Positions 1 to 64,000 of a stretch of DNA of 64,000 nucleotides are shown one piece after another. Numbering within the stretch: the first letter of the stretch is position 1; every line of letters starts with the position of its first letter. The translations under genes and the position numbers were made by a program. The notes beneath the pieces were generated by a model, which saw only the letters and a list, made by a program, of their open reading frames with translations, was not told where the DNA came from and made no database searches. The stretch spans positions 1-64,000 of the forward strand of contig NZ_LANI01000029.1 in assembly GCF_000982415.1 (NCBI RefSeq), in the 5' to 3' direction. This DNA comes from Kiloniella litopenaei. GTDB taxonomy: Bacteria > Pseudomonadota > Alphaproteobacteria > Kiloniellales > Kiloniellaceae.

Positions 1-469
1 TCTTGTTGGCATTCGCCTTGAGGTGCGTGCTGTCTGTATAGAGAACAGAGCCTTCGACAAGACCATGGTCAAGGGCCTGCTCGACAATGCCGTCAAAAAT
101 ATCCTGGGCGACGGACGCATCGCGATAGCGTCGACGACGGTTCTGGCTCAGAGTGGAGGCATCAAAAACCTTGTCGGTTAACTTAAGACGTAAGAACCAG
201 CGATAGGCCACATTGACTTCAATCTCACGAACCAGTTGACGCTCGGAGCGAACTCCAAAGAGATAACCAATAAAGAGCGCCTTAAACATTCGAACGGGAT
301 CAAGCGCTGGACGACCATTATCTGCACAGTAAAGATCTGCTACCCGGTCGTGGATAAAGCTAAAGTTAATCACACTGTCGATCTTGCGTAACAGATGATC
401 GGCGGGAACCAAACTATCAAGCGTTACCATCTCGAGTTCGGTCTGTTCGGGGATCGGTTTCTTTAACAT
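1..469 (-). CDS. IS1182-family transposase, N-terminal part (runs off window)
   Basis: Reading leftward from an ATG at 469, an uninterrupted frame of 156 codons reaches the window edge. The protein begins MLKKPIPEQTELEMVTLD and contains the conserved N-terminal block of IS1182/IS5-like DDE transposases (DUF772 type): PADHLLRKID, then DNGRPALDPVRMFKAL and GYLFGVRSERQLVREIE, then LYTDSTHLKANANK at the truncated end, the usual run-up to the first catalytic Asp region. The gene is intact as far as it can be seen. The bases just upstream (470-512) look like the terminus of the element. It moves the insertion sequence and has no functional link to the neighbouring PAS gene. Family assignment rests on motif recognition. 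Confidence 0.85.
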   Translation of the reverse strand, partial: MLKKPIPEQTELEMVTLDSLVPADHLLRKIDSVINFSFIHDRVADLYCADNGRPALDPVRMFKALFIGYLFGVRSERQLVREIEVNVAYRWFLRLKLTDKVFDASTLSQNRRRRYRDASVAQDIFDGIVEQALDHGLVEGSVLYTDSTHLKANANK

Positions 470-485
470 AACCCTATTGAATCAA

Positions 486-510
486 AAGTCCCCGCAATTT
501 GCGAGGACTT
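486..510. repeat. Inverted repeat near the IS1182-type terminus
   Basis: The arms AAGTCC/GGACTT and CGCAA/TTGCG form an almost continuous palindrome just outside the transposase start. IS1182-type elements carry their terminal inverted repeat in this position, so the element probably ends within about 20 bases to the right (around GACTTTGTCAGCAGTC). The other end lies outside the window and the exact boundary could not be fixed. Confidence 0.45.
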
Positions 511-523
511 TGTCAGCAGTCTG

Positions 524-550
524 AAGGCTGCCCATCGGGCAGCCTTTTTT
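524..550 (+). terminator. Rho-independent terminator-like hairpin
   Basis: GGCTGCCC (526-533) and GGGCAGCC (537-544) form a perfect 8-bp stem with an ATC loop, followed by six T (545-550). It would stop rightward transcription coming out of the IS end, before the converging PAS gene. It may belong to the element or to the target site. Confidence 0.65.
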
Positions 551-581
551 GATCAGCCTGTAGAACTATCTCTGATAAAAA

Positions 582-1142
582 TTATTTAATATGGATAAAG
601 TCGGTATAGGCTACAACCATATTTACCGTTTCATCATCATCCGATAGCGGGAGTAAAATAGCATCGCCTTGCCACAGGTTCGCAATATCTGATGGTACCC
701 CCTCACGATCATAAACGGGGCATTTATGCTCAGAGACAATCCGATAGTTTGTCAAAACTTCTTCCACTGTTGCGCCAAAACTTCCTTCCGAGACTGACCT
801 CCCAGTCGGATCAAAACCTCGCGCATCGACCTCTTTGGTGCCAACAAGACGGTATACAAAATCAAGGGGCTGTCGCTTTACATCAACCAGGATAATGCTG
901 GAAAGAAATTCTTTCATTTCAATAGGATCAAGATCAGCACGTGAGGGCATCTGACGCCCTTGGCGTTTTGAATCCCAATATTTATAGAATGCCCGAATAC
1001 TTTCTGGACAAGTGTCCAGAAAATCCAGTGTTGTCAATCTGTCATATGTTGATTTCATTCTAAAAACTGGCCTATAAGCTGGTTCTGCTACAACAGAGAA
1101 CCACCCTGTTTGATTCTTTAGCCCTGTTACATTCTTGCGCAT
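582..1142 (-). CDS. PAS-domain protein (PAS_5 / Rhodospirillales type)
   Basis: A 186-residue soluble protein. From about residue 35 it shows the pattern of the alphaproteobacterial PAS_5 family: a short helix with YWDSKRQGRQMPSRADLDP, then FLSSIILVDVKRQPLDFVYRLVG and RIVSEHKCPVYDREGVPSD, ending in a strand with ILLPLSDDDETVNMVVAYTDF. Such single-domain PAS proteins are usually sensors or adaptors with no output domain, and no partner is visible nearby. The long start at 1142 has only a weak ribosome binding site; an internal ATG at 1058 (MKSTYDRL) is an alternative that keeps the whole domain. Ligand and role are unknown. Confidence 0.7.
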   Translation of the reverse strand: MRKNVTGLKNQTGWFSVVAEPAYRPVFRMKSTYDRLTTLDFLDTCPESIRAFYKYWDSKRQGRQMPSRADLDPIEMKEFLSSIILVDVKRQPLDFVYRLVGTKEVDARGFDPTGRSVSEGSFGATVEEVLTNYRIVSEHKCPVYDREGVPSDIANLWQGDAILLPLSDDDETVNMVVAYTDFIHIK

Positions 1143-1368
1143 GCAACCAAACCATTATCCTGATGAATAAATGCGAGTAAAAAACCACACTAAACCTCCT
1201 CGCTTATTATAAATATATATTTACATATAGATTTCATCTCTATTCGCAATAGTACCTAGAGAATAATTTCCTAACATTACCTTCAAGTTACTCATTGCAT
1301 AAGGTATTGAAAAGACTGAAAGACAGCGGTAAACCTATTAAGTGCTTTTCTTTCTGGGCTGATTAATT

Positions 1369-2037
1369 ATGTCGCAAAAAATTCCACTTCTTTACAGCTT
1401 TCGACGATGCCCCTATGCCATGCGCGCCAGACTCGGCTTGCAAAGCAGTCAGCAACTTTGCGAATTAAGAGAAATAGTTTTACGCGACAAACCATCGGAA
1501 ATGCTCCAGGCCTCGCCAAAAGGTACGGTCCCTGTTTTAATTCTATCCAATGGTGACGTTCTGGAAGAAAGCCTGGATATCATGCTTTGGGCCCTCAAAC
1601 AAAATGATCCAGAAAGCTGGCTTGCTCCGGAAATTGGGACTCTGGACGAGATGCTGGATCTTATTAATAGATGCGAAACAGAGTTTAAAGGTCATCTCGA
1701 CCGATACAAATACGCCCCACGTTTTGAAGAAGGCACCGACCCCATAACGCACAGAAGCCTTGCTGAAAACTTCCTGAGAGAGTTGGACAAGTTATTAACA
1801 AAAAATACATTTTTATTTGGCGAGAGAAGATCACTGGCAGATATGGCCATCGCACCTTTTATAAGACAGTTCGCCAATGTTGATCGGGCATGGTTTGACG
1901 AAACCGACTATCCGCACCTAAAGCTTTGGCTCTATGAGTTTCTTGACTCTACTCGCTTCAAATCAATTTTGAAAAAATACCCTGTCTGGGCAACAGGTGA
2001 TCCCATCACTTATTTTCCTGAAAAGCCTGTTGCATAA
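1369..2037 (+). CDS. Glutathione S-transferase family protein
   Basis: 222 residues with the two-domain GST layout: a thioredoxin-like N-terminal half (LLYSFRRCPYAMRARLGL, residues 7-24, then SPKGTVPVLIL and LEESLDIMLWAL) and an all-helical C-terminal half (FLFGERRSLADMAIAPFIRQF, the N-capping box of GST domain 2). Cys14 in the CPYA motif sits where omega- and beta-like GSTs keep a catalytic cysteine, so a thiol-transfer or deglutathionylation role is more likely than classical conjugation. It stands alone and is followed after 49 bases by arfB in the same direction. Substrate unknown. Confidence 0.85.
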   Translation: MSQKIPLLYSFRRCPYAMRARLGLQSSQQLCELREIVLRDKPSEMLQASPKGTVPVLILSNGDVLEESLDIMLWALKQNDPESWLAPEIGTLDEMLDLINRCETEFKGHLDRYKYAPRFEEGTDPITHRSLAENFLRELDKLLTKNTFLFGERRSLADMAIAPFIRQFANVDRAWFDETDYPHLKLWLYEFLDSTRFKSILKKYPVWATGDPITYFPEKPVA

Positions 2038-2086
2038 TAAGTCGCCCAAGAAATCAATCACCGTCTCTCTGTAGGTTTTCGCTTTT

Positions 2087-2512
2087 ATGCTTAAAATAAC
2101 CAATACAATTCAGATTGCTCCGGAAGAGTTACAGGAAACCTTTATCAGAGCCTCTGGGGCGGGTGGGCAAAACGTCAACAAAGTATCTACTGCTGTACAA
2201 CTAAGGTTTAATGCAAAGCTGTGCCCAACGATTTCGGTATTTGTCTTTAACCGTCTCAAGAATATCGCCAGTCATTTGATGACCCAAGATGGCGAGATCC
2301 TTATTACGGCAAATAGCTATCGAACACAGGAACGAAATCGTCAGGATGCCCGTGATCGGCTTGCCGATTTAATCAAAAAAGCCACGATACAACAAAAATC
2401 CCGCCGACCAACCAAACCTTCGAAATCCGCCAAGGCAAAACGAACGGATAAAAAGAAACAACGTGGTGAAGTCAAGAAAGGTCGGAGGCGGGTTTCTAAA
2501 TCAGATTATTAA
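2087..2512 (+). CDS. arfB: Alternative ribosome-rescue factor ArfB (peptidyl-tRNA hydrolase)
   Basis: 141 residues. The N-terminal release-factor-like domain carries the catalytic GGQ at residues 26-28 (RASGAGGQNVNKVSTAVQL). The C-terminal tail from about residue 105 is very rich in Lys and Arg, as in ArfB/YaeJ, where it enters the mRNA channel of stalled ribosomes. Length and layout are typical, and the domain needed for stop-codon recognition in true release factors is absent. ArfB frees ribosomes stuck on non-stop mRNA by hydrolysing the peptidyl-tRNA ester. Its last 12 bases overlap the tail of the convergent SDR gene. Confidence 0.93.
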   Translation: MLKITNTIQIAPEELQETFIRASGAGGQNVNKVSTAVQLRFNAKLCPTISVFVFNRLKNIASHLMTQDGEILITANSYRTQERNRQDARDRLADLIKKATIQQKSRRPTKPSKSAKAKRTDKKKQRGEVKKGRRRVSKSDY

Positions 2513-3265
2513 TCCAACTTTCTTTTTATTTTCCTCTGTTTTAAGGGAAAAATCCATTCCCCGATAATCGTCCCCATTTTCTGTACAGAGCCAACAAATA
2601 GCCCTGGCAGCCCAACTTGCCGGAATATGCGCGTTCGGATCAAGCTGGCTCACAGGATTGATCCCCGATTTTTTGATAGACAACTGCATATCTGTTGCAA
2701 CCGTTCCCGGGCTTAAGCCCACAACACGAATACCATCCGCCCTAAACTCCTTATCGGCGCACTGCGTCAAAGACAGGGCTGCAGCTTTAGATGAACAATA
2801 ATGGCTCCACCCTTCCAAAGCGCTGCTGGCAGCACCCGAACTCACATTAACGATAACACCGCTTTTTTTGTTTTTCATATAGGGGGTAACGGCCCGAATA
2901 CCGTGATACACCCCTTTGTAATTAACATCGATGACATTACACCACTGCGCTGGATCTGAATCTTCGATCCGCGCAATAGGATCAATTAAACCGGCATTAT
3001 TTATAAGAATATCAAAATCACCGAACCGGTCTAAACATGCCTCAAAAGCGTTATTAAATTCGTGATAGTGTTTAACATCGCAGGCAAAAGTCTCACACTC
3101 TCCCCCAATCTCTCTAATCTCTTTGGCAATCATAGCAAGTGCTTCAGTGGATCGCGCCACCAACATTGTTTTAACACCAAGCTTTGCCATTTCCAGTGCT
3201 GTCGCCGCCCCGATCCCACGGCTTGCCCCTGTAATCAGGGCAACTTTGCCTTTTAACTCATCCAT
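2501..3265 (-). CDS. Short-chain dehydrogenase/reductase (SDR) oxidoreductase
   Basis: 254 residues from the ATG at 3265, chosen because AAGGGA lies 7 bases upstream; the open frame extends further but that part is not SDR-like. Classical SDR signatures are all present: the cofactor-binding TGASRGIG (12-19), NNAG (89-92), a Ser in VSSGAASS (about 142-143) and the catalytic Tyr156/Lys160 in HYCSSK. The SPGTVATDM stretch near the end is also typical. It is an NAD(P)-dependent alcohol/ketone oxidoreductase of unknown substrate. It is transcribed away from the LysR gene at 3370, which suggests that regulator controls it. Confidence 0.9.
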   Translation of the reverse strand: MDELKGKVALITGASRGIGAATALEMAKLGVKTMLVARSTEALAMIAKEIREIGGECETFACDVKHYHEFNNAFEACLDRFGDFDILINNAGLIDPIARIEDSDPAQWCNVIDVNYKGVYHGIRAVTPYMKNKKSGVIVNVSSGAASSALEGWSHYCSSKAAALSLTQCADKEFRADGIRVVGLSPGTVATDMQLSIKKSGINPVSQLDPNAHIPASWAARAICWLCTENGDDYRGMDFSLKTEENKKKVGLII

Positions 3266-3369
3266 CTTATGATCCCTTGAAAATAATAATTCATCTTCAA
3301 ATTTATAATTAATGTGCAATAACCAATAAATAGCTTTAAGAACACATACTTCATGCATATATTACATCA

Positions 3370-4272
3370 ATGGATATTGAAGCACTTACAATATTTGCAG
3401 AAGCAGCTCACTTGGGTAGCTTTGCTAAAGTCGCGCGAAAACTTAATACTGACCCCTCTCAAATATCCCGCACTATATCAAGCTTGGAAACTCAACTGGG
3501 CGTAAGATTGTTCCAACGAACAACACGAAAAATTGCCCTAACAGAAGCAGGCAAAAGATATCTAGATCGAATTTCTCCTGTCTTGATCGAATTGCAACAG
3601 GCACATGACGAAATAACGAGCATGACCTCTGCCCCTAGGGGGCACTTAAAAATCACAGCCTCAGTATCATATGGGCAAAAATGCTTGCTGCCGTTACTCT
3701 CTGAATTTAGCGAGACCTATCCCGACATTACTTTAGAATTGCTATTAACAGACCAAAACCTTGATCTTGTGTCCAATGATATCGACTTTGCTATCCGCAT
3801 GGCACCAATTATAGAAAACGATGTCATTTGCACTAAACTGCATGACACACACTACAGAGTTGTAGCCAGTCCGACCTACCTCGCAACTGCCGATGCCATA
3901 ACAAAGCCGGCAGACATCACAAACCATAAAATGATATTATTTTCTTTGCCTGACTATAGATCAGAATGGCAATTCAAAACTAAAGACGGACACATAAGTT
4001 CAGTGCCGGTCAATGGAACTTTGATGATCTCAAACGCTATAGCCATACAGGAATGCGTTCACAAAAACATGGGAATTGCCTTGTTGGCCGACTGGCAAGT
4101 CGATCGCGCGATTAAAGAAGACCAACTTATTAATTTATTCCCAGATTATCGTGTCGCGGCAACAACCTTTGAGACAGCAGCCTGGATCATTTATCCAAAC
4201 AGAAATTTTCTTCCAAATAAAACACGCGTGGCAATTGATTTTATCCGTCGCCGTTTGAATAGCCTTACTTAG
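3370..4272 (+). CDS. LysR-family transcriptional regulator
   Basis: 300 residues. The N-terminal winged helix-turn-helix (1-60) reads MDIEALTIFAEAAHLGSFAKVA then DPSQISRTISSLETQLGVRLFQRTTR, the standard LysR pattern. The rest is the periplasmic-binding-protein-like effector domain. The wording (GHLKITASVSYGQ, PDYRSEWQFK) places it in the large AaeR/DmlR-like branch that often controls an adjacent oxidoreductase. The gene starts 104 bases from the divergent SDR, so the shared intergenic region should hold its operator. Effector unknown. Confidence 0.92.
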   Translation: MDIEALTIFAEAAHLGSFAKVARKLNTDPSQISRTISSLETQLGVRLFQRTTRKIALTEAGKRYLDRISPVLIELQQAHDEITSMTSAPRGHLKITASVSYGQKCLLPLLSEFSETYPDITLELLLTDQNLDLVSNDIDFAIRMAPIIENDVICTKLHDTHYRVVASPTYLATADAITKPADITNHKMILFSLPDYRSEWQFKTKDGHISSVPVNGTLMISNAIAIQECVHKNMGIALLADWQVDRAIKEDQLINLFPDYRVAATTFETAAWIIYPNRNFLPNKTRVAIDFIRRRLNSLT

Positions 4273-4326
4273 GTGCCCCTTATCTTTTTGACGACACGTC
4301 AAAGATGTGCGCAAGTGAAACATAGA

Positions 4327-4791
4327 TCAATCGTCTTTGATCATTGGCACAAAGGTCGTCGCCTTTACCCGGGAAACAGCAATTGATGTCTGGAACCGTC
4401 TTACATTACTGTCATTAAAAAAGAAACGATGCGTAAAAGCTTCATAGTCTTTCATATTTTTAGCAATCACAATCAACACAAAATCTGATCCTCCGGCAAC
4501 ACAATAACAGTGCTGAACCTGTGGTTCTTTCTTTGCACGACGTTTAAACGCATCCGTCTCATCAATTCGATCACGCTCTAGATCCACAGAGATTACGGCT
4601 GTGACCTCATAGCCAACAGCTTCTGGGTCAACAATGGCATTCTCTGATTGAATAACACCGCTTTCGCGCAAACGTTTCAAACGTCTTTGAACTGACGCTG
4701 TTGATGCGTTTGCTTTTTCCGAAAGCACAGCGATCGATGTTCTGGCGTTAACCTGAAGCTCTTCCAATATTCGTTTATCAGTATTATCCAT
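4327..4791 (-). CDS. Lrp/AsnC-family transcriptional regulator
   Basis: 154 residues from ATG 4791 (a GTG at 4800 in the same frame is possible). The N-terminal HTH reads DNTDKRILEELQVNARTSIAVLSEKANASTASVQRRLKRLRESGVI in pieces, followed by the AsnC/RAM ligand domain (VISVDLERDR, VQHCYCVAGGSDFVLIVI, RFQTSIAVSRVKATT). It is divergent from azlCD. AsnC-type regulators commonly sit beside AzlCD exporters and respond to branched-chain or related amino acids, so local control of the exporter is the likely job. Confidence 0.92.
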   Translation of the reverse strand: MDNTDKRILEELQVNARTSIAVLSEKANASTASVQRRLKRLRESGVIQSENAIVDPEAVGYEVTAVISVDLERDRIDETDAFKRRAKKEPQVQHCYCVAGGSDFVLIVIAKNMKDYEAFTHRFFFNDSNVRRFQTSIAVSRVKATTFVPMIKDD

Positions 4792-4915
4792 AATATTCAC
4801 ATCACAAAACCAATAAAAATGACGATATTAAATCACCAACTAATGAATAGTGATACATATCAATCAAAGCAACTTGATAATATCATCTGCTCTGTAAACA
4901 CTTTTGGTATTTCAA

Positions 4916-5611
4916 ATGAAACAAGGTTTTATAAGCATCCTACCGCTGGCTGCCGGCGCTGCCGCCTATGGATTTGTTTTTGGTGTTGTCGCCGCACAGC
5001 TTGATTTTCCGTGGTGGGGGATCGCTTTGATGAGTGCTTCCGTACATGCTGGCTCATCCCAGATTGTAGCAGTCGAACAATTTGCGTCAGAAGGATTTGT
5101 TATTGGCGCCGTTTTGGCCGGACTGGCATTGAATATGCGATATCTCGGCATCATAGCCTCGCTCAATTCAGTCCTTAAAGACGTTCCCCTTTTTCAACGC
5201 CTTTTGGCCGTTCACATCACAAGTGATGAAAACTGGGCCTTAACTTTTGCGAAGAAAGCAAAAGACCCCACAGTTGGCGCGCCCTTCTTAATTGGATCGG
5301 GCTTAACAATGTTTGTCACATGGATTATTTCGACAACAGGCGGTGCTTTACTCGGGCAATCTATTCCCAATCTCATCGAATATGGTCTGGGCTTCGCCTT
5401 CACAGCTGCCTTTATCGCCATGGCTCGTGCGATGTGGCGCAACAAACAAGACACTCTACCCTGGATTATTACGTTCATCGTCACAGTTGTTCTTATTCAC
5501 CTATCCTTGGGAAGTGCCTTTGCCATCATTGTTGGCAGCATCGCTGGTGTGATCACAACAGGCCTTACACAACAGATAACGAAGAAGGTTAAAAGGTTAC
5601 AGTATGACTGA
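4916..5611 (+). CDS. azlC: AzlC-family branched-chain amino acid exporter, large subunit
   Basis: 231 residues from ATG 4916; a TTG at 4904 in frame is an alternative and neither has a strong Shine-Dalgarno. The start MKQGFISILPLAAGAAAYGFVFG and the signatures SASVHAGSSQIVAV and LNMRYLGIIAS are those of AzlC (YgaZ) proteins, which have several hydrophobic segments and work with the small AzlD subunit to export branched-chain or other hydrophobic amino acids. The stop overlaps the azlD start by 8 bases, indicating translational coupling. Confidence 0.9.
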   Translation: MKQGFISILPLAAGAAAYGFVFGVVAAQLDFPWWGIALMSASVHAGSSQIVAVEQFASEGFVIGAVLAGLALNMRYLGIIASLNSVLKDVPLFQRLLAVHITSDENWALTFAKKAKDPTVGAPFLIGSGLTMFVTWIISTTGGALLGQSIPNLIEYGLGFAFTAAFIAMARAMWRNKQDTLPWIITFIVTVVLIHLSLGSAFAIIVGSIAGVITTGLTQQITKKVKRLQYD

Positions 5612-5918
5612 TGCACAATGGCTTTTAATAGGAACACTCGCTTTTGGTGCCTATTCAATCCGCTTTTTAGGATTAGTAAGCGGACAACTGATAAGTGAGC
5701 ACAAACACCTCAACAAGTTCCTTGCTGACTTGCCCGGCTGTTTGATTGTCGCATTGATTGCGGCCTCTCTTGCGGGGGAGAACAGCATCACCTGGATAGC
5801 CGCGGCGATTACCTTGGCGATTGCATTAATTACAAATCATGTCGTAATGACAATGGCTTTCGGCTTCATCACAATATTCACTTTAAACCATTATTTTACG
5901 TATCTTGTTTCAGGATAA
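5604..5918 (+). CDS. azlD: AzlD-family small exporter subunit
   Basis: 104 residues, almost entirely hydrophobic, with about four membrane segments and the AzlD hallmark region LADLPGCLIVALIAASLAG. It begins inside the end of azlC (overlap 5604-5611). AzlD is the partner membrane subunit of AzlC (YgaH with YgaZ). No terminator is obvious before the convergent GNAT gene 47 bases on. Confidence 0.88.
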   Translation: MTDAQWLLIGTLAFGAYSIRFLGLVSGQLISEHKHLNKFLADLPGCLIVALIAASLAGENSITWIAAAITLAIALITNHVVMTMAFGFITIFTLNHYFTYLVSG

Positions 5919-5965
5919 ATGATTTCTTATTTTGAAGCTGGAAACCAAGACAACAGATCCTCGTT

Positions 5966-6442
5966 CTAGATATCCAGCTTCATAAATATCTCATCATTTA
6001 AAGGGGTAGCCCCTAGTTTATCGTAAAAATCTTGCGCTACGGGATTATCGGCCCATACGGTCCAAGCGAGAAGATCACAGTCATTATTGCGCCCAACTTG
6101 TTTCAATTCTCTTATCATTAACTGCCCAATCCCCTGTGACCGCCAGTTTTCTCGAACAAACAAATCAGTAATAAAAACCATGCCCTGAAAACTATCAGCC
6201 CAAAATCCGAAATTATATATTGCATAACCTACGGGAAGCCCTTCGGCCTCTGCAATAAAGGCAGAAAATAGTGGCTTATCACAAAACCCATGCTTCAAAA
6301 GTTGAGCTAGGCTGGCATCCCTATCAAAAGCCACCCGGTTTTCACCTAACGCAACCAGATAATTCGCAAAATCCTCAGCCATACACACCAGCAACGGCAT
6401 GTCCTGTCGTTCTGCCGAACGAATAACGATATCCTCTTGCAC
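5966..6442 (-). CDS. GNAT-family N-acetyltransferase
   Basis: 158 residues with a GTG start at 6442 preceded by GAGGGG at good spacing. The acetyl-CoA-binding motif A is RENWRSQGIGQLMIRELK (R/Q-x-x-G-x-G as RSQGIG), preceded by the strand MVFITDLFV and followed by WTVWADNPVAQDFYDKLGA, the usual motif B ending. It resembles diamine/polyamine or small-molecule acetyltransferases (SSAT-like pattern with IRSAERQDMP at the N-terminus and FITDLFV). Substrate cannot be told from sequence. Confidence 0.88.
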   Translation of the reverse strand: MQEDIVIRSAERQDMPLLVCMAEDFANYLVALGENRVAFDRDASLAQLLKHGFCDKPLFSAFIAEAEGLPVGYAIYNFGFWADSFQGMVFITDLFVRENWRSQGIGQLMIRELKQVGRNNDCDLLAWTVWADNPVAQDFYDKLGATPLNDEIFMKLDI

Positions 6443-6559
6443 AACATCCCCTCTTTTATTGTCAGGTCAGCTTGATATTGATAGCTCAATGTTAAAAAAG
6501 ATAGCTTTTAACTCAAATTTCACAGTACAATCGATGTAATTGATACTCTTGCAACATGG

Positions 6560-7391
6560 TTGTTGTGCACAATGCCGCTAAAAAATAACGCGACACAATA
6601 TGGCTCAGGTAAAAAAAGCATTCCTCTTTTTTTGTCTATAACTATCTTCATGGTTTTTATTTTCGGGGCAAGCGTTCAAGCAAAAAACAAGCACGATCAA
6701 GATAGGCGTCGTCGACTTCCCTCCCTTTTATACCATTCAACAAAATCAACCCCTCAGCGGTCTTGGGATTGATCTCATAAATGCGATGAATGAAATACAA
6801 TCCGACTATCGATTTGAAGTCGTAGAAGCAAGCCCGCGCCGACGCCATGATATGTTTAAAAAAGGCTTATACGATATTTCATTATTTGATCATCTAAGCT
6901 GGGGATGGACCCCCGAAGACGTCATGGTCACAAGGGTATTCCTCAGGGGGGGAGAGCGCTATATCACGGCCCGAAACAAAGAAGTTGCTCCAACGTTATT
7001 CAAAGATATTTCTTCCAGAAAAATAGGTGCTATTCTGGGGTACCATTATAACTTTGCAAATTTTGAAACGGATCCAGAAAAATTAAAAAAACGATTTGAT
7101 ATCAACCTGGTGACCTATCAGGAACAGATTATAAAACAGGTTTTATCCCATCGGGTTGAAATTGGCGTCATTACGGAAACTTTTCTAAAAAAATATTTAA
7201 AAGAAAATATTGAAGTGAGAGACAGGATTGTCATCTCAGAAAACTATGACCAAGAATACAACTTCGTTGGTATTGTCAGAAAAGAAGCAGCGATCACAGC
7301 AACAGAGCTGGAAAACATTATCCTATCCGTCATCAATAGCCCAAAATACCAATGGATCGCCGACGAATATGGAATAAAGTGGCAAAACTGA
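6560..7391 (+). pseudogene. Extracellular solute-binding (SBP_bac_3-like) protein, frameshifted
   Basis: Two overlapping frames make one protein of about 276 residues. Frame 1 (from ATG 6560 or 6572) encodes a signal peptide (IPLFLSITIFMVFIFGASVQA). Frame 2, open from before 6693, continues TIKIGVVDFPPFYTIQQN and GLGIDLINAMNEIQ to the stop at 7391, matching family-3 solute-binding proteins and their relatives. The switch lies in the A-run at about 6682-6687: removing one A restores a continuous reading frame across the signal-peptide cleavage region. This is therefore a single-base insertion in a homopolymer, either a recent mutation or a sequencing error. The protein would be periplasmic; no transporter permease is nearby. 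Confidence 0.7.
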
Positions 7392-7423
7392 AGAAAAATT
7401 TCAAAAGGTATAATCAGCAAAAC

Positions 7424-9100
7424 TTAAAGTTTGTGATAATCCCTAAGTTTTTCATAGTCACCTTCGCGAAGATATTCAAACAAAGTACGCCGCTCCTCCT
7501 CACCGACACCCGCAGCTTCTAACGCAGACGCCCCTAACCTGAGGCTAGCCTCAACGGTCTCAGGTATCGCATGTGAAGCACCAAGTTCAGTAAAATGGTC
7601 CGCATCCGGCCAATCCCTGACCCGAACATGCAAGGGCACATCAGGATAGTGCCGCTTCATCGTTCGGACGACACCCTCGGCTGCTTTGTAATTATCCAGT
7701 GTAACCACAACCAGACGTGCGCGACCGGCCCCGACCGACTTTAAAATCTCTGGCCGACTGGCATCTCCAAAAAGAACATTATATCCAAGGCGGCGTCCCT
7801 CGGCGACTTTCTTGGCGTCCATATCAATAGCAATGGTTGAAACATCGACCTTTCTTAACATCCCGGCAATGACTTCACCAACACGTCCAAACCCGGCGAC
7901 AATAACGGGACGTTCCGGCACAGGTTCTGAAACTTCCATTGCGTCGGATGCCGGTGATTTCAGCCACTCTGCCAGTAATTCACCAACTTTGACCATCAAC
8001 GGCGTTGTTACCATGCTGAGCACAATAACAGCGATCAGTGTTTCCATCATGTCTTCCGGCAACAGGCCCAAACTATCCCCTAATGTGAACAGGACAAACC
8101 CGAACTCCCCCGCCTGAGAGAGTAAAAACCCACATTTTACAGCAATCGCCAGTGGGGTCTTCCACAGCTTGGCCAGAATTATGATAACAAAGGCTTTAAC
8201 AGCAATAAGGGCAAGAGCACCAAAAATAACGACTTCCAGATTATCAAAGACGGTTTCCGGCACGAACGACATCCCGACGCTCATAAAGAAAAGTCCGAGT
8301 AACAATCCCCGGAATGGCATTACATCTGCTTCAATTTGCTGCTTGTATTCTGATTCAGAAAGTAAGACCCCCGCAATAAAAGCCCCCATAGCCATGGAAA
8401 GCCCAACCAGCTCCATAATCCAGGCAAAACCAAGCACAAGTAAAAGAGCCGTCGCGACGAACACATCACTGTTTTTACTGTGCGCAATCGCATGCAGCAT
8501 CGGATTGATAGCATAGCGTCCAGCAATCAAAACTGAAATAAAGATGCCCACTGACTGTAAAAGCGCAAACCCCATAGAGACAGAAAAACGCATTTCCCCA
8601 AAAGACAGCAAGGGCAACAGGATCAACAAGGGAACAACGGCAAGATCTTGAAAAAGCAGAATAGAGAAACTCGTTCGCCCCCAGTGGCTGGTCGTCTGAT
8701 GCTGATCAGCTAGAATCTGAACCCCAAAGGCTGTCGAAGAAAGCGCCAATCCAAAACCGATAACCAGTGCCGTTTCCCGCGCAATACCAAAAGCAAAATA
8801 GCTTAGGGCAGCAATAAGCAAACCCGAGACGGTAACCTGCAGCCCACCCAGCCCGAATACCAGCTTACGCAGTACCCAAAGACGTTGTGGCTTAATTTCA
8901 ATACCGATTAAGAAGAGAAGGAAAACAACACCAAATTCACCAATATGGCGCATATAATCAGCATCATTTACAAGGCCGAAACCAGCCGGGCCAATAAAAG
9001 CCCCGGCCGCAAGATATCCCAGAACAGACCCGAGACCCAATCGACTAAACAACAAAACCGCCACAACGGATGCTGCCAGCAACGATACGATCTCGACCAT
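7424..9100 (-). CDS. Kef-type monovalent cation:proton antiporter (CPA2) with RCK domain
   Basis: 558 residues with a clear ribosome binding site (GGGAGAAG) before ATG 9100. Residues 1-385 are a CPA2 transporter with about 12-13 membrane segments (SVLGYLAAGAFIGPAGFGL, GFGLALSSTAFGVQIL, LLFQDLAVVPLL, GAFIAGVLLSES). Residues about 400-520 are a Rossmann-type RCK/TrkA-N domain (PVIVAGFGRVGEVIAGML, GDASRPEILKS) that binds NAD(H) or another nucleotide and gates the pore. KefB/KefC homologues exchange K+ for H+, in some bacteria under glutathione-adduct control. The typical KefC-specific C-terminal tail is short here, so KefB/YbaL-like is as precise as I can be. Confidence 0.9.
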   Translation of the reverse strand: MVEIVSLLAASVVAVLLFSRLGLGSVLGYLAAGAFIGPAGFGLVNDADYMRHIGEFGVVFLLFLIGIEIKPQRLWVLRKLVFGLGGLQVTVSGLLIAALSYFAFGIARETALVIGFGLALSSTAFGVQILADQHQTTSHWGRTSFSILLFQDLAVVPLLILLPLLSFGEMRFSVSMGFALLQSVGIFISVLIAGRYAINPMLHAIAHSKNSDVFVATALLLVLGFAWIMELVGLSMAMGAFIAGVLLSESEYKQQIEADVMPFRGLLLGLFFMSVGMSFVPETVFDNLEVVIFGALALIAVKAFVIIILAKLWKTPLAIAVKCGFLLSQAGEFGFVLFTLGDSLGLLPEDMMETLIAVIVLSMVTTPLMVKVGELLAEWLKSPASDAMEVSEPVPERPVIVAGFGRVGEVIAGMLRKVDVSTIAIDMDAKKVAEGRRLGYNVLFGDASRPEILKSVGAGRARLVVVTLDNYKAAEGVVRTMKRHYPDVPLHVRVRDWPDADHFTELGASHAIPETVEASLRLGASALEAAGVGEEERRTLFEYLREGDYEKLRDYHKL

Positions 9101-9385
9101 TCTTCTCCCTTCCCCCGATTTAATTTATTTGGTGTACGCGACACCTTTCTAAATCAGTTTGTTTTACAAATTTTCCGCAAAGGCTTTTTTGCCTGATTTT
9201 TTGTATCATACCGTCGGAATGAATATATATGGTTAATTTCCAGAATCCGTATTTTAACCACAGCCTTCTGGATAACAGAGGCCCCAAGCAATTCTTTGAC
9301 CTGTCCCCATAAAGTCGCCAGAATAGTGGTCCAACCAAAATTGCCTTCCTAAACTTTATATAATTCACACCAAAGAGTACCGGAC

Positions 9386-10963
9386 ATGTCACATAGTTTT
9401 TCCCTCTCGCAATCCGTCAAAAAACCAGCAATCGCATCAACAGGCGGCGTTGTCGCCGCACAACATGTGACCGCGGCCCGGATCGGCACCGAAATTCTTG
9501 AACAAGGTGGCGACGCTGTTGACGCGGCAGTTGCTGTTTCCTTCGCGATGGGTGTTTTAGAACCCTGGATGAGCGGGCCTGCGGGTGGTGGTTCCATGAT
9601 GATATGGCGAGAAGAAGAACAAAAATCCTACGCCCTTACCTATGGCATGAAATCGCCTAAATCACTTGATACCAGCGCCTTTCCCCTTTCAAAAGATGGA
9701 AAAGCAGCCGACCTGTTCCCCTGGCGTGCTGTCGAAGACGATCTGAACGTACAGGGTCCACTTTCCATTGCGGTTCCCGGAACGGTTGCTGGTGCAGGAA
9801 AGGCACATGCGGCTTTTGGCAATATGCCATGGAAAGATCTGTTGCAACCCGCCATCAAAGAAGCAAAGTCCGGTTTGCTCGTTGATTGGTACGCCGCCCT
9901 TATCATAGCCTCGGCAACACGCGCTTTATCCAAAGATCCGCATGCCGCAGCAACCTATCTCGAAGACGGGCAATGGCCAACCATTGCAGGCTGGACAGCC
10001 TTATCAGAAAAGCGAATTGATCAATCCTTGTTTGCCAGTACACTCAGCCGGTTGGCAGATCAGGGCCCAGATGATTTTTATCGCGGGGATATTGCCGCGA
10101 CAATGGTCAAAGATATCCAAGACAAAGGTGGTTTTCTGTCACTAGACGACCTTGCCTCTTATGCCATTGAATTCGAAGCCCCCCTAACGATCCCCTATCG
10201 AAACAGCCGCATATTCGCAACACCTACACTGACAGCGGGTCCCACCTTAGCCGACACTCTCGGACAGATGGAAAAGCTATTTACGCCCGGCTCCACCCCG
10301 TCACCAGATAGCTTCGCTGCCTATGCAGATGCATTAAGCGCCGCTTATCAACGGCGGCTGGCATCCATGGGGGATCAGGATGCGCCTCATGCCCCGTCCT
10401 GTACCACCCATTTTTCCGTGGTCGATCGTCATGGTAATATGGTTTCAATGACACAAACGCTTCTATCCCTTTTTGGGTCCCGTGTCGTATCCCCGAACAC
10501 AGGTCTTCTGATGAATAATGGCATCATGTGGTTTGACCCAGAACAAGGGCATCCGAACTCACTGGCACCCAATAAGCGCTGCTTGATGAATGTCTGCCCG
10601 GTTATTGGTGAACAGGGTGATCAACGCTTTGCCATTGGCGCTTCAGGCGGTCGAAAAATCATGCCAGCGGTTATGCATCTTACATCCTTCATGACTGACC
10701 ATGGACTGAGCCTGGAAGATGCCTTCCATCACCCCAGAATGGATGTATCCGGCGGTGACGTTATCATAGCCGATGAAGACCTCGCCCCGGAAATTATTTC
10801 TGAGCTATCTCGAAAACACAAAGTCACAACAACAAAACGGACGGTATTCCCCTATGCATTTGCCTGTCCAGCAGGTGTTTCCAGAGAAAACGGAATCAAT
10901 TCCGGCTGTACCGAGATCATGTCACCCTGGGGCGACGCGGTTGCGGAAAAAGGCACCAAATAA
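9386..10963 (+). CDS. Gamma-glutamyltransferase family protein (Ntn hydrolase)
   Basis: 525 residues. GGT hallmarks: [19 protein letters not shown] and [20 protein letters not shown] at the N-terminus, GPAGGGSMM, and the autoprocessing nucleophile Thr340 in [12 protein letters not shown], followed by [15 protein letters not shown] and [11 protein letters not shown]. Self-cleavage before Thr340 would give a 339-residue large and a 186-residue small subunit. Unlike most GGTs it has no visible signal peptide, suggesting a cytoplasmic enzyme that cleaves or transfers gamma-glutamyl groups after uptake. Its TAATG junction with the next gene (1-base overlap) shows translational coupling to the M20 peptidase. 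Confidence 0.9.
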
Positions 10964-12348
10964 TGGTAACACGCGAAGCAATCATAACCAGAGCTGAAAA
11001 CTATTACGATGATGGTCAATTTTTAACAGATCTGGCGCGCCTTATTGCCATTGAAACAGAAAGCCAGAACCCCGATCAGTACCCGGAACTTCACAGATAT
11101 CTGAGTGATGGAATAACGCCACTACTCAACAAACTTGGAATCACAAGCAAGATATACGAAAACCCCGCCCCCTCTGGTGGTCCCTTTCTTGTTGGTGAAC
11201 GGATTGAATCCCCTGAACTGCCGACGGTTCTGACCTATGGCCACGGGGATGTCATCCGGTCACAAACAAACCAATGGCATAAGGGGCTGCATCCGTTCAA
11301 GGTGGTCACCCGGGACGATAAGATTTATGGACGAGGCACGGCAGACAACAAAGGGCAACACCTTATTAATCTGGCTGCTTTGTCATGTCTTCTTGAAGAA
11401 AAAGGATCATTAGGATTTAACCTAAAGATTATTATAGAGACATCAGAAGAAACAGGGTCCGCAGGACTAGGCGATTTTTTTAACCGCCACAAAGACCTGT
11501 TAAAAGCCGACGTTTTGATAGCTTCTGATGGCCCCAGATTACAACCAGACACACCAACGTTGTTCATGGGAACCCGCGGGGCAATTAACTTTGATCTTTC
11601 GGTTAACTTGCGCGAAGGCGCCAACCATTCAGGAAATTGGGGCGGGTTGCTGGCTGATCCTGCTATAATATTATCTCATGCCATTGCGTCGATCACAGAT
11701 GCACGCGGGCAGATCCTGATTCCCGAATGGCGCCCAACGAGTTTAACCGACGATATAAAAAAAACGCTCAAAGACCTGCCAATTGAAGGAGGCCCCGAAA
11801 TCAGTCAAGATTGGGGGGAAAAAGGTCTGGATCCGGCCCAAAGGGCCTTTGGATGGAACTCATTCGCTGTACTAGCAATGAAAAGCGGTGTTCCCGAGGC
11901 GCCTGTCAATGCGATCGCGGGCCACGCCTCTGCTCACTGTCAGCTCCGTTTTGTGGTGGGAACAGATATAGATGAAATTCTGCCTGCGCTCCGCAGACAC
12001 CTGGATAAAACAGGTTTTTCTGTTGTCGAGATCGTGCCCAGCAAAGAAGCATTTTTCAAGGCCACCCGCCTTGATCCGGACCACCCCTGGGTTACCTTTG
12101 CCGCAAGATCTATTGAAAAAACCAGTGGCAAAAAACCACACATCCTTCCCAATCTTGCCGGATCACTTCCCAACGAAACCTTTAGTGAGATACTGGAATT
12201 GCCGACGGTGTGGGTCCCACATTCCTACGGGGGGTGTTCTCAACATGCCCCAAATGAACATCTTCTGGGATCTATTGTTCGAAACGGCTTAAGAAATATG
12301 GCAGGTCTTTTTTGGGATCTAAGCTCAATAGATAAGAATAGCTTCTAA
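10963..12348 (+). CDS. M20-family metallopeptidase
   Basis: 461 residues, start overlapping the stop of the GGT gene. Two-zinc M20 features are present: YGHGDVI (first metal His and Asp region), [10 protein letters not shown] (bridging Asp), [10 protein letters not shown] (catalytic Glu plus metal Glu), ASDGP, and a final His in SQHAPNEH. A dimerisation domain is inserted after [13 protein letters not shown]. Members remove amino acids from dipeptides or N-acyl amino acids (ArgE/DapE/carnosinase-like group). Pairing with GGT suggests the two act in sequence on a gamma-glutamyl or similar peptide; that is inference. The 3' end overlaps the convergent M81 gene by 4 bases. Confidence 0.9.
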
Positions 12349-13796
12349 TCGAAAAGGTCTGATCTGGGCCAAATATCGGATCGGGCATACTTGTAGTTAG
12401 TAGTTTTGGGATCATTTGGATAAGGTCCATCAACGCTGGCATAAAGTATGTCCGATGCCACAGGTTCAAAGCCATCGTAAAAATGATTGGTCGACTTGAT
12501 TACCAAAATTTTCTTAGATTTGGGATCAACCCCGAGATTGACAAAAAGGCTGGGGTCAAAACTCTGGCTGCGGTTGGAATTAAGGATCACAGTAATTCCC
12601 ATATAGTCAATTGCAACGCTGTCGCCCAGCGGAACAATGGATGTACCAAAGTCCTGGGTTGCATCCAAAACGATCTTGAGAACCTTTACCTCTGCATCAA
12701 TCGGCGGACCAGCAGTATCTGACATCTTGCTTCCAAAACGCAGCTTGAGTGTCGCTCCTTCACCCGCAGAGATACAGGTCTTAACAGCCATTGGATCCCA
12801 GATTGTTCCGACAGCAGCATCAAAGGCTTTCTGTTCCACCAATGTGCGTAATAAAATCGTGGAATCACCGGGCACTCCCCCCCCCGGATTATCCCAGACA
12901 TCAGCAATAACAATCGGCCCCGTCAGTGCGCTTTTCGCCCGGACAACAGCCTCGGCGGGGGATAAAAATTCCGGTCGCGTCGTCCCCCGAAACGAAAACA
13001 ATTCCCGGCCAAGCTCAGCAGCCAGCTTGGGGGCCTTATCCGTATTCCGATCAGCAACAATTAAGACTTTTGTCCCCATATCCGGCACATCACCAGCCAT
13101 AAAGCCGTGTATAACTGAAATTGACAGAATGCCATCTTTCCCTTCTAACGACTGTATCTTGTCAACAAAGCCACGCATTGGTTCACGGCTTGTCGGCAGC
13201 ACTTCAATCATATTGCAATCGGCAACATGTAATTCAGGAGTGATTTTCTTTTCAACGGCCCGAACGACCAGATCAACGCAGTCTTCAGCACATTCAACAA
13301 AATCGGTATGCGGAAACTCCTTAAAGGCAACCAGAACATCGGCATTCTTTGTACGTTTTTGCGACAGGTGACTATGTGGGTCCAATGTTGCGCCAATAAC
13401 CACATTCGGGCCAACAATCTTTCGAACGGCCTCTAACAACGCCCCTTCGCAATCCCGACAGTTCTGAGCCACCATCGCCCCGTGTAACCCCAAAACAACT
13501 GCATCAACAGGTAACGCAGATCGTAATTGAGCCAATACCTCTTCCCTTAATCCGTCCCAGGTTTTTGAGTTCACAATTCCCCCGGGCTCTGCCCAGGTTG
13601 CCGTCCCTTCAACAAGGTCCCAGCCTTCTTCCTGTGCACGACGGCGGCAAACAGGAAACACCGCACTACACAGGGTCGGGGTTTCCGGGTGTTCCCCCGG
13701 AGCCGCATAAAAGCTTTCCTTAAAATCACTGAGATCGGCACGCAGAGGAGAAAAGGTATTTGTCTCAGTCGCGATAGATGCGCAAAATATCCGCAC
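12345..13796 (-). CDS. M81-family metallopeptidase (MlrC-like)
   Basis: 483 residues from GTG 13796, chosen because GGGG lies 7 bases upstream and homologues begin [17 protein letters not shown]. MlrC-type signatures: [27 protein letters not shown], and [14 protein letters not shown] near residue 300. The family is named for an enzyme that degrades linear microcystin peptides, but most members have unknown substrates and many lie next to TRAP or ABC peptide/amino-acid importers, as here. It is the last gene of the dctQ-dctM-dctP-M81 operon and is separated from dctP by a strong hairpin, so it is probably expressed at a lower level. Confidence 0.88.
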
Positions 13797-13839
13797 AGGA
13801 AAACCCCACAAATTAATATTGAAAAATATTCTAAAAGAA

Positions 13840-13865
13840 ACCCGGGGGAAAACCCTCCCCCGGGT
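13840..13865 (-). terminator. Intra-operon hairpin between dctP and the M81 gene
   Basis: ACCCGGGGGA and TCCCCCGGGT form a perfect 10-bp G+C-rich stem around a 6-base loop. In the direction of transcription it is followed by the T-rich TTTCTTTTAG. It probably acts as a partial terminator or mRNA-stabilising 3' end that lets the upstream binding-protein gene be expressed above the M81 gene. Confidence 0.7.
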
Positions 13866-13878
13866 GATTGGTTGGTAA

Positions 13879-14934
13879 TTATTTTAGATAATTACGTGTA
13901 TTGGCTTTGCCCAGTTCCGCCTGGAAAAGATCAAGAAGTGTTACACCTTTATCACCAAGGGTCTCTTCCACATGCTTCAAGACAACGGGTTGTGCCGCAG
14001 CTTTGAATTGATTGCGTGCTTCAGCAGACAGGGCCGTCACTTCGATTTTATCTTTCAAACCAGCCAAACCACGATCTGAGGCTTCGATCACACGGCTCAG
14101 GCCACGGCTGGCAACAACACAGGAATTCGCAGCATAGTTCAGCACTCGCTGTTCATCAGCACTCAGATCATCCCAGAATGCTTTGGACACCATAAAAGTA
14201 TAAGGTGCGAACAGGTGATTGGTCAGGGTCATGTATTTCTGAACTTCTGAAAATTTGGCAAAAGAAATAATCGGCACCGGGTTCATTTGCCCATCAATCA
14301 CACCAGTTTGCAGACCGGAATAAACCTCTCCCCAAGCCAAGGGATAAGCTTCACCACCAAGTGATTGAATAATTTTCTGATGCGAAGGCAAAGTCATGGT
14401 ACGGACACGAATGCCTTTAAAATCTTCTAGATTTTTGATCGGATGTTTAGAGTTTGTAACGGCAAAGAACCCACCTGTATCAGGGAAACCAAGTACCTTC
14501 ACACCGCTAACTGTCTCTTCGATATCTCTGGACAGTTCAGCACCAAAAGGACCGTCAAAAACATCATAGGTTGCGGCATTATGATCAAAGGCAAAAGCCA
14601 GGTTCAAAACATCAATACGTGGATAATAGGACGAAATAGCCCCGGTTGAAGTCAAGGTTGCCTGAATGACGTTGTCCCGAACCAACTGCACATGTTCTTT
14701 CGCAGAACCGAGTTGGTTCGAAGGATAAACCTCGACCTTGATGGAGCCATTTGTATCAGCCTCTACAATGTTTGCAAAAACGGCGGTACAGGCATGTGCC
14801 GGGTTTTCAAACGGGTCCATTTTATTGTCATGGCCAAACTTCAAAACTTTGGTATCAGCCATTGCCCCGGTGACACTGGAACAAAGCAAAGCACCAACAG
14901 CAACAGAAGTGGCTACTTTTTTTAGTAATTTCAT
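13879..14934 (-). CDS. dctP: TRAP transporter substrate-binding protein (DctP family)
   Basis: 351 residues with a signal peptide (MKLLKKVATSVAVGALLCSSVTGAMA, cleavage near residue 26). The body is a DctP-type periplasmic receptor: KVLKFGHDN, YPSNQLGSAKEHVQLVRDN, FKGIRVRTMTLPSH with the family's carboxylate-binding Arg, and WGEVYSGLQTGVIDGQMNP. It delivers an organic acid or amino-acid-like solute to the DctQM membrane pair encoded just upstream in the same operon. With an M81 peptidase downstream, a modified amino acid or small peptide is a plausible ligand, unproven. Confidence 0.93.
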   Translation of the reverse strand: MKLLKKVATSVAVGALLCSSVTGAMADTKVLKFGHDNKMDPFENPAHACTAVFANIVEADTNGSIKVEVYPSNQLGSAKEHVQLVRDNVIQATLTSTGAISSYYPRIDVLNLAFAFDHNAATYDVFDGPFGAELSRDIEETVSGVKVLGFPDTGGFFAVTNSKHPIKNLEDFKGIRVRTMTLPSHQKIIQSLGGEAYPLAWGEVYSGLQTGVIDGQMNPVPIISFAKFSEVQKYMTLTNHLFAPYTFMVSKAFWDDLSADEQRVLNYAANSCVVASRGLSRVIEASDRGLAGLKDKIEVTALSAEARNQFKAAAQPVVLKHVEETLGDKGVTLLDLFQAELGKANTRNYLK

Positions 14935-15031
14935 CTTACGTCTCCCTTAAGATTTTATTTCTTTTCCCAAACGTGCGTCTGTAGTTTCAAAAAAGGCAAA
15001 GGAGCAGTCGCCACTCCTCATTTCTCTGGGA

Positions 15032-16312
15032 TCAGGCAAATCCCAGTAATCGTGGAAGGGCCATGGTCAGGTCCTCCCAAAAAGCAAAAATGAACAGAAT
15101 GGTGACTTCGGCGATCAAGAAGGGCCAAAGCTTTGCTGCGATACGTTCCAGCTTTTCCCCCGTCACTGATGACAGAACAAAAAGGCACGCCCCGACTGGT
15201 GGTGTCATCAAGGAAATATTCAAAGCAAGAATAAATATGATTCCCGCGTGAATGGGTTCCAGACCAATTTGTTCGGTCAAAGGAACCAGAACGGGGGCCA
15301 GCAATATCAAGATGGCTGTGATATCCATGATCATGCCAATTGCCAAAAGCAATCCGATAACCAACGCGATGATAATGTAGGGGTTGTTGGAAATAGATAA
15401 AATTGCTTCTGCGATTTCCTGTGGAATACGATTAAAGCTCATCCACCAGCCCAAGATCGCGGCAAAGGCAATAATGACAAAGATCACACCTGTAATTCGG
15501 GCTGTCCTGATCAACATACCGATAAAATCAGAAACACTAATGGCGCGATAAACCACAACACCGATGAAAAGGGCGTATCCCACAGCAATGGACGCTGCTT
15601 CTGTGGGGGTTACAATCCCCCCCAGAATTCCGCCGAGAATGATAATCGGCATAAAGAGAGCCAAAATAGACGACTTGAAAATCTGCCACAGCTCTTTCAG
15701 GCTTGATCTGTCCTCTGCCTCGGGGAGATTATTTGCCTTTACACCGACAGCAATCACAATCATGCAAACCAGGCAAATCAACAGACCGGGCAAAATTCCC
15801 GCGGCAAATAGCCCCCCAATAGACCCCCCCATCAAGGAACCATAAACAACCATCAACCCAGATGGCGGGATCGTGGGGCCAATAATCGATCCCGCTGCCG
15901 TTACGGCACAGGCATAATCCCGACTATAGCCCCGCTTGACCATTGCAGGCACAAGTGTTTTGCCAAAGGCAGCAGCATCCGCCGTTGCAGCCCCGGTCAG
16001 ACCCGCAAAGAAAACAGACGCCAACATGTTGGTATGCGCTAGGCCTCCTCGGAAATGCCCGACCAATGCTTGAGCCAAATTCACCAAACGATGGGTAATG
16101 CCTGTATGGTTCATAATTTCACCCGCAAGGATGAAAAAAGGCATCGCCAGAAAGGGAAAAATGTTCAACCCATTAAACATTTTACTTGGGGCAAGGGCGA
16201 AAAAAGCACCACCGCCCATGTCAATAAGCCCGATCACCCCTGCCAATCCCAAAGCAAACCCTATTGGCATCCCAATTAAGACCAGAACAACAAAAGCAAT
16301 TCCAACAATCAT
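15032..16312 (-). CDS. dctM: TRAP transporter large permease (DctM family)
   Basis: 426 residues, nearly all hydrophobic, with about 12 membrane segments. DctM signatures: FILAGEIMNHTGITHRLV, AGLTGAATADAAAFG, GSIIGPTIPPSGLMV, GGIVTPTEAASIAV, and LNISLMTPPVGACLF. It forms the sodium-driven channel of the tripartite transporter with DctQ. Its start overlaps the dctQ stop by 4 bases. A gap of 97 bases separates it from dctP. Confidence 0.93.
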   Translation of the reverse strand: MIVGIAFVVLVLIGMPIGFALGLAGVIGLIDMGGGAFFALAPSKMFNGLNIFPFLAMPFFILAGEIMNHTGITHRLVNLAQALVGHFRGGLAHTNMLASVFFAGLTGAATADAAAFGKTLVPAMVKRGYSRDYACAVTAAGSIIGPTIPPSGLMVVYGSLMGGSIGGLFAAGILPGLLICLVCMIVIAVGVKANNLPEAEDRSSLKELWQIFKSSILALFMPIIILGGILGGIVTPTEAASIAVGYALFIGVVVYRAISVSDFIGMLIRTARITGVIFVIIAFAAILGWWMSFNRIPQEIAEAILSISNNPYIIIALVIGLLLAIGMIMDITAILILLAPVLVPLTEQIGLEPIHAGIIFILALNISLMTPPVGACLFVLSSVTGEKLERIAAKLWPFLIAEVTILFIFAFWEDLTMALPRLLGFA

Positions 16313-16836
16313 TGTACCGCCCCCGCGCCAGATGAAAGGTTATCATTCGGGTCAATGTTGACGTTCCCCTGGTCCCGCAAGGCAACCAGTAAAACCTGAA
16401 GCGCGGCAACAGCAGAGGCCACAGGGATTGCCGCAAAAGGCATTGCCAGTGTCATGCCGAAGATCATTGCCTGACGGCTTCCCCCACCCTCGGCAAAATC
16501 AATTCCGTACCAACACAAAAAGGCAAACAAAGCAAAGGTCATGATATCAACCAGAATCAACAGCGGCCGCTGAATCCCCTGTGGCAATCGCTCAATTAAA
16601 ATAGAGAGGCCGATATGTTCCCGACGGGCAATACCCGCTGATATCGCCAGTAATGCCGCCCAAATCATGAGATAACGGGCTAAAACTTCCGGCCAAGGCA
16701 GTTGCCAGTGAAAAAGGTAACGATCAACCACGCCGAGCCAAACGTCCAAAACCAATAACAGCATCAGTAAGGCGACAATGCGCTCAACCGCCCAGTTCAA
16801 CCTTTTGCTGGCTTTTGCAGCGACAGCTTTCATCAT
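16309..16836 (-). CDS. dctQ: TRAP transporter small permease (DctQ family)
   Basis: 175 residues with four predicted membrane helices and the DctQ core PWPEVLARYLMIWAALLAISAG followed by REHIGLSILIERLP. First gene of the TRAP-M81 operon. Its promoter must lie in the 250-base region shared with the divergent RpiR gene, where repeated AACTACGT-type sites occur. The small permease bridges the substrate-binding protein and DctM. Confidence 0.92.
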   Translation of the reverse strand: MMKAVAAKASKRLNWAVERIVALLMLLLVLDVWLGVVDRYLFHWQLPWPEVLARYLMIWAALLAISAGIARREHIGLSILIERLPQGIQRPLLILVDIMTFALFAFLCWYGIDFAEGGGSRQAMIFGMTLAMPFAAIPVASAVAALQVLLVALRDQGNVNIDPNDNLSSGAGAVQ

Positions 16837-16849
16837 TCCTCCCAGAAAC

Positions 16850-17050
16850 GTAATTTAACTACGTTTACTGCTCAGAATCGGCTCATGTAAAGCAAAATTA
16901 CGTAAAATAACTTCAAAATCTATAAATAAAGCGTAGTTTTAGCGATATTTATTGGTTTAATTGCAAAATTTGTTTGTTTGTGTAATTTAACTACGTAGTA
17001 TATTAACCTTACTCAGAACATTAAAATCATGCGTTTTGATAAAACTACGC
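16850..17050. promoter_or_regulatory. Putative RpiR operator cluster between dctQ and rpiR
   Basis: The 15-mer GTAATTTAACTACGT occurs twice in direct orientation (16850-16864 and 16982-16996). The 11-mer TAAAACTACGC occurs at 17040-17050 and inverted at 16931-16941. All four share an ACTACG core, and nothing like them was noticed elsewhere in the window. Position between divergent genes, one of them a regulator, makes an operator array for the RpiR protein the natural reading. Exact -35/-10 boxes could not be assigned. Confidence 0.6.
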
Positions 17051-17087
17051 ACAGGCAACCCCACAGAAAACAACCAAGGATGTCCCA

Positions 17088-17966
17088 TTGGCCGCTACTT
17101 TTGATCTCATTACAAAAATAAAAAAAATGGACGGGAGCTTCAAAGCACGGGAACAACAGGTCGCCACCTATGTGCTTAATAATCTGGAAACCGTCAGCCA
17201 AATAAGCGTTAATTCACTTGCTAAATTCTGTGATGTCAGCGAGCCAACTGTCATCCGTTTTTGCCGGAAACTAGGGTGCGATGGCTTCAAGGATTTTAAA
17301 ATTCAACTCGCTCAAAATGTTGCTGTCAGCCTGCAATACCTCTCGCGGTCAGAGAAAACTGTCACCTCTCCAGATAGTACAATTGATCAGGTTCTTGATG
17401 CATTGATATCAACAACTGAATTCGCAAAAAATCAAATCAATCCTGATGAAATATCAAATGCAGTTAGCGCCCTGACACGCACCAAAACACTTATTTTTTG
17501 CGGTGTCGGCGGCGGCTCAACGACGGTTGCCTTTGATGCTGCAAACAGATTTTTCCGACTTGGGATTACAGCTTTGTCTCTCAATGATGCTTACCTTCTC
17601 CGCATGCATGCCGCGACATTGGGACCAGATGATCTTATGTTCTTTATCTCATCGACAGGCACCCCCAGAGCTTTGATCGACACGGCAAAAATCGCCAATC
17701 AATACGGCGCCACAACGCTGTGTCTGACAAAGCCAAATTCGGAACTGTCCCAAGTGTGCACACTAACCGTTGGGCTTGAACTTCCCGAAGACCCCGACAT
17801 ATACAAACCCACGGCCTCAAGGTTAGTTTTTTTGGCCGTCATAGACATACTAGCCGCATCTGTCGCCCGAAAAATGCCCGAAAAAACCAAAGAAAAACTA
17901 CGCCGGATCAGGGCTTCTCTTACAGCTTTGCACGGCAATACAGATCCACAGCCAATCGGGGATTAA
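17088..17966 (+). CDS. RpiR/MurR-family transcriptional regulator (HTH + SIS domain)
   Basis: 292 residues from TTG 17088, which has AAGGA seven bases upstream. Residues 1-77 form the HTH_6 DNA-binding domain (REQQVATYVLNNLETVSQISVNSLAKFCDVSEPTVIRFCRKLGC in pieces). Residues about 125-260 form a sugar isomerase (SIS) domain (TLIFCGVGGGSTTVAFDAANRF, ISSTGTPRALIDTAKIA). RpiR proteins sense phosphosugars or related metabolites. It is followed after one base by the D-threonine-aldolase-like gene and is divergent from the TRAP operon, so it probably controls both. Confidence 0.9.
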   Translation: MAATFDLITKIKKMDGSFKAREQQVATYVLNNLETVSQISVNSLAKFCDVSEPTVIRFCRKLGCDGFKDFKIQLAQNVAVSLQYLSRSEKTVTSPDSTIDQVLDALISTTEFAKNQINPDEISNAVSALTRTKTLIFCGVGGGSTTVAFDAANRFFRLGITALSLNDAYLLRMHAATLGPDDLMFFISSTGTPRALIDTAKIANQYGATTLCLTKPNSELSQVCTLTVGLELPEDPDIYKPTASRLVFLAVIDILAASVARKMPEKTKEKLRRIRASLTALHGNTDPQPIGD

Positions 17967-17967
17967 C

Positions 17968-19053
17968 GTGATGGACTGTACGACAGAAACAAAAACATTC
18001 ATGACCAATGATATCTCTACCCCCGCAGTCGTAATTGATATGATGATTGCACAAAGGAACATCGAGAAGCTGCAAGCTCATTGTGACCAGCATAACATTC
18101 CGTTACGCCCGCACATCAAAACACACAAACTACCATGTATGGCCAAACGCCAAATTCAAGCCGGGGCAATTGGCATCACCTGTCAAAAAATAGGTGAAGC
18201 CGAAGTCATGGCCCAAGCAGGCATAGAAGACATACTGATCACCTATAACATCCTCGGCCAGCATAAACTTGATCGTCTGGTGAGACTGTCAACAAAATGC
18301 AGGTTGTCCGTTGTTGCTGATAACGCCCATGTCGTTGATGGTCTGGCCAAGACCTTCGCCAAGGCCGAACGGCCGCTAGAAGTTTTGATCGAATGTGACA
18401 CTGGTGCAAAGCGATGCGGCGTACAGTCTGCCGAAGAAGCCCTTGTACTCGGCCGTTTAATTCATAATGCAAGTGGGCTTTCACTTGGAGGTTTGATGAC
18501 CTACCCGCCAATGGGAGATCAAGCTCTTGTAAATAACTGGCTTGAAAAGGCCCGAAATCTGTTAATTTCCAAGGGACTTCCTTGTCCGAAAATAAGCAAT
18601 GGCGGCACCCCAAACATGAGCCGCGCCCAAGACGTTACTATCGCAACAGAACATCGCTCAGGCACCTACATCTATAATGACAGATCCCTAATTGAAGCTG
18701 GTCTGTGTCGCATTGAAGATTGCGCACTATCCGTCAAAGCAACCATTGTCAGCAAACCGACAAAGGATCGTGCCGTCATTGATGCGGGGTCAAAAATGCT
18801 AACATCCGACCTTTTGGGCATGGAAGGATTCGGTCTAATCAAAGAAGCCCCAGATGCAAAAATTACCAGCCTAAGCGAAGAACACGGCATTCTGGATCTC
18901 AGCAATACCAATTGGTCACCCAAAGTCGGCGATCAAATTCATATCATTCCCAACCACGTTTGCGTCGTATCAAACATGGTGGATTATGTTTATTTGGTAG
19001 AACCCGATAAAACAATCAAAGCACCAGTTCTCGCACGTGGCTTAGTGACTTAA
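17968..19053 (+). CDS. D-threonine aldolase / D-serine dehydratase-like PLP enzyme
   Basis: 361 residues of the alanine-racemase-fold type III family. The PLP lysine is Lys51 in LRPHIKTHK. CDTGAKRCGV and SNGGTPNMS are typical phosphate-binding stretches. The metal-binding H-x-C pair is His330/Cys332 in IIPNHVCVVSN, as in D-threonine aldolase and eukaryotic-type D-serine dehydratase. It should cleave or dehydrate a beta-hydroxy D-amino acid. GTG 17968 and ATG 17971 are both possible starts. It forms a two-gene unit with rpiR, linking the neighbouring TRAP transporter to catabolism of a hydroxy-amino-acid-like solute (inference). Confidence 0.85.
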   Translation: MMDCTTETKTFMTNDISTPAVVIDMMIAQRNIEKLQAHCDQHNIPLRPHIKTHKLPCMAKRQIQAGAIGITCQKIGEAEVMAQAGIEDILITYNILGQHKLDRLVRLSTKCRLSVVADNAHVVDGLAKTFAKAERPLEVLIECDTGAKRCGVQSAEEALVLGRLIHNASGLSLGGLMTYPPMGDQALVNNWLEKARNLLISKGLPCPKISNGGTPNMSRAQDVTIATEHRSGTYIYNDRSLIEAGLCRIEDCALSVKATIVSKPTKDRAVIDAGSKMLTSDLLGMEGFGLIKEAPDAKITSLSEEHGILDLSNTNWSPKVGDQIHIIPNHVCVVSNMVDYVYLVEPDKTIKAPVLARGLVT

Positions 19054-19119
19054 ACCAAATAAAACAACCAGCCTCTTACCATACGCTACGAATCAGTACC
19101 GACAGAAAGGTACTATGTA

Positions 19120-19148
19120 TTGACACCCCGAAAACTTTAGCATACCAA
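19120..19148 (+). promoter_or_regulatory. Possible sigma-70-type promoter for the riboswitch-nrdAB transcript
   Basis: TTGACA at 19120-19125 is a perfect -35 match. After a 17-base spacer comes TACCAA (19143-19148), a poor -10. Its position about 15 bases before the aptamer fits, but the weak -10 keeps confidence low. Confidence 0.3.
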
Positions 19149-19157
19149 ATATAGATA

Positions 19158-19340
19158 TCGAGGTTCTTTCGAAATCCATTCGAAAGCTAAGAGGGAATTC
19201 GGTGAGCGATACAATCGCAATCCCGAAGCTGCCCCCGCAACTGTAAGCAGTTAGCAACTGTCGCGTATGCCACTGATGTCATTTTTACATTGGGAAGGCG
19301 GACACAAGCATTGATCTGCAAGCCAGGAGACCTGCCCCGA
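19158..19340 (+). ncRNA. Cobalamin (B12) riboswitch aptamer
   Basis: The conserved landmarks occur in the right order: AAGAGGGAATTCGGTG (19188-19204), then CCGAAGCTGCCCCCGCAACTG, then GCCACTG at 19269-19275 with GGGAAGGCGG (19292-19301), and finally the B12 box GCCAGGAGACCTGCC (19322-19336). Together these define an adenosylcobalamin-type aptamer. It lies in the leader of nrdAB, a B12-independent ribonucleotide reductase. In known cases this arrangement switches class I RNR off when B12 is available for a class II enzyme. Confidence 0.93.
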
Positions 19341-19364
19341 TAAAAGTCAATTCCGCGGGCGGGG
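19331..19364 (+). promoter_or_regulatory. Alternative helix of the riboswitch expression platform
   Basis: CCTGCCCC (19331-19338), whose first six bases are the end of the B12 box, can pair over all 8 positions (one G-U) with GGGCGGGG (19357-19364). This pairing and the ligand-bound aptamer fold exclude each other, so this is a good candidate for the switching helix. Seen by eye; no folding was run. Confidence 0.5.
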
Positions 19365-19423
19365 TGCTCCGATGGTGTTGCAGGCAGCATGAACCATCCT
19401 TTCATGTTCTCCGCAAATCATTT

Positions 19424-19453
19424 GGCCCTGTCCACTCATAGACAAAAAGGGTC
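19424..19453 (+). promoter_or_regulatory. Hairpin that may mask the nrdA ribosome binding site
   Basis: GGCCC-TGTC (19424-19432) can pair with GACA-(AAAA)-GGGTC (19441-19453). The right arm contains the only Shine-Dalgarno-like bases (AAAAAGGG) before the nrdA ATG at 19459. This suggests that translation initiation is what the riboswitch controls. Confidence 0.4.
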
Positions 19454-19458
19454 AATTT

Positions 19459-22323
19459 ATGTCTCTCATAGAAGCAAACGCATTACCGGGTGAGGTAATT
19501 CCAGACACCCCTGACAATACTCTGACAACTTCAGGCCTTACAACTTTAGGCACAGACTACAAAGTAATACGCCGCAACGGAACGGTTTCCCCCTTTGAAC
19601 CAGAAAAGATAACATCGGCTATTACCAAGGCCTTTATCGCAACGGAGGGGTCAAATGCCGCGGCTTCCCCTCGTGTTCATGAAACGATTTACGCACTTTC
19701 AAAAGAAATCACCAAGTCCCTCACACGCCGGGGCATATCCGGACGCACCTTTCACATTGAAGACATTCAAGATCAGGTAGAACTGGCATTAATGCGCGGA
19801 GGCCATCAGAAAATCGCACGGGCGTATGTTCTTTACCGGGAAGAACGCAACAAAAGCCGCCAAGCTGAAACCAGCGTCCAACCTGTGGCAAGGCAACAAA
19901 TCAAAATCACCCAAGAAGATGGAACAGAGATCGACCTGGACCAAGGGCGTCTGGAGACCATCATTACTGAAGCTTGCGCAGGGTTGGAGAACACGTCAAA
20001 AGAGAAAATTTTATCTGAAACCGAGCGCAATATTTATGATGGCATCAGCTCCGCAGAACTAGCACTCGCACCAATACTCGCAGCAAGAACCCTAATCGAA
20101 ACAGAACCCGATTACAGCTATGTTTCAGCAAGACTTTTGCTGGATAAACTTAGAACAGAAGTTCTGTCATTCATATTTGAACAAAATCAAACCGCAACCC
20201 AGGACGAAGTTGCCGTAATTTACCCTGATTATTTTCAGGCTTATGTGAAGAAGGGTATAGAAGCAGAACTGTTGGACCCCGAGCTGGGTCGATATGACCT
20301 AAAGCGTTTGGCCGGTGCAATTAAGCCGGAACGGGACACACTCTTTCAGTATCTGGGGCTGCAAACACTCTACGATCGCTATTTTCTTCATCTCAATGAA
20401 AATCGAATAGAGCTACCACAAGCGTTTTTTATGCGTGTTGCAATGGGCCTAGCCCTTCGCGAGACGGACCGGGAAGAAAAAACTATCGAGTTTTACAATC
20501 TTCTATCTTCTTTTGATTTCATGTGTTCAACACCGACACTCTTTAATTCAGGGACACGTCACCCCCAACTATCATCATGCTTCTTAACAACTGTCCCTGA
20601 TGATCTGGGATCCATCTTCAAATCAATAAAAGACAATGCATTATTGGCAAAATATTCTGGGGGTCTGGGAAATGACTGGACACCGGTACGTGGCCTCGGG
20701 GCCCATATCAAAGGGACCAATGGTGAAAGCCAGGGTGTTGTTCCTTTTTTAAAGGTTGCTAATGATACCGCCATTGCTGTGAACCAGGGTGGAAAACGCA
20801 AAGGAGCAGTTTGCGCCTATCTGGAAACGTGGCACCTTGATATCGAAGAATTCCTGGACTTAAGAAAAAATACCGGGGATGACCGACGCAGAACCCATGA
20901 TATGAATACCGCAAACTGGGTTCCTGATCTTTTTATGCAACGTGTCAAAGAAGACGCTGCATGGACACTCTTTTCCCCTGACGAAACCCCGGACCTGCAC
21001 AATCTCTATGGCCGGGATTTTCAGCAAGCCTATGAAAATTACGAAACCAAGGCAAAAAACGGGGACTTGAGAACACATAAAAAAGTTCGTGCGCTCGATC
21101 TTTGGCGGCGCATGTTAACCATGCTGTTCGAAACCGGACACCCCTGGATCACTTTCAAGGATCCTTGCAACATAAGATCGCCACAAAACCATGTCGGCGT
21201 TGTGCATTCATCGAATCTTTGTACAGAAATCACACTTAATACCTCTAGCGAAGAGGTCGCAGTTTGTAATTTGGGGTCTATAAATCTTGCAGCTCACACA
21301 AACAGTTCTGGCATAGACCATGACAAGCTGGAAAGAACAACAAAGACCGCAATGCGTATGCTCGACAACGTTATCGACATCAACTTTTACACGATTCCCG
21401 AAGCCCGCAAGTCAAACCTGAGGCACCGTCCGGTTGGTCTTGGCTTAATGGGTTTTCAGGATGCATTGCAAAAACAGCGAATTCCCTATTGCTCGGAAGC
21501 AGCAATAACCTTCGCAGACGAAAGTATGGAAGCAATATCCTTTCACACAATAACAGCATCAACCGATCTTGCAGAGGAAAGAGGAAGCTATACCAGCTTT
21601 AAAGGATCTTTGTGGTCAAAAGGTATCTTGCCCATAGATTCCATGGCGCTTTTAAAAGAGCAGCGAAACAATCTTGATTACGACGCCAGTAGCAAACTTG
21701 ATTGGAACAAACTGAGAAAACGCGTCAAGAAAGTAGGAATGCGCAATTCAAATACAATGGCAATTGCCCCTACAGCGACCATTTCAAACATCTGTGGCGT
21801 TTCACAGTCAATTGAACCCGCTTATCAGAATCTCTTTGTTAAATCCAACATGTCCGGCGAATTTACCGTCGTAAATGCCGCATTGGTCAATGACCTTAAA
21901 AGCATCGACTTGTGGGACGATGTCATGATTTCTGATCTGAAATACTATGATGGCAGTATCGGGGAAATCGACCGCATCCCTCAAGACATTAAAGCTTTGT
22001 ATGCAACTGCTTTTGAGATTGATTCCAGCTTCTTGATCGAAGCCGCAGCACGAAGGCAAAAATGGATTGATCAGGCGCAATCCTTAAATCTGTATCTGGC
22101 AAACCCCAGCGGCAAAGCGCTTGATTCCCTATACCAGCTTGCGTGGGAGCGTGGGTTAAAGACCACCTATTACCTACGGTCAAAGTCAGCAACTCATGTT
22201 GAAAAATCAACACTTAAAGGCACTGACGGCAAACTGAATGCTGTTGCGACAAATATGGTTGCTCCAATAAGTGGGCCTCAGATTTGTTCAATCGATGATC
22301 CAGAATGCGAAGCCTGCCAATAG
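19459..22323 (+). CDS. nrdA: Class I ribonucleoside-diphosphate reductase, alpha subunit (double ATP-cone)
   Basis: 954 residues. Two N-terminal ATP-cone domains (about 34-125, YKVIRRNGTVSPFEPEKI, and about 145-235, KITQEDGTEIDLDQGRLE) give allosteric activity control. The catalytic barrel follows. Cys374 (SSCFLT) and Cys603 (VAVCNLGS) are the redox pair, and Cys588 in SSNLCTE is the thiyl-radical cysteine. Asn and Glu partners are in NLC-x-E. The C-terminal shuttle pair is Cys950/Cys953 (CEACQ). It reduces ribonucleotides to deoxyribonucleotides with NrdB, encoded 36 bases downstream. Expression is probably repressed by cobalamin through the leader riboswitch. Confidence 0.96.
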   Translation: MSLIEANALPGEVIPDTPDNTLTTSGLTTLGTDYKVIRRNGTVSPFEPEKITSAITKAFIATEGSNAAASPRVHETIYALSKEITKSLTRRGISGRTFHIEDIQDQVELALMRGGHQKIARAYVLYREERNKSRQAETSVQPVARQQIKITQEDGTEIDLDQGRLETIITEACAGLENTSKEKILSETERNIYDGISSAELALAPILAARTLIETEPDYSYVSARLLLDKLRTEVLSFIFEQNQTATQDEVAVIYPDYFQAYVKKGIEAELLDPELGRYDLKRLAGAIKPERDTLFQYLGLQTLYDRYFLHLNENRIELPQAFFMRVAMGLALRETDREEKTIEFYNLLSSFDFMCSTPTLFNSGTRHPQLSSCFLTTVPDDLGSIFKSIKDNALLAKYSGGLGNDWTPVRGLGAHIKGTNGESQGVVPFLKVANDTAIAVNQGGKRKGAVCAYLETWHLDIEEFLDLRKNTGDDRRRTHDMNTANWVPDLFMQRVKEDAAWTLFSPDETPDLHNLYGRDFQQAYENYETKAKNGDLRTHKKVRALDLWRRMLTMLFETGHPWITFKDPCNIRSPQNHVGVVHSSNLCTEITLNTSSEEVAVCNLGSINLAAHTNSSGIDHDKLERTTKTAMRMLDNVIDINFYTIPEARKSNLRHRPVGLGLMGFQDALQKQRIPYCSEAAITFADESMEAISFHTITASTDLAEERGSYTSFKGSLWSKGILPIDSMALLKEQRNNLDYDASSKLDWNKLRKRVKKVGMRNSNTMAIAPTATISNICGVSQSIEPAYQNLFVKSNMSGEFTVVNAALVNDLKSIDLWDDVMISDLKYYDGSIGEIDRIPQDIKALYATAFEIDSSFLIEAAARRQKWIDQAQSLNLYLANPSGKALDSLYQLAWERGLKTTYYLRSKSATHVEKSTLKGTDGKLNAVATNMVAPISGPQICSIDDPECEACQ

Positions 22324-22359
22324 CTCCCTCCACCAAATTCATTTAACAGGAATATCGAC

Positions 22360-23487
22360 ATGCTTGATTGGTCCGAACCAACAACCAAATCAAATGCGCA
22401 ACAGCCCCTTTCCCCCACACCATCGCCTGTCGCTGATGCAAGTGGCTTGGGAGATATTGATCGAGGCGCCGCACGTGTCTCGGTTGATGACAAGTCAATG
22501 ATTAATGCCCGTGCAGATGTAAACCAACTATTACCGATGAAATATCACTGGGCATGGGAAAAGTATCTCGCTGGCTGCAACAACCACTGGATGCCAACCG
22601 AAGTATCAATGCAGGCCGACATTGCGCTGTGGAAATCCCAAGACGGCTTAACCCCGGATGAGCGCAAGATGCTAAAAAGAAACCTTGGTTTTTTTGCAGC
22701 ATCTGAATCGCTGGTTGCCAACAATATCGTTCTGGCAATTTACCGCCACCTGACCAATCCCGAATGCCGTCAGTATCTATTACGACAGGCTTTTGAGGAA
22801 GCAGTTCACACGCATACATTTCAGTATATCGTCGAAAGCCTTGGCCTTGAAGAAGGTGAGCTTTTTAATATGTACCGCGAAGTACCATCCATCACCGACA
22901 AAGCCGCATGGGCATTGAAGTATACCCAGAGTCTTGATGACCCAAATTTCAAGACAGGAACTCCCGAAGCGGATCAGGCATTCCTGAGAGATCTAATCGC
23001 TTTTTATGTCGTATTTGAAGGAATGTGGTTCTACACAGGATTTGCACAAATCCTGTCTTTGGGACGTCGCAATAAAATGGTCGGTATTGCCGAGCAATAT
23101 CAATACATTCTTCGCGATGAAAGCATTCATCTAAACTTCGGCATTGATGTTATTAATCAAATCAAGGCCGAAAACCCGCATCTTTGGACAACGGAATTCC
23201 AGCAGGAAGTAAAGGGGATGTTAAAAGAAGCAGCCGAAATCGAGGCCGCTTATGGCAGGGATACGATGCCCAAGGGATTGTTGGGCCTCAACGCTCATCT
23301 CTGCGAGCAATACATGCACTTTATCGCCAACCGCAGATGCGGACAACTTGGCCTGGAACAGGTTTATCCGACAACAGAAAACCCTTTCCCCTGGATGTCA
23401 GAAACCATGGACCTGAAAAAGGAAAAAAACTTCTTTGAAACCAGAGTTATCGAATACCAGAATGGTGGTGCATTAAGCTGGGATTAA
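22360..23487 (+). CDS. nrdB: Ribonucleotide reductase beta subunit, class Ic-like (no radical tyrosine)
   Basis: 375 residues with AGGA upstream of ATG 22360. Dimetal ligands can be read directly: Glu116 ([10 protein letters not shown]), Glu147 and His150 ([10 protein letters not shown]), Glu220 (FEGMWFY), Glu254 and His257 (RDESIHLNF). The residue four after His150, which is the radical Tyr122 in E. coli NrdB, is Phe154 (codon TTT). The first ligand is Glu, not Asp. Both features, and the spacings 31-3-4 and 73-34-3, agree with the Chlamydia class Ic protein, which uses a Mn(IV)/Fe(III) cofactor. The C-terminal Tyr in VIEYQNGG is kept for radical transfer. It partners NrdA. Confidence 0.93.
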
Positions 23488-23530
23488 TCTGTCCCCCTAA
23501 TCAAAGCTTGCCATAATCCGTTATGGGGAT

Positions 23531-24307
23531 TCAAGAAATCCCCATAACTTCTGGCAGCTGCGCCAACTCAAAACCTGCCTGTTCAAGCCGTTCCTTGACC
23601 CGACGGGCAATAGCAACCGCCTCGGCAGTATCCCCATGAACGCAAACACTGTGGATCGGGGTGTCTATTCGTTTGCCAGATGGCGTTATTATTTTACCTT
23701 CCTCGACAAAAGAGAGGATCTGATCTGCAGACTGTTCGGGGTCATGTATTACAGCGTGTGGTTCTGACCTTGGGGTCAGGTTTCCGTTTTCGTCATAGGT
23801 TCTATCGGCAAAGATTTCACCAGCTGTTGGCAAGCCAAGCTCAAGACCTGCTTTGCACAGGCACGATCCCGCAGTCGCCAACATAATAAGAGATGGATCG
23901 ACTGCGGCAATCCCACGGGCAATGGCCAATGACATCTCCATATCAACCGCAGCCATATTGTTCAGCGCACCATGAGGCTTCACGTGTGTGACTTTCGTAC
24001 CCTGGCTCTTGGCGACGGCCATCAGGGCACCAATTTGATACACCATCATGGCCTCTAGTTCCGGAAGTGGAAGGTGCATTTTACGACGCCCAAAGCCCTG
24101 CAAATCCGGGAAAGCGGGATGAGCACCGACACTGACACCTTTATCTTTGGCTGCACGCGTAACATCAGACATGACCAAGGGATCACCAGCATGATACCCA
24201 CAGGCGATATTGGCAGACCCGATAATATCCAGCATCGCGGCATCATTGCCGATGGAATACATGCCAAAGCCTTCGCCCATATCCGCATTCAGGTTAATTT
24301 TTTCCAT
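23531..24307 (-). CDS. pxpA: 5-oxoprolinase subunit A (LamB/YcsF family)
   Basis: 258 residues from ATG 24307, preceded by GAGGGAG at 6 bases. The family start INLNADMGEGFG and the stretches NIACGYHAGDP, SVGAHPAFPDLQGFGRR, VKPHGALNN and CVHGDT are diagnostic. PxpA with PxpBC hydrolyses 5-oxo-L-proline (pyroglutamate) to glutamate using ATP. It is the last gene of pxpBCA and overlaps the end of pxpC by 14 bases. Two gamma-glutamyl-type enzymes upstream (GGT at 9386) could generate 5-oxoproline. Confidence 0.93.
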   Translation of the reverse strand: MEKINLNADMGEGFGMYSIGNDAAMLDIIGSANIACGYHAGDPLVMSDVTRAAKDKGVSVGAHPAFPDLQGFGRRKMHLPLPELEAMMVYQIGALMAVAKSQGTKVTHVKPHGALNNMAAVDMEMSLAIARGIAAVDPSLIMLATAGSCLCKAGLELGLPTAGEIFADRTYDENGNLTPRSEPHAVIHDPEQSADQILSFVEEGKIITPSGKRIDTPIHSVCVHGDTAEAVAIARRVKERLEQAGFELAQLPEVMGIS

Positions 24308-25385
24308 GTACAACTCCCTCTAAATGGCCGGGGAAATGCCCGGACATGCTGGCGTCAACCACACCACCAATCAAATTCACTTCGTACAGGGCTTTCAAAT
24401 CCATAACCCCTTCGCCAAAATAATCCTGAATTGATGCAATCGCCCGATCCAGATCAATATTCTGTTGTTTCCGCGCGGCCTGAGCTTCTTCAAGAGAGAC
24501 AAACCGAAACCTGATTTCATTCCCCGGCACCAATTGCCCCAAAAGGGGAAGATCGGATGTAATCACAGCACCAATTTTTGGATACCCACCAATTGTCTGA
24601 CAATCCACAAACAAGATAATTGGCTGTCCACTTCCCGGTACCTGTATAGCGCCGGGAACAATACCATCAGAAATAAGATCGCTACCCTTTTCAGGTAACG
24701 GTGTTATCTCGTCACCTTCCAGACGGATGCCCATGCGATCAACATCAGAACTGACCTTGTAATCCTGATCAGAAAATTTAGAGATCATATCATCGGAAAA
24801 ATAATCATCCTGTGGCCCCGCCATGACGCGAATTACATCTGTTACCGTTGAAAGTGGCGCAGATACAATCTTCTCCAATCCATCTCTTGGCTGGGTTGTT
24901 CTGACTTTGATAGAATCTCCGGCTTGTAACGGCAAACCGTTCACTCCCCCAAGTTTCGCCCGTGCATAGGTCGAACTACTCGCAAGTACCGGAGTTAAAT
25001 CAAATCCTCCTTCGACGGTTAAATATCCTGTCGCACCATTTTTCAGGGGATCGATAGACAAAATATCTCCATCATCCAACGTCACTGACTGCCAAGGCTT
25101 TATTGCAATCGTGTCACTACCAGAAGCCAGCTTGTGTTCGGCCGTAACATCACCCGCAAGCCCTAATCGTATACGCCCCCCCACGGCCATTACCTTTGGG
25201 CCCAAAAAGCGGAATTCAAGAGCAGTTTCAAAAGCAGAATTACCAACCAACGCATTTCCCACCTGCAATGACAATGCATCCGCAGCACCGCTTCTTGGAA
25301 CGCCAAAGCCGGCAAATCCTTTGCGACCTTCGTCCTGAAGGGAAGACAAAATACCCGGGGAGAGAATCTTTAGAACAACTAACAT
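24294..25385 (-). CDS. pxpC: 5-oxoprolinase subunit C (biotin-dependent carboxyltransferase family)
   Basis: 363 residues. The signature start is LKILSPGILSSLQDEGRKGFAGFGVPRSGAAD (read in parts), followed by LTVEGGFDLTPVLASSSTYARAKLGG and FVDCQTIGGYPKIGAVI. These match the AHS2/urea-amidolyase-like PxpC family. Older annotation calls it an allophanate hydrolase subunit. The start overlaps the pxpB stop in a TAATG, so the pair is translationally coupled. Confidence 0.93.
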   Translation of the reverse strand: MLVVLKILSPGILSSLQDEGRKGFAGFGVPRSGAADALSLQVGNALVGNSAFETALEFRFLGPKVMAVGGRIRLGLAGDVTAEHKLASGSDTIAIKPWQSVTLDDGDILSIDPLKNGATGYLTVEGGFDLTPVLASSSTYARAKLGGVNGLPLQAGDSIKVRTTQPRDGLEKIVSAPLSTVTDVIRVMAGPQDDYFSDDMISKFSDQDYKVSSDVDRMGIRLEGDEITPLPEKGSDLISDGIVPGAIQVPGSGQPIILFVDCQTIGGYPKIGAVITSDLPLLGQLVPGNEIRFRFVSLEEAQAARKQQNIDLDRAIASIQDYFGEGVMDLKALYEVNLIGGVVDASMSGHFPGHLEGVVHGKN

Positions 25386-26131
25386 TAGCTCTCTTCCCCA
25401 TTTGTCAAAAAGCTTTGCGGTGAAATACGACCCGCAGATAAATCAGCCGTAACGTCGTCATACTCTTCTGCTGAAATTGGTCTGAATTTCACAGACCCAC
25501 CCGGCGAAAGCAGGCTTGGTTGCGCCCAAGCGCTATCAAAAAACGGAACCGGGCACCGCGCGATCAGATGCCATCCGCCAGGGCTTTCCCATGGGTAAAC
25601 AGCCGTCTGTTCGTTTGCGATACCAACAGACCCCGCAGGAACCCTTATCCTTGGGCTTGTCCTTCTTGGAAACTGTAATCGTGGGTCAATTTCCCCCATA
25701 AAGGCAAAGCCAGGTAAAAAGCCAATTAGGAAAATATCATAGATAGCTGAACTATGTATGCTGACAACATCTTCTACGGAAAGCCCGCTTCGCCGGGCAA
25801 CATCGGATAAATCAGGTGCCAGATCCCCCTCATAACAAGCAGGCAAAACCCAAAGTGATTTATGCCCCCCTTCGTTATTCAAGGGCTTCTTGGCTAATAC
25901 ACTGATACTTTCAACAACATCACTATAGTTCGCAACATCCGGATTCAAACACACCGTCAGGGAACGGCTGGCCGAAATAATATCGAACACCCCAGACAGA
26001 CGGCCTTCGTCAATTTCCTGTTCGATACAGCTTCTCAGCGCACGGACTGACCGCGCACCGATAGCTCCCTTCAACTTGGGAAATTCAATCGTAAAGGCAC
26101 TGTCGCCTAATGTAAGGACTCGGATATCCAA
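25385..26131 (-). CDS. pxpB: 5-oxoprolinase subunit B (PxpB / KipI-like)
   Basis: 248 residues from TTG 26131 with AGAGAG seven bases upstream. AHS1/KipI family features: LTLGDSAFTIEFP at the N-terminus, IYDIFLIGFLPGFAFMGEID, PRTSPRIRVPAGSVGIA, and TAVYPWESPGGWHLIARCP. First gene of the pxpBCA operon and divergent from the second TRAP operon, so both could answer to the same regulator bound between them. Confidence 0.93.
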   Translation of the reverse strand: MDIRVLTLGDSAFTIEFPKLKGAIGARSVRALRSCIEQEIDEGRLSGVFDIISASRSLTVCLNPDVANYSDVVESISVLAKKPLNNEGGHKSLWVLPACYEGDLAPDLSDVARRSGLSVEDVVSIHSSAIYDIFLIGFLPGFAFMGEIDPRLQFPRRTSPRIRVPAGSVGIANEQTAVYPWESPGGWHLIARCPVPFFDSAWAQPSLLSPGGSVKFRPISAEEYDDVTADLSAGRISPQSFLTNGEES

Positions 26132-26228
26132 AATTAGCTCTCTTTAATTTTTTCGTTATTGAACTACAGCATTAGATACACATCAACTATAAATCGTTAT
26201 TGTTTTATTGACTTTTTGTCAACATAAC

Positions 26229-26258
26229 GTCATCGTTAATTCATGCGTTAATGATGAC
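26229..26258. promoter_or_regulatory. Inverted repeat, candidate operator between pxpB and dctP
   Basis: GTCATCGTTAA (26229-26239) and TTAATGATGAC (26248-26258) are inverted copies with one mismatch and an 8-base spacer. It sits about midway in the 276-base divergent region. The winged-helix regulator encoded at 29442, at the end of the rightward operon, is the most likely binder. Confidence 0.45.
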
Positions 26259-26407
26259 ACAGGTATTTTTGGCTCATTCATCACGCTGTATTGCTCAGCT
26301 CTTTCTGAAAATCGCAGATAGAATTGGGCCAAAAAGAACGTTTAAGGCCCTGAAAAGAAAACAACATCAAGGCTAATCCACAGAAAACCCCTGGGAGGTT
26401 TTAAAAA

Positions 26408-27385
26408 ATGAAACTCTTACGTAACTTCACCGCTGGTGTTGCTGCCCTTGCTATGGGCGGAATAGCCACCGCTTCTGCTGATACCTGGGATATGCCAACC
26501 CCATACCCGGACAAAACATTTCACACCGCCAACATCATTGAGTTTGCCAAAGACGTCGAAACAGCCACAAGCGGTGACTTGAAGATTAAAATTCATTCTG
26601 CTGGCTCGCTTTTCAAACACCCGGAAATTAAAAATGCCGTCCGCAGTGGTCAGGTACCTATTGGCGAATTCTTCCTGTCCCGCCTATCGAACGAGCATGC
26701 CGCTTTTGGTGCAGACTCACTTCCTTTCCTTGCAACGAATTATGACGATGCAGGAAAATTATGGGCCGCACAAAAACCTGTCATTAGCGCACTACTGGAC
26801 AAACAGGGTCTAATGCCACTGTTCTCTGTTCCATGGCCCCCACAAGGGCTTTATACGAAAAAAGAAATCAAAACCGTTGACGATCTCAAAGGTCTGAAGT
26901 TCAGAGCTTACAATGCGACACTGGAAAAATTCGCCCAGCTAACAGGCGCAGCACCAACGCAGGTAGAAGTTCCAGACATTCCACAAGCCTATGCAACAGG
27001 CCGTGTCGAGGCGATGATAACATCCCCGTCTACTGGCGCGAACAGCAAAGCCTGGGATTTCGTTTCTCACTACACACACATTCAAGCATGGGTGCCAAAA
27101 AACATTGTTGTGATCAACAAAAAATACTGGCGCAAACTTGATGAAGCAACCCAGCAAGCTGTTCTTGCTGCGGCTGAAAAAGCAGAAAAGCGCGGTTGGG
27201 CAATGAGCCAGGAAGAAACCGCGGCAAAAATCAAAATCATGCAAGACAATGGCGTAACAATTGTAAATCCGCCTGCGGCTGAATTGATGACTGGCTTGAA
27301 AAAAGTTGGTGAAGATATGCTTTCTGACTGGAAAGAATCTGCCGGTGACGAAGGATCCGAAATCCTGACCTCTTACGGCAAATAA
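26408..27385 (+). CDS. dctP: TRAP transporter substrate-binding protein (DctP family)
   Basis: 325 residues after a good ribosome binding site (GGGAGG). A signal peptide (MKLLRNFTAGVAALAMGGIATASA) is followed by the DctP fold: SAGSLFKHPEIKNAVRSGQVPIGE, DLKGLKFRAYNATLEKF with the conserved binding Arg, and QAYATGRVEAMITSPSTG. It belongs to a different subgroup from the DctP at 13879, so it should bind a different solute. Its operon is divergent from pxpBCA; pyroglutamate or a gamma-glutamyl compound is a reasonable guess at the ligand, not shown by the sequence. Confidence 0.92.
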   Translation: MKLLRNFTAGVAALAMGGIATASADTWDMPTPYPDKTFHTANIIEFAKDVETATSGDLKIKIHSAGSLFKHPEIKNAVRSGQVPIGEFFLSRLSNEHAAFGADSLPFLATNYDDAGKLWAAQKPVISALLDKQGLMPLFSVPWPPQGLYTKKEIKTVDDLKGLKFRAYNATLEKFAQLTGAAPTQVEVPDIPQAYATGRVEAMITSPSTGANSKAWDFVSHYTHIQAWVPKNIVVINKKYWRKLDEATQQAVLAAAEKAEKRGWAMSQEETAAKIKIMQDNGVTIVNPPAAELMTGLKKVGEDMLSDWKESAGDEGSEILTSYGK

Positions 27386-27504
27386 ATTCCCTGTTGGGCG
27401 GTTCATTTCACACATATAGTGTCATGAATCGCCCCTTTTTATATGGACCCAGCCAGAATGAATTGCCCAAAGGCCTATTCATTACCGAGGGGATGTGCGC
27501 GACC

Positions 27505-28077
27505 ATGAGACAGATACTCAATAAAATTTATACGACAAGCGGTTGGACAGCGGCCTTTTTTCTTGTGGCCATTTGTCTGACAGTTATGGCACAGGTGGTT
27601 TTGAATCTGCTCGACCGGCTCAGCAGCCTGATCACAGGTGAAGCAATTGGATTAACCATCCCTTCATATGCCGATTTCACAGGCTTCTTTCTCGCTGGCG
27701 CCTCATTCCTCGCCTTGGCCTACACACTAAGAGACGGCAGCCACATCAGGGTCTCACTGGTCTTACAGCATCTTTCTCCGAAGCTCCGCCATTTTGTTGA
27801 AATCTGGTGCTTGGGTATTGCCGCAGCTATGGCCCTTTATTTCACAACCTATACCGGCTTCCTGGTGCACGAATCATACATCTATAACGACCTGTCCCCT
27901 GGCATGATCGCCATTCCGATCTGGATCCCCATGATGCCTGTGCTTATCGGGTTAACCGTCCTCTCCATCGCCTTGATTGATGAACTTGTTTGCGTCCTGT
28001 CGGGCGGGGATCCAAGTTACGAAGGCAAGGGTGAAAATTTACTAGAACAAGATCACGCCGATCTGCACGCGGAATAA
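27505..28077 (+). CDS. dctQ: TRAP transporter small permease (DctQ family)
   Basis: 190 residues from ATG 27505 (MRQILNKIYTTSGWTAAFF). Upstream in-frame starts at 27394-27493 would add a hydrophilic extension unlike the family and were not chosen, although GAGGGG at 27487 sits rather far away. Four membrane segments are visible, with SYADFTGFFLAGASFLALAYTLRDGSHIRVSL (in parts) as the family core. It lies between dctP and dctM in the operon. Confidence 0.87.
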   Translation: MRQILNKIYTTSGWTAAFFLVAICLTVMAQVVLNLLDRLSSLITGEAIGLTIPSYADFTGFFLAGASFLALAYTLRDGSHIRVSLVLQHLSPKLRHFVEIWCLGIAAAMALYFTTYTGFLVHESYIYNDLSPGMIAIPIWIPMMPVLIGLTVLSIALIDELVCVLSGGDPSYEGKGENLLEQDHADLHAE

Positions 28078-28090
28078 GAAGGGCAAAACA

Positions 28091-29386
28091 ATGTCAGAAA
28101 TTTATTTAACCCTTCTTCTTATACTCACCCTATTCGCCCTATTAGGATCGGGTGTCTGGGTTGCTTTCTCTCTTTTTGGTGTTGGCATTTTTGGCATGAC
28201 ACTTTTTACCGACGCACCTGTTGGTGATGTTCTGGCGACAACGGTTTGGGGCGCGAGCAATCACTGGGCGCTTGCCGCTTTGCCGCTCTTTATCTGGATG
28301 GGGGAAATACTCTTCCGATCCCGCTTATCCGAAGATATGTTCAGCGGCCTTTCCCCCTGGATGGGGAAAGTGCCGGGCAAACTTCTACACGTTAACATCT
28401 TTGGCTGTGCAATCTTCGCAGCTGTCTCCGGATCGTCCGCCGCAACAGCTGCAACCATCGGCAAGATGTCAATCCCCGAACTTTCAAAGCGAAAATACCC
28501 CGAAAGCATGATGATCGGCACCTTGGCCGGATCAGCAACCCTTGGCTTGCTTATCCCCCCATCCATCATCCTGATTGTCTATGGCGTCGCTACGGAACAG
28601 TCCATCGCCCGTCTTTTCATTGCTGGCGTTCTGCCCGGCTTGCTTCTTGTTGGTCTTTTTGTTGGTTTTGTCATTATTTGGGCAGTGATGAACAAAGATA
28701 TTTTGCCAGATGTAATCGAAGAAATTTCACTGCGCGAAAAGCTTAAACGCGCCAAAAGCCTCTTGCCTGTCATCATTTTGATCAGTGGCGTTATTGGCTC
28801 AATCTACACCGGGATTGCTTCACCAACAGACGCCGCAGCGGTCGGTGTTGTTCTGGCACTTCTCTTGTCATGGTTTACAGGTGACCTGAACAAAACCTCC
28901 TTTTTCCAGGGCCTGATGGGTGCAACAAAAACATCTTGTATGATTGCCTTTATTCTGGCCGGCGCAGCCTTTTTAACTGTGGCCATGGGCTTTACCGGAA
29001 TTCCCAAACTATTGGCTGAATGGATTGGCGGCCTGGAACTAAGCCCCTACGCCCTTCTAGCTGCTTTAACCGTGTTCTTTGTCGTGCTTGGCTGCTTTCT
29101 CGATGGCATTAGTGTCGTGGTCTTAACCACATCAGTCATCATGCCCATGGTTGAACAGGCCGGAATTGATCCGCTCTGGTTCGGTATATATATCGTGATT
29201 GTGGTTGAAATGTCGCAAATCACACCACCTGTCGGATTTAACCTCTTTGTTCTACAGGCACTCACGGGCCGAAATATACTGGCCGTTGCAAAAGCAGCAT
29301 TGCCCTTCTTTGGCCTGCTGGTTCTCGCTTTGGCTATTATTATTGCCGTACCGGAAATCGTAACCTATCTTCCCAACAATATGTAG
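28091..29386 (+). CDS. dctM: TRAP transporter large permease (DctM family)
   Basis: 431 residues with about 12 membrane helices. Signatures: PLFIWMGEILFRSRLSEDMF, FAAVSGSSAATAATIGKMS, GSATLGLLIPPSIILIVYG, ASPTDAAAVGVVLAL, and VEMSQITPPVGFNLFVLQ. The start is 14 bases after dctQ. It completes the tripartite transporter and is followed after 55 bases by the winged-helix regulator. Confidence 0.93.
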   Translation: MSEIYLTLLLILTLFALLGSGVWVAFSLFGVGIFGMTLFTDAPVGDVLATTVWGASNHWALAALPLFIWMGEILFRSRLSEDMFSGLSPWMGKVPGKLLHVNIFGCAIFAAVSGSSAATAATIGKMSIPELSKRKYPESMMIGTLAGSATLGLLIPPSIILIVYGVATEQSIARLFIAGVLPGLLLVGLFVGFVIIWAVMNKDILPDVIEEISLREKLKRAKSLLPVIILISGVIGSIYTGIASPTDAAAVGVVLALLLSWFTGDLNKTSFFQGLMGATKTSCMIAFILAGAAFLTVAMGFTGIPKLLAEWIGGLELSPYALLAALTVFFVVLGCFLDGISVVVLTTSVIMPMVEQAGIDPLWFGIYIVIVVEMSQITPPVGFNLFVLQALTGRNILAVAKAALPFFGLLVLALAIIIAVPEIVTYLPNNM

Positions 29387-29441
29387 GCAGGTTTAAACAC
29401 CATCCACGAGATAATCCTATTACAGATCAAAAGGTTCCAGT

Positions 29442-29963
29442 ATGTCTGACACACCCAAAACCCCGCGCCACATCGTTTCATCGGAACACCTGGCCAGTGA
29501 TCAGGGTTGGCAAATGAGTGAACTGGAATACGGGTTGATCATTGCGTTCAACGGCTTTTCCCGCTGGATGGTTCGCTGTATGAATGCTGCAGGGCATCAA
29601 GATTTTAATCCTCTTGATGTCCTTGTCCTTCACAATGTGAACCACAGAAACAGAGAAAAACGACTGAACGATATCTGTTTCGTCCTTAACGTTGAAGATC
29701 CTCACACAGTGAACTATTCCCTCAAAAAATTGATAAAAGGCAAACTGGTCAAAGGCACAAAAAAAGGGAAAGAGATTTTCTATTCAACAACAAAGGAAGG
29801 CGCAGAAGCCTGTTCTGAATACAGGAAGATTCGCGAACTTTGTCTTATCGACCCCGCCGTTGCAACAGATACCCGATTTGACGAAGTCGCTCATACCGCA
29901 CAAATTCTGCGCAGTATCTCTGGCCTTTACGATCAGGCATCAAGAGCCGCAGCGTCTCTCTAA
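29442..29963 (+). CDS. Winged-helix (MarR-like) transcriptional regulator
   Basis: 173 residues. The middle shows a winged helix-turn-helix: NPLDVLVLHNVNHRNREKRLNDICFVLNVEDPHTVNYSLKKLIKGKLV (in parts), then the wing GTKKGKEIFYSTTKEGAEAC. This pattern matches the predicted-transcription-factor group of MarR-like proteins (YjhI/COG3355-like) found with TRAP genes. It is the last gene of the dctPQM unit and probably regulates it and the divergent pxpBCA. Confidence 0.8.
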   Translation: MSDTPKTPRHIVSSEHLASDQGWQMSELEYGLIIAFNGFSRWMVRCMNAAGHQDFNPLDVLVLHNVNHRNREKRLNDICFVLNVEDPHTVNYSLKKLIKGKLVKGTKKGKEIFYSTTKEGAEACSEYRKIRELCLIDPAVATDTRFDEVAHTAQILRSISGLYDQASRAAASL

Positions 29964-30234
29964 CGCCATCTTTGACCGCCAACAAGGCCCCAAAGAGTAA
30001 ACAGGCAATTCCATCGCAGGCTTATAAAATTTGCGAAATGATCCCACTTGTTCTAACGTAAATAAATAACAAGAATACGAAAACAGGCGTATTCAATGGA
30101 ACAAAGTTCCACATAAAAAGAAAAAGGGATTAGTGAAGCCATAAAATAATGGCGCACTAGAAACGTCAGGAAAAGAGCAAACACACAGAAAACAACTAGA
30201 TATTTTCTTGTGAATTGCTCTTGGGGCAACGAAC

Positions 30235-31212
30235 ATGGGATCAACAAGTCACCACGCTACACATGTGGAAAATACTCTAGAGACAAATGGGGCTGCACAA
30301 ACTGCAATCGCGGCATCATGGCGTCGTTCCAAGATGCTACACCGCCTCTCCCCCGATCAAAAGCGTCCGCCCGAGCGAATAACGGCCAGCGAACTGAAAC
30401 ACGCCAAAGAAAAGTTAGGCCCCCTGATACATACAGCTGAAACCAGTCTGGACAATCTCTATCTTGCGGTCGGGAATGCAGGTTGCTGTGTTGTTCTGGC
30501 CGATGCAAGCGGCATTGCTGTTGATCGCCGAGGGGCCGTCAGCGACGATAAGACTTATGACGACTGGGGACTTTGCACGGGGGCTTTATGGAGCGAGGAA
30601 AGTGAAGGCACCAATGGTATTGGCACCTGTATCGTCGAAAAAAGGGCATTAACAATTCACAAAGACCAACATTTTCACAGTAAAAATATTAACCTATCCT
30701 GTAGTGCTGCGCCAATCTTCGATCACGAAGGCCACCTACTTGCCGCTATTGATGTTTCTTCCAGCCGCGCGGACCTGACCCCTGATTTTGCTCGCATCAT
30801 TTCCCTTTCGGTAATTAATGCTGCCAGACAAATTGAATCAGAATACTTTCGCCAAACCTATCATGACGCAGACATTGTACTCGCCACCCCGCCCATAGGG
30901 ACCCCAGAAACTACCGCCAATTTACAGACCTCTTTGTTGGCTGTTGATCAGGACGGCATTGTCATAGGAGCATCACGAGGGGCTCGGCGTATCTACGGGC
31001 TTAAAAACGGCCCCTTAAAGGAACCCATTTTGCTTGCTGATTTACAGGGCAAAAAGGTTAATCACGCCAAGGAATATGAGTTGGCAGAACGCCGGGTTAT
31101 TCTACAGGCATTGGCACACACGGGCGGCAACATATCAGCCGCGGCCAGTGCGATGGGCATAAGCCGCGCGACGTTACATCGAAAAATCAAGTTTATGAAA
31201 CTGGCGATCTAA
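30235..31212 (+). CDS. GAF-domain regulator with Fis-type HTH, lacking the sigma-54 AAA+ domain
   Basis: 325 residues. Residues about 20-215 match the N-terminal sensory part of AcoR-type activators (ASWRRSKMLHRL, LSCSAAPIFDHEGHLLAAIDVSSS; a GAF domain). A short PAS-like strand set follows (LLAVDQDGIVIGASRGARRIYGL). The C-terminus (about 285-325) is a Fis/HTH_8 domain (ALAHTGGNISAAASAMGISRATLHRKI). The central ATPase with its GAFTGA loop is completely absent, so it cannot activate sigma-54 RNA polymerase. It probably acts as a simple DNA-binding regulator. Start has no strong ribosome binding site; it stands alone. Confidence 0.82.
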   Translation: MGSTSHHATHVENTLETNGAAQTAIAASWRRSKMLHRLSPDQKRPPERITASELKHAKEKLGPLIHTAETSLDNLYLAVGNAGCCVVLADASGIAVDRRGAVSDDKTYDDWGLCTGALWSEESEGTNGIGTCIVEKRALTIHKDQHFHSKNINLSCSAAPIFDHEGHLLAAIDVSSSRADLTPDFARIISLSVINAARQIESEYFRQTYHDADIVLATPPIGTPETTANLQTSLLAVDQDGIVIGASRGARRIYGLKNGPLKEPILLADLQGKKVNHAKEYELAERRVILQALAHTGGNISAAASAMGISRATLHRKIKFMKLAI

Positions 31213-31303
31213 ATAGATCCCCCACCTTCTGTCATTCCATCATGCGAGACGGATTGAATAAGAGGTCCCGAAGTCAAGCTCAATCAATTTTAGACCCTAC
31301 ACC

Positions 31304-32302
31304 CTATGCAGATCTAACGGGTACATCGTATTTTTTTAAGAGCCTCCGAAACTGGTGATAACTCAACGACAAAGCTTGGGCTGCGTCAGTTTGGTTAAAC
31401 TGATACCTTTCAAGCGTTTGAATTAAAATTTTACGTTCAAAGCCGGAAACAGCCTTGGTAAAGTCATCAACAACCGCCCCCTCACCCTCTGGATTATCGT
31501 CCGTTTTCTTCTTGGTCGCGCCAAAGCGCCAAGGACTATCAAAAGGATCTATATAGATCTCATCAATCGCAGTTTCAGAAGCTGGTAGCCTGCAAATGGT
31601 ACGTTCAACAGCGTTCTTTAGCTCTCTGACATTCCCCGGCCAGGCATAATCGACAAGTTGTTTTCGTGCCCGTTCAGAAAAACCCGGGAAAATATCCCTC
31701 CCCACTTCCCGTGTGACTTCCAGTGCAAAGTGATGAGCCAGCGTCAGAATATCTCGTGGTCTCACCCGCAAAGGCGGTAACGTCAAAACATCAAAAGCCA
31801 AACGATCCAACAAATCAGCCCGAAATTTCCCTTCTGCAGCGAGTGTTGGCAAATCAACGTTTGCAGCCCCAATAACGCGCACATCCACATGTAACGTTTC
31901 ACTACCGCCAACGCGCTCAAACTCTCCATATTCGATAACACGAAGAACCTTTTCCTGAACCGCACTGGATGCTGTCGCAATTTCATCGAGAATCAATGTC
32001 CCGCCATCCGCACGTTCAAACCGCCCGACATGTGTCCTTTGTGCGCCCGTAAAAGCACCGCGTTCATGCCCAAATAACTCACTTTCCAACAGGCTATCGG
32101 TTAAAGCAGCACAGTTGATTTTGACCAAGGGGCCATCCCAGCGTCGGGATAGATAATGAAGACGGGACGTAAAAAGCTCTTTGCCTGTTCCTCGTTCTCC
32201 AACCACAAGACACGGCTTATCGATCAAGGCAAGCTGTGAAGCCTTTTCAACCACATCCAGAAAATGTGGATCTTCCCCGATAATATTGACAAGAACATCC
32301 AT
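31304..32302 (-). CDS. pspF: Phage-shock-protein operon activator PspF (sigma-54 enhancer-binding protein)
   Basis: 332 residues with no N-terminal receiver domain, as in PspF. The AAA+ domain has Walker A GERGTGKE (35-42), the sigma-54-contacting GAFTGA loop (82-87), Walker B LILDE (ending Glu107) and a sensor-II region. The C-terminal Fis-like HTH is at about 295-332 ([23 protein letters not shown]). PspA normally holds it inactive until the membrane is stressed. It is transcribed away from pspABC, whose -24/-12 promoter lies 106 bases upstream of its start. Confidence 0.95.
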
Positions 32303-32407
32303 AATATTAGCTAAATTAGTTATCTATTTTCGCTAATAAATATCGATTTAATCAAGATAATTTTCAAGTTTATTTTTTAAGCTATTGTTTTTAATGAATA
32401 TTTAGAG

Positions 32408-32424
32408 TTGGCACACCTCATGCA
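32408..32424 (+). promoter_or_regulatory. Sigma-54 (-24/-12) promoter of pspABC
   Basis: TTGGCACACCTCATGCA has the invariant GG (32410-32411) and GC (32422-32423) at the required spacing. Only the TTG before the GC is relaxed (CATGCA in place of TTGCA). It lies 40 bases before pspA and next to divergent pspF, exactly where a PspF-dependent promoter is expected. Confidence 0.88.
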
Positions 32425-32463
32425 ATCTATCGAAGTATTCTTACTCCTCGAAAGGAAAACGTT

Positions 32464-33132
32464 ATGAGTATCTTTTCCCGTCTGACCGACATTGTTAATT
32501 CCAACATCAATTCCCTGTTGGACCGTGCGGAAGAACCGGAAAAAATGGCCCGCCTTATGATTCAGGAAATGGAAGACACCTTAATCGAGGTTCGTTCATC
32601 TTCTGTAAAGGCAATTGCCGACAAAAAAGACATAGAGAAAAAGCTCGCAGCACTTGAAACTTCCAAAGCTGAATGGGCAAGCAAAGCTGAATTCGCCCTT
32701 TCAAAAGGCCGTGACGATCTTGCCAAAGGCGCTCTTTTGGCGAAAAGGAAGATTGAGGAACAAGCTGACGCCCTTCAAGCTGAACTTGGCTATATTGAAG
32801 AAAGCCTTGCAAAGTCTAATGACGACCTTTCAAAGCTTCAGGCAAAACTGGACGAAGCAAAGGCCAAGAAGAAGTCCATGGAAATCCGTTTAAACACAGC
32901 CGAAAAAAGGGTAAAACTGCGTAAGACAACTTACGACGGTCGTGTAGATGATGCGCTGGCGCGTTACGACAACCTAGAGCGCAAAATCACAGAACTTGAT
33001 GCAGAGGCGGATTCATACGACCTTGGTCGCACTAAAACACTGAACGATGAGTTCTCTGAGCTGGAAGCAGAATCAGAAATCGCCGACGAACTGGCGGCAT
33101 TGAAGGCAAAAATGTCAAAGTCCAAGAAATAA
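32464..33132 (+). CDS. pspA: Phage shock protein A
   Basis: 222 residues, the usual PspA length, almost entirely alpha-helical coiled coil. The N-terminal amphipathic helix and first coil read SIFSRLTDIVNSNINSLLDRAEEPEKMARLMIQEMEDTL (in parts), a classic PspA/Vipp1 (ESCRT-III-like) start. It binds damaged inner membrane and also inhibits PspF. First gene of the sigma-54-driven operon, with AGGAAAA before the ATG. Confidence 0.96.
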   Translation: MSIFSRLTDIVNSNINSLLDRAEEPEKMARLMIQEMEDTLIEVRSSSVKAIADKKDIEKKLAALETSKAEWASKAEFALSKGRDDLAKGALLAKRKIEEQADALQAELGYIEESLAKSNDDLSKLQAKLDEAKAKKKSMEIRLNTAEKRVKLRKTTYDGRVDDALARYDNLERKITELDAEADSYDLGRTKTLNDEFSELEAESEIADELAALKAKMSKSKK

Positions 33133-33209
33133 TGCCCCTAGCCTGCAACGGTCCAGAGCGGCCGGGATTTAGAGCAAACAGATTTTGAACTGAGAAAGAA
33201 ATTAAAACA

Positions 33210-33437
33210 ATGAGCTTCGCTGTAGCTTTCTTCGTCCCCCTGGTGGTGTTCCTGTCTATTGTCGCCCCGCTCTGGATCATTTTCCATTACATAACAAAGT
33301 GGAAAACCATGAAAAAACAAGATCTGGGAAATGGTATGGTTGCTGTCCCCAAAGACGAGCTTCTAAAAATGCGTGATGTTGCCAGAAAACTGGCTGATCG
33401 CGTCGCCACACTTGAAAAGGTGCTTGAACAGGATTGA
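33210..33437 (+). CDS. pspB: Phage shock protein B
   Basis: 75 residues: one N-terminal membrane helix (FAVAFFVPLVVFLSIVAPLWIIFHY), then a soluble coil with LGNGMVAVPKDELLKMRDVARKLADRVATLEKVL (in parts). This is the PspB layout. It forms a membrane signalling complex with PspC that removes PspA from PspF under envelope stress. The 77-base gap to pspA holds no gene. Confidence 0.93.
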   Translation: MSFAVAFFVPLVVFLSIVAPLWIIFHYITKWKTMKKQDLGNGMVAVPKDELLKMRDVARKLADRVATLEKVLEQD

Positions 33438-33514
33438 TCCACAACCCTTTTCATCCACGCACCAGCAATTCATTACAATAGACGAAGTGACCAGAAGAGA
33501 ACGGGATTATTCAA

Positions 33515-33997
33515 ATGCACAACCATAGACAAAAACCGGGCTGTCACAGTTACCAGGCCCACCATCACCAAGGGGCGATCAAACGCGTTACCCGCGCATT
33601 AGCAGACCGTTTTGGCGTCCCACGCAAGCTTGTTCTAGCCGCCTTTATTATCGGTCTCTTCATTAACTTTGTTTTGACGCTAATCGTTTTTTTTCTCTCC
33701 CTCTACTGGGTAAATAACCCTGGCCGGCTAGAGGGAAAATTCAACAAGATGGCAGACAAGACAAGACACTGGATGAGCGGGGCAAACTCAAGCAGAACCC
33801 GAACACAGTATGCCTATGCAGGGACACACAAAACACCTCCCCCCTCTGACAGTGAGGTAGATTTGGATTTTTCCGAACTTTGCAGAGAATTTGAAGATTT
33901 GGAACGGCGGACAGCAGACATGGAAAAACATGTTTCTTCCGAAGAGTACAAACTCAATAAAGAGTTTCAAAAGATGAAAAAGGACAATGATGGATAA
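33515..33997 (+). CDS. pspC: Phage shock protein C
   Basis: 160 residues. The PspC domain (about 22-85) reads GAIKRVTRALADRFGVPRKLVLAAFII, then a long hydrophobic segment and YWVNNPGR. A hydrophilic C-terminal part follows, ending in a coil (ELCREFEDLERRTADMEKHV) that is the likely PspB/PspA contact. The N-terminus is His-rich (HNHRQ..HSYQAHHHQG), an oddity. Last gene of the operon; a strong terminator follows. Confidence 0.93.
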   Translation: MHNHRQKPGCHSYQAHHHQGAIKRVTRALADRFGVPRKLVLAAFIIGLFINFVLTLIVFFLSLYWVNNPGRLEGKFNKMADKTRHWMSGANSSRTRTQYAYAGTHKTPPPSDSEVDLDFSELCREFEDLERRTADMEKHVSSEEYKLNKEFQKMKKDNDG

Positions 33998-34047
33998 CGC
34001 TCATCATTCGACCGCCTGATCATAACTTCGATCAACACTCCAAAAAA

Positions 34048-34091
34048 AGCAGAAAGCAACCTGTAAATCATAGGGTGCTTTCTGCTTTTTC
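34048..34091. terminator. Bidirectional terminator after pspC and the DUF2218 gene
   Basis: AAAAAGCAGAAAGCA and TGCTTTCTGCTTTTT are perfect inverted arms around a 17-base loop. Flanking A and T runs let it work in both directions, for pspABC from the left and for the iron-uptake unit from the right. Confidence 0.85.
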
Positions 34092-34113
34092 ATCTTTATT
34101 TGTCTGGCTTGAC

Positions 34114-34401
34114 TTAAGAATAGTTCCACTTCAATTCCAGATCTTCTCTCCAGGCGAATTTCTCCAGATGTATGGAAATAATACCTTCTATTTTCCCTAA
34201 CCGTGGTCTGTCATCCGCGTGGCAAACAAAAGACAATGTCTTTTCGTCAGCCGTCATCAGACAATTACCAAAGCCAAAATCAACATCGCCTTTTTCGGGT
34301 GTGTATTGAACAGAAACTTTATGGGCAAAATGCTTACAAAGTTGTTGTAAATATTTCGATGCATGATCGGTCTGTACCGATGCTTTCATTGTCATTGGCA
34401 A
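34114..34401 (-). CDS. DUF2218 domain protein
   Basis: 95 residues, TTG start at 34401 with AGGAG nine bases upstream (ATG 34395 is an alternative). The sequence ASKYLQQLCKHFAHKV ... GDVDFGFGNCLMTADEKTLSFVCHADD ... LGKIEGIISIHLEKFAWREDLELKW matches DUF2218, a small alpha/beta family repeatedly found beside siderophore receptors and iron ABC transporters. Two conserved-looking His residues are present in the first helix. Function unknown. It ends the TonB receptor/binding-protein unit here. Confidence 0.85.
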   Translation of the reverse strand: MPMTMKASVQTDHASKYLQQLCKHFAHKVSVQYTPEKGDVDFGFGNCLMTADEKTLSFVCHADDRPRLGKIEGIISIHLEKFAWREDLELKWNYS

Positions 34402-34441
34402 TACGTGTATCTCCTGATTTATCTGGATAATTTAACACCTT

Positions 34442-34486
34442 GGGCTGCTTGGTTGCGGGCTGCTTGGTTGCGGACTGCTTGGTTTT
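34442..34486. repeat. Short tandem repeat, 15-base unit, about three copies
   Basis: Two perfect copies of GGGCTGCTTGGTTGC (34442-34456, 34457-34471) are followed by a diverged third (34472-34486, GGACTGCTTGGTTTT). It lies in the 136-base gap between the binding-protein gene and the DUF2218 gene. It does not encode anything on the sense strand of the operon. Confidence 0.9.
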
Positions 34487-34537
34487 TCACAGTCTTCTTT
34501 GGTGTTAATCCGTGCTATAAAATGAAATCTGTTATCT

Positions 34538-35671
34538 CTATCGACCGGGATGTGCCCAATAAACACCATTCAACGGGACGGGCTGAAAACGATCAAAATA
34601 TGTGCGTAAGGTTTCTTCCGGGTTCAAAGATTTGAAACTCTGGGGGTGTAACCATTTTGCGATTACCTGAACCGCGACGACATTCATCGGGCTATTATAG
34701 AAATGATGCCAGATAGCATAAGCCCTTCCCTGCTTAACCGCTTTCAACTCTCTTAACTCCGGACGCGAAAGTGCCGCCTGCAAACTTTCCTCCGCATTGC
34801 CCTTTAGCGTACGAGCCCCCAGCTGAATAAACTGCGGGAAACGTTCCTCCGTTTCCACCGATCCAATCGCTGTGCCGATGTATACATCCGGCTCATTCAA
34901 CAATAGATATTCCCGACTAACAGAGCCATGAGTACCGGGGATCATATCCCCAAAGGCATTACGCCCCCCCGCAGCAGTAATAAATCGCCCCATCATACGC
35001 GCCCCGATTGCCTCGCAACAATCTGCCGCTAATCCAACCCGGGATTCCATAAACACCGTTGGCCCCGAACTTTTTTCAGGCAGCACTGACGTCACCCGGT
35101 TGAGTTGTTCGCGGTAAAAGGACAGAAATTCGTCTGCTTCTTTTTTGCGCCCCAACAACTCACCAAGAATTTCTATACTTCTGGGCGTGTTGACCAAAGG
35201 ATCAATTCTAAAATCCAGAATAACAACGGGAACGCCAGCCGCTTCCAATGTCGCGAGAAGCTGCTTATCATTGTCATTCGGCCCGTGACCGCTTGAAAGC
35301 CCAAAAATCGCAACATCCGGGGAAACTGACAGAGCTTGTTCCAAGCTAAATGACGACGCATTACTGGCCCCAATTCTCGGGATATCGTCAAGGGCGGGAT
35401 AACGATGTCGATACTGTTCATAGGACGCAGGATCATATTTTTCAAACTCGCCCATCATCCCAACAACACGTTGTGTTGGATCATCGCGATCCAAAATAGC
35501 CAAACTCGGTAAATAGCGTCCCTCGCCCAAAATCAACTTCTTCACGGGAACGCTCACTTCTACCGACCGCCCCGCAAGATCAGTTATCGTAACTGTCTGC
35601 TCTGCATTTGCCTGTCCAAAAAACAAACACCCAACCCAAAGGGCGATGGCAATTTTTCTACACACATTCAT
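34538..35671 (-). CDS. Iron-siderophore/metal ABC transporter substrate-binding protein
   Basis: 377 residues with a signal peptide (MNVCRKIAIALWVGCLFFGQANA). The Peripla_BP_2 (FepB/BtuF-like) fold is indicated by VTITDLAGRSVEVSVPVKKLILGEGRYL, LSVSPDVAIFGLSSGHG, AAGVPVVILDFRIDP and the late EPDVYIGTA. It should carry a siderophore-bound metal, or a related chelate, in the periplasm. It starts 5 bases after the TonB receptor gene. No permease or ATPase gene lies in this cluster, so the inner-membrane part must be encoded elsewhere. Confidence 0.88.
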   Translation of the reverse strand: MNVCRKIAIALWVGCLFFGQANAEQTVTITDLAGRSVEVSVPVKKLILGEGRYLPSLAILDRDDPTQRVVGMMGEFEKYDPASYEQYRHRYPALDDIPRIGASNASSFSLEQALSVSPDVAIFGLSSGHGPNDNDKQLLATLEAAGVPVVILDFRIDPLVNTPRSIEILGELLGRKKEADEFLSFYREQLNRVTSVLPEKSSGPTVFMESRVGLAADCCEAIGARMMGRFITAAGGRNAFGDMIPGTHGSVSREYLLLNEPDVYIGTAIGSVETEERFPQFIQLGARTLKGNAEESLQAALSRPELRELKAVKQGRAYAIWHHFYNSPMNVVAVQVIAKWLHPQSFKSLNPEETLRTYFDRFQPVPLNGVYWAHPGR

Positions 35672-35676
35672 TGGAA

Positions 35677-37722
35677 CTAAAACTCATACTTTGCAGCAAG
35701 AAGGAATGTACGCCCCGGTTCGCTATAGGGCGTGTACCGAGAACTGTCATACCCAACATTCGCCCGATCAACGTAATCTTTATCAAACAGGTTTTTCACA
35801 TCTACGCGCAGGGATAAACCATCGATATCTTCGGGATACCATTCCGCATAAAGCCCCGCGACAAAATAACTATCCAATGCATTGCCACCGTTTTTCTTGG
35901 TATCATCATTTTCCAAAGCACCTTCGCCTGTTGCACCGGCACGCAATCCAAGATCAGGCCAGGAATATCCAGCTTCAACGCCATAGGTATCCCCCATTAG
36001 AATCCCTTGATAGGCCAAGGTACTAACCGGCACATCCCCGTCAACACGGACCCTTGTTTTCGAATAGGTGCCGCGCACAAAACCATCACCAAAACTGTAT
36101 TTTGCCGAAGCATTTATCCCCTTGCTGACGACATCGTGCTGAGTACCACGATTACTGTTGGAAACATCATGAGAATCATCAATCTTGGTGTAGAAAACAT
36201 TACCATCAAAGGTGAAATCACCCTCTTCAATCACAAATCCAGCTTTGTAATTAAAGGAACGTGACGGTGCCAGATCGTCATAGTTCCACCGCACGCCAAA
36301 GGCACTCCAGTAATTCTGAACCCCGATTTCGGTCATGGGCACACCGCCCCATGCAGTACCAGCCCCGGCATAGCCCATCAACCAGGGGGTCACATCATAC
36401 TCACCACTAAAGTTTCCACTAAGGCCCGCATTATCCAGGGTCGTTCCCTCATTTCCCTCTAGGTGGTTATAATCAAAACGCCCGCCAAAAGAGACCCGCG
36501 CTTCGTCGCTCAGCGATAACCTTGCCTGGGTAAAGACACCAATGTCATAAACTTCCTCTTTATAGTTGGCATCATTTTCGCGCCCGCCTTTTCCCCAATC
36601 GATATAGAAGTCAGCGCCAGAGGTAATCTTGCCCAAGCCAACCGTGAAAGTATTAGAAGCCTTGCCATTTATTGTGGTGATATCAGACACAATACCTTCG
36701 CCAATCGGCGTGTTTTTGATATCCGCAAAAAGAGAAGTGTCTGTATAGCTAATGCTAAAACGCGGATCCCAAAGATCGGTCGGGGTTTCGTCGCCAATAG
36801 AGAGAGTCACGGACTTTCGTTCGTAATCTACACGCTGTGGAACATCAGACGGATTGCTGGAACCACCAAAGTTTGGGCGTACGGGGCGAATACCATCATC
36901 TTTGGTAAAGTCACCTGTAAGCTTGATACGATACCCGTTGTCAGCACTATACCCTAACTTAAAAAGACCGCTTTGCATTTCCGGTTTGGTTCCGGGGACT
37001 TCGTGCCCTTTACCATCTGAATAGTTATCACCACCATCGTTTGAGCCATACAACAGAACATCAAAATTGTTATATTGTGCCGCCAGAGCTACATTTTCGG
37101 AAAATCCACCTGTGTTGCTGTTAAAGGTTAGCTTTCCATATCCGCCAAAGGTTTCATCAAAATCCAGAAAATCACGCCCGTCTTTTGTCTCGTAAGAAAT
37201 AGAACCACCGAGCGCTTCCGGTCCAGCATCCGCAGGAGCAACCCCGGTTTCAACCTTCACGGCCTTGAGCAATTCAGGATCAATAATTGCGGTTCCAATG
37301 TGATGAAACGTTTTTGTCACCTGTCGGGCTCCATCAACGTCAACAGCAAGCTTTGTATCTTCAATACCGTTCACATATACCTTTTGCCCAATTGCAATCG
37401 GCGAACTAACGGCAACGCCCGGCTCCTGGCGGAATACATCTTTAATATCCTGTGGATTGATCCGCTCCAACGCCTCTTGCCCCAACTGAACACCCCCGGT
37501 TAGAACATCGGCCTTACCATCGACATACACGGGATCAAGAACGATATCCTGTTCGTGAGTAACGGTCTCTGTTTCAATTGGCATCGGGTCTTTTTCAACC
37601 TCTTGCGCCCATGCACCCAATGGCAAAGCAGTTAGCGCAACGCTCCCCAACAAAAGACCTTTTAGCTTTCTCTGACTAAAAGCAAAAAAACATTCATAAA
37701 CAAGTCCAGGGCATGTTCGCAT
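35677..37722 (-). CDS. TonB-dependent outer-membrane receptor
   Basis: 681 residues from ATG 37722, which has GAGG upstream; a TTG at 37740 is less likely. The signal peptide is long (MRTCPGLVYECFF...PLGAWA). The plug domain reads LERINPQDIKDVFRQEPGVAVSS and KVYVNGIEDTKLAVDVDGARQ. A beta-barrel follows, ending DSSRYTPYSEPGRTFLLAAKYEF with the C-terminal aromatic. Plug wording and length resemble the heme/siderophore receptor group. It is co-transcribed with the periplasmic binding protein and is divergent from an AraC-type regulator, as in siderophore-responsive loci. Confidence 0.92.
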   Translation of the reverse strand: MRTCPGLVYECFFAFSQRKLKGLLLGSVALTALPLGAWAQEVEKDPMPIETETVTHEQDIVLDPVYVDGKADVLTGGVQLGQEALERINPQDIKDVFRQEPGVAVSSPIAIGQKVYVNGIEDTKLAVDVDGARQVTKTFHHIGTAIIDPELLKAVKVETGVAPADAGPEALGGSISYETKDGRDFLDFDETFGGYGKLTFNSNTGGFSENVALAAQYNNFDVLLYGSNDGGDNYSDGKGHEVPGTKPEMQSGLFKLGYSADNGYRIKLTGDFTKDDGIRPVRPNFGGSSNPSDVPQRVDYERKSVTLSIGDETPTDLWDPRFSISYTDTSLFADIKNTPIGEGIVSDITTINGKASNTFTVGLGKITSGADFYIDWGKGGRENDANYKEEVYDIGVFTQARLSLSDEARVSFGGRFDYNHLEGNEGTTLDNAGLSGNFSGEYDVTPWLMGYAGAGTAWGGVPMTEIGVQNYWSAFGVRWNYDDLAPSRSFNYKAGFVIEEGDFTFDGNVFYTKIDDSHDVSNSNRGTQHDVVSKGINASAKYSFGDGFVRGTYSKTRVRVDGDVPVSTLAYQGILMGDTYGVEAGYSWPDLGLRAGATGEGALENDDTKKNGGNALDSYFVAGLYAEWYPEDIDGLSLRVDVKNLFDKDYVDRANVGYDSSRYTPYSEPGRTFLLAAKYEF

Positions 37723-37754
37723 AGCAACCTCAGCAATCAAAAATCTTTACTAAT

Positions 37755-37769
37755 TGAGAATGCTTCTTA
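37755..37769. promoter_or_regulatory. Possible Fur-type iron box
   Basis: TGAGAATGCTTCTTA resembles a 7-1-7 Fur inverted repeat with one arm mismatch (TTCTTA against the expected TTCTCA). It is 33 bases upstream of the receptor start. Short and imperfect, so only suggestive. Confidence 0.3.
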
Positions 37770-37803
37770 TTATTACTTGTTCTTTTTAAACACCAGACTG
37801 AAT

Positions 37804-37848
37804 GCTTTTGCAAAAACGTTTCTTTCATTTGCAACAAACGCTTTTGCA
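37804..37848. promoter_or_regulatory. Direct repeats, candidate AraC-regulator binding sites
   Basis: GCTTTTGCA occurs at 37804-37812 and 37840-37848, exactly 36 bases apart, with a shorter TTTGCA at about 37828 between them. AraC-family proteins bind direct repeats. The location between the regulator and the receptor gene it should control supports the idea. Confidence 0.4.
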
Positions 37849-37874
37849 TAAATCCTTTTCGCGCGGAGTATCCT

Positions 37875-38891
37875 ATGCCTTCCTCTGAAACAGCTGATTA
37901 CATCAAGCGCAAGAACCTGACTTATGAAAATCAGATAAAAGAAACCACCCTGTTGCAAATGGCCGCGCCGACCACCGCCACTTCCCCCCGCCAAGACAAG
38001 ACCCCTATAAATGACAGAACGATCCTAAAAGGAAATATAAGCAACAACCGGTATTCTTCTTCTCTGCAGGTTCATGCGACTGATACAATTGAAGTACATA
38101 ATCACCATGCTGAAGCTATGGTTGGGCCAAGCCTGAAAATATGTCTGATCACGCATGGACGCATAGAGGGCACATTGGGAGACGCCTCTTATTGCCTGGA
38201 CGCAAACAACGGCCCCAAAGGATATATATGGGCCCTTTCACAGCCCACCCTGTGGACACGACAGATGCGCAAAGGAACAAAGGTCAGCAAAGTTATTATT
38301 TCCGCAGATTTCAACTGGATTGAAACTTACATAGATCAGGATATTGAAAGCTCATCTCGCATCCAGGAATTTCTTCATGGAAAACTTGATATCAGAAAGT
38401 GGAAACCGTCAAAGCGGGCCATTGCCCTTGCCGGTAAGCTGATCACGCCACAGACATCATCGCCAATTATTAAAAAGCTACAGGCAGAAAGCCACGCGTT
38501 AGAAATTTTGGCCGAAGCGCTAAAAAGCATTCTTTCTTCGCAATCAATATCATCAGACGTTAAAGAAGATACCCCACAAGAACACAAAGCCCGAATTGTC
38601 AGAGAGTATATAGAAGACAATGTCCATGAAGGTCTGAACCTGGACACAATTTCAACCGTACTCGCCATGAGCAAAAGCTCTTTGCAAAAATCTTTCAAGA
38701 TCGCGTATGGCATGACGGTCATGGACTATGTGCGGGAACGCCGCCTTGTAACAGCCAGGGATGCGATTGAGCAGGACAATATCACCATTTCACAAGCAGC
38801 TTTTTTGGCCGGTTACAACAGTGCTGCAAACTTTTCTACCGCCTTTAAAAGGGTGTTTGGCTTTTCCCCATCAGATTTAACTACTGAATAA
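37875..38891 (+). CDS. AraC-family transcriptional regulator (PchR-like)
   Basis: 338 residues with GGAG before ATG 37875. The C-terminal double HTH (about 240-338) reads EDNVHEGLNLDTISTVLAMSKSSLQKSFK and FLAGYNSAANFSTAFKRVFGFSPSDL. The N-terminal part lacks a cupin motif I recognise but resembles PchR/siderophore-sensing regulators. Divergence from the TonB receptor implies activation of iron uptake by the cognate chelate. The ligand cannot be deduced. Confidence 0.9.
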   Translation: MPSSETADYIKRKNLTYENQIKETTLLQMAAPTTATSPRQDKTPINDRTILKGNISNNRYSSSLQVHATDTIEVHNHHAEAMVGPSLKICLITHGRIEGTLGDASYCLDANNGPKGYIWALSQPTLWTRQMRKGTKVSKVIISADFNWIETYIDQDIESSSRIQEFLHGKLDIRKWKPSKRAIALAGKLITPQTSSPIIKKLQAESHALEILAEALKSILSSQSISSDVKEDTPQEHKARIVREYIEDNVHEGLNLDTISTVLAMSKSSLQKSFKIAYGMTVMDYVRERRLVTARDAIEQDNITISQAAFLAGYNSAANFSTAFKRVFGFSPSDLTTE

Positions 38892-38928
38892 TAACAAGCC
38901 ATCCCCAGAAGTCAGCATCACAGGTATC

Positions 38929-39771
38929 TCAGGACCTTTGATCCAAAGCTTGTCCAAGTGCAACCACAAGCGAAAGAGCCAATGTCATGGTTGCCGACAA
39001 GGATCGAAACGCATGCACTTCGACTTCCTCGACTTCTAGACAAACATCGGAATGTTGTGACAAAGGACTTAGAACTCCGTCAGTGATTGAAGCAACTGGA
39101 ATCCCCTTTTCCTTTGTTTCCTTAACAAGCTGGACAACATCAGACGCATAGCTTTTAAAACTAATTGCCAACAAGGCATCCCCTTTGCGCATAGAGCGCG
39201 CCTGTTCCAGAAACATCCCCCCATTGCCATCGATCAAAATGCAACGCTTGTCCAAATGAGCAAACGCATACGCCAAATAACTTGCAATCGGGAAAGATCG
39301 GCGCTGAGCAGATAGATATATAATGTCTGCCTTTGCCAATATATTTACAATCTGTTCCAGTTTGTCCGGGCTGATCACATCCCGTAGATTATTCAAGGCT
39401 GCAACACCGCCATCAATGAAATCATCCAACACAATACTGGATGCATTGGGTTGATGGGTACTATCCCTGCCCAAAGACCGAATTCGTTCTTTATAGTTTG
39501 AACCATTGTCGACCAAATGAGATCGAAAAACCTTTTGCATCTCACTAAAGCCAGTAAACCCAAAAGCCTTGGCAAAACGAATAAGACTAGACGGCTGAAC
39601 ATTTGCGCGATCAGCAATAGCAGAAACAGTTTCCAGCGCCATATCATTGGGATTATCCAGCGCATATTCGGCAATCTGCTTTAGACGTTTGCTCAGATCA
39701 TCATGGCGGGAAGCCAATTCAATTCTTAACGCTTCATAGGTACTGGGCGCTGTCATCAAGGAACCTTTCAT
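38929..39771 (-). CDS. RpiR-family regulator, probable regulator of the inositol genes
   Basis: 280 residues. The HTH_6 domain is at about 1-85 (IAEYALDNPNDMALETVSAIADRANVQPSSLIRFAKAFGFTGF, in parts) and the SIS domain at about 120-270 (DIIYLSAQRRSFPIASYLAYAFAHLD, ALLAISFKSYASDVVQLVKETKEKG). RpiR-type IolR proteins control inositol catabolism in many Alphaproteobacteria. A palindromic GGAATATAAATTCC lies 34 bases upstream of its start, and similar sites precede iolG, iolC and the ABC importer. Likely an autoregulated repressor sensing an inositol-derived intermediate; inference from context. Confidence 0.88.
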   Translation of the reverse strand: MKGSLMTAPSTYEALRIELASRHDDLSKRLKQIAEYALDNPNDMALETVSAIADRANVQPSSLIRFAKAFGFTGFSEMQKVFRSHLVDNGSNYKERIRSLGRDSTHQPNASSIVLDDFIDGGVAALNNLRDVISPDKLEQIVNILAKADIIYLSAQRRSFPIASYLAYAFAHLDKRCILIDGNGGMFLEQARSMRKGDALLAISFKSYASDVVQLVKETKEKGIPVASITDGVLSPLSQHSDVCLEVEEVEVHAFRSLSATMTLALSLVVALGQALDQRS

Positions 39772-39804
39772 TTTTTATTCTTCATAACAGACTTACACAC
39801 AAAT

Positions 39805-39818
39805 GGAATATAAATTCC
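39805..39818. promoter_or_regulatory. Putative RpiR/IolR operator in front of the regulator gene
   Basis: GGAATATAAATTCC is a palindrome with arms GGAAT/ATTCC. The same pattern recurs at 39978, 46580 and 46706. Its place just upstream of the rpiR start suggests autoregulation. Confidence 0.55.
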
Positions 39819-39977
39819 ACAAAAGGAATAAATGATACTCAAAACGTTATCCCTCCTTATCCAATAATTTATTAGGCCTACAAATACTGGCCAATGCTGA
39901 AACGCTCTAACAAAGGCACGAATATCAAGGGCTCAATACTTAATAAAATTGCAGGCGCTTTTGATAAGCTCATTTTA

Positions 39978-39993
39978 GAAAATATATTCTAAT
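39978..39993. promoter_or_regulatory. Putative RpiR/IolR operator upstream of the ABC importer
   Basis: TAGAAAATATATTCTA has inverted arms TAGAA/TTCTA and matches the GGAATATAAATTCC site at 10 of 14 positions. It lies 165 bases before the binding-protein gene. The rest of the 387-base divergent gap (39772-40158) shows no gene. Confidence 0.4.
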
Positions 39994-40158
39994 AATTAAT
40001 TTATTGAAATTTTTCTTTCATTTATTTTTCTCCCCTCTTATCATCACATCAAGGACAAGGATTCTTAAGAGGATCTTTGAGCCAATTTGTGCGTTTATTT
40101 GCACAAGAAAAAGCAAGAGGAAAACCTCGGGAACAAGACCAAAAAGGGAGGTCACGGG

Positions 40159-41190
40159 ATGACTAGAAAGAATATAGCAGTTGGTTTTGCTGTCGCAGCA
40201 CTGTGTGCTGTATCAGCCGTTTCAGCACAAGCAAAAGAGAAATTGAATGTTCTCTGCGCAGCTGATGAAGAATGGTGTAACTTGATGAAATCAACGTTTG
40301 AAAAAGAGTCCGGCGTTGATGTATCCATGGTACGGAAAAGTTCCGGGGAAATCTTCGCGCATATTAAAGCCGAAGCAAGAAACCCAAAGGTTGATGTGTG
40401 GTGGGGCGGAACAGGTGATCCCCATCTTCAAGCTGCGGCAGAAGACTTGACCACTCCGTATAAATCAAAACAAATTGATGACCTTCTGGAATGGGCTCAA
40501 AATCAAGCGAAACAAGGCGACTATAAAACAGTCGGCATTTATGCCGGAGCCCTTGGCATTGGTTACAACGAAGAACTATTGAAAGAAAAAGGCCTGCCTG
40601 TGCCAAAATGCTGGGCTGACCTGACCAACCCAGCCTATAAAGGTGAAGTTCAGATGGCGAACCCTAATTCATCAGGGACCGCGTACACAACACTGGCAAC
40701 AGTTGTACAGCTTTTCGGTGAAGAAAAAGGTTTTGAATTCCTGGCTGGCCTTCATTCCAATATCAACCAATATACAAAATCAGGATCCGCGCCGATCAAA
40801 GCATCAGCACGGGGTGAAACAACTCTGGCCATTACCTTCATGCACGACATGGTAAAACAGGTCAAAAAAGGCTTTCCAATCAAGGTCGTCGCCCCATGCG
40901 AAGGCACTGGCTATGAAGTGGGTTCCATGAGCATCATCAAAGGTGCCCGTAACCTGGATAACGCCAAGAAATTTGCTGAATTCGCACTTCGCCCCGATGT
41001 ACAGTCTTTGGCTGAACAGGCCAAAGCCTATCAGGTTCCCTCCAATTCTGGATCTTCGGTGCCAGAAGGCGCACCAAAGCTCACAGAGACCAAATTGATC
41101 AACTATGACTTTGCCAAATACGGTTCCAGTGAAACGCGAAAACGCCTTTTGAAGCGCTGGGATGACGAAATTAAGTCTCTGCCACGCTAA
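40159..41190 (+). CDS. ABC transporter substrate-binding protein (FbpA/AfuA type, sugar-phosphate-like)
   Basis: 343 residues from ATG 40159, which has GGGAGG seven bases upstream; a longer frame from 40087 lacks a start signal. Signal peptide MTRKNIAVGFAVAALCAVSAVSAQA. The fold is that of ferric-iron-type receptors, but the double Tyr used for iron by FbpA is not seen. Instead a His229-Asp230 pair (TFMHDMV) is followed 23 residues later by Glu253 (GTGYEVG), the same arrangement I recall for the hexose-phosphate receptor AfuA. With an inositol-phosphatase gene and iol genes adjacent, a phosphorylated inositol or sugar is the likely ligand. Confidence 0.85.
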   Translation: MTRKNIAVGFAVAALCAVSAVSAQAKEKLNVLCAADEEWCNLMKSTFEKESGVDVSMVRKSSGEIFAHIKAEARNPKVDVWWGGTGDPHLQAAAEDLTTPYKSKQIDDLLEWAQNQAKQGDYKTVGIYAGALGIGYNEELLKEKGLPVPKCWADLTNPAYKGEVQMANPNSSGTAYTTLATVVQLFGEEKGFEFLAGLHSNINQYTKSGSAPIKASARGETTLAITFMHDMVKQVKKGFPIKVVAPCEGTGYEVGSMSIIKGARNLDNAKKFAEFALRPDVQSLAEQAKAYQVPSNSGSSVPEGAPKLTETKLINYDFAKYGSSETRKRLLKRWDDEIKSLPR

Positions 41191-41226
41191 TCCGTTAGCG
41201 TTATTTGAGATAAAGAGGAAAGATTC

Positions 41227-43461
41227 GTGCGTACATCATTTTTTCCGTGGCTTGCCGCGGGCTGGATCGGCTTTGCCATACTTCCTTGGTATGCCCTAGA
41301 GGACGGCTTTTGGGCATTTGAATGGCTTATAGATGGCTATCCCTTTGATAGTGACTATGCTCCGGCACTGATTCAAATCTTTCAGGATAAAGAATGGCTA
41401 TTGCCACTTCTCTTTCCTCTTCTTTTCCCCTTGTGGATTTTCAACAAAGTAAAAAGTGATCCAAAATACGCTTCAACCCTGATTATATCCGGTGGCTTTG
41501 GCCTCGCCTATCTACTAGGTCAAGGCTTTACCATCGGAATAGGTGGCTGGGAATACAGCACCTTGGAAGCAGCTTTTGGCCCCCTTGAGACACGCCAATT
41601 CGGCATGGGGTATGGGGCACTCTTTACCGCAGGATCTTTTCTCATACTCCTGACAACGGGCCTAGCTGCTGCGGGAAACTTGCGTGGGGATGTCTTTGTC
41701 ACATCGGCAATTGGAATTGTTGTCGCCCTTGTCGCAACATTTGTATTTTTGCCTGTCGGTAAAATTCTGGTTTCTGCTTTTGTAAATGACGCAGGGCTAT
41801 ATGCCCTCAGTACCTTTACAGATAACTTCTTCACCAAAAAAATCTGGGGCCTTGACTGTCTGAGCACCAGTGTTTCTTGCGGGGTGGGATTAAACTCGTT
41901 CTTTCTCGCAATTTTAACAGCTACATCAACGACCTTGCTGGGTCTTGGTTTTGCTCTGGTGGCAACCAGAACGGACTTTCGTTGGAAAAAATCCCTCAGA
42001 GTTCTGACAATTCTACCAATTATCACCCCCCCCTTTGTTATCGGCCTCGCGCTTATTCTTCTATTGGGGCGGTCCGGAACTATCACACAATTTGTTGCTG
42101 ACCTTCTGAATATTGAAGCCGGGCGCTGGCTTTACGGCCTTCCCGGGATCTGGTTAGCTCAAACACTATCTTTCACCCCGATTGCCTTTTTGGTTCTGAT
42201 CGGTGTTGTCGAAGGGGTCAGCCCTTCGATGGAAGAAGCATCACAAACACTGGGCGCCAGCCGTTGGCACACCTTTAAACAAGTCTCTTTGCCCCTGATG
42301 CGCCCGGGTATCGCCAACGCCTTTTTGATTGGCTTTATCGAAAGCATGGCCGACTTTGGCAACCCAATGGTACTTGGTGGCAACTATGATGTTCTATCAA
42401 CCGAGATCTTTTTTGCCATCGTTGGCGCACAAAATGATCAAAGCATGGCCGCCGTCTTAGCAATCATCCTATTGATGTTCACCCTCAGTGCCTTTTTCAC
42501 ACAGCGGGTATGGCTTGGTAATAAATCCTATACCACTGTCGCAGGCAAAGCTGATTCTGGTATTCACGCAGGCATGAACCCTCTGCTTCGTTGGACCTGT
42601 CTCTGCGTCACTATTCCTTGGGCTTTCTTTACCATCGTCATATACGGCACAGTTCTGTTTGGTGGCTTTGTTGTAAATTGGGGCCGGGATAACAGCTTCA
42701 GCCTGCAACATTATGGCGAGGGTTTTGGCATAGGCTGGAACGAAGGAAGCCTGGTCTGGGAAGGTGCCGCATGGGATTCCTTTTGGACCACCATTACAAT
42801 TTCCGCGATAGCGGCCCCCCTTACCGCGGCTCTTGGCCTGCTAACAGCCTACCTTCTTGTTCGCCAGAAATTCGGCGGGAAAAACATCTTTGAATTCGGC
42901 ACAATGTTAAGCTTTGCGATCCCCGGAACTGTTATTGGTGTCAGCTATATCCTCGCCTTTAATGTTCCGCCTTTTGAGCTAACCGGAACAGCCGCCATTC
43001 TTGTACTTTGCTTTATGTTCAGAAACATGCCTGTAGGTGTTCGCGGCGGGATCGCGGCTATGAGCCAGCTGGACAAAAGCCTGGATGAAGCCTCTCTCAC
43101 ACTTGGGGCCAACAGCTTTACAACAATGCGGAAAGTAATTCTTCCCCTGCTCCGTCCAGCCATAGTTGCTGCTCTGGTATATAGTTTTGTCCGGGCGATC
43201 ACATCGGTTAGTGCTGTCATATTCTTAGTCAGCGCAGACCACAACATGGCAACATCCTATATTATTGGCCTTGTGGAAAATGGCGAATATGGCATTGCCA
43301 TCGCCTATTCTTCTGTGCTGATCGTTGTGATGCTGACCGCCATTTTGCTGGTACAAAAAGTGATTGGCGAACGAAAATTACGCAAAGCTGACAGGCTGGC
43401 CCCTCAATCCGACAAAACAACCCCATCAACAAAGTCTGCCACGATGGAGAAACAAGCATGA
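41227..43461 (+). CDS. ABC transporter permease, fused two-domain (FbpB/AfuB type)
   Basis: 744 residues, GTG start with AGAGGAA upstream. An unusual N-terminal hydrophobic region (about 1-200, six or so segments) precedes two BindingProteinDependent-permease domains. The EAA loops are EASQTLGASRWHTFKQVSLPLMRPGI and EASLTLGANSFTTMRKVILPLLRPAI (each in parts). Both halves of the channel are thus in one chain, as in FbpB and AfuB. It is preceded by the binding protein and overlaps the ATPase gene by 4 bases. Confidence 0.92.
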   Translation: MRTSFFPWLAAGWIGFAILPWYALEDGFWAFEWLIDGYPFDSDYAPALIQIFQDKEWLLPLLFPLLFPLWIFNKVKSDPKYASTLIISGGFGLAYLLGQGFTIGIGGWEYSTLEAAFGPLETRQFGMGYGALFTAGSFLILLTTGLAAAGNLRGDVFVTSAIGIVVALVATFVFLPVGKILVSAFVNDAGLYALSTFTDNFFTKKIWGLDCLSTSVSCGVGLNSFFLAILTATSTTLLGLGFALVATRTDFRWKKSLRVLTILPIITPPFVIGLALILLLGRSGTITQFVADLLNIEAGRWLYGLPGIWLAQTLSFTPIAFLVLIGVVEGVSPSMEEASQTLGASRWHTFKQVSLPLMRPGIANAFLIGFIESMADFGNPMVLGGNYDVLSTEIFFAIVGAQNDQSMAAVLAIILLMFTLSAFFTQRVWLGNKSYTTVAGKADSGIHAGMNPLLRWTCLCVTIPWAFFTIVIYGTVLFGGFVVNWGRDNSFSLQHYGEGFGIGWNEGSLVWEGAAWDSFWTTITISAIAAPLTAALGLLTAYLLVRQKFGGKNIFEFGTMLSFAIPGTVIGVSYILAFNVPPFELTGTAAILVLCFMFRNMPVGVRGGIAAMSQLDKSLDEASLTLGANSFTTMRKVILPLLRPAIVAALVYSFVRAITSVSAVIFLVSADHNMATSYIIGLVENGEYGIAIAYSSVLIVVMLTAILLVQKVIGERKLRKADRLAPQSDKTTPSTKSATMEKQA

Positions 43462-44588
43462 GTCTGCACCTGAAAGCAGGATCAGTTACATTTGAAAATG
43501 TAACCAAGAAATATGGCGCGGTTACCGCAATAGACGACGTGTCCTTCTCAATTGCACCCGGTCACCTCGTTACCCTTTTGGGACCAAGTGGGTGTGGAAA
43601 AACGACAACCTTGCGCATGATTGCCGGGCTAGAGCATGCCTCTTCGGGGCGGATCTTGATCGGCGGAAAAGACGTTACAAACCTTCCCGCCACAGACAGG
43701 GATGTCAGCATGGTCTTTCAATCCTACGCTCTTTTCCCTCACATGACTGTTGGTGAAAATGTGGCTTATGGTTTAACTGTTGGCGGGCTGAAAAAAGCTG
43801 AAGCGGCTGAACGCGCAGAAGAAGGTTTGGCGTTGGTTGGCCTTGCAGGCTATGCATCGCGTTTGCCCAGTGAACTTTCCGGCGGACAACAACAAAGAGT
43901 TGCCGTTGCGCGCGCCCTCGTTTTGGAGCCAGAGGTCTTACTGCTTGATGAACCCCTGTCCAATCTGGATGCAAAACTCCGCCGGAAAGTGCGTGAAGAA
44001 ATAAGGGATCTGCAACAAAAACTCGGTTTAACCGCCGTGTACGTCACCCACGATCAAGAAGAAGCTCTGGCGGTTTCAGATCGTATTATTGTGATGAACA
44101 GGTCGATTATCGCCCAAGAGGGAACACCAAGAGAGCTATACGAAGCACCTTCATCAGCTTTTATTGCAGACTTTATTGGGGATGCAAATTTGATCACGGG
44201 CGAAGTTATTAGCGCAAATCATGAAAAAGCCAAGGTACGCATAGATAGTATCGAATACGAATTACCAAGTCGGGGGCTGAGGATTGGCTCGGCACAAATC
44301 GCGGTACGCCCCGATTCAATACTCCTGGAGCCTGCTCAAGGGTCGTCGGGCCCGGGATCTTCAGTATCTGGATCTTCTGAATCGGGATCTGCTGGGGCAA
44401 AAGATCAAATTGGCATCAGAGGGAACGTCACTCATTCCACCTATTTAGGTAATCAAATGCACTATTCCGTCGACAGTCCTCTGGGCGAACTTTTCGTGGT
44501 CGATTACCGCATTGATAATGCCATTAAAGCCGGGAGTGATATTTCAATAACCTTTGCGACCAAGGGGATGGCGCTCATAGCCCCATAA
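43458..44588 (+). CDS. ABC transporter ATP-binding protein (FbpC/AfuC type)
   Basis: 376 residues. Walker A GPSGCGKTT (near residue 37-45), Q-loop MVFQSYALFPHMTVGENV, signature LSGGQQQR, Walker B VLLLDEPLSNLD and H-loop YVTHDQEEA are all intact. The C-terminal TOBE region (about 240-376) contains a low-complexity Gly/Ser stretch (SSGPGSSVSGSSESGSAG) that is probably a flexible linker. It powers the binding protein/permease pair upstream, completing a one-receptor, one-permease, one-ATPase importer. Confidence 0.94.
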   Translation: MSLHLKAGSVTFENVTKKYGAVTAIDDVSFSIAPGHLVTLLGPSGCGKTTTLRMIAGLEHASSGRILIGGKDVTNLPATDRDVSMVFQSYALFPHMTVGENVAYGLTVGGLKKAEAAERAEEGLALVGLAGYASRLPSELSGGQQQRVAVARALVLEPEVLLLDEPLSNLDAKLRRKVREEIRDLQQKLGLTAVYVTHDQEEALAVSDRIIVMNRSIIAQEGTPRELYEAPSSAFIADFIGDANLITGEVISANHEKAKVRIDSIEYELPSRGLRIGSAQIAVRPDSILLEPAQGSSGPGSSVSGSSESGSAGAKDQIGIRGNVTHSTYLGNQMHYSVDSPLGELFVVDYRIDNAIKAGSDISITFATKGMALIAP

Positions 44589-44649
44589 CGCTCCTCGAAA
44601 CAGCTCTTTCCAACAGCCATATCAGGCATAAAGTTTAAGGACTCTAGTT

Positions 44650-45471
44650 TTGTTTCTTACCTATCAGAACCTTACCCCCGAAGATAAGAATGAAATTGAT
44701 CAAAGATTTGCTCATGGAAAGCAAATGATCAAGGAAGCGGGAAAAATTGCCCTGGATTATTTTAATCGCCGGGACGAGCTCATTATCGAAACAAAAACAG
44801 ACCCACAAGACGTCGTCAGTATTGCGGATCAAAATGTAGAAAGAATTATTCGTGATCTCACACGTGAAAAATTCCCAGACGACGGCTATCTTGGCGAAGA
44901 ACACGGACAGGAAAAAGGAAGCAACGATTATCTCTGGGTAATCGACCCCATAGACGGTACAGCATGCTTTCTAACGGGAATGTATGCATGGTGTATTTCC
45001 GTTGCCCTAATGAAAGGCGACAAGATCGTTGCCGGCTTTGTTTACGATCCAAATACAGACGAACTTTTCTCTGCCTTAACCGGAAACAATGCTCATCTGA
45101 ATGGCAAAAAAATTGAAACTCAAAACGTCAACTCTGTTACTCAGGGGGTAATGGGCTTGGGCACATCCCATAGAATTCCTCCATCTCAGTTATTACCTTT
45201 TCTGGATAATTTACTTTCGGCGGGGGGAATGTTTATCCGTAACGGTTCCTGTGCTTTGATGATGTCATACGTCGCATCCGGTCGGTTAATTGGGTATTAC
45301 GAACCCCATATCAACCCTTGGGATTGTCTCGCAGGTATTATTCTGATCGAGGAAGCCGGGGGATGGTCATCACCATTTCTTGAGAACGAGGGCTTGACCC
45401 AGGGCAACCCCATTCTTTCATCAGCCAGTGGTGTCGCAAACGATTTACAAAAAATGGCCGGTCTTGCGTGA
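44650..45471 (+). CDS. Inositol monophosphatase family protein
   Basis: 273 residues, TTG start at 44650 with AAGGA eight bases upstream. Metal-binding motifs of the IMPase family: Glu pair in LGEEHGQE, DPIDGTACFLTGMYAWCISVAL (motif A, about 98-119), and WDCLAGIILIEEAGG (motif B, about 220-234). The enzyme is a Mg-dependent phosphatase acting on inositol-1-phosphate or related sugar phosphates. It follows the importer by 61 bases in the same direction and precedes the iol genes, so it probably dephosphorylates the imported compound to free inositol. Confidence 0.9.
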   Translation: MFLTYQNLTPEDKNEIDQRFAHGKQMIKEAGKIALDYFNRRDELIIETKTDPQDVVSIADQNVERIIRDLTREKFPDDGYLGEEHGQEKGSNDYLWVIDPIDGTACFLTGMYAWCISVALMKGDKIVAGFVYDPNTDELFSALTGNNAHLNGKKIETQNVNSVTQGVMGLGTSHRIPPSQLLPFLDNLLSAGGMFIRNGSCALMMSYVASGRLIGYYEPHINPWDCLAGIILIEEAGGWSSPFLENEGLTQGNPILSSASGVANDLQKMAGLA

Positions 45472-45519
45472 TTAGTCATAGGGCATAATTGATCTTTGAA
45501 ATTCTGTCGAGTTCACACA

Positions 45520-45556
45520 AAAAAACAGAGGATGCATTTCGCGCCCTCTGTTTTTT
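45520..45556. terminator. Bidirectional terminator between IMPase gene and iolG
   Basis: AAAAAACAGAGG (45520-45531) and CCTCTGTTTTTT (45545-45556) are perfect inverted arms around a 13-base loop. The A and T runs make it work for both converging transcripts. Confidence 0.88.
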
Positions 45557-45576
45557 GATCAAAACTCTACTGCTGA

Positions 45577-46566
45577 TTAGACCAGTGAAACAGGCACTCC
45601 TGTTTTCAGAGATTCTGTGGCTGCATCAGCCAAAGCCTGTGCCATGAGGCCATCATACCCACTTGGCGAAGGCTGTATGCCCTTTTCTACGACATCGATA
45701 AAGGCATTGAGTTCATCGCGGTACGCAGCCATATAGCGTTCCAAAAAGAAATGCTGAACAGGATCAGTTTTAAAGCCAGCAGATGTTGCGACTTCTACCG
45801 TTGTTTCGTGAACATTACCTGCGCGGAGCATACCTTTTGATCCATGAACTTCAACACGCTGATCATATCCATAGGTTGCCCGCCGAGAATTAGATATCTG
45901 ACACACCTTACCACTTGCCGTTTTCAACACAGCCAGTGCGGTATCGACGTCTCCAGCATCACCAATAGCGGGATCAACCAAAGCTGAGCCGGTAGCATAG
46001 ATAGAAACAGGCTCCTCACCCAAAAGGAATCGTGCCATATCAAGATCATGTATCATCATATCCCGAAACAAACCTCCGGACCGCTCAATGTAGGAAACAG
46101 GCGGTGGAGAGGGATCGCGGGACTGAATGGTAACAATTTCCACATCCCCGATTTCCCCATCGGACAATCGACGCTGTAACGACGCAAAATTTGGGTCAAA
46201 ACGACGGTTAAAGCCAATCATCAGGGGTTGGTTACAGCTTTCAACAACCTCTAAACAAGACCGTATTCTTTCTGCATCCATATCCACTGGTTTCTCACAA
46301 AAAACCGCTTTGCCAGCCCGTGCCCCGGCTTCGATAAAATCGGCATGGGTATCCGTTGACGAAGCGACAAAAACGGCCTGAACATCGTCCCGTGCCAACA
46401 TATCTTCGACGGATGAAACCTCTGCACCTGTCTTTGCTGCTAAAGTTTCAGAGGCCTCAACAAAAGCATCTGAAACAGTGACCAATTTTGCTCGGGCATT
46501 TGCCACAATATTTTCTGCATGAAGCTGTCCAATACGACCAGCCCCGATTAATCCAAACCCAACCAA
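45577..46566 (-). CDS. iolG: Inositol 2-dehydrogenase (Gfo/Idh/MocA family)
   Basis: 329 residues from TTG 46566, which has GGAGG six bases upstream; the open frame runs further but without family sequence. NAD-binding GLIGAGRIGQLHAENI opens the Rossmann domain. The family CEKPVDMD motif and the catalytic-lysine context are present (FCEKPVD), followed by FNRRFDPNF and RDMMIHDLDMARFLLGEEP. IolG oxidises myo-inositol to 2-keto-myo-inositol (scyllo-inosose). It is divergent from iolCDEB, with a putative operator 14 bases before its start. Confidence 0.9.
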   Translation of the reverse strand: MVGFGLIGAGRIGQLHAENIVANARAKLVTVSDAFVEASETLAAKTGAEVSSVEDMLARDDVQAVFVASSTDTHADFIEAGARAGKAVFCEKPVDMDAERIRSCLEVVESCNQPLMIGFNRRFDPNFASLQRRLSDGEIGDVEIVTIQSRDPSPPPVSYIERSGGLFRDMMIHDLDMARFLLGEEPVSIYATGSALVDPAIGDAGDVDTALAVLKTASGKVCQISNSRRATYGYDQRVEVHGSKGMLRAGNVHETTVEVATSAGFKTDPVQHFFLERYMAAYRDELNAFIDVVEKGIQPSPSGYDGLMAQALADAATESLKTGVPVSLV

Positions 46567-46579
46567 AAGAGCCTCCAAA

Positions 46580-46593
46580 GGAATACATATTCT
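46580..46593. promoter_or_regulatory. Putative RpiR/IolR operator in front of iolG
   Basis: GGAATACATATTCT matches the regulator-proximal GGAATATAAATTCC at 11 of 14 positions. A second related site, AAGATCTATATTCC, lies at 46706-46719 on the iolC side and matches the inverted form at 10 of 14. Each transcription unit would have one site. Confidence 0.5.
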
Positions 46594-46645
46594 GAATTGA
46601 CTTGAATATAGAATATGTGTTTCATTGTCACAAGAAGAAGATATA

Positions 46646-46688
46646 AAAGTTTCAATTTTCAAATCCCGGATATGAAAATTGAAACTTT
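46646..46688. repeat. Perfect 16-bp inverted repeat in the iolG-iolC intergenic region
   Basis: AAAGTTTCAATTTTCA (46646-46661) and TGAAAATTGAAACTTT (46673-46688) are exact inverted copies with an 11-base loop. It has no T-tract, so it does not look like a standard terminator. It could be an extended operator or an RNA hairpin in the leader of one of the iol transcripts. Confidence 0.85.
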
Positions 46689-46775
46689 ATGCACATACAA
46701 CAATTAAGATCTATATTCCGCATATTATACAATAATCGGATAGGTCAAAGTGCTCGCAAGAAGAAACGATAAAAT

Positions 46776-48713
46776 ATGACAAAGCAACAAGACCTTGATG
46801 TAATCACTATTGGCCGCGCCTCTGTCGACCTTTACGGACAACAGATTGGCGGACGCCTGGAAGATATGGCAAGTTTCGCAAAATCAGTTGGTGGCTGTCC
46901 GGCAAACATCGCTATCGGCACCTCAAGGTTAGGGTTACAATCCGGCTTTATCACCCGGGTAGGTGATGAACAGATGGGGCGCTATATCCAAGAGCAAATG
47001 GTGCGCGAAACTGTTGCTACTGACGGCATCATCACCGACAAGGAACGCTTGACGGCTTTGGTACTTTTGGGTGTCAGGGATGATGACACCTTTCCCTTGA
47101 TTTTTTATCGTGAAAACTGTGCTGACATGGCACTGTGTGAAGAAGATATAGATCCACTGTTTATACAACGATCCCGGTCTATCCTTATTAGCGGCACGCA
47201 TCTGTCAAAACCAAATGTTCTGGCAGCGAGCAAAAAAGCAGTATCGATTGCCAAATCTGCAGGCCGCAAGGTTATTCTTGATATCGATTATCGCCCCAAT
47301 CTTTGGGGGTTGGCAGGCCACGAAGCGGGCGAAGAACGTTTTATCAAGTCAGATCTTGTGACCACCCACCTTCAATCTGTTTTAGCTGATTGCGATCTGA
47401 TTGTTGGTACCGAAGAAGAAGTACACATAGCAGGTGGCACCGAAAACACACGCGAAGCTCTGACTGTTATTCGTTCTCTTTCCAAGGCTGTTATTGTACT
47501 CAAGCGTGGTCCTATGGGCTGTATCGTCTATCCAGACGCGATACCGGAAAATCTGGAAGAAGGCATCACTGGCCCTGGCTTTCCGGTAGAGGTTTATAAT
47601 GTGCTTGGGGCTGGCGATGCCTTCATGTCTGGTTTTTTAAGGGGATGGCTCCGGGCCGAAAACTTTGAGACTTGTGCAAAATGGGCCAACGCTTGTGGTG
47701 CCTTTGCCGTCTCACGTCTGCTTTGCTCTCCGGAAATCCCAACATGGGACGAACTGCAATACTTCCTAAAAGTCGGCAGCAAACATCGTGCTTTACGTAA
47801 AGATCAGGATATAAATCACATCCATTGGGCAACAACACGGCGCCCAACAGATAAAAGCCTGATGGCTTTTGCCATTGACCATCGATCGCAACTAGAGGAC
47901 ATGGCTGATCGTGCGGGGGTTTCCCGTGATCAGATTCCTCGGCTTAAGCAACTCGCGGTGAAAGCCGCATGCAATGTCGCACAGGGACGTCCGAACTACG
48001 GAATGCTGCTCGACAGTACCTACGGTGTCAAAGCACTTTTTGATGCCGCAAAAAATCCCCTGTGGATTGGCCGGCCCGTTGAACTGCCAGGATCACATCC
48101 GTTGGATTTTGACCAAATCAATGACTTGGGGTCACACCTCAACGAATGGCCCGTTGATCATGTCGTCAAATGTCTCTGCTTTTACCATCCCGACGACGAA
48201 CAAAGCATCAGAGAACAGCAAGAAAAATCCCTTCTGCGTCTTCATGAAGCCGCCCGAAAGGTTGGACGTGAACTTTTGATCGAAATTATCGCTGGCAAAA
48301 ACGGTCCACTTGGGGATGAAACAATATCAAAGGTCATGTCCCGACTTTACGGGCTGGGGATAAAACCGGATTGGTGGAAGCTTGAACCACAGACCAACAA
48401 GATTGCCTGGCAAAATATCAGTAACGTAATAGAGGAAAATGACCTTTATTGCCGGGGTATTGTTCTTCTTGGGCTTGAGGCCCCCGAGGAACAGCTTAAA
48501 GATGCCTTTGCCTCTGCAATATCATCACCCTGGGTAAAGGGCTTTGCCGTAGGGCGCACCATCTTTGCCGAAGCAGCCAACGCTTGGCTTAGAGGAGAAA
48601 TTGATGACGACACAGCAGTTGCAGATATGGAAAATAAATTCCGTCGCCTGACTGAATCCTGGATGGCGATAGAAAAGACAACCCAGTTTTCAGAACACCC
48701 CCTCGACAGGTAA
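46776..48713 (+). CDS. iolC: 5-dehydro-2-deoxygluconokinase fused to DUF2090 (IolC type)
   Basis: 645 residues. Residues 1-330 are a PfkB/ribokinase-type sugar kinase (TIGRASVDLYGQQIGGRLEDM, GGCPANIAIG, and the catalytic GAGDAFMSGFLRGWL). Residues about 345-640 are the DUF2090 domain (FAIDHRSQLEDMADRAG, LLDSTYGVKALFDAAK), an aldolase-like barrel. The kinase phosphorylates 5-dehydro-2-deoxy-D-gluconate. In many Proteobacteria the fused DUF2090 is thought to replace the separate IolJ aldolase, which is not encoded here. First gene of iolCDEB. Confidence 0.93.
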   Translation: MTKQQDLDVITIGRASVDLYGQQIGGRLEDMASFAKSVGGCPANIAIGTSRLGLQSGFITRVGDEQMGRYIQEQMVRETVATDGIITDKERLTALVLLGVRDDDTFPLIFYRENCADMALCEEDIDPLFIQRSRSILISGTHLSKPNVLAASKKAVSIAKSAGRKVILDIDYRPNLWGLAGHEAGEERFIKSDLVTTHLQSVLADCDLIVGTEEEVHIAGGTENTREALTVIRSLSKAVIVLKRGPMGCIVYPDAIPENLEEGITGPGFPVEVYNVLGAGDAFMSGFLRGWLRAENFETCAKWANACGAFAVSRLLCSPEIPTWDELQYFLKVGSKHRALRKDQDINHIHWATTRRPTDKSLMAFAIDHRSQLEDMADRAGVSRDQIPRLKQLAVKAACNVAQGRPNYGMLLDSTYGVKALFDAAKNPLWIGRPVELPGSHPLDFDQINDLGSHLNEWPVDHVVKCLCFYHPDDEQSIREQQEKSLLRLHEAARKVGRELLIEIIAGKNGPLGDETISKVMSRLYGLGIKPDWWKLEPQTNKIAWQNISNVIEENDLYCRGIVLLGLEAPEEQLKDAFASAISSPWVKGFAVGRTIFAEAANAWLRGEIDDDTAVADMENKFRRLTESWMAIEKTTQFSEHPLDR

Positions 48714-48803
48714 CGACACCTGAAAACCATACTCAAAACCCAAAATATGTCATACTTCACTTTTTGTTAAAAAACAGAAGTCTGAACAAGCCGGATTAAA
48801 CAG

Positions 48804-50651
48804 ATGAAAACGATACGATTAACAATGGCGCAAGCAGTTGCCCGTTTTTTAAGTGTTCAGAAAATTGAAATCGATAACAAAATAGAACCTATTTTTGCAG
48901 GTGTATGGGCAATCTTTGGGCATGGTAACGTCACAGGAATGGGCGAAGCTCTTTATCAGGTTCGGGACCGGCTTCCCACATACCGGGCACACAATGAACA
49001 AGGCATGGCGCACGCAGCAATCGCCTTTGCCAAGTCATCTCAACGCCAACGTATGATGGCCTGTACGACATCAATTGGTCCCGGTGCAACAAATATGGTC
49101 ACCGCCGCGGCCTTGGCCCACGTCAATCGTCTGCCGCTTTTGCTATTACCCGGTGATGTTTTTGCCAATCGAAATCCCGATCCCGTTCTGCAACAAATCG
49201 AGGACTTTGGGGATGGTACAATTTCCGCTAACGACTGCTTCAAGCCAGTATCAAGGTACTTTGATCGTATAGCACGCCCGGAACAAATTATTCCTGCACT
49301 TAACAGAGCAATGAATGTTCTTACAGATCCGGCAGAATGCGGGCCGGTAACCCTATCACTTTGCCAAGACACACAAGCAGAAGCCTATGACTATCCCGAA
49401 AGTTTTTTTGAGGAAAAAATTTGGCATATTCGCCGCCCCGCCGTAGATCCCTACGAACTTGAAACAGCGCTTTCAGCGTTAAAAGAAGCCAAGAAGCCTC
49501 TGATTATCGCGGGGGGTGGTGTCCACTATTCCAAGGCATGTGACACCCTTCGGCTTTTTGCTGAAAAACATAAAATTCCTGTAACCGAGACACAGGGTGG
49601 TAAATCTGCGTTACCCCATGATCATCCACTTAATATGGGGGCAATCGGCGTAACGGGAACTTCCGCTGCAAACAAACTTGCCGAAAATACCGACATGATC
49701 CTTGCTGTCGGTACAAGACTTCAGGACTTCACCACCGGGTCATGGGCTCTTTTCAAAAATCCTGATCGCCGTTTTATTGGTATAAATGTACAAAGCTTTG
49801 ATGCAAGTAAACATCGCTCTTTGCCCCTGATTGGGGATGCACAAAGCACCCTGGCGCAATTAAGCACCGCACTTGGAAACTGGCAAACACCAGAAGAATG
49901 GGTAACGCTGGGGCACAATGCATATCAAAGCTGGCGGGATGCCGCCCATGAAGTAACCGCCTCAACACCTGATCTGTATCCTTCTGACGCCCAAGTAATC
50001 GGGGCGGCCCAACGGGCTTCGGACAAAGACTCTATTGTTGTATGTGCAGCGGGCGGTTTACCTGGAGAGCTCCACAAACTCTGGCAAGCCTCGTCCCCCG
50101 GAAGCTATCACGTAGAATATGGGTATTCTTGTATGGGGTACGAGATAGCGGGCGGCCTTGGGGTCAAACTCGCCCACCCTGACAAGGAAGTCATGGTCAT
50201 GGTCGGCGATGGTTCCTATCTGATGATGAATTCCGAAATTGCCACGTCTGTTCTATTGGGACAGCGACTAACAATTATCGTTCTTGATAATCGTGGATAT
50301 GGATGCATCAATCGCTTGCAACGGGGTACCGGAAATCCTTCTTTCAACAATCTATTGGCCCACACCAATCATCAATCCCTGCCCGATATCGACTTTAGAT
50401 CACATGCCGAAAGTTTGGGCGCCTTAGCGTCAAAGGTGAACACAATTGATGAACTGGAAGCGGCACTAGATCAGGCCAAAAACAACGAAAAAACAACTGT
50501 CATTGTTATTGATACAGACCCCTTGGCATCAACAGAAGCCGGTGGCCATTGGTGGGATGTTGCCATCCCAGAAGTATCAATGGACAAAAATGTGAACTCA
50601 GCGCGTGAAAACTATGAAGCTGCGCTCAAAAAACAACGTATCGGAGATTAA
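48804..50651 (+). CDS. iolD: 3D-(3,5/4)-trihydroxycyclohexane-1,2-dione hydrolase
   Basis: 615 residues, a thiamine-diphosphate enzyme. The start MKTIRLTMAQAVARFL is diagnostic for IolD. The N-terminal Glu context is RAHNEQGMAHAAIAFAK, and the ThDP-binding motif is VGDGSYLMMNSEIAT (about 472-486) with LDNRGYGCINRLQ. It opens the ring of the trione to give 5-deoxy-D-glucuronate. Its stop is 4 bases before the iolE start. Confidence 0.96.
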   Translation: MKTIRLTMAQAVARFLSVQKIEIDNKIEPIFAGVWAIFGHGNVTGMGEALYQVRDRLPTYRAHNEQGMAHAAIAFAKSSQRQRMMACTTSIGPGATNMVTAAALAHVNRLPLLLLPGDVFANRNPDPVLQQIEDFGDGTISANDCFKPVSRYFDRIARPEQIIPALNRAMNVLTDPAECGPVTLSLCQDTQAEAYDYPESFFEEKIWHIRRPAVDPYELETALSALKEAKKPLIIAGGGVHYSKACDTLRLFAEKHKIPVTETQGGKSALPHDHPLNMGAIGVTGTSAANKLAENTDMILAVGTRLQDFTTGSWALFKNPDRRFIGINVQSFDASKHRSLPLIGDAQSTLAQLSTALGNWQTPEEWVTLGHNAYQSWRDAAHEVTASTPDLYPSDAQVIGAAQRASDKDSIVVCAAGGLPGELHKLWQASSPGSYHVEYGYSCMGYEIAGGLGVKLAHPDKEVMVMVGDGSYLMMNSEIATSVLLGQRLTIIVLDNRGYGCINRLQRGTGNPSFNNLLAHTNHQSLPDIDFRSHAESLGALASKVNTIDELEAALDQAKNNEKTTVIVIDTDPLASTEAGGHWWDVAIPEVSMDKNVNSARENYEAALKKQRIGD

Positions 50652-50655
50652 TTGC

Positions 50656-51543
50656 ATGGCCATTCGCATTGGGGCCAATCCTATTGGCTGGTCAAATGAT
50701 GATATGACGGAACTTGGTGGTCATATTCCGCTAGAACAATGCCTTCGAGAAGCACAGGAAGCTGGCTTTGTCGGGATGGAACTTGGCAACAAATTCCCCC
50801 GTAAAATTGAGACACTAAGGGCAACGCTTGCTGAATACGGCCATAGTCTTGTCTCTGGTTGGTATTCTTCTGAACTATTAACCCGCAGTGTTCAGGATGA
50901 GCTCGTGAACTTGCGCCCTCACCTAGACCTTTTAAAGGGCTGCGGTGCAGATGTTTTGGTGTTCGCTGAAACGTCAAACGCCATTCATGGTGACATCAAT
51001 ATACCGCTTTCTCAACGACCAGTACTACGCGATGAAGATTGGGCTGAATTTGGGAAACGCGTTACTGAAGTTGGCGATGCTACATTGGCCGAAGGTATCC
51101 GTCTTGTATATCATCATCATATGGGAACCATCGTACAATCCGAAGAAGACATTCACACCTTCATGCGTGTCACTGGGCCTTCGGTTCATCTGTTGCTGGA
51201 CACGGGACATGCAACTTGGGGTGGGGCTGATCCAGCAAAATTGGCGGCACAATATAAAAGTCGAATCAGTCATGTACATACCAAGGATGTCCGTTCACAT
51301 GTGATGGAAAAAGCCGCCGACAGCAATATGAGCTTCCTAGAAGCCGTGATTGCGGGTGTCTATACCGTTCCGGGTGACGGCATGATTGACTTCGCTGCAA
51401 CTTTGAAAGAGCTAAGTGGATACCAAGGCTGGATCGTGGTCGAGGCAGAGCAGTATTCAGACACAATCTCGGCACTTTCCTTTGCCCAAATGGGGTACAC
51501 AAATTTGGTTGGCTATCTGCGAGAAGCGAACCTCATCGATTAA
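50656..51543 (+). CDS. iolE: Myo-inosose-2 dehydratase
   Basis: 295 residues from ATG 50656 (GGAG upstream); a longer in-frame start inside iolD is not family-like. The AP-endonuclease-2/xylose-isomerase-like barrel has ANPIGWSNDDMTELGGHIPLEQCLREA at the N-terminus and metal ligands in VYHHHMGT, LLDTGHATWGG and HVHTKDVR. It dehydrates 2-keto-myo-inositol to the trione substrate of IolD. Confidence 0.95.
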   Translation: MAIRIGANPIGWSNDDMTELGGHIPLEQCLREAQEAGFVGMELGNKFPRKIETLRATLAEYGHSLVSGWYSSELLTRSVQDELVNLRPHLDLLKGCGADVLVFAETSNAIHGDINIPLSQRPVLRDEDWAEFGKRVTEVGDATLAEGIRLVYHHHMGTIVQSEEDIHTFMRVTGPSVHLLLDTGHATWGGADPAKLAAQYKSRISHVHTKDVRSHVMEKAADSNMSFLEAVIAGVYTVPGDGMIDFAATLKELSGYQGWIVVEAEQYSDTISALSFAQMGYTNLVGYLREANLID

Positions 51544-51594
51544 AAAATCCAGAAGCAAAGAACCATCCGATCATTCAATCCAACGAGAAACATC

Positions 51595-52404
51595 ATGAGC
51601 CACTTACTTGTTAAACCAACATCCCCTGATCCTAGCGGCAAGGTACTCGAAATCACTCCCGAAAGTGCCGGGTGGAAGTATATTGGCTTTAACCTGCATA
51701 AGCTTGTGAAAGATCAAGTTATATCAGAACAAACAACCGATCGTGAAGTTTGCCTGGTCTTTGTATCAGGCAAAGGCAAAGTATCTGTGGATGATCAAGA
51801 CTTTGGCTCTTTAGGAGAACGTATGTCCCCATTCGAAGGAGATCCTTGGTCCGTCTATATTCCCGGGGGATGCACATGGTCACTAACAGCTGAAACAGAC
51901 GTTGAATTGGCTGTGTGTTCAGCCCCAGTTACATCCAGTGCTGACGAGCGTCTCAAACCACGGGTTATTTCGCCCAAAGAGGCTGGCAAGGAAACGCGCG
52001 GAGAGAGCACAAACGTTCGCCATGTAGCTAACATTCTTCCCGAGACGGAACCTGCAGACAGTTTATTGGTTGTAGAGGTTATTACCCCTGGCGGTCACTG
52101 GTCATCCTACCCTCCACACAAACATGATCAGGATGCCCTACCCAACGAATCTCTTTTGGAAGAAACCTACTACCATCGAATTAATCCGTCCCAGGGTTTT
52201 GCTTTTCAGCGGGTTTATACTGATGACCGATCATTGGATGAAACCTTTGCTGTAGAAGACGGTAATGTTGTGTTGGTTCCAGAAGGATATCATCCCTGTG
52301 GCGCTCCGCATGGGTACGATCTTTATTATCTCAATGTCATGGCTGGGCCAAAGCGCGTTTGGAAGTTTCACAACGATCCGGATCATGAATGGATGTTGAA
52401 ATAG
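51595..52404 (+). CDS. iolB: 5-deoxy-glucuronate isomerase
   Basis: 269 residues, bicupin fold. Hallmarks: SAGWKYIGFNLHKL near the start, HWSSYPPHKHDQDALPNESLLEETYYHRINPSQGF (in parts) with metal-binding His residues, and VLVPEGYHPCGAPHGYDLYYLNVMAGP at the end. It converts 5-deoxy-glucuronate to 5-dehydro-2-deoxy-gluconate, the IolC substrate. Last gene of the operon. iolA (malonate semialdehyde dehydrogenase) is not in the window. Confidence 0.96.
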   Translation: MSHLLVKPTSPDPSGKVLEITPESAGWKYIGFNLHKLVKDQVISEQTTDREVCLVFVSGKGKVSVDDQDFGSLGERMSPFEGDPWSVYIPGGCTWSLTAETDVELAVCSAPVTSSADERLKPRVISPKEAGKETRGESTNVRHVANILPETEPADSLLVVEVITPGGHWSSYPPHKHDQDALPNESLLEETYYHRINPSQGFAFQRVYTDDRSLDETFAVEDGNVVLVPEGYHPCGAPHGYDLYYLNVMAGPKRVWKFHNDPDHEWMLK

Positions 52405-52605
52405 TCTCCACTTTACGATTTTTAAACCGTGAACAATTTTGCGCAAAACTAACGCGCAAAAAATACACGAAACACAATTATATGGTGTTTTAGATAAATA
52501 TATTTTAAAATGGATACATACGAATAAAACAACCTATAGCGTTTGGTACATTCAATAAAATAACTAGCTACGCATTCTGTTCAAGAGTAAGTAGGTATAG
52601 TAAAC

Positions 52606-53388
52606 ATGAGACTGGTCAACCACCTCAGTATTTTGCCAATAATCGCTATGAATTACCTTTCAGCTGCGACGGTTGCCGCTGAACCAGTTATCATAACGAC
52701 CCACGAGCTGCCGCCTTATAGTTATTTTGATGAAGACAATAACTTCACAGGTATTGCAACAACTGTGCTGGAATGCGTTTTACATAAACTAGAAAGACCA
52801 TATCAAATTCAGGTTGTTCCTTGGAAAAGAGCTCAGAGGCTCGTCCAAAATCATGAGGCTGATGGATTTTACGCTGCCTCAAAAAATGCATTTCGAGATA
52901 GTTATGCCGTGATGACAAAGGCAATTGCGGATCAAACCTGGACTTGGTATCTCCGTAAAGAATCTCAACTTGATCCACAATCCAACGACTTTAAGAACAA
53001 CGCGAATGTTTCCAGTTTTCTGGGGGCAAATATGCACCGATGGCTGATTGACAACGGTTATAACGTCTCTAATACCCCTGCAACAGACACAAAGAGTCTG
53101 TTGAAAATGCTATTAAGTGACCGCTTTGAAGCTGTTCTGGCAAACGAACTCGTGATGGATCGGCTTTTACATGAAACAAATCAATCTGAAAATATTCGAA
53201 AGGTGGACTTAAAAAACAAGCCTCTCGGCGTTTATTTTTCTAATCGTTTCTTACTGCATAACCCGGGGTTTATAGAACGTTTCAACCGGCAAGTTACCCC
53301 CTGCCGAAAAGACAGTGACAATGTCGCCTATAATCATCTAGATACCTTAACGGGCAATACGCAAATCAGCCTAATTTTTCCCCAGTAA
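52606..53388 (+). CDS. Periplasmic solute-binding (SBP_bac_3-like) protein
   Basis: 260 residues with a signal peptide (MRLVNHLSILPIIAMNYLSAATVAA). The body begins EPVIITTHELPPYSYFDEDNNFTGIATTVLECVL, typical of family-3 receptors, and continues VVPWKRAQRLVQNHEADGFY. Such orphan proteins without a transporter are common in marine Proteobacteria and may be receptors for signalling or simply scavenging. It is related in type to the frameshifted gene at 6560. No partner genes; ligand unknown. Confidence 0.82.
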   Translation: MRLVNHLSILPIIAMNYLSAATVAAEPVIITTHELPPYSYFDEDNNFTGIATTVLECVLHKLERPYQIQVVPWKRAQRLVQNHEADGFYAASKNAFRDSYAVMTKAIADQTWTWYLRKESQLDPQSNDFKNNANVSSFLGANMHRWLIDNGYNVSNTPATDTKSLLKMLLSDRFEAVLANELVMDRLLHETNQSENIRKVDLKNKPLGVYFSNRFLLHNPGFIERFNRQVTPCRKDSDNVAYNHLDTLTGNTQISLIFPQ

Positions 53389-53494
53389 AAGATTGTGATT
53401 AGACCAGCCGGGATACATTAATCATACTCTGGGTTCTATGATATCATCTTATGTTAGTGGGGCTTTACTGTCCGGCAAGACATCTCATCACTAC

Positions 53495-54163
53495 CTAGAC
53501 ACATCCCCACAGCGTTGCAGGTGCAATACGCATGCTCCTCATAATCTTCTCGGCACGTTTTTGTACATTACCGCTTGGGCGCGCTGCACTTCTTGTTAAT
53601 GGGTTAGGTAAAACAGCCGCAAGGCGGGCCGATTGCAAGGCGGACAATTTTCTTGCTTCGCGCGTAAAATGAGCCTGTGCCGCAGCTTCAGCCCCGTAAA
53701 TCCCAGGGCCAAATTCTGCTATATTGAGATAGATTTCCAAAATTCGATGCTTGGGCAATAGAACCTCAAGCATTATCGTCAAGGGAATTTCCAGAACCTT
53801 CCGAAACTTGCTTCTAGACGGCCAAAGGAAAAGATTCTTGGCCGTTTGCATAGAAATCGTACTCGCGCCCCGTGACGCAGTCCCTGTATCGAGCACTTCA
53901 TCCCAAACAATCTTCAACTGTTTCCAATCAAAGCCTGTGTGTTCACAAAAACGCTGATCCTCAGAGACGAGAACCGCTCTGACAAGGTTTGGTGAAATAT
54001 CTTCTAACGCGACAAAATCATAGTGAATGGGGTCGTCTCTTATTAACATCAATGGCGTCGCCAAAGGGGGAGCCACGCGATACATCAGAATTATCGCAAT
54101 GGGTAATCCCCCCCCAATTAACAGACCCAGCCAAATCAAACGACGGAAAAACAATTTCATCAA
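53495..54163 (-). CDS. mtgA: Monofunctional biosynthetic peptidoglycan glycosyltransferase
   Basis: 222 residues: one N-terminal membrane anchor (FFRRLIWLGLLIGGGLPIAIILMY) and a GT51 domain with the catalytic Glu in VLVSEDQRFCEHTGFDW, then RGASTISMQTAKNLFLWPSRS, LEIPLTIMLEVLLPKHRILEIYLNIAEFGPGIYGAEAAA (in parts). No transpeptidase domain is present. It polymerises lipid II glycan strands at the outer face of the inner membrane. Last ordinary chromosomal gene before the mobile-element-rich stretch. Confidence 0.95.
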   Translation of the reverse strand: MMKLFFRRLIWLGLLIGGGLPIAIILMYRVAPPLATPLMLIRDDPIHYDFVALEDISPNLVRAVLVSEDQRFCEHTGFDWKQLKIVWDEVLDTGTASRGASTISMQTAKNLFLWPSRSKFRKVLEIPLTIMLEVLLPKHRILEIYLNIAEFGPGIYGAEAAAQAHFTREARKLSALQSARLAAVLPNPLTRSAARPSGNVQKRAEKIMRSMRIAPATLWGCV

Positions 54164-54517
54164 ATTAAATCATCCCGAACGGGACTTATTCCTGACAGAA
54201 ATTAATCGAGCGCATCAGTTTAACAACCTTACTTTTTGGTACAATAAGAGTTTTCCGCAGTTTGGTTCCGTCAAATATCTGAGTTATTCACTTATATTAC
54301 GGTTTGGCTTAATCGTGAATCAGGTATAGGCGCATGACGTGAACCAGTTTTATTCGCCCGTTCGAGAGTTTGCCAGCAACCAAGTACAATCACAAAAAAA
54401 TTTTCGTTTGGTTGCAATTTGGTAGCAGATGATTAGGTGTTCGTTAGGATTAGACCAAAAAAGGCTCACCATATACATTGGTAAGCTATTGATATCTATG
54501 GCGTTTTCCAGAGCACT
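54164..54517. other. Non-coding stretch, nothing recognised
   Basis: 354 bases between mtgA and the first repeat copy. The small open frames present have no ribosome binding sites or recognisable sequence. I see no tRNA, hairpin or repeat here. Base composition turns clearly more AT-rich. Confidence 0.6.
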
Positions 54518-54650
54518 TTGGTTGCGAGGGTACGCAATCACCGATAATTCGATTTCAATAACAAGCCGATTTTTTTTTAAATTTAAACATTACGTATCTT
54601 ACAACATCCTCTTTTCAATATTAAAACCACTTTGCCATAAGCTATATTAA
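54518..54650. repeat. Dispersed repeat, copy 1 (tRNA-3'-end-like start)
   Basis: Starts TTGGTTGCGAGGGTACGCAA and contains a 34-base block (54539-54572) identical to 56806-56839. After it, similarity continues with substitutions and a T-rich insertion to about 54650 (CATTACGTATCTTACAACATC, CATAAGCTATAT). This copy is the more degraded one. The first 14 bases resemble the complement of a tRNA 3' end with two changes. Confidence 0.85.
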
Positions 54651-54777
54651 AATGGTTGACCCAATATGGCCCTCGGCAGTATCACGCAAAAACAGAGACT
54701 TGCCTGAAGCATGTTCGGGCACATACATGAAAATTCTACTTCATGAACCCGTTAAAAACGGGGGCATTACCCATTCA

Positions 54778-54931
54778 CTTACCACGAGCCCTGATATAAG
54801 TTTCATCAACTTTCCAAGTTCCAGCTTCGCTCGGGCGAAGCCATTACCACCTTAGCCGTTTTCCGATCTCTGTAGCATAGTGTTGCACCCAACGATTAAA
54901 TCATTGTGTAATCTACCTCAACACCACGGGT
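54778..54931 (-). pseudogene. IS6-family transposase remnant
   Basis: Read leftward with a frameshift and in-frame stops, the sequence gives GVEVDYTMI, YATEIGKRLRW, and RPSEAGTWKVDETYIRARGK. These are the HTH-to-catalytic-Asp stretch of IS6/IS26-type DDE transposases (W-x-V-D-E-T-Y). The rest of the gene is lost, replaced on one side by the serine-recombinase-like fragment. Non-functional relic. Confidence 0.7.
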
Positions 54932-54932
54932 A

Positions 54933-55136
54933 ATGCGCCCTCTAATTATGGAGACATTACCTAAGCAATTCGAGAAAGTTCTGCAGCAAGAAAGCATCAA
55001 ATCACAAACAGCAGAAATACTCCAAAGGCTAATTGGGCGTGTAGAGGTCATTCCGAGAGAAGCTGATCGCAAAGGAGTAAAATTAAAAATCAGTTGTCGT
55101 TTTGAACAAGCGTTAGAGCTCTTGCGTCCTATTTAG
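54933..55136 (+). pseudogene. Possible C-terminal fragment of a serine recombinase
   Basis: A 67-codon frame reads KSQTAEILQRLIGRVEVIPREADRKGVKLKISCRFEQALELL (in parts). The pattern AEILRxLIxRVxxxP followed by a beta hairpin is the usual end of large serine recombinases. Nothing of the catalytic or DNA-binding domains remains. It could instead be a chance open frame; the match is by pattern only. Confidence 0.4.
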
Positions 55137-55249
55137 CACAACAAATATCTGCTCGATGTTATTCGGCACCAACCAAGCTCGTACAAATTCAATTTTGTGT
55201 GCCGCAAAATAATTACAATGAAAGAATAGTGCGATATTTGATTCATTTC

Positions 55250-55867
55250 TTAATTATGAGAATAACTGATACGCAACATTGAATCAGTTGTTGCCACAAT
55301 ATTTAGACGATATTTCACACCTGTTTCGTCATTAATGTTCGCAAAAACATACAAAATTCCAGTAGTTTCTGCACAGTGAACAGCTTCTGCTTGAGACGTA
55401 TTTTTTTCAAGTTTACCATCACATAATGTGTCTATGATACTCTGCAAGTCTGAACTGTAAGACATATCCCACCATGCCTTACCTTGGCTGACACTACGTA
55501 GACCAATCGTAACATTACGCACGCCTGTTGAAGGAACATCCATAATAGTAACAGAGCTCCCCATTGCATCAAGGTTTCTCAAAGTCACATTGCGCCCTTT
55601 GAGGCCAAGAGGCATATCTAGTACATTGCTAAAACCTAGTACCTTAAAATGTTCGATTAAATCGTCTACTGCAGCATTAAATGGTATTCCTGAAAACTTA
55701 AGAGCCTTTAAATATTCTGCTTGCGCATTATCACGGACAAACGGCCGTTCGTCAGCCTTAGCCAGTGTAGTTAGGAGTAACAAAAATGCAGAAAAAAAGT
55801 ACAAAATACGCATTGTAAAATTTTTTCCATTGGCGTTATCCTCTTGCATAAATAGTAAGCTATTCAT
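55250..55867 (-). CDS. Unrecognised secreted protein A (paralogue of the next gene)
   Basis: 205 residues from ATG 55867, which overlaps the stop of the upstream gene (TGATG), or 187 from ATG 55813, which gives a more normal signal peptide (MRILYFFSAFLLLLTTLAKA). I do not recognise a family. It aligns by eye with the next gene: FSGIPFNAAVDDLIEHFKVLGF in the first third, and SIIDTLCDGKLEK, a second Cys (AVHCAETT) and GVKYRLNIV near the end. The two Cys are conserved in both, suggesting a disulfide in the periplasm. Translationally coupled pair in an AT-rich, mobile-element-bounded stretch. Confidence 0.75.
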   Translation of the reverse strand: MNSLLFMQEDNANGKNFTMRILYFFSAFLLLLTTLAKADERPFVRDNAQAEYLKALKFSGIPFNAAVDDLIEHFKVLGFSNVLDMPLGLKGRNVTLRNLDAMGSSVTIMDVPSTGVRNVTIGLRSVSQGKAWWDMSYSSDLQSIIDTLCDGKLEKNTSQAEAVHCAETTGILYVFANINDETGVKYRLNIVATTDSMLRISYSHN

Positions 55868-56436
55868 CACTTTTCACTATAGTAGACTAGACTCATTTTT
55901 TTATCGCCACGTCGAGTGAAACTTAAGCTATATTTCACACCGTCACTGTCTTTTGCTTTTGCCTTTACCGCAGTCATATCCACGGGACGCGTAATGCATG
56001 ACAGAGCCGCATTATTATTTGGTGCTCGCCGTTTTTCAAATTTCCCTTCACACAGGTCGTTCACGATTACATCTGTGACTTGATCTAAAAACGTTTTATC
56101 TGGATTAGAGCCTTTAAATTCTATCGTTCGTTTTCCAAATTCTTCTGATTCGCTAATTTTAATTTTAATGAGTTGAGGTGACCTATTTATTTCAAACGCA
56201 GCTATTCGCGATTTTGTTACCTCATCAAACTTATCTTGAGTTTTGTCGTATCCCATACGTTCAAAATAGGCCAATACGCTTTTCAGAGAGGCATCAGGTT
56301 CAATACCAAAAAATGGGTAAGAAGTAACAATCTTTGCCTTATCAACGTCATCTATATAATCTCCGGCAGACGCAGACAACGGTATGGTCATAAAGGCCAA
56401 GACAGAAAAAGCAGAGATAGCGCTTTTGATCTTCAT
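55867..56436 (-). CDS. Unrecognised secreted protein B (paralogue of the previous gene)
   Basis: 189 residues from ATG 56436, which has GGGAG six bases upstream. Signal peptide MKIKSAISAFSVLAFMTIPLSASA. Shared features with protein A: FFGIEPDASLKSVLAYFERMGY, VIVNDLCEGKFEK, a second Cys (ALSCITRP) and GVKYSLSF, then MSLVYYS at the end. Length, order and Cys positions match, so the two arose by tandem duplication and then diverged widely. Function unknown; no toxin, inhibitor or enzyme motif was seen. Confidence 0.8.
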   Translation of the reverse strand: MKIKSAISAFSVLAFMTIPLSASAGDYIDDVDKAKIVTSYPFFGIEPDASLKSVLAYFERMGYDKTQDKFDEVTKSRIAAFEINRSPQLIKIKISESEEFGKRTIEFKGSNPDKTFLDQVTDVIVNDLCEGKFEKRRAPNNNAALSCITRPVDMTAVKAKAKDSDGVKYSLSFTRRGDKKMSLVYYSEK

Positions 56437-56748
56437 AGAAAACTCCCTGTTATGTAGTAGCTTCAGAATCTCGATCAAACATGCCAAGATGGCATCTAGC
56501 CATCTTAGCAGAGCTAGGTTTAGCCTGTAGCATCCCGACTTCTAGCCTCAACTAACAAAGATACGAAGCATTTATTATAATTTTGCTGAAACATTTTAGA
56601 GACACAAAACTACCTCTTAAGGTGCATTAAGTCAAAATCATCAACTAAAAAGGTTAAATATCAAAAATTTTATCTAGCCTACTTCTGATAACTCATTCAC
56701 GCCCAAATTAACCCAATGACCAGCCAGGGAAATAGCCAGATTAAAGGA
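56437..56748. other. Non-coding stretch upstream of the secreted-protein pair
   Basis: 312 AT-rich bases. It should hold the promoter for the leftward pair, but no convincing -35/-10 set was found. No gene, tRNA or repeat recognised. Confidence 0.5.
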
Positions 56749-56781
56749 AAACCCCGGTAACTCTGTGAGTTACCGGGGTTT
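56749..56781. terminator. Perfect 15-bp inverted repeat, terminator-like
   Basis: AAACCCCGGTAACTC (56749-56763) and GAGTTACCGGGGTTT (56767-56781) pair completely around a TGT loop. The A and T ends give weak bidirectional terminator character. It ends 4 bases before repeat copy 2 and no intact gene runs into it, so it may be left over from a lost gene or element end. Confidence 0.8.
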
Positions 56782-56784
56782 ATA

Positions 56785-56909
56785 TTGGTTGCGGGGGCAC
56801 GCAACCACCGATAATTCGATTTCAATAACAAGCCGATTTCAACATTACATACCTTACAACATCTTCTTTTTCAATGTTATAAACCACTATGCTATGTGCC
56901 ATATGAAAA
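56785..56909. repeat. Dispersed repeat, copy 2 (tRNA-3'-end-like start)
   Basis: Starts TTGGTTGCGGGGGCACGCAACC. The first 14 bases after the first T are the exact complement of TGCCCCCGCAACCA, the usual 3' end of initiator tRNA genes. The 34-base core 56806-56839 is identical to 54539-54572, and similarity continues to about 56909. The body of a tRNA is missing. The two copies bracket about 2.3 kb. Confidence 0.85.
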
Positions 56910-56962
56910 TATATTCATGAAGGACCATATGTTTGATTTAATTAAGTTACCCCATACATATC

Positions 56963-56977
56963 GGCTCTGTTGCAAAA
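56963..56977. repeat. IS6-type terminal repeat, isolated copy
   Basis: GGCTCTGTTGCAAAA is the characteristic terminal inverted repeat sequence of IS6/IS26-family elements. A variant (GACTCCGTTGCAAAA) lies in the same orientation at 57072-57086. No matching opposite end was found, so the element is broken. Confidence 0.6.
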
Positions 56978-57071
56978 ATCCTCTCGAGATTACTCTACAG
57001 TAGATTTTCATTTTCCTACCTCTTTATATTTCTGCCATTGAGGTAGTATTTTATAAAAGGACAAAATTCAC

Positions 57072-57500
57072 GACTCCGTTGCAAAAACTTAACCAAGGTA
57101 CAAAACTCCATTATCGAGACGGATTTCAGGCATAAACACCAAATAGCCGGTTAATGGATCTTGCCTTCAGCTTTCAACTCACTGATAGCTTCTCTATATG
57201 TTAGAGCCTTGTCTGATGAGATAAATATAGGGACATATTGCTGCTTGCGTTTGAGAGTTTAACTGAGGAAACGCTTGTCTGCTCTAGTGTTGCGCGTTAA
57301 GGACAAGAAAAATCGAGGGTATCCCCGTCCTTTTCAATAGCTCGAGACAAGTATTTCCTCTTCCCTTCAACCTTTATATAGGCCTCATCCTCGCGCCAGG
57401 AATAGGAACGACTTTCTTGTACCAATGGAGTATCTTTAGCAATTCCGGAGCGTAACGCTAAACCCAACGGCAAAGCGTTGAATAATCCACCATTTCCCGG
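57072..57500 (-). pseudogene. IS6-family transposase remnant
   Basis: Read leftward through stops and frameshifts it yields VDYSTLCRWV, RYAPELLKILHWYKK, WREDEAYIKVEGKRKYLSRAIEKDGDTLDF (in parts), LTRNTRADKRFL and ALTYREAISELKAEGK. These are successive blocks of an IS6 DDE transposase in correct order. It is a different, longer-preserved copy than the remnant at 54778. The terminal repeat at 57072-57086 marks its end. Non-functional. Confidence 0.8.
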
Positions 57501-57641
57501 CCTTCGTGATGTTCCGTTGACTTACAAACACTTCTGGCATTAAATCATGTCTGCATGCTTTAGTTTCCGAGTGCGTTGTAATTGCAGAACAACTCAACAT
57601 AGCGTCTTAAATTAAGTACGTAGAAAGTATTTTGAAGTGAC

Positions 57642-60600
57642 CTAAGAACAGTATAGCTTCAGTTGGACACTGGCTCTTGCGCAAGCTGTTTTCATCGCGT
57701 CCCAATGCATAAGAAACTGTCGCAAACGCGAATTCCACTCTGCTGGGTCCCCATCGAGCCCATCGCTAAGGCGAGCTCGTCGTGCGAGACCATTCCCCAT
57801 CATCCAAATCTCACGGCTATAGACTGGGTTTCTGACGGCTGCGCAAAGCCGACCATTGAGGTCCTCAAGAGACAGATTTTCGGCGTTGCGATATACCCTG
57901 CTTCGCCCTTCCAAGCGACGAGTATTGGCTTGAATGTCACTGTCCCAGCGGTCAGGCACCCAAGTATCCGATGCGACACGATTCGAGATGAAAGTGAGGC
58001 TAGCGAGCGCTTGGCGACCTACCTCTTGGAGCCCACTGACGTTGTAGCCGCCCCATCCAGCGCCATGCGTATAGGTCTTGGCATGAATAAACACGAGCCT
58101 CTTACTGGCCTCATCAAGGGTGATAAAATCTGCCTTCTCTGTTCCATCATCATCGCACACCACAATCGAGAAGCTGGCAACGTCTCGCGTGAGAGCATCT
58201 GCTTCTATGGCATGAACATCGAGGGTATCTTCACAGGCTGCGGCAAGCACCCCAAAAAGGGAGCGTCGATGCCAACCGTCGGGGGCGCCCTCAAAGAACG
58301 CTTCGCCTTTTTCGCTTTCGACTGCATTCAGAGAGGGGCAAGAGGTCACAGACTCAAGGATTGGTTTTTCATTGCCATCAATGACCCAATTGATCTTTGG
58401 CCGAAAGAAACGTCCCTCTGCGTAAACAACGTGGTCCTTGCGCACGAGAATTCTGAAGGCTTGATCCTTGTTTAATCGCTGGACAAGAGTTTGAGACTGA
58501 CGCCGATCAGCCGTTTCTTCTTTGGGATACAGCTCGTCTAACCCCTCACTACTTAATGAGTATTTTTGGGTTTCCTCATTGAAGGATAATTGACAGTCAA
58601 TCGGCTCGCCGCCAATCCTGATCTGAAAGTTGCCTTCATCTGGATCGATGTCTGAACAAAGGTCCTCGTAATTGACGTCTTCTTCCCCCATGGCTTGCGC
58701 AGCGGCAGCCTCCTCGGCCCGACGGTCCATGAAAGCGTCAAGAGATGGATCAAGGAGAACGCAGAGCGGAGTTGCCTGTTCAAGTGACAGGTCTGATTCC
58801 AAAGATGCGTATCGGTCAAAGACAACGTTTCTCTCACGTTCAGCATCGGCAAGTTCTTCATCAACGGTTTGGGTCCAACTCACATACTGATCGATAGGGA
58901 CGTAACTCTCTGAGGATTCTCGTACCCTGGCACGGGCAAATCCGACATATCGACCTGTGCCGTTGACAAAGCCAAACGCCGTGCCTGGAACAAGCATTGG
59001 GTCGAGCAGATCGGTAAAGGTGTCTTCAAATGAACGGGTACGAACGGCCAGTCCACGGATGGCATTTTGGGACATCTCAAGCGAGGAAAATGAGAACCTC
59101 GATAGCCGAGTTGGTGCGTCCTCCGCGTTTGATGGGAAGACTTTCTCCATCACTTGTCGATCCGCGCGGTTAAGACCGAGCCTGTTGAAATCGACGACGA
59201 TGCCTTCAGTATCGTGCATGAAGATATGAGCGTCTTGCTCGACCGCAACAAAGACACCAAACTTCCACTCGGAGAAAAATCGGTCGATCAAATACGGCGA
59301 GTTGCGCCAAACATAGTATGTGAAGCCCCAAGCATTCTCGGGCATATCCACAAGTGGCGTGATCTTGAATCTGTCGCGCCCAAGAATCGACTCCTCGATG
59401 AGGCCCAGTACGGCCTCGATGCCTTCGCTTCCTGGTTCCCGACAAAGGACAGTCGCACTCTTGGGGAGCTGTATGTCTTTGCCTGCCAATGGGGCCTCAA
59501 GTTCAAATCGCCCTCTGAACTCGCCGCCAATGTACTGATACTCGGCCATGAAACGCAAAAGGCGATCCGGAAGCGTCACTTCGTTCGCAACAATCGCCGC
59601 GCTGTCTTTGGCAGCATAGACTTCATAGCCTTGGTATCGATCCCACGTCGTACGGATGCGCTCAGCGTTAGAGGGCGTGGCAATGACCCATCCGGTCTGT
59701 CTTCGTCTTTGATCCCCGTTGGACCGTCGCGTAACACGGCCAATCTGCTGAACGAGTTGCCGCGCATTGCCCATTAGATCGAATATCGCCACAGCTACGT
59801 ACGTGGGATCATCTATACCTTCCATCAGCTTGTTCTGGTGTATCCAGAACTGCGCATCTGGCATGGCGTTCATGGCTGCGGAGACAGACTGAAATCTATT
59901 GGGCTTTTGCTCAGTCTTCTTAGCCCGATCATGGATCAAAACGGACTCTGTTTCAAAGACGCGGTCGATCTCGTTCTGGAGAATCTGAAGCTTTTCCAAA
60001 TCAGCTGCGCGGACCATGACCCGGGGTGTCACGTCATCAGCATCAAACCACTGCTTCGATTGATCGAGACGTTCCGGCAACTCCCTTTGAAGGATTTCAA
60101 CAAACCTTCTGACAGCACCGTTTAGATCATCAGGGTACTCATCATCCGGACGAATAATCTCGGCTGGCCTGATGATCTTTTGTTCGACAGCTTGTGCGTA
60201 AGGGTAGTTGAATAGGTATCTTCCACGCACCCGAAAGGACTTGTAGTCGTTTCGATAGGGCGTTGCGCTTAGGAGGATGGTTGGCTTGTTCAATTCCCGA
60301 ACGCCCCGCGACCACGAAACAGCAGGCTCATAGTGCCCTTCGTCCACAATTACCAAATCAAAGGTATCGGAGAGCAGTTCCAACAGAGTAGCGGCAGCCG
60401 CATTTGGCTGAACATCGCCTTTGGCAAAGGCACTCTTCCTAATATCACTCAGGGATTGGTGTGTACTGACCAAAACGACACGATCTTCTTCTGGAATATG
60501 GGCGACTATGCTTTGGACTTTGGAAGGCAACAAAGTCTCGACGTAGACCTCCTCAAGGCGAACGCCCGCGATTGCTTCATCGGCGATAAATGTTGCTCCG

Positions 60601-61025
60601 TCCTCTACATCGAAGCCAATATGCTTCCAGAAGCGATAGCAGATGTCTTTTTGCAACTGCTCGGTCAGAGCTTTCCTTGGTGTGAGGACGAGCACTTTAC
60701 GAATATCCGGCAGGCATCTTGAAAGGATCGCGACGATCCCGGATTTGCCAGTTCCTGTCGGCAGCTTCAGCAGCGCAGCTTCAGTGTGGCCTTCCCTCTC
60801 AGGGATCGTTCTTTCGCCATTGAGATAGGCGATCATGGCACCCAAGGCGGTCTTCTGGTGATCCCAAAGTGGTTTGACGGCATCCTGGCCGTCCCAAAAG
60901 GAATATCCCTCAAGGTGTGCGAGCTGATCCCGAAAACGATCCATCTCGATGGCAGCCCTGTGCTCATCTTTGAAGGACGTGCGGGTATCGTTGATTAATT
61001 GTTCAAAATCCATGTTGTTCAGCAC
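57642..61025 (-). CDS. Large superfamily 2 DEAD/DEAH helicase with possible C-terminal nuclease motif
   Basis: 1,127 residues from GTG 61025 (ATG 61013, MDFEQLIND, is equally likely). Helicase motifs: Walker A LPTGTGKS (88-95), Ia LVLTPRKAL, II DEGH (228-231), III LLSATPYRND (251-260), and motif VI QLVQQIGRVTRRSNG. A long unassigned middle follows. Near the end, KADFITLDEASKRLVFIHAK (964-983) resembles a D-x14-H-A-K variant of a PD-(D/E)XK nuclease core. It starts 48 bases after hsdR ends, in the same direction, so it is probably co-transcribed with a restriction system. Role: likely DNA translocation or cleavage in phage defence; unproven. Confidence 0.85.
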   Translation of the reverse strand: MLNNMDFEQLINDTRTSFKDEHRAAIEMDRFRDQLAHLEGYSFWDGQDAVKPLWDHQKTALGAMIAYLNGERTIPEREGHTEAALLKLPTGTGKSGIVAILSRCLPDIRKVLVLTPRKALTEQLQKDICYRFWKHIGFDVEDGATFIADEAIAGVRLEEVYVETLLPSKVQSIVAHIPEEDRVVLVSTHQSLSDIRKSAFAKGDVQPNAAAATLLELLSDTFDLVIVDEGHYEPAVSWSRGVRELNKPTILLSATPYRNDYKSFRVRGRYLFNYPYAQAVEQKIIRPAEIIRPDDEYPDDLNGAVRRFVEILQRELPERLDQSKQWFDADDVTPRVMVRAADLEKLQILQNEIDRVFETESVLIHDRAKKTEQKPNRFQSVSAAMNAMPDAQFWIHQNKLMEGIDDPTYVAVAIFDLMGNARQLVQQIGRVTRRSNGDQRRRQTGWVIATPSNAERIRTTWDRYQGYEVYAAKDSAAIVANEVTLPDRLLRFMAEYQYIGGEFRGRFELEAPLAGKDIQLPKSATVLCREPGSEGIEAVLGLIEESILGRDRFKITPLVDMPENAWGFTYYVWRNSPYLIDRFFSEWKFGVFVAVEQDAHIFMHDTEGIVVDFNRLGLNRADRQVMEKVFPSNAEDAPTRLSRFSFSSLEMSQNAIRGLAVRTRSFEDTFTDLLDPMLVPGTAFGFVNGTGRYVGFARARVRESSESYVPIDQYVSWTQTVDEELADAERERNVVFDRYASLESDLSLEQATPLCVLLDPSLDAFMDRRAEEAAAAQAMGEEDVNYEDLCSDIDPDEGNFQIRIGGEPIDCQLSFNEETQKYSLSSEGLDELYPKEETADRRQSQTLVQRLNKDQAFRILVRKDHVVYAEGRFFRPKINWVIDGNEKPILESVTSCPSLNAVESEKGEAFFEGAPDGWHRRSLFGVLAAACEDTLDVHAIEADALTRDVASFSIVVCDDDGTEKADFITLDEASKRLVFIHAKTYTHGAGWGGYNVSGLQEVGRQALASLTFISNRVASDTWVPDRWDSDIQANTRRLEGRSRVYRNAENLSLEDLNGRLCAAVRNPVYSREIWMMGNGLARRARLSDGLDGDPAEWNSRLRQFLMHWDAMKTACARASVQLKLYCS

Positions 61026-61073
61026 TTAAACCAATCACTGCAAAAAACGCCTTGGAGTATTCTGGAAGTCTTA

Positions 61074-64000
61074 TCACGCTACCGCCCTTGCGGTTACATC
61101 CTTGAGAACCTGGACGAGCGCCTTTACCTGACCGATCTCGAAGACGCCGCTCACGCCTTGGTCATCGATGTCAGTGAATGGGCTTTCATACAATCTGCGC
61201 GGGTCCATAGCACCGCGTTCCGTCAGGTGGTCAATGATGAGATCAACAAATTCTATCTGGTTCGAAGAGAGCACTTTTCCGTCAAGGAAGTTCGAGAAAG
61301 CTTTCTTTGCGGCCTCGCGATCCAAGCCGACGAGCGAGCGGATGAAGAGCCCGAGCCCACCTTCACCTCGAATACGCGAAAGTTCGGTGTCTTCCACCAC
61401 GCCTTCTTCAAGAAAGATGCGCTCAAGCTCGCCAATGTCCTGACTAGTGAGTTGCTCGTTACGCCTCAGTTTTTGGAGGACAATGTGTTCTCCGTGCTGC
61501 TCCAAGAAATGCCGGACTTTCATCATAAATCTGGCTTTGTCAGTGCCATTCCCGATGTCGGGCAAGACAACATCGCTGCCCTCACCTATCTCATCCTGAA
61601 AATCGGTGTAGACGATCTTTCGGGAGGCGGGTTCGATGAGCTTTACGAGACTGCGCAGCTTACGTCGCACCTCTTCAAGCATTGGCAGGGTCACGTCCTC
61701 CCAATACTCATCCGTTTGGAGTTCAAGGATCAGGTTCATCTGAGCTGCGACCATCGGCACATTGCCGAGCTCTTCGAGGGACGAAGCTATCTCCTGAATA
61801 CGCTTTTGAAACTTGGCGAGCGTGACATCTGAACGGAGTAGCGCAAGCTGCGCCAACAGAACCAAATAGTCGAACTGCTTCGCTTCGAGTTCATCGTCCT
61901 TGAGTGAGCTTGGCAGACCGGCGATGTGCTCAGTGAGTTCTAGGCGGTTCTCGATAGACAGGTCGCTCCAAGCGGCACGCGCTTGATACTTTTCAACATA
62001 GCGTCGCTTCGGCCTAACGATGAAGTTATCGACGTTCATGCCAATCACTTCGTCAAAGAGGCGCTGCTCTATCGAGTCCTTCAAATCAACTAACTCAACA
62101 TCGGCTCCCTCTTCGCTCTTCGCAATCTCATCCATGAGATCAACTCGGGCAACAAACAGCTTTTCGCTGATTGAAGGTGCGAGAGCACCATCGCTGGCTT
62201 TCGGGTTTTGATTGAAAAACTCGAAGTTCTGACAGAAGTCAAAAACCAGAAAGTTCTCTTTGTGCATGTCAGGCCCGAAGAGATCAGGGCACAGGCGCGT
62301 TCCGCGTCCGATCATCTGCCAGAACTTCGTTTTTGAACGTACGATTTTGAAGAAGACGAGGTTTACAACCTCAGGAACGTCGATTCCCGTATCCAGCATA
62401 TCGACTGAGATAGCGATGTGCGGAGGCTTCTTCGGATCGGAGAAGTCATCAATCAAAGACTGCGCGTAATCGACGCTGTAGTCGATGACCTGCGCAAACT
62501 GCCCCTTGAGATGAGGATAGTTCTTGTCAAAGCGTTCAGCGATGAACCTGGCGTGCTTGCTGTTCTTGGCGAAGATGATCGATTTTCCGAGACGATCACC
62601 TTCCTCGACCTTCAAGCCATTGGTCATCAGGTGCTCCAGCACCTTGTCCACGGTATCTGTGTTGAACAGCCACTTGTTGAGGTCTGACGCTTCAACCCTA
62701 TCGGGCCGTTCTTCGCCATCCTCTGTCCATTCAAGTGCATCCCATGCTTCCTTTTCCTCTTCGGAAAGATCGTCGTAATTGATCCCTTCTCGCTGGAATT
62801 TCAGAGGCACTGACACGGCGCGCGGCGGAACAAGGAAGCCGTCAGCCACAGCCTCATCAAGATCGTAGGAGTCAGTCGGTACGCCTTTCTCAAGCTCGAA
62901 GAGCGAGTAAGTATCGCGGTCAATTTCATCGCGGGGCGTAGCCGTCAGGCCGACCAGGAAGCTGTCAAAATACTCGAAGATGGCGCGGTATTTGCGATAA
63001 ACTGAGCGGTGCGCCTCATCGATGACCACCAGATCGAAGTGGCCTGGCCCGAAACGCCGCGCCCCGTCTTCCACCTCGTTGATCAGCCCCATCATGGTCG
63101 GATAGGTCGCAAGACAAATCCGCGCGCCGTTGTGGTCGTTTTTCTTAGGATCGTGCTTTTGAAGGAGGTTTGCACTCGGCGCAGACGGTAAGTGCGACTT
63201 AAAAGCGGCGTGGGCTTGGTTCACGAGGGCAATTCGGTCTGCAAGGAAAAGCACCCGCTTTACCCAATTCGCCCGCATGAGCTGATCTGTCAGGGCGATC
63301 ACGGTGCGGGTCTTGCCTGAACCTGTCGCCATAACCAACAAAGATTTACGCAAATGGTCTTTCTCGAACGCTTCGCCAACACGGCGAATTGCTCGGGTCT
63401 GGTAAAACCGCTCTACAATATCGGTATCGATTTTCACCTTAGTAAGATTTTTTCGACTTGAACGGCGCTGGTGCAGTAGCTCCAACTCAGCCTTCTTGTA
63501 AAAGCCCTGAACGGGCCGGGGCGGATATCGCGTATCGTCCCAGAGCCAGTGCTCATAGCCGTTGCTCAGGAAGATTACCGGACGCTGCCCGAGCTGCTCT
63601 TCGAGACAATCAGCATATAGCTTTGCCTGCTGCTGGCCCACGCGGGAGTCCTTCTTGGTCCGCTTGGCTTCAACGAGTCCGAGCGGTTTCCCGTCATTGC
63701 CCCAAAGAACATAGTCTACGAAGCCCTCTCCCGTGCTGTTCGGCATACCGAAAACAGGAAACTCGCGATCACGCTCTTGGTCGAGCGGCCACCCTGCCTC
63801 ATGTAAGAGTAGGTCGATGAATGCATCACGGGTCTTCTCTTCGTTGTAATCATGGGTATCAGGCGCGGCTTGGTTGGCCTTCTTAGTTGCCGCAATCTCG
63901 GCCTGAAGGCGCTTGATCTCTTCATTGAGTTTTTCGCGTTCAGCCTCGGTCGCAAGCCGCGCTGCCTGCTCTTGCTCCAGTGCCTTCTCGCGCGCATCGA
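61074..64000 (-). CDS. hsdR: Type I restriction enzyme R subunit HsdR (5' end beyond window)
   Basis: The frame is open to the right edge: 975 codons before the stop, with no need for an internal start at 63746. The visible N-terminal part is a charged coiled coil (EQEQAARLATEAEREKLNEE), then LLHEAGWPLDQERDREFPV and the nuclease core GFVDYVLWGNDGKPLGLVEAKRT (in parts; Asp...Glu-Ala-Lys). Translocase motifs: MATGSGKTRT, VVIDEAHRS, GLTATPRDE, and QMIGRGTRL. A helical EcoEI-type C-terminal domain follows. The subunit translocates and cuts unmodified DNA. hsdM and hsdS should lie beyond the window. Base composition is richer in G+C than the genes left of 54 kb. Confidence 0.92.
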   Translation of the reverse strand, partial: DAREKALEQEQAARLATEAEREKLNEEIKRLQAEIAATKKANQAAPDTHDYNEEKTRDAFIDLLLHEAGWPLDQERDREFPVFGMPNSTGEGFVDYVLWGNDGKPLGLVEAKRTKKDSRVGQQQAKLYADCLEEQLGQRPVIFLSNGYEHWLWDDTRYPPRPVQGFYKKAELELLHQRRSSRKNLTKVKIDTDIVERFYQTRAIRRVGEAFEKDHLRKSLLVMATGSGKTRTVIALTDQLMRANWVKRVLFLADRIALVNQAHAAFKSHLPSAPSANLLQKHDPKKNDHNGARICLATYPTMMGLINEVEDGARRFGPGHFDLVVIDEAHRSVYRKYRAIFEYFDSFLVGLTATPRDEIDRDTYSLFELEKGVPTDSYDLDEAVADGFLVPPRAVSVPLKFQREGINYDDLSEEEKEAWDALEWTEDGEERPDRVEASDLNKWLFNTDTVDKVLEHLMTNGLKVEEGDRLGKSIIFAKNSKHARFIAERFDKNYPHLKGQFAQVIDYSVDYAQSLIDDFSDPKKPPHIAISVDMLDTGIDVPEVVNLVFFKIVRSKTKFWQMIGRGTRLCPDLFGPDMHKENFLVFDFCQNFEFFNQNPKASDGALAPSISEKLFVARVDLMDEIAKSEEGADVELVDLKDSIEQRLFDEVIGMNVDNFIVRPKRRYVEKYQARAAWSDLSIENRLELTEHIAGLPSSLKDDELEAKQFDYLVLLAQLALLRSDVTLAKFQKRIQEIASSLEELGNVPMVAAQMNLILELQTDEYWEDVTLPMLEEVRRKLRSLVKLIEPASRKIVYTDFQDEIGEGSDVVLPDIGNGTDKARFMMKVRHFLEQHGEHIVLQKLRRNEQLTSQDIGELERIFLEEGVVEDTELSRIRGEGGLGLFIRSLVGLDREAAKKAFSNFLDGKVLSSNQIEFVDLIIDHLTERGAMDPRRLYESPFTDIDDQGVSGVFEIGQVKALVQVLKDVTARAVA

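Follow-up and report, generated by a model that had tools for sequence, protein, structure and literature searches.

Which metal centre serves deoxynucleotide synthesis in Kiloniella litopenaei, and when is the enzyme made? The question is raised by a nrdAB pair in the window, i.e., the 64,000 nucleotides of contig NZ_LANI01000029.1 (positions 1 to 64,000) analysed here. In this stretch nrdB (22360..23487, + strand) encodes, in an uninterrupted frame of 375 aa, a class I R2 subunit with the class Ic residues Glu116 and Phe154, as identified by residue reading, phmmer alignment and a profile match. The initial annotation had placed Phe154 at the site of the radical Tyr and Glu116 as the first metal ligand, followed by Glu147, His150, Glu220, Glu254 and His257. 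All seven residues were read at these positions and align with the R2 of Chlamydia trachomatis (4d8f/1syy, 453 bits), which has the same Glu and Phe. A radical Tyr at a shifted position did not appear, NrdB aligning unshifted both to this protein and to 6y2n (682 bits), which likewise carries the Glu/Phe pair. In the alignment to the Chlamydia R2, NrdB further retains Trp77, Tyr249, Asp253 and Tyr366, which we take to be the places of the Chlamydia radical-path residues; the numbering by which NrdB sites are matched to those of E. coli and Chlamydia (e.g., Tyr122 of E. coli) gives presumed equivalents in the same sense. NrdB therefore shows the residue marks of class Ic: Phe replaces the radical Tyr, Glu replaces Asp in the first ligand position, and the five other ligands are present together with the Trp, Tyr and Asp of the radical path. 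The mark of classes Ia and Ib, a radical Tyr with an Asp ligand, is absent, F154 and E116 standing in its place. PMC8463856 gives the Phe/Glu pair as a mark of class Ic. Assignment of NrdB to class Ic is supported by these residues, and because R2 has them we infer that it most likely holds a Mn(IV)/Fe(III) centre rather than a tyrosyl radical.

Across 110 aligned R2 proteins, the positions equivalent to 116 and 154 are E/F in 82, D/Y in 26 and E/Y in 2, and never D/F; given this pattern, the Glu/Phe pair in NrdB is no chance occurrence. Upstream of nrdB lies nrdA (19459..22323, + strand), encoding the class I catalytic subunit (Pfam PF02867 and PF00317; NCBIfam NF005544, 1676 bits). The two ATP cones previously ascribed to this cognate NrdA were recovered as two PF03477 matches. 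Also present in NrdA are cysteines 374, 588 and 603, two adjacent tyrosines (904/905) and cysteines near the C terminus; we assume for them the roles of their E. coli counterparts. In comparison with a same-genus relative, nrdB differs by 165 synonymous and 20 nonsynonymous codons and nrdA by 392 and 118, respectively. Since synonymous differences outnumber nonsynonymous ones, both are maintained as working genes.

The same residues might, alternatively, hold another metal pair (Fe/Fe or Mn/Mn) in a Phe/Glu group that arose apart from Chlamydia, a reading we consider improbable. It draws on the R2 tree, which was built from 58 of the 110 aligned rows with the two trait columns masked; the alignment itself left out 30 rows (chosen near-duplicates and L062), and long branches were present, that of Chlamydia within the tree and that of a phage row, which was left out of it. 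In this tree Phe/Glu sequences form two groups, one of Chlamydia and haloarchaea and one containing K. litopenaei, with Tyr/Asp rows between them, and a single joint Phe/Glu group appears in 2% of 200 bootstrap trees. Moreover, the enzyme characterised as Mn/Fe is that of Chlamydia, in the other Phe/Glu group, which counts against our preferred explanation. The closest solved structure, 6y2n, has the same Glu/Phe pair as NrdB and is the R2 of Saccharopolyspora erythraea, an actinomycete, for which the accessible part of PMC7467353 gives no metal assignment; a literature search on the S. erythraea enzyme and manganese returned nothing relevant. However, an AU test does not reject a single Phe/Glu clade (p 0.217), positions 116 and 154 have changed together (D/F in 0 of 110, E/Y in 2), and the remaining ligands and path residues match those of Chlamydia. 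The class Ic branch position expected from the initial annotation is thus not clearly borne out: the K. litopenaei group lies apart from Chlamydia on the masked tree, but the AU test does not reject one clade. A firm claim of two origins was dropped on account of that test. Ic-like and Ia-like sequences are noted to occur together in one cluster (PMC8463856) and class Ic has been reported from haloarchaea (PMC3019208). A Mn(IV)/Fe(III) centre remains our preferred assignment for NrdB.

The conditions under which the enzyme is made are suggested by the region ahead of nrdA. A cobalamin (B12) riboswitch aptamer (Rfam RF00174) occupies 19144..19353 on the + strand, where cmscan scores it at 124.9 bits (E 9.2e-32) against a gathering score of 31.5, and its 3' end lies 105 nt upstream of the nrdA start. 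The intervening leader (19354..19458, + strand) is a probable expression platform, a function suggested by RNA folds and an alignment of 29 leaders. Directly after the aptamer, the G-rich element GGGCGGGG (19357-19364) can pair in RNA folding with a C-rich arm (19425-19433), which alternatively pairs with the ribosome-binding site (19448-19453). The leader fold has a z of -2.12, with 4 of 200 shuffles equally stable. Thirty-six riboswitch-bearing leaders were folded and 29 aligned, omitting L060, L061, L072, L083, L085, L090 and L119; for L060 and L061 the automatically chosen start codon in folding looks wrong. Across those 29 aligned leaders the arms next to the start codon hardly vary, so that their covariation is little informative. 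A terminator scan of the nrdA leader found no terminator-like site and a sigma-70 scan of it no site. NrdR is present in the genome; with a 16-base NrdR-box consensus and up to 3 mismatches allowed, the 64-kb window contained one match, far from nrdA and at chance level. L5-L13 kissing-loop coupling is known for the cobalamin riboswitch class, according to PMC9600662.

These features suggest that B12 would close the ribosome-binding site, that control of nrdA would be translational rather than transcriptional, and, by analogy with the direction usual for B12-independent isozymes, that expression would be off with ligand. A riboswitch acting in the opposite direction or on transcription, with no B12 shut-off at the ribosome-binding site, seems to us rather unlikely. 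Its main argument is that folding of the ribosome site fails to separate loci with a riboswitch from those without; it is set against the leader lacking a terminator-like site, the C-rich and G-rich arms beside the start codon that are conserved in 29 leaders, and reports, in PMC4991794 and PMC9600662, that cobalamin riboswitches on B12-independent isozymes repress. Pairing of the ribosome site was also considered as a marker of riboswitch control and rejected, being high in most riboswitch loci and also in many loci without one. Repression of nrdA translation by B12 is the reading carried forward below.

The source genome (G000; 4.3 Mb in 85 contigs) contains a single R2 gene and also encodes a B12-dependent class II reductase, NrdJ, of 1218 aa (NCBIfam, 2224 bits against a cut-off of 1737). 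A genome search for a class III reductase gene found none, and neither did one for a manganese importer of the Nramp type, the latter a point against a manganese-using enzyme. Seven PF00590 genes are present, five of them clustered on one contig in what is probably a B12 synthesis pathway. In a whole-genome search, six cobalamin riboswitches were detected including that of nrdA; the other five precede an ABC transporter ATPase, a MATE transporter, a DUF4198 gene followed by CbiM, a second DUF4198 gene, and a glycine betaine monooxygenase-like gene. At locus L010 (1501-3217), a cobalamin riboswitch lies about 560 nt ahead of a MATE transporter gene. Glycine betaine monooxygenase-like genes follow a cobalamin riboswitch both in the source genome (L012, 1890-3137) and in Afifella (L063, 7111-8409), with scores just or well under the NCBIfam cut-off. 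A riboswitch before class I nrdAB and an NrdJ are therefore found in one genome, as in the pair of Streptomyces coelicolor, and nrdAB is not the only reductase of K. litopenaei. The initial proposal that the organism makes its deoxynucleotides with a manganese/iron enzyme is supported as far as the class Ic residues go, but takes no account of NrdJ or of the cobalamin riboswitch ahead of nrdAB. Most likely, nrdAB would be a B12-independent reserve that is off under B12 while NrdJ works.

The distribution of nrdAB marks it as accessory in the genus and order. Among 61 genomes of the order, R2 proteins above the NF005550 cut-off occur only in the source genome and in one of the same genus (G333), which keeps the nrdA riboswitch at 125.2 bits (cmscan) in a stretch of 79% DNA identity. 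The other seven same-genus genomes have no R2, and six of the seven have NrdJ; the remaining one (G332) shows neither. G332 is listed as 100% complete, yet R2, NrdA and NrdJ are all missing from it, pointing to an assembly gap or an unusual enzyme. R2 proteins elsewhere in the order share 28–31% identity with NrdB and have Tyr/Asp in all 28 read. In an even sample of the class, nrdA exceeded the NF005544 cut-off in 2 of 289 genomes, the second (G267) being an alphaproteobacterium of another family with the same layout, i.e., a riboswitch before nrdA (123.6 bits) and NrdJ. R2 proteins of small-genome members of the class (L023, 4252-5241; L024) pair the first-ligand Glu with Tyr at 28–29% identity to NrdB; a Glu and Tyr pairing is described for class Id in PMC8463856.

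Recurrence of the layout was followed in the 80 top-scoring relatives out of 410 or more, a sample weighted to close kin, of which 72 have Glu/Phe and 8 Asp/Tyr. Sixty-nine of the 72 Glu/Phe loci were usable for the nrdA start (L062 and L067 are cut and L114 has no nrdA beside nrdB), and among these best relatives a riboswitch lies just upstream of nrdA in 50 of the 69, recognised by cmscan in 31 and by nhmmer alone in 19. Riboswitch-positive loci span Pseudomonadota, Actinomycetota, Acidobacteriota and Vulcanimicrobiota. In the 6 Asp/Tyr loci where the start of nrdA could be seen, a riboswitch was found in none, although four of these genomes have NrdJ. The gene for the B12-independent methionine synthase, metE, occurs within the fetched stretch of 9 of the 72 Glu/Phe loci; seven copies have a cobalamin riboswitch of their own, and in the remaining two the start of the gene lies beyond the end of the locus. 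A Methylocella plasmid carries both nrdAB and metE, each behind a riboswitch.

Several loci in this survey differ in other respects. On a Phyllobacterium plasmid (L197, 7473-11249), metH, the B12-dependent methionine synthase gene, lies downstream of class Ic nrdAB, opposite to the metE neighbours. A contig filed as viral (L051, 2307-6607) bears class Ic nrdAB with a riboswitch and is close to Aquamicrobium; it may be host DNA. Three plasmids (L055, L190 and L192) have Tyr/Asp nrdB, with nrdA absent from the fetched stretch. In Nocardiopsis halophila (L092, 1849-5421) and Actinosynnema (L110, 2022-5477), class Ic nrdA has an in-frame insert after ...VNQ that looks like an intein, with a Cys start and a His-Asn end.

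NrdJ was found in 45 of 49 genomes with the riboswitch compared with 12 of 19 without (Fisher p 0.008, or 0.028 if L111, whose NrdJ lies in broken pieces and was scored present, is counted as absent). These counts are based on TIGR02504 matches, from which class I NrdA matches, which on their own can reach some 416 bits (cut-off 399.95), were removed by hand, and exclude the L087 genome. A test corrected for relatedness had 5 supported pairs and gave no significance, and the link between riboswitch and NrdJ is thus only suggestive. Five genomes run counter to it, having a riboswitch with no NrdJ found: L057, L116, L082 and L094 (both partial MAGs), and G333 of the same genus, the assembly of which is 97% complete in 440 contigs. 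L079 (2150-2600) has no NrdJ and no aptamer match; short matches to relatives flank the expected aptamer site, and the region looks like a decayed riboswitch.

A different account would make nrdAB a general aerobic reductase, its class Ic residues serving mainly under oxidative stress or iron shortage and its riboswitch being minor or a relic. The initial annotation ascribed tolerance of oxidative conditions to such an enzyme, and in the sample of 80 top-scoring relatives 19 of the 69 Glu/Phe loci, all of them examined with cmscan, lack the riboswitch, 12 of those genomes having NrdJ. However, the nrdA riboswitch is intact in K. litopenaei and still scores 125.2 bits in G333 despite 79% DNA identity, and seven of the nine same-genus genomes live without the nrdAB enzyme. 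Such a general role appears to have a low probability.

We therefore favour, as probable on the whole, an explanation in which nrdAB is a B12-independent class Ic partner of the class II NrdJ under control of a B12 riboswitch. Plentiful adenosylcobalamin would bind the riboswitch in the nrdA leader and shut the ribosome-binding site, NrdJ then supplying deoxynucleotides. When B12 or its cobalt is scarce, the G-rich element would pair with the C-rich arm, the ribosome-binding site would be freed and the Mn/Fe-type enzyme would be produced. The residues, riboswitch, NrdJ, gene order and recurrence that enter this explanation are read directly from the DNA. A bolder version, which we hold only tentatively and regard as rather doubtful, is that the B12 riboswitch exchanges a reductase that uses cobalt, in B12, for one that uses manganese and iron, that this Phe/Glu branch lost the radical Tyr independently of Chlamydia, and that the genes form a mobile B12-independence kit crossing phyla, plasmids included, sometimes beside metE. 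What began as a residue-level guess about metals becomes a testable idea at the level of the cell, namely that vitamin B12 supply sets the metal of DNA precursor synthesis. Class Ic, best studied in an obligate pathogen, would gain a role in free-living bacteria, for which many culturable hosts are named here. Should the Phe/Glu pair have two origins, a comparison of both groups with the Tyr/Asp sequences lying between them would reveal how the radical tyrosine can be lost from an R2.

Among known systems, the class Ic R2 of C. trachomatis (1syy, 4d8f, 4m1i) resembles NrdB in its Phe at the Tyr site, its Glu as first ligand and the places of its other ligands and path residues. It differs in its score (453 bits versus 682 for 6y2n) and in its separate Phe/Glu group on the tree, and C. 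trachomatis, unlike the source genome, is listed with nrdR, nrdA and nrdB and no NrdJ in the accessible part of Lundin et al. (PMC3019208). The same source describes haloarchaeal class Ic nrdAB with a Phe/Glu R2, often in genomes with NrdJ; these R2 proteins, however, share 51–54% identity with NrdB and group with Chlamydia. With regard to regulation, metE under a cobalamin riboswitch beside metH is, according to PMC9600662, a comparable B12-independent isozyme repressed by B12; it differs in serving methionine synthesis, and metE was not seen beside nrdAB of K. litopenaei. A regulatory precedent is S. coelicolor, where, according to PMC4991794, a cobalamin riboswitch likewise precedes the class I operon in a genome with NrdJ, adenosylcobalamin controls nrdABS through it, and NrdJ is the main enzyme. 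That nrdABS, unlike nrdAB here, is called class Ia in the same text. In a sample of the genus Streptomyces that did not include S. coelicolor, R2 proteins in 40 of 41 genomes searched share 33–37% identity with NrdB; a class Ic identity of nrdABS was rejected for this sample, 11 of 11 R2 proteins read being Tyr/Asp. A survey of B12 regulons by Rodionov et al. 2003 is said to list riboswitches before nrdAB. For Streptomyces, regulation of a class I enzyme by a B12 riboswitch has already been reported, and our literature search, partial in its coverage, found none linked to class Ic. The class Ic signature of K. litopenaei is in itself ordinary; of more interest is where it occurs, in a second reductase that B12 probably controls.
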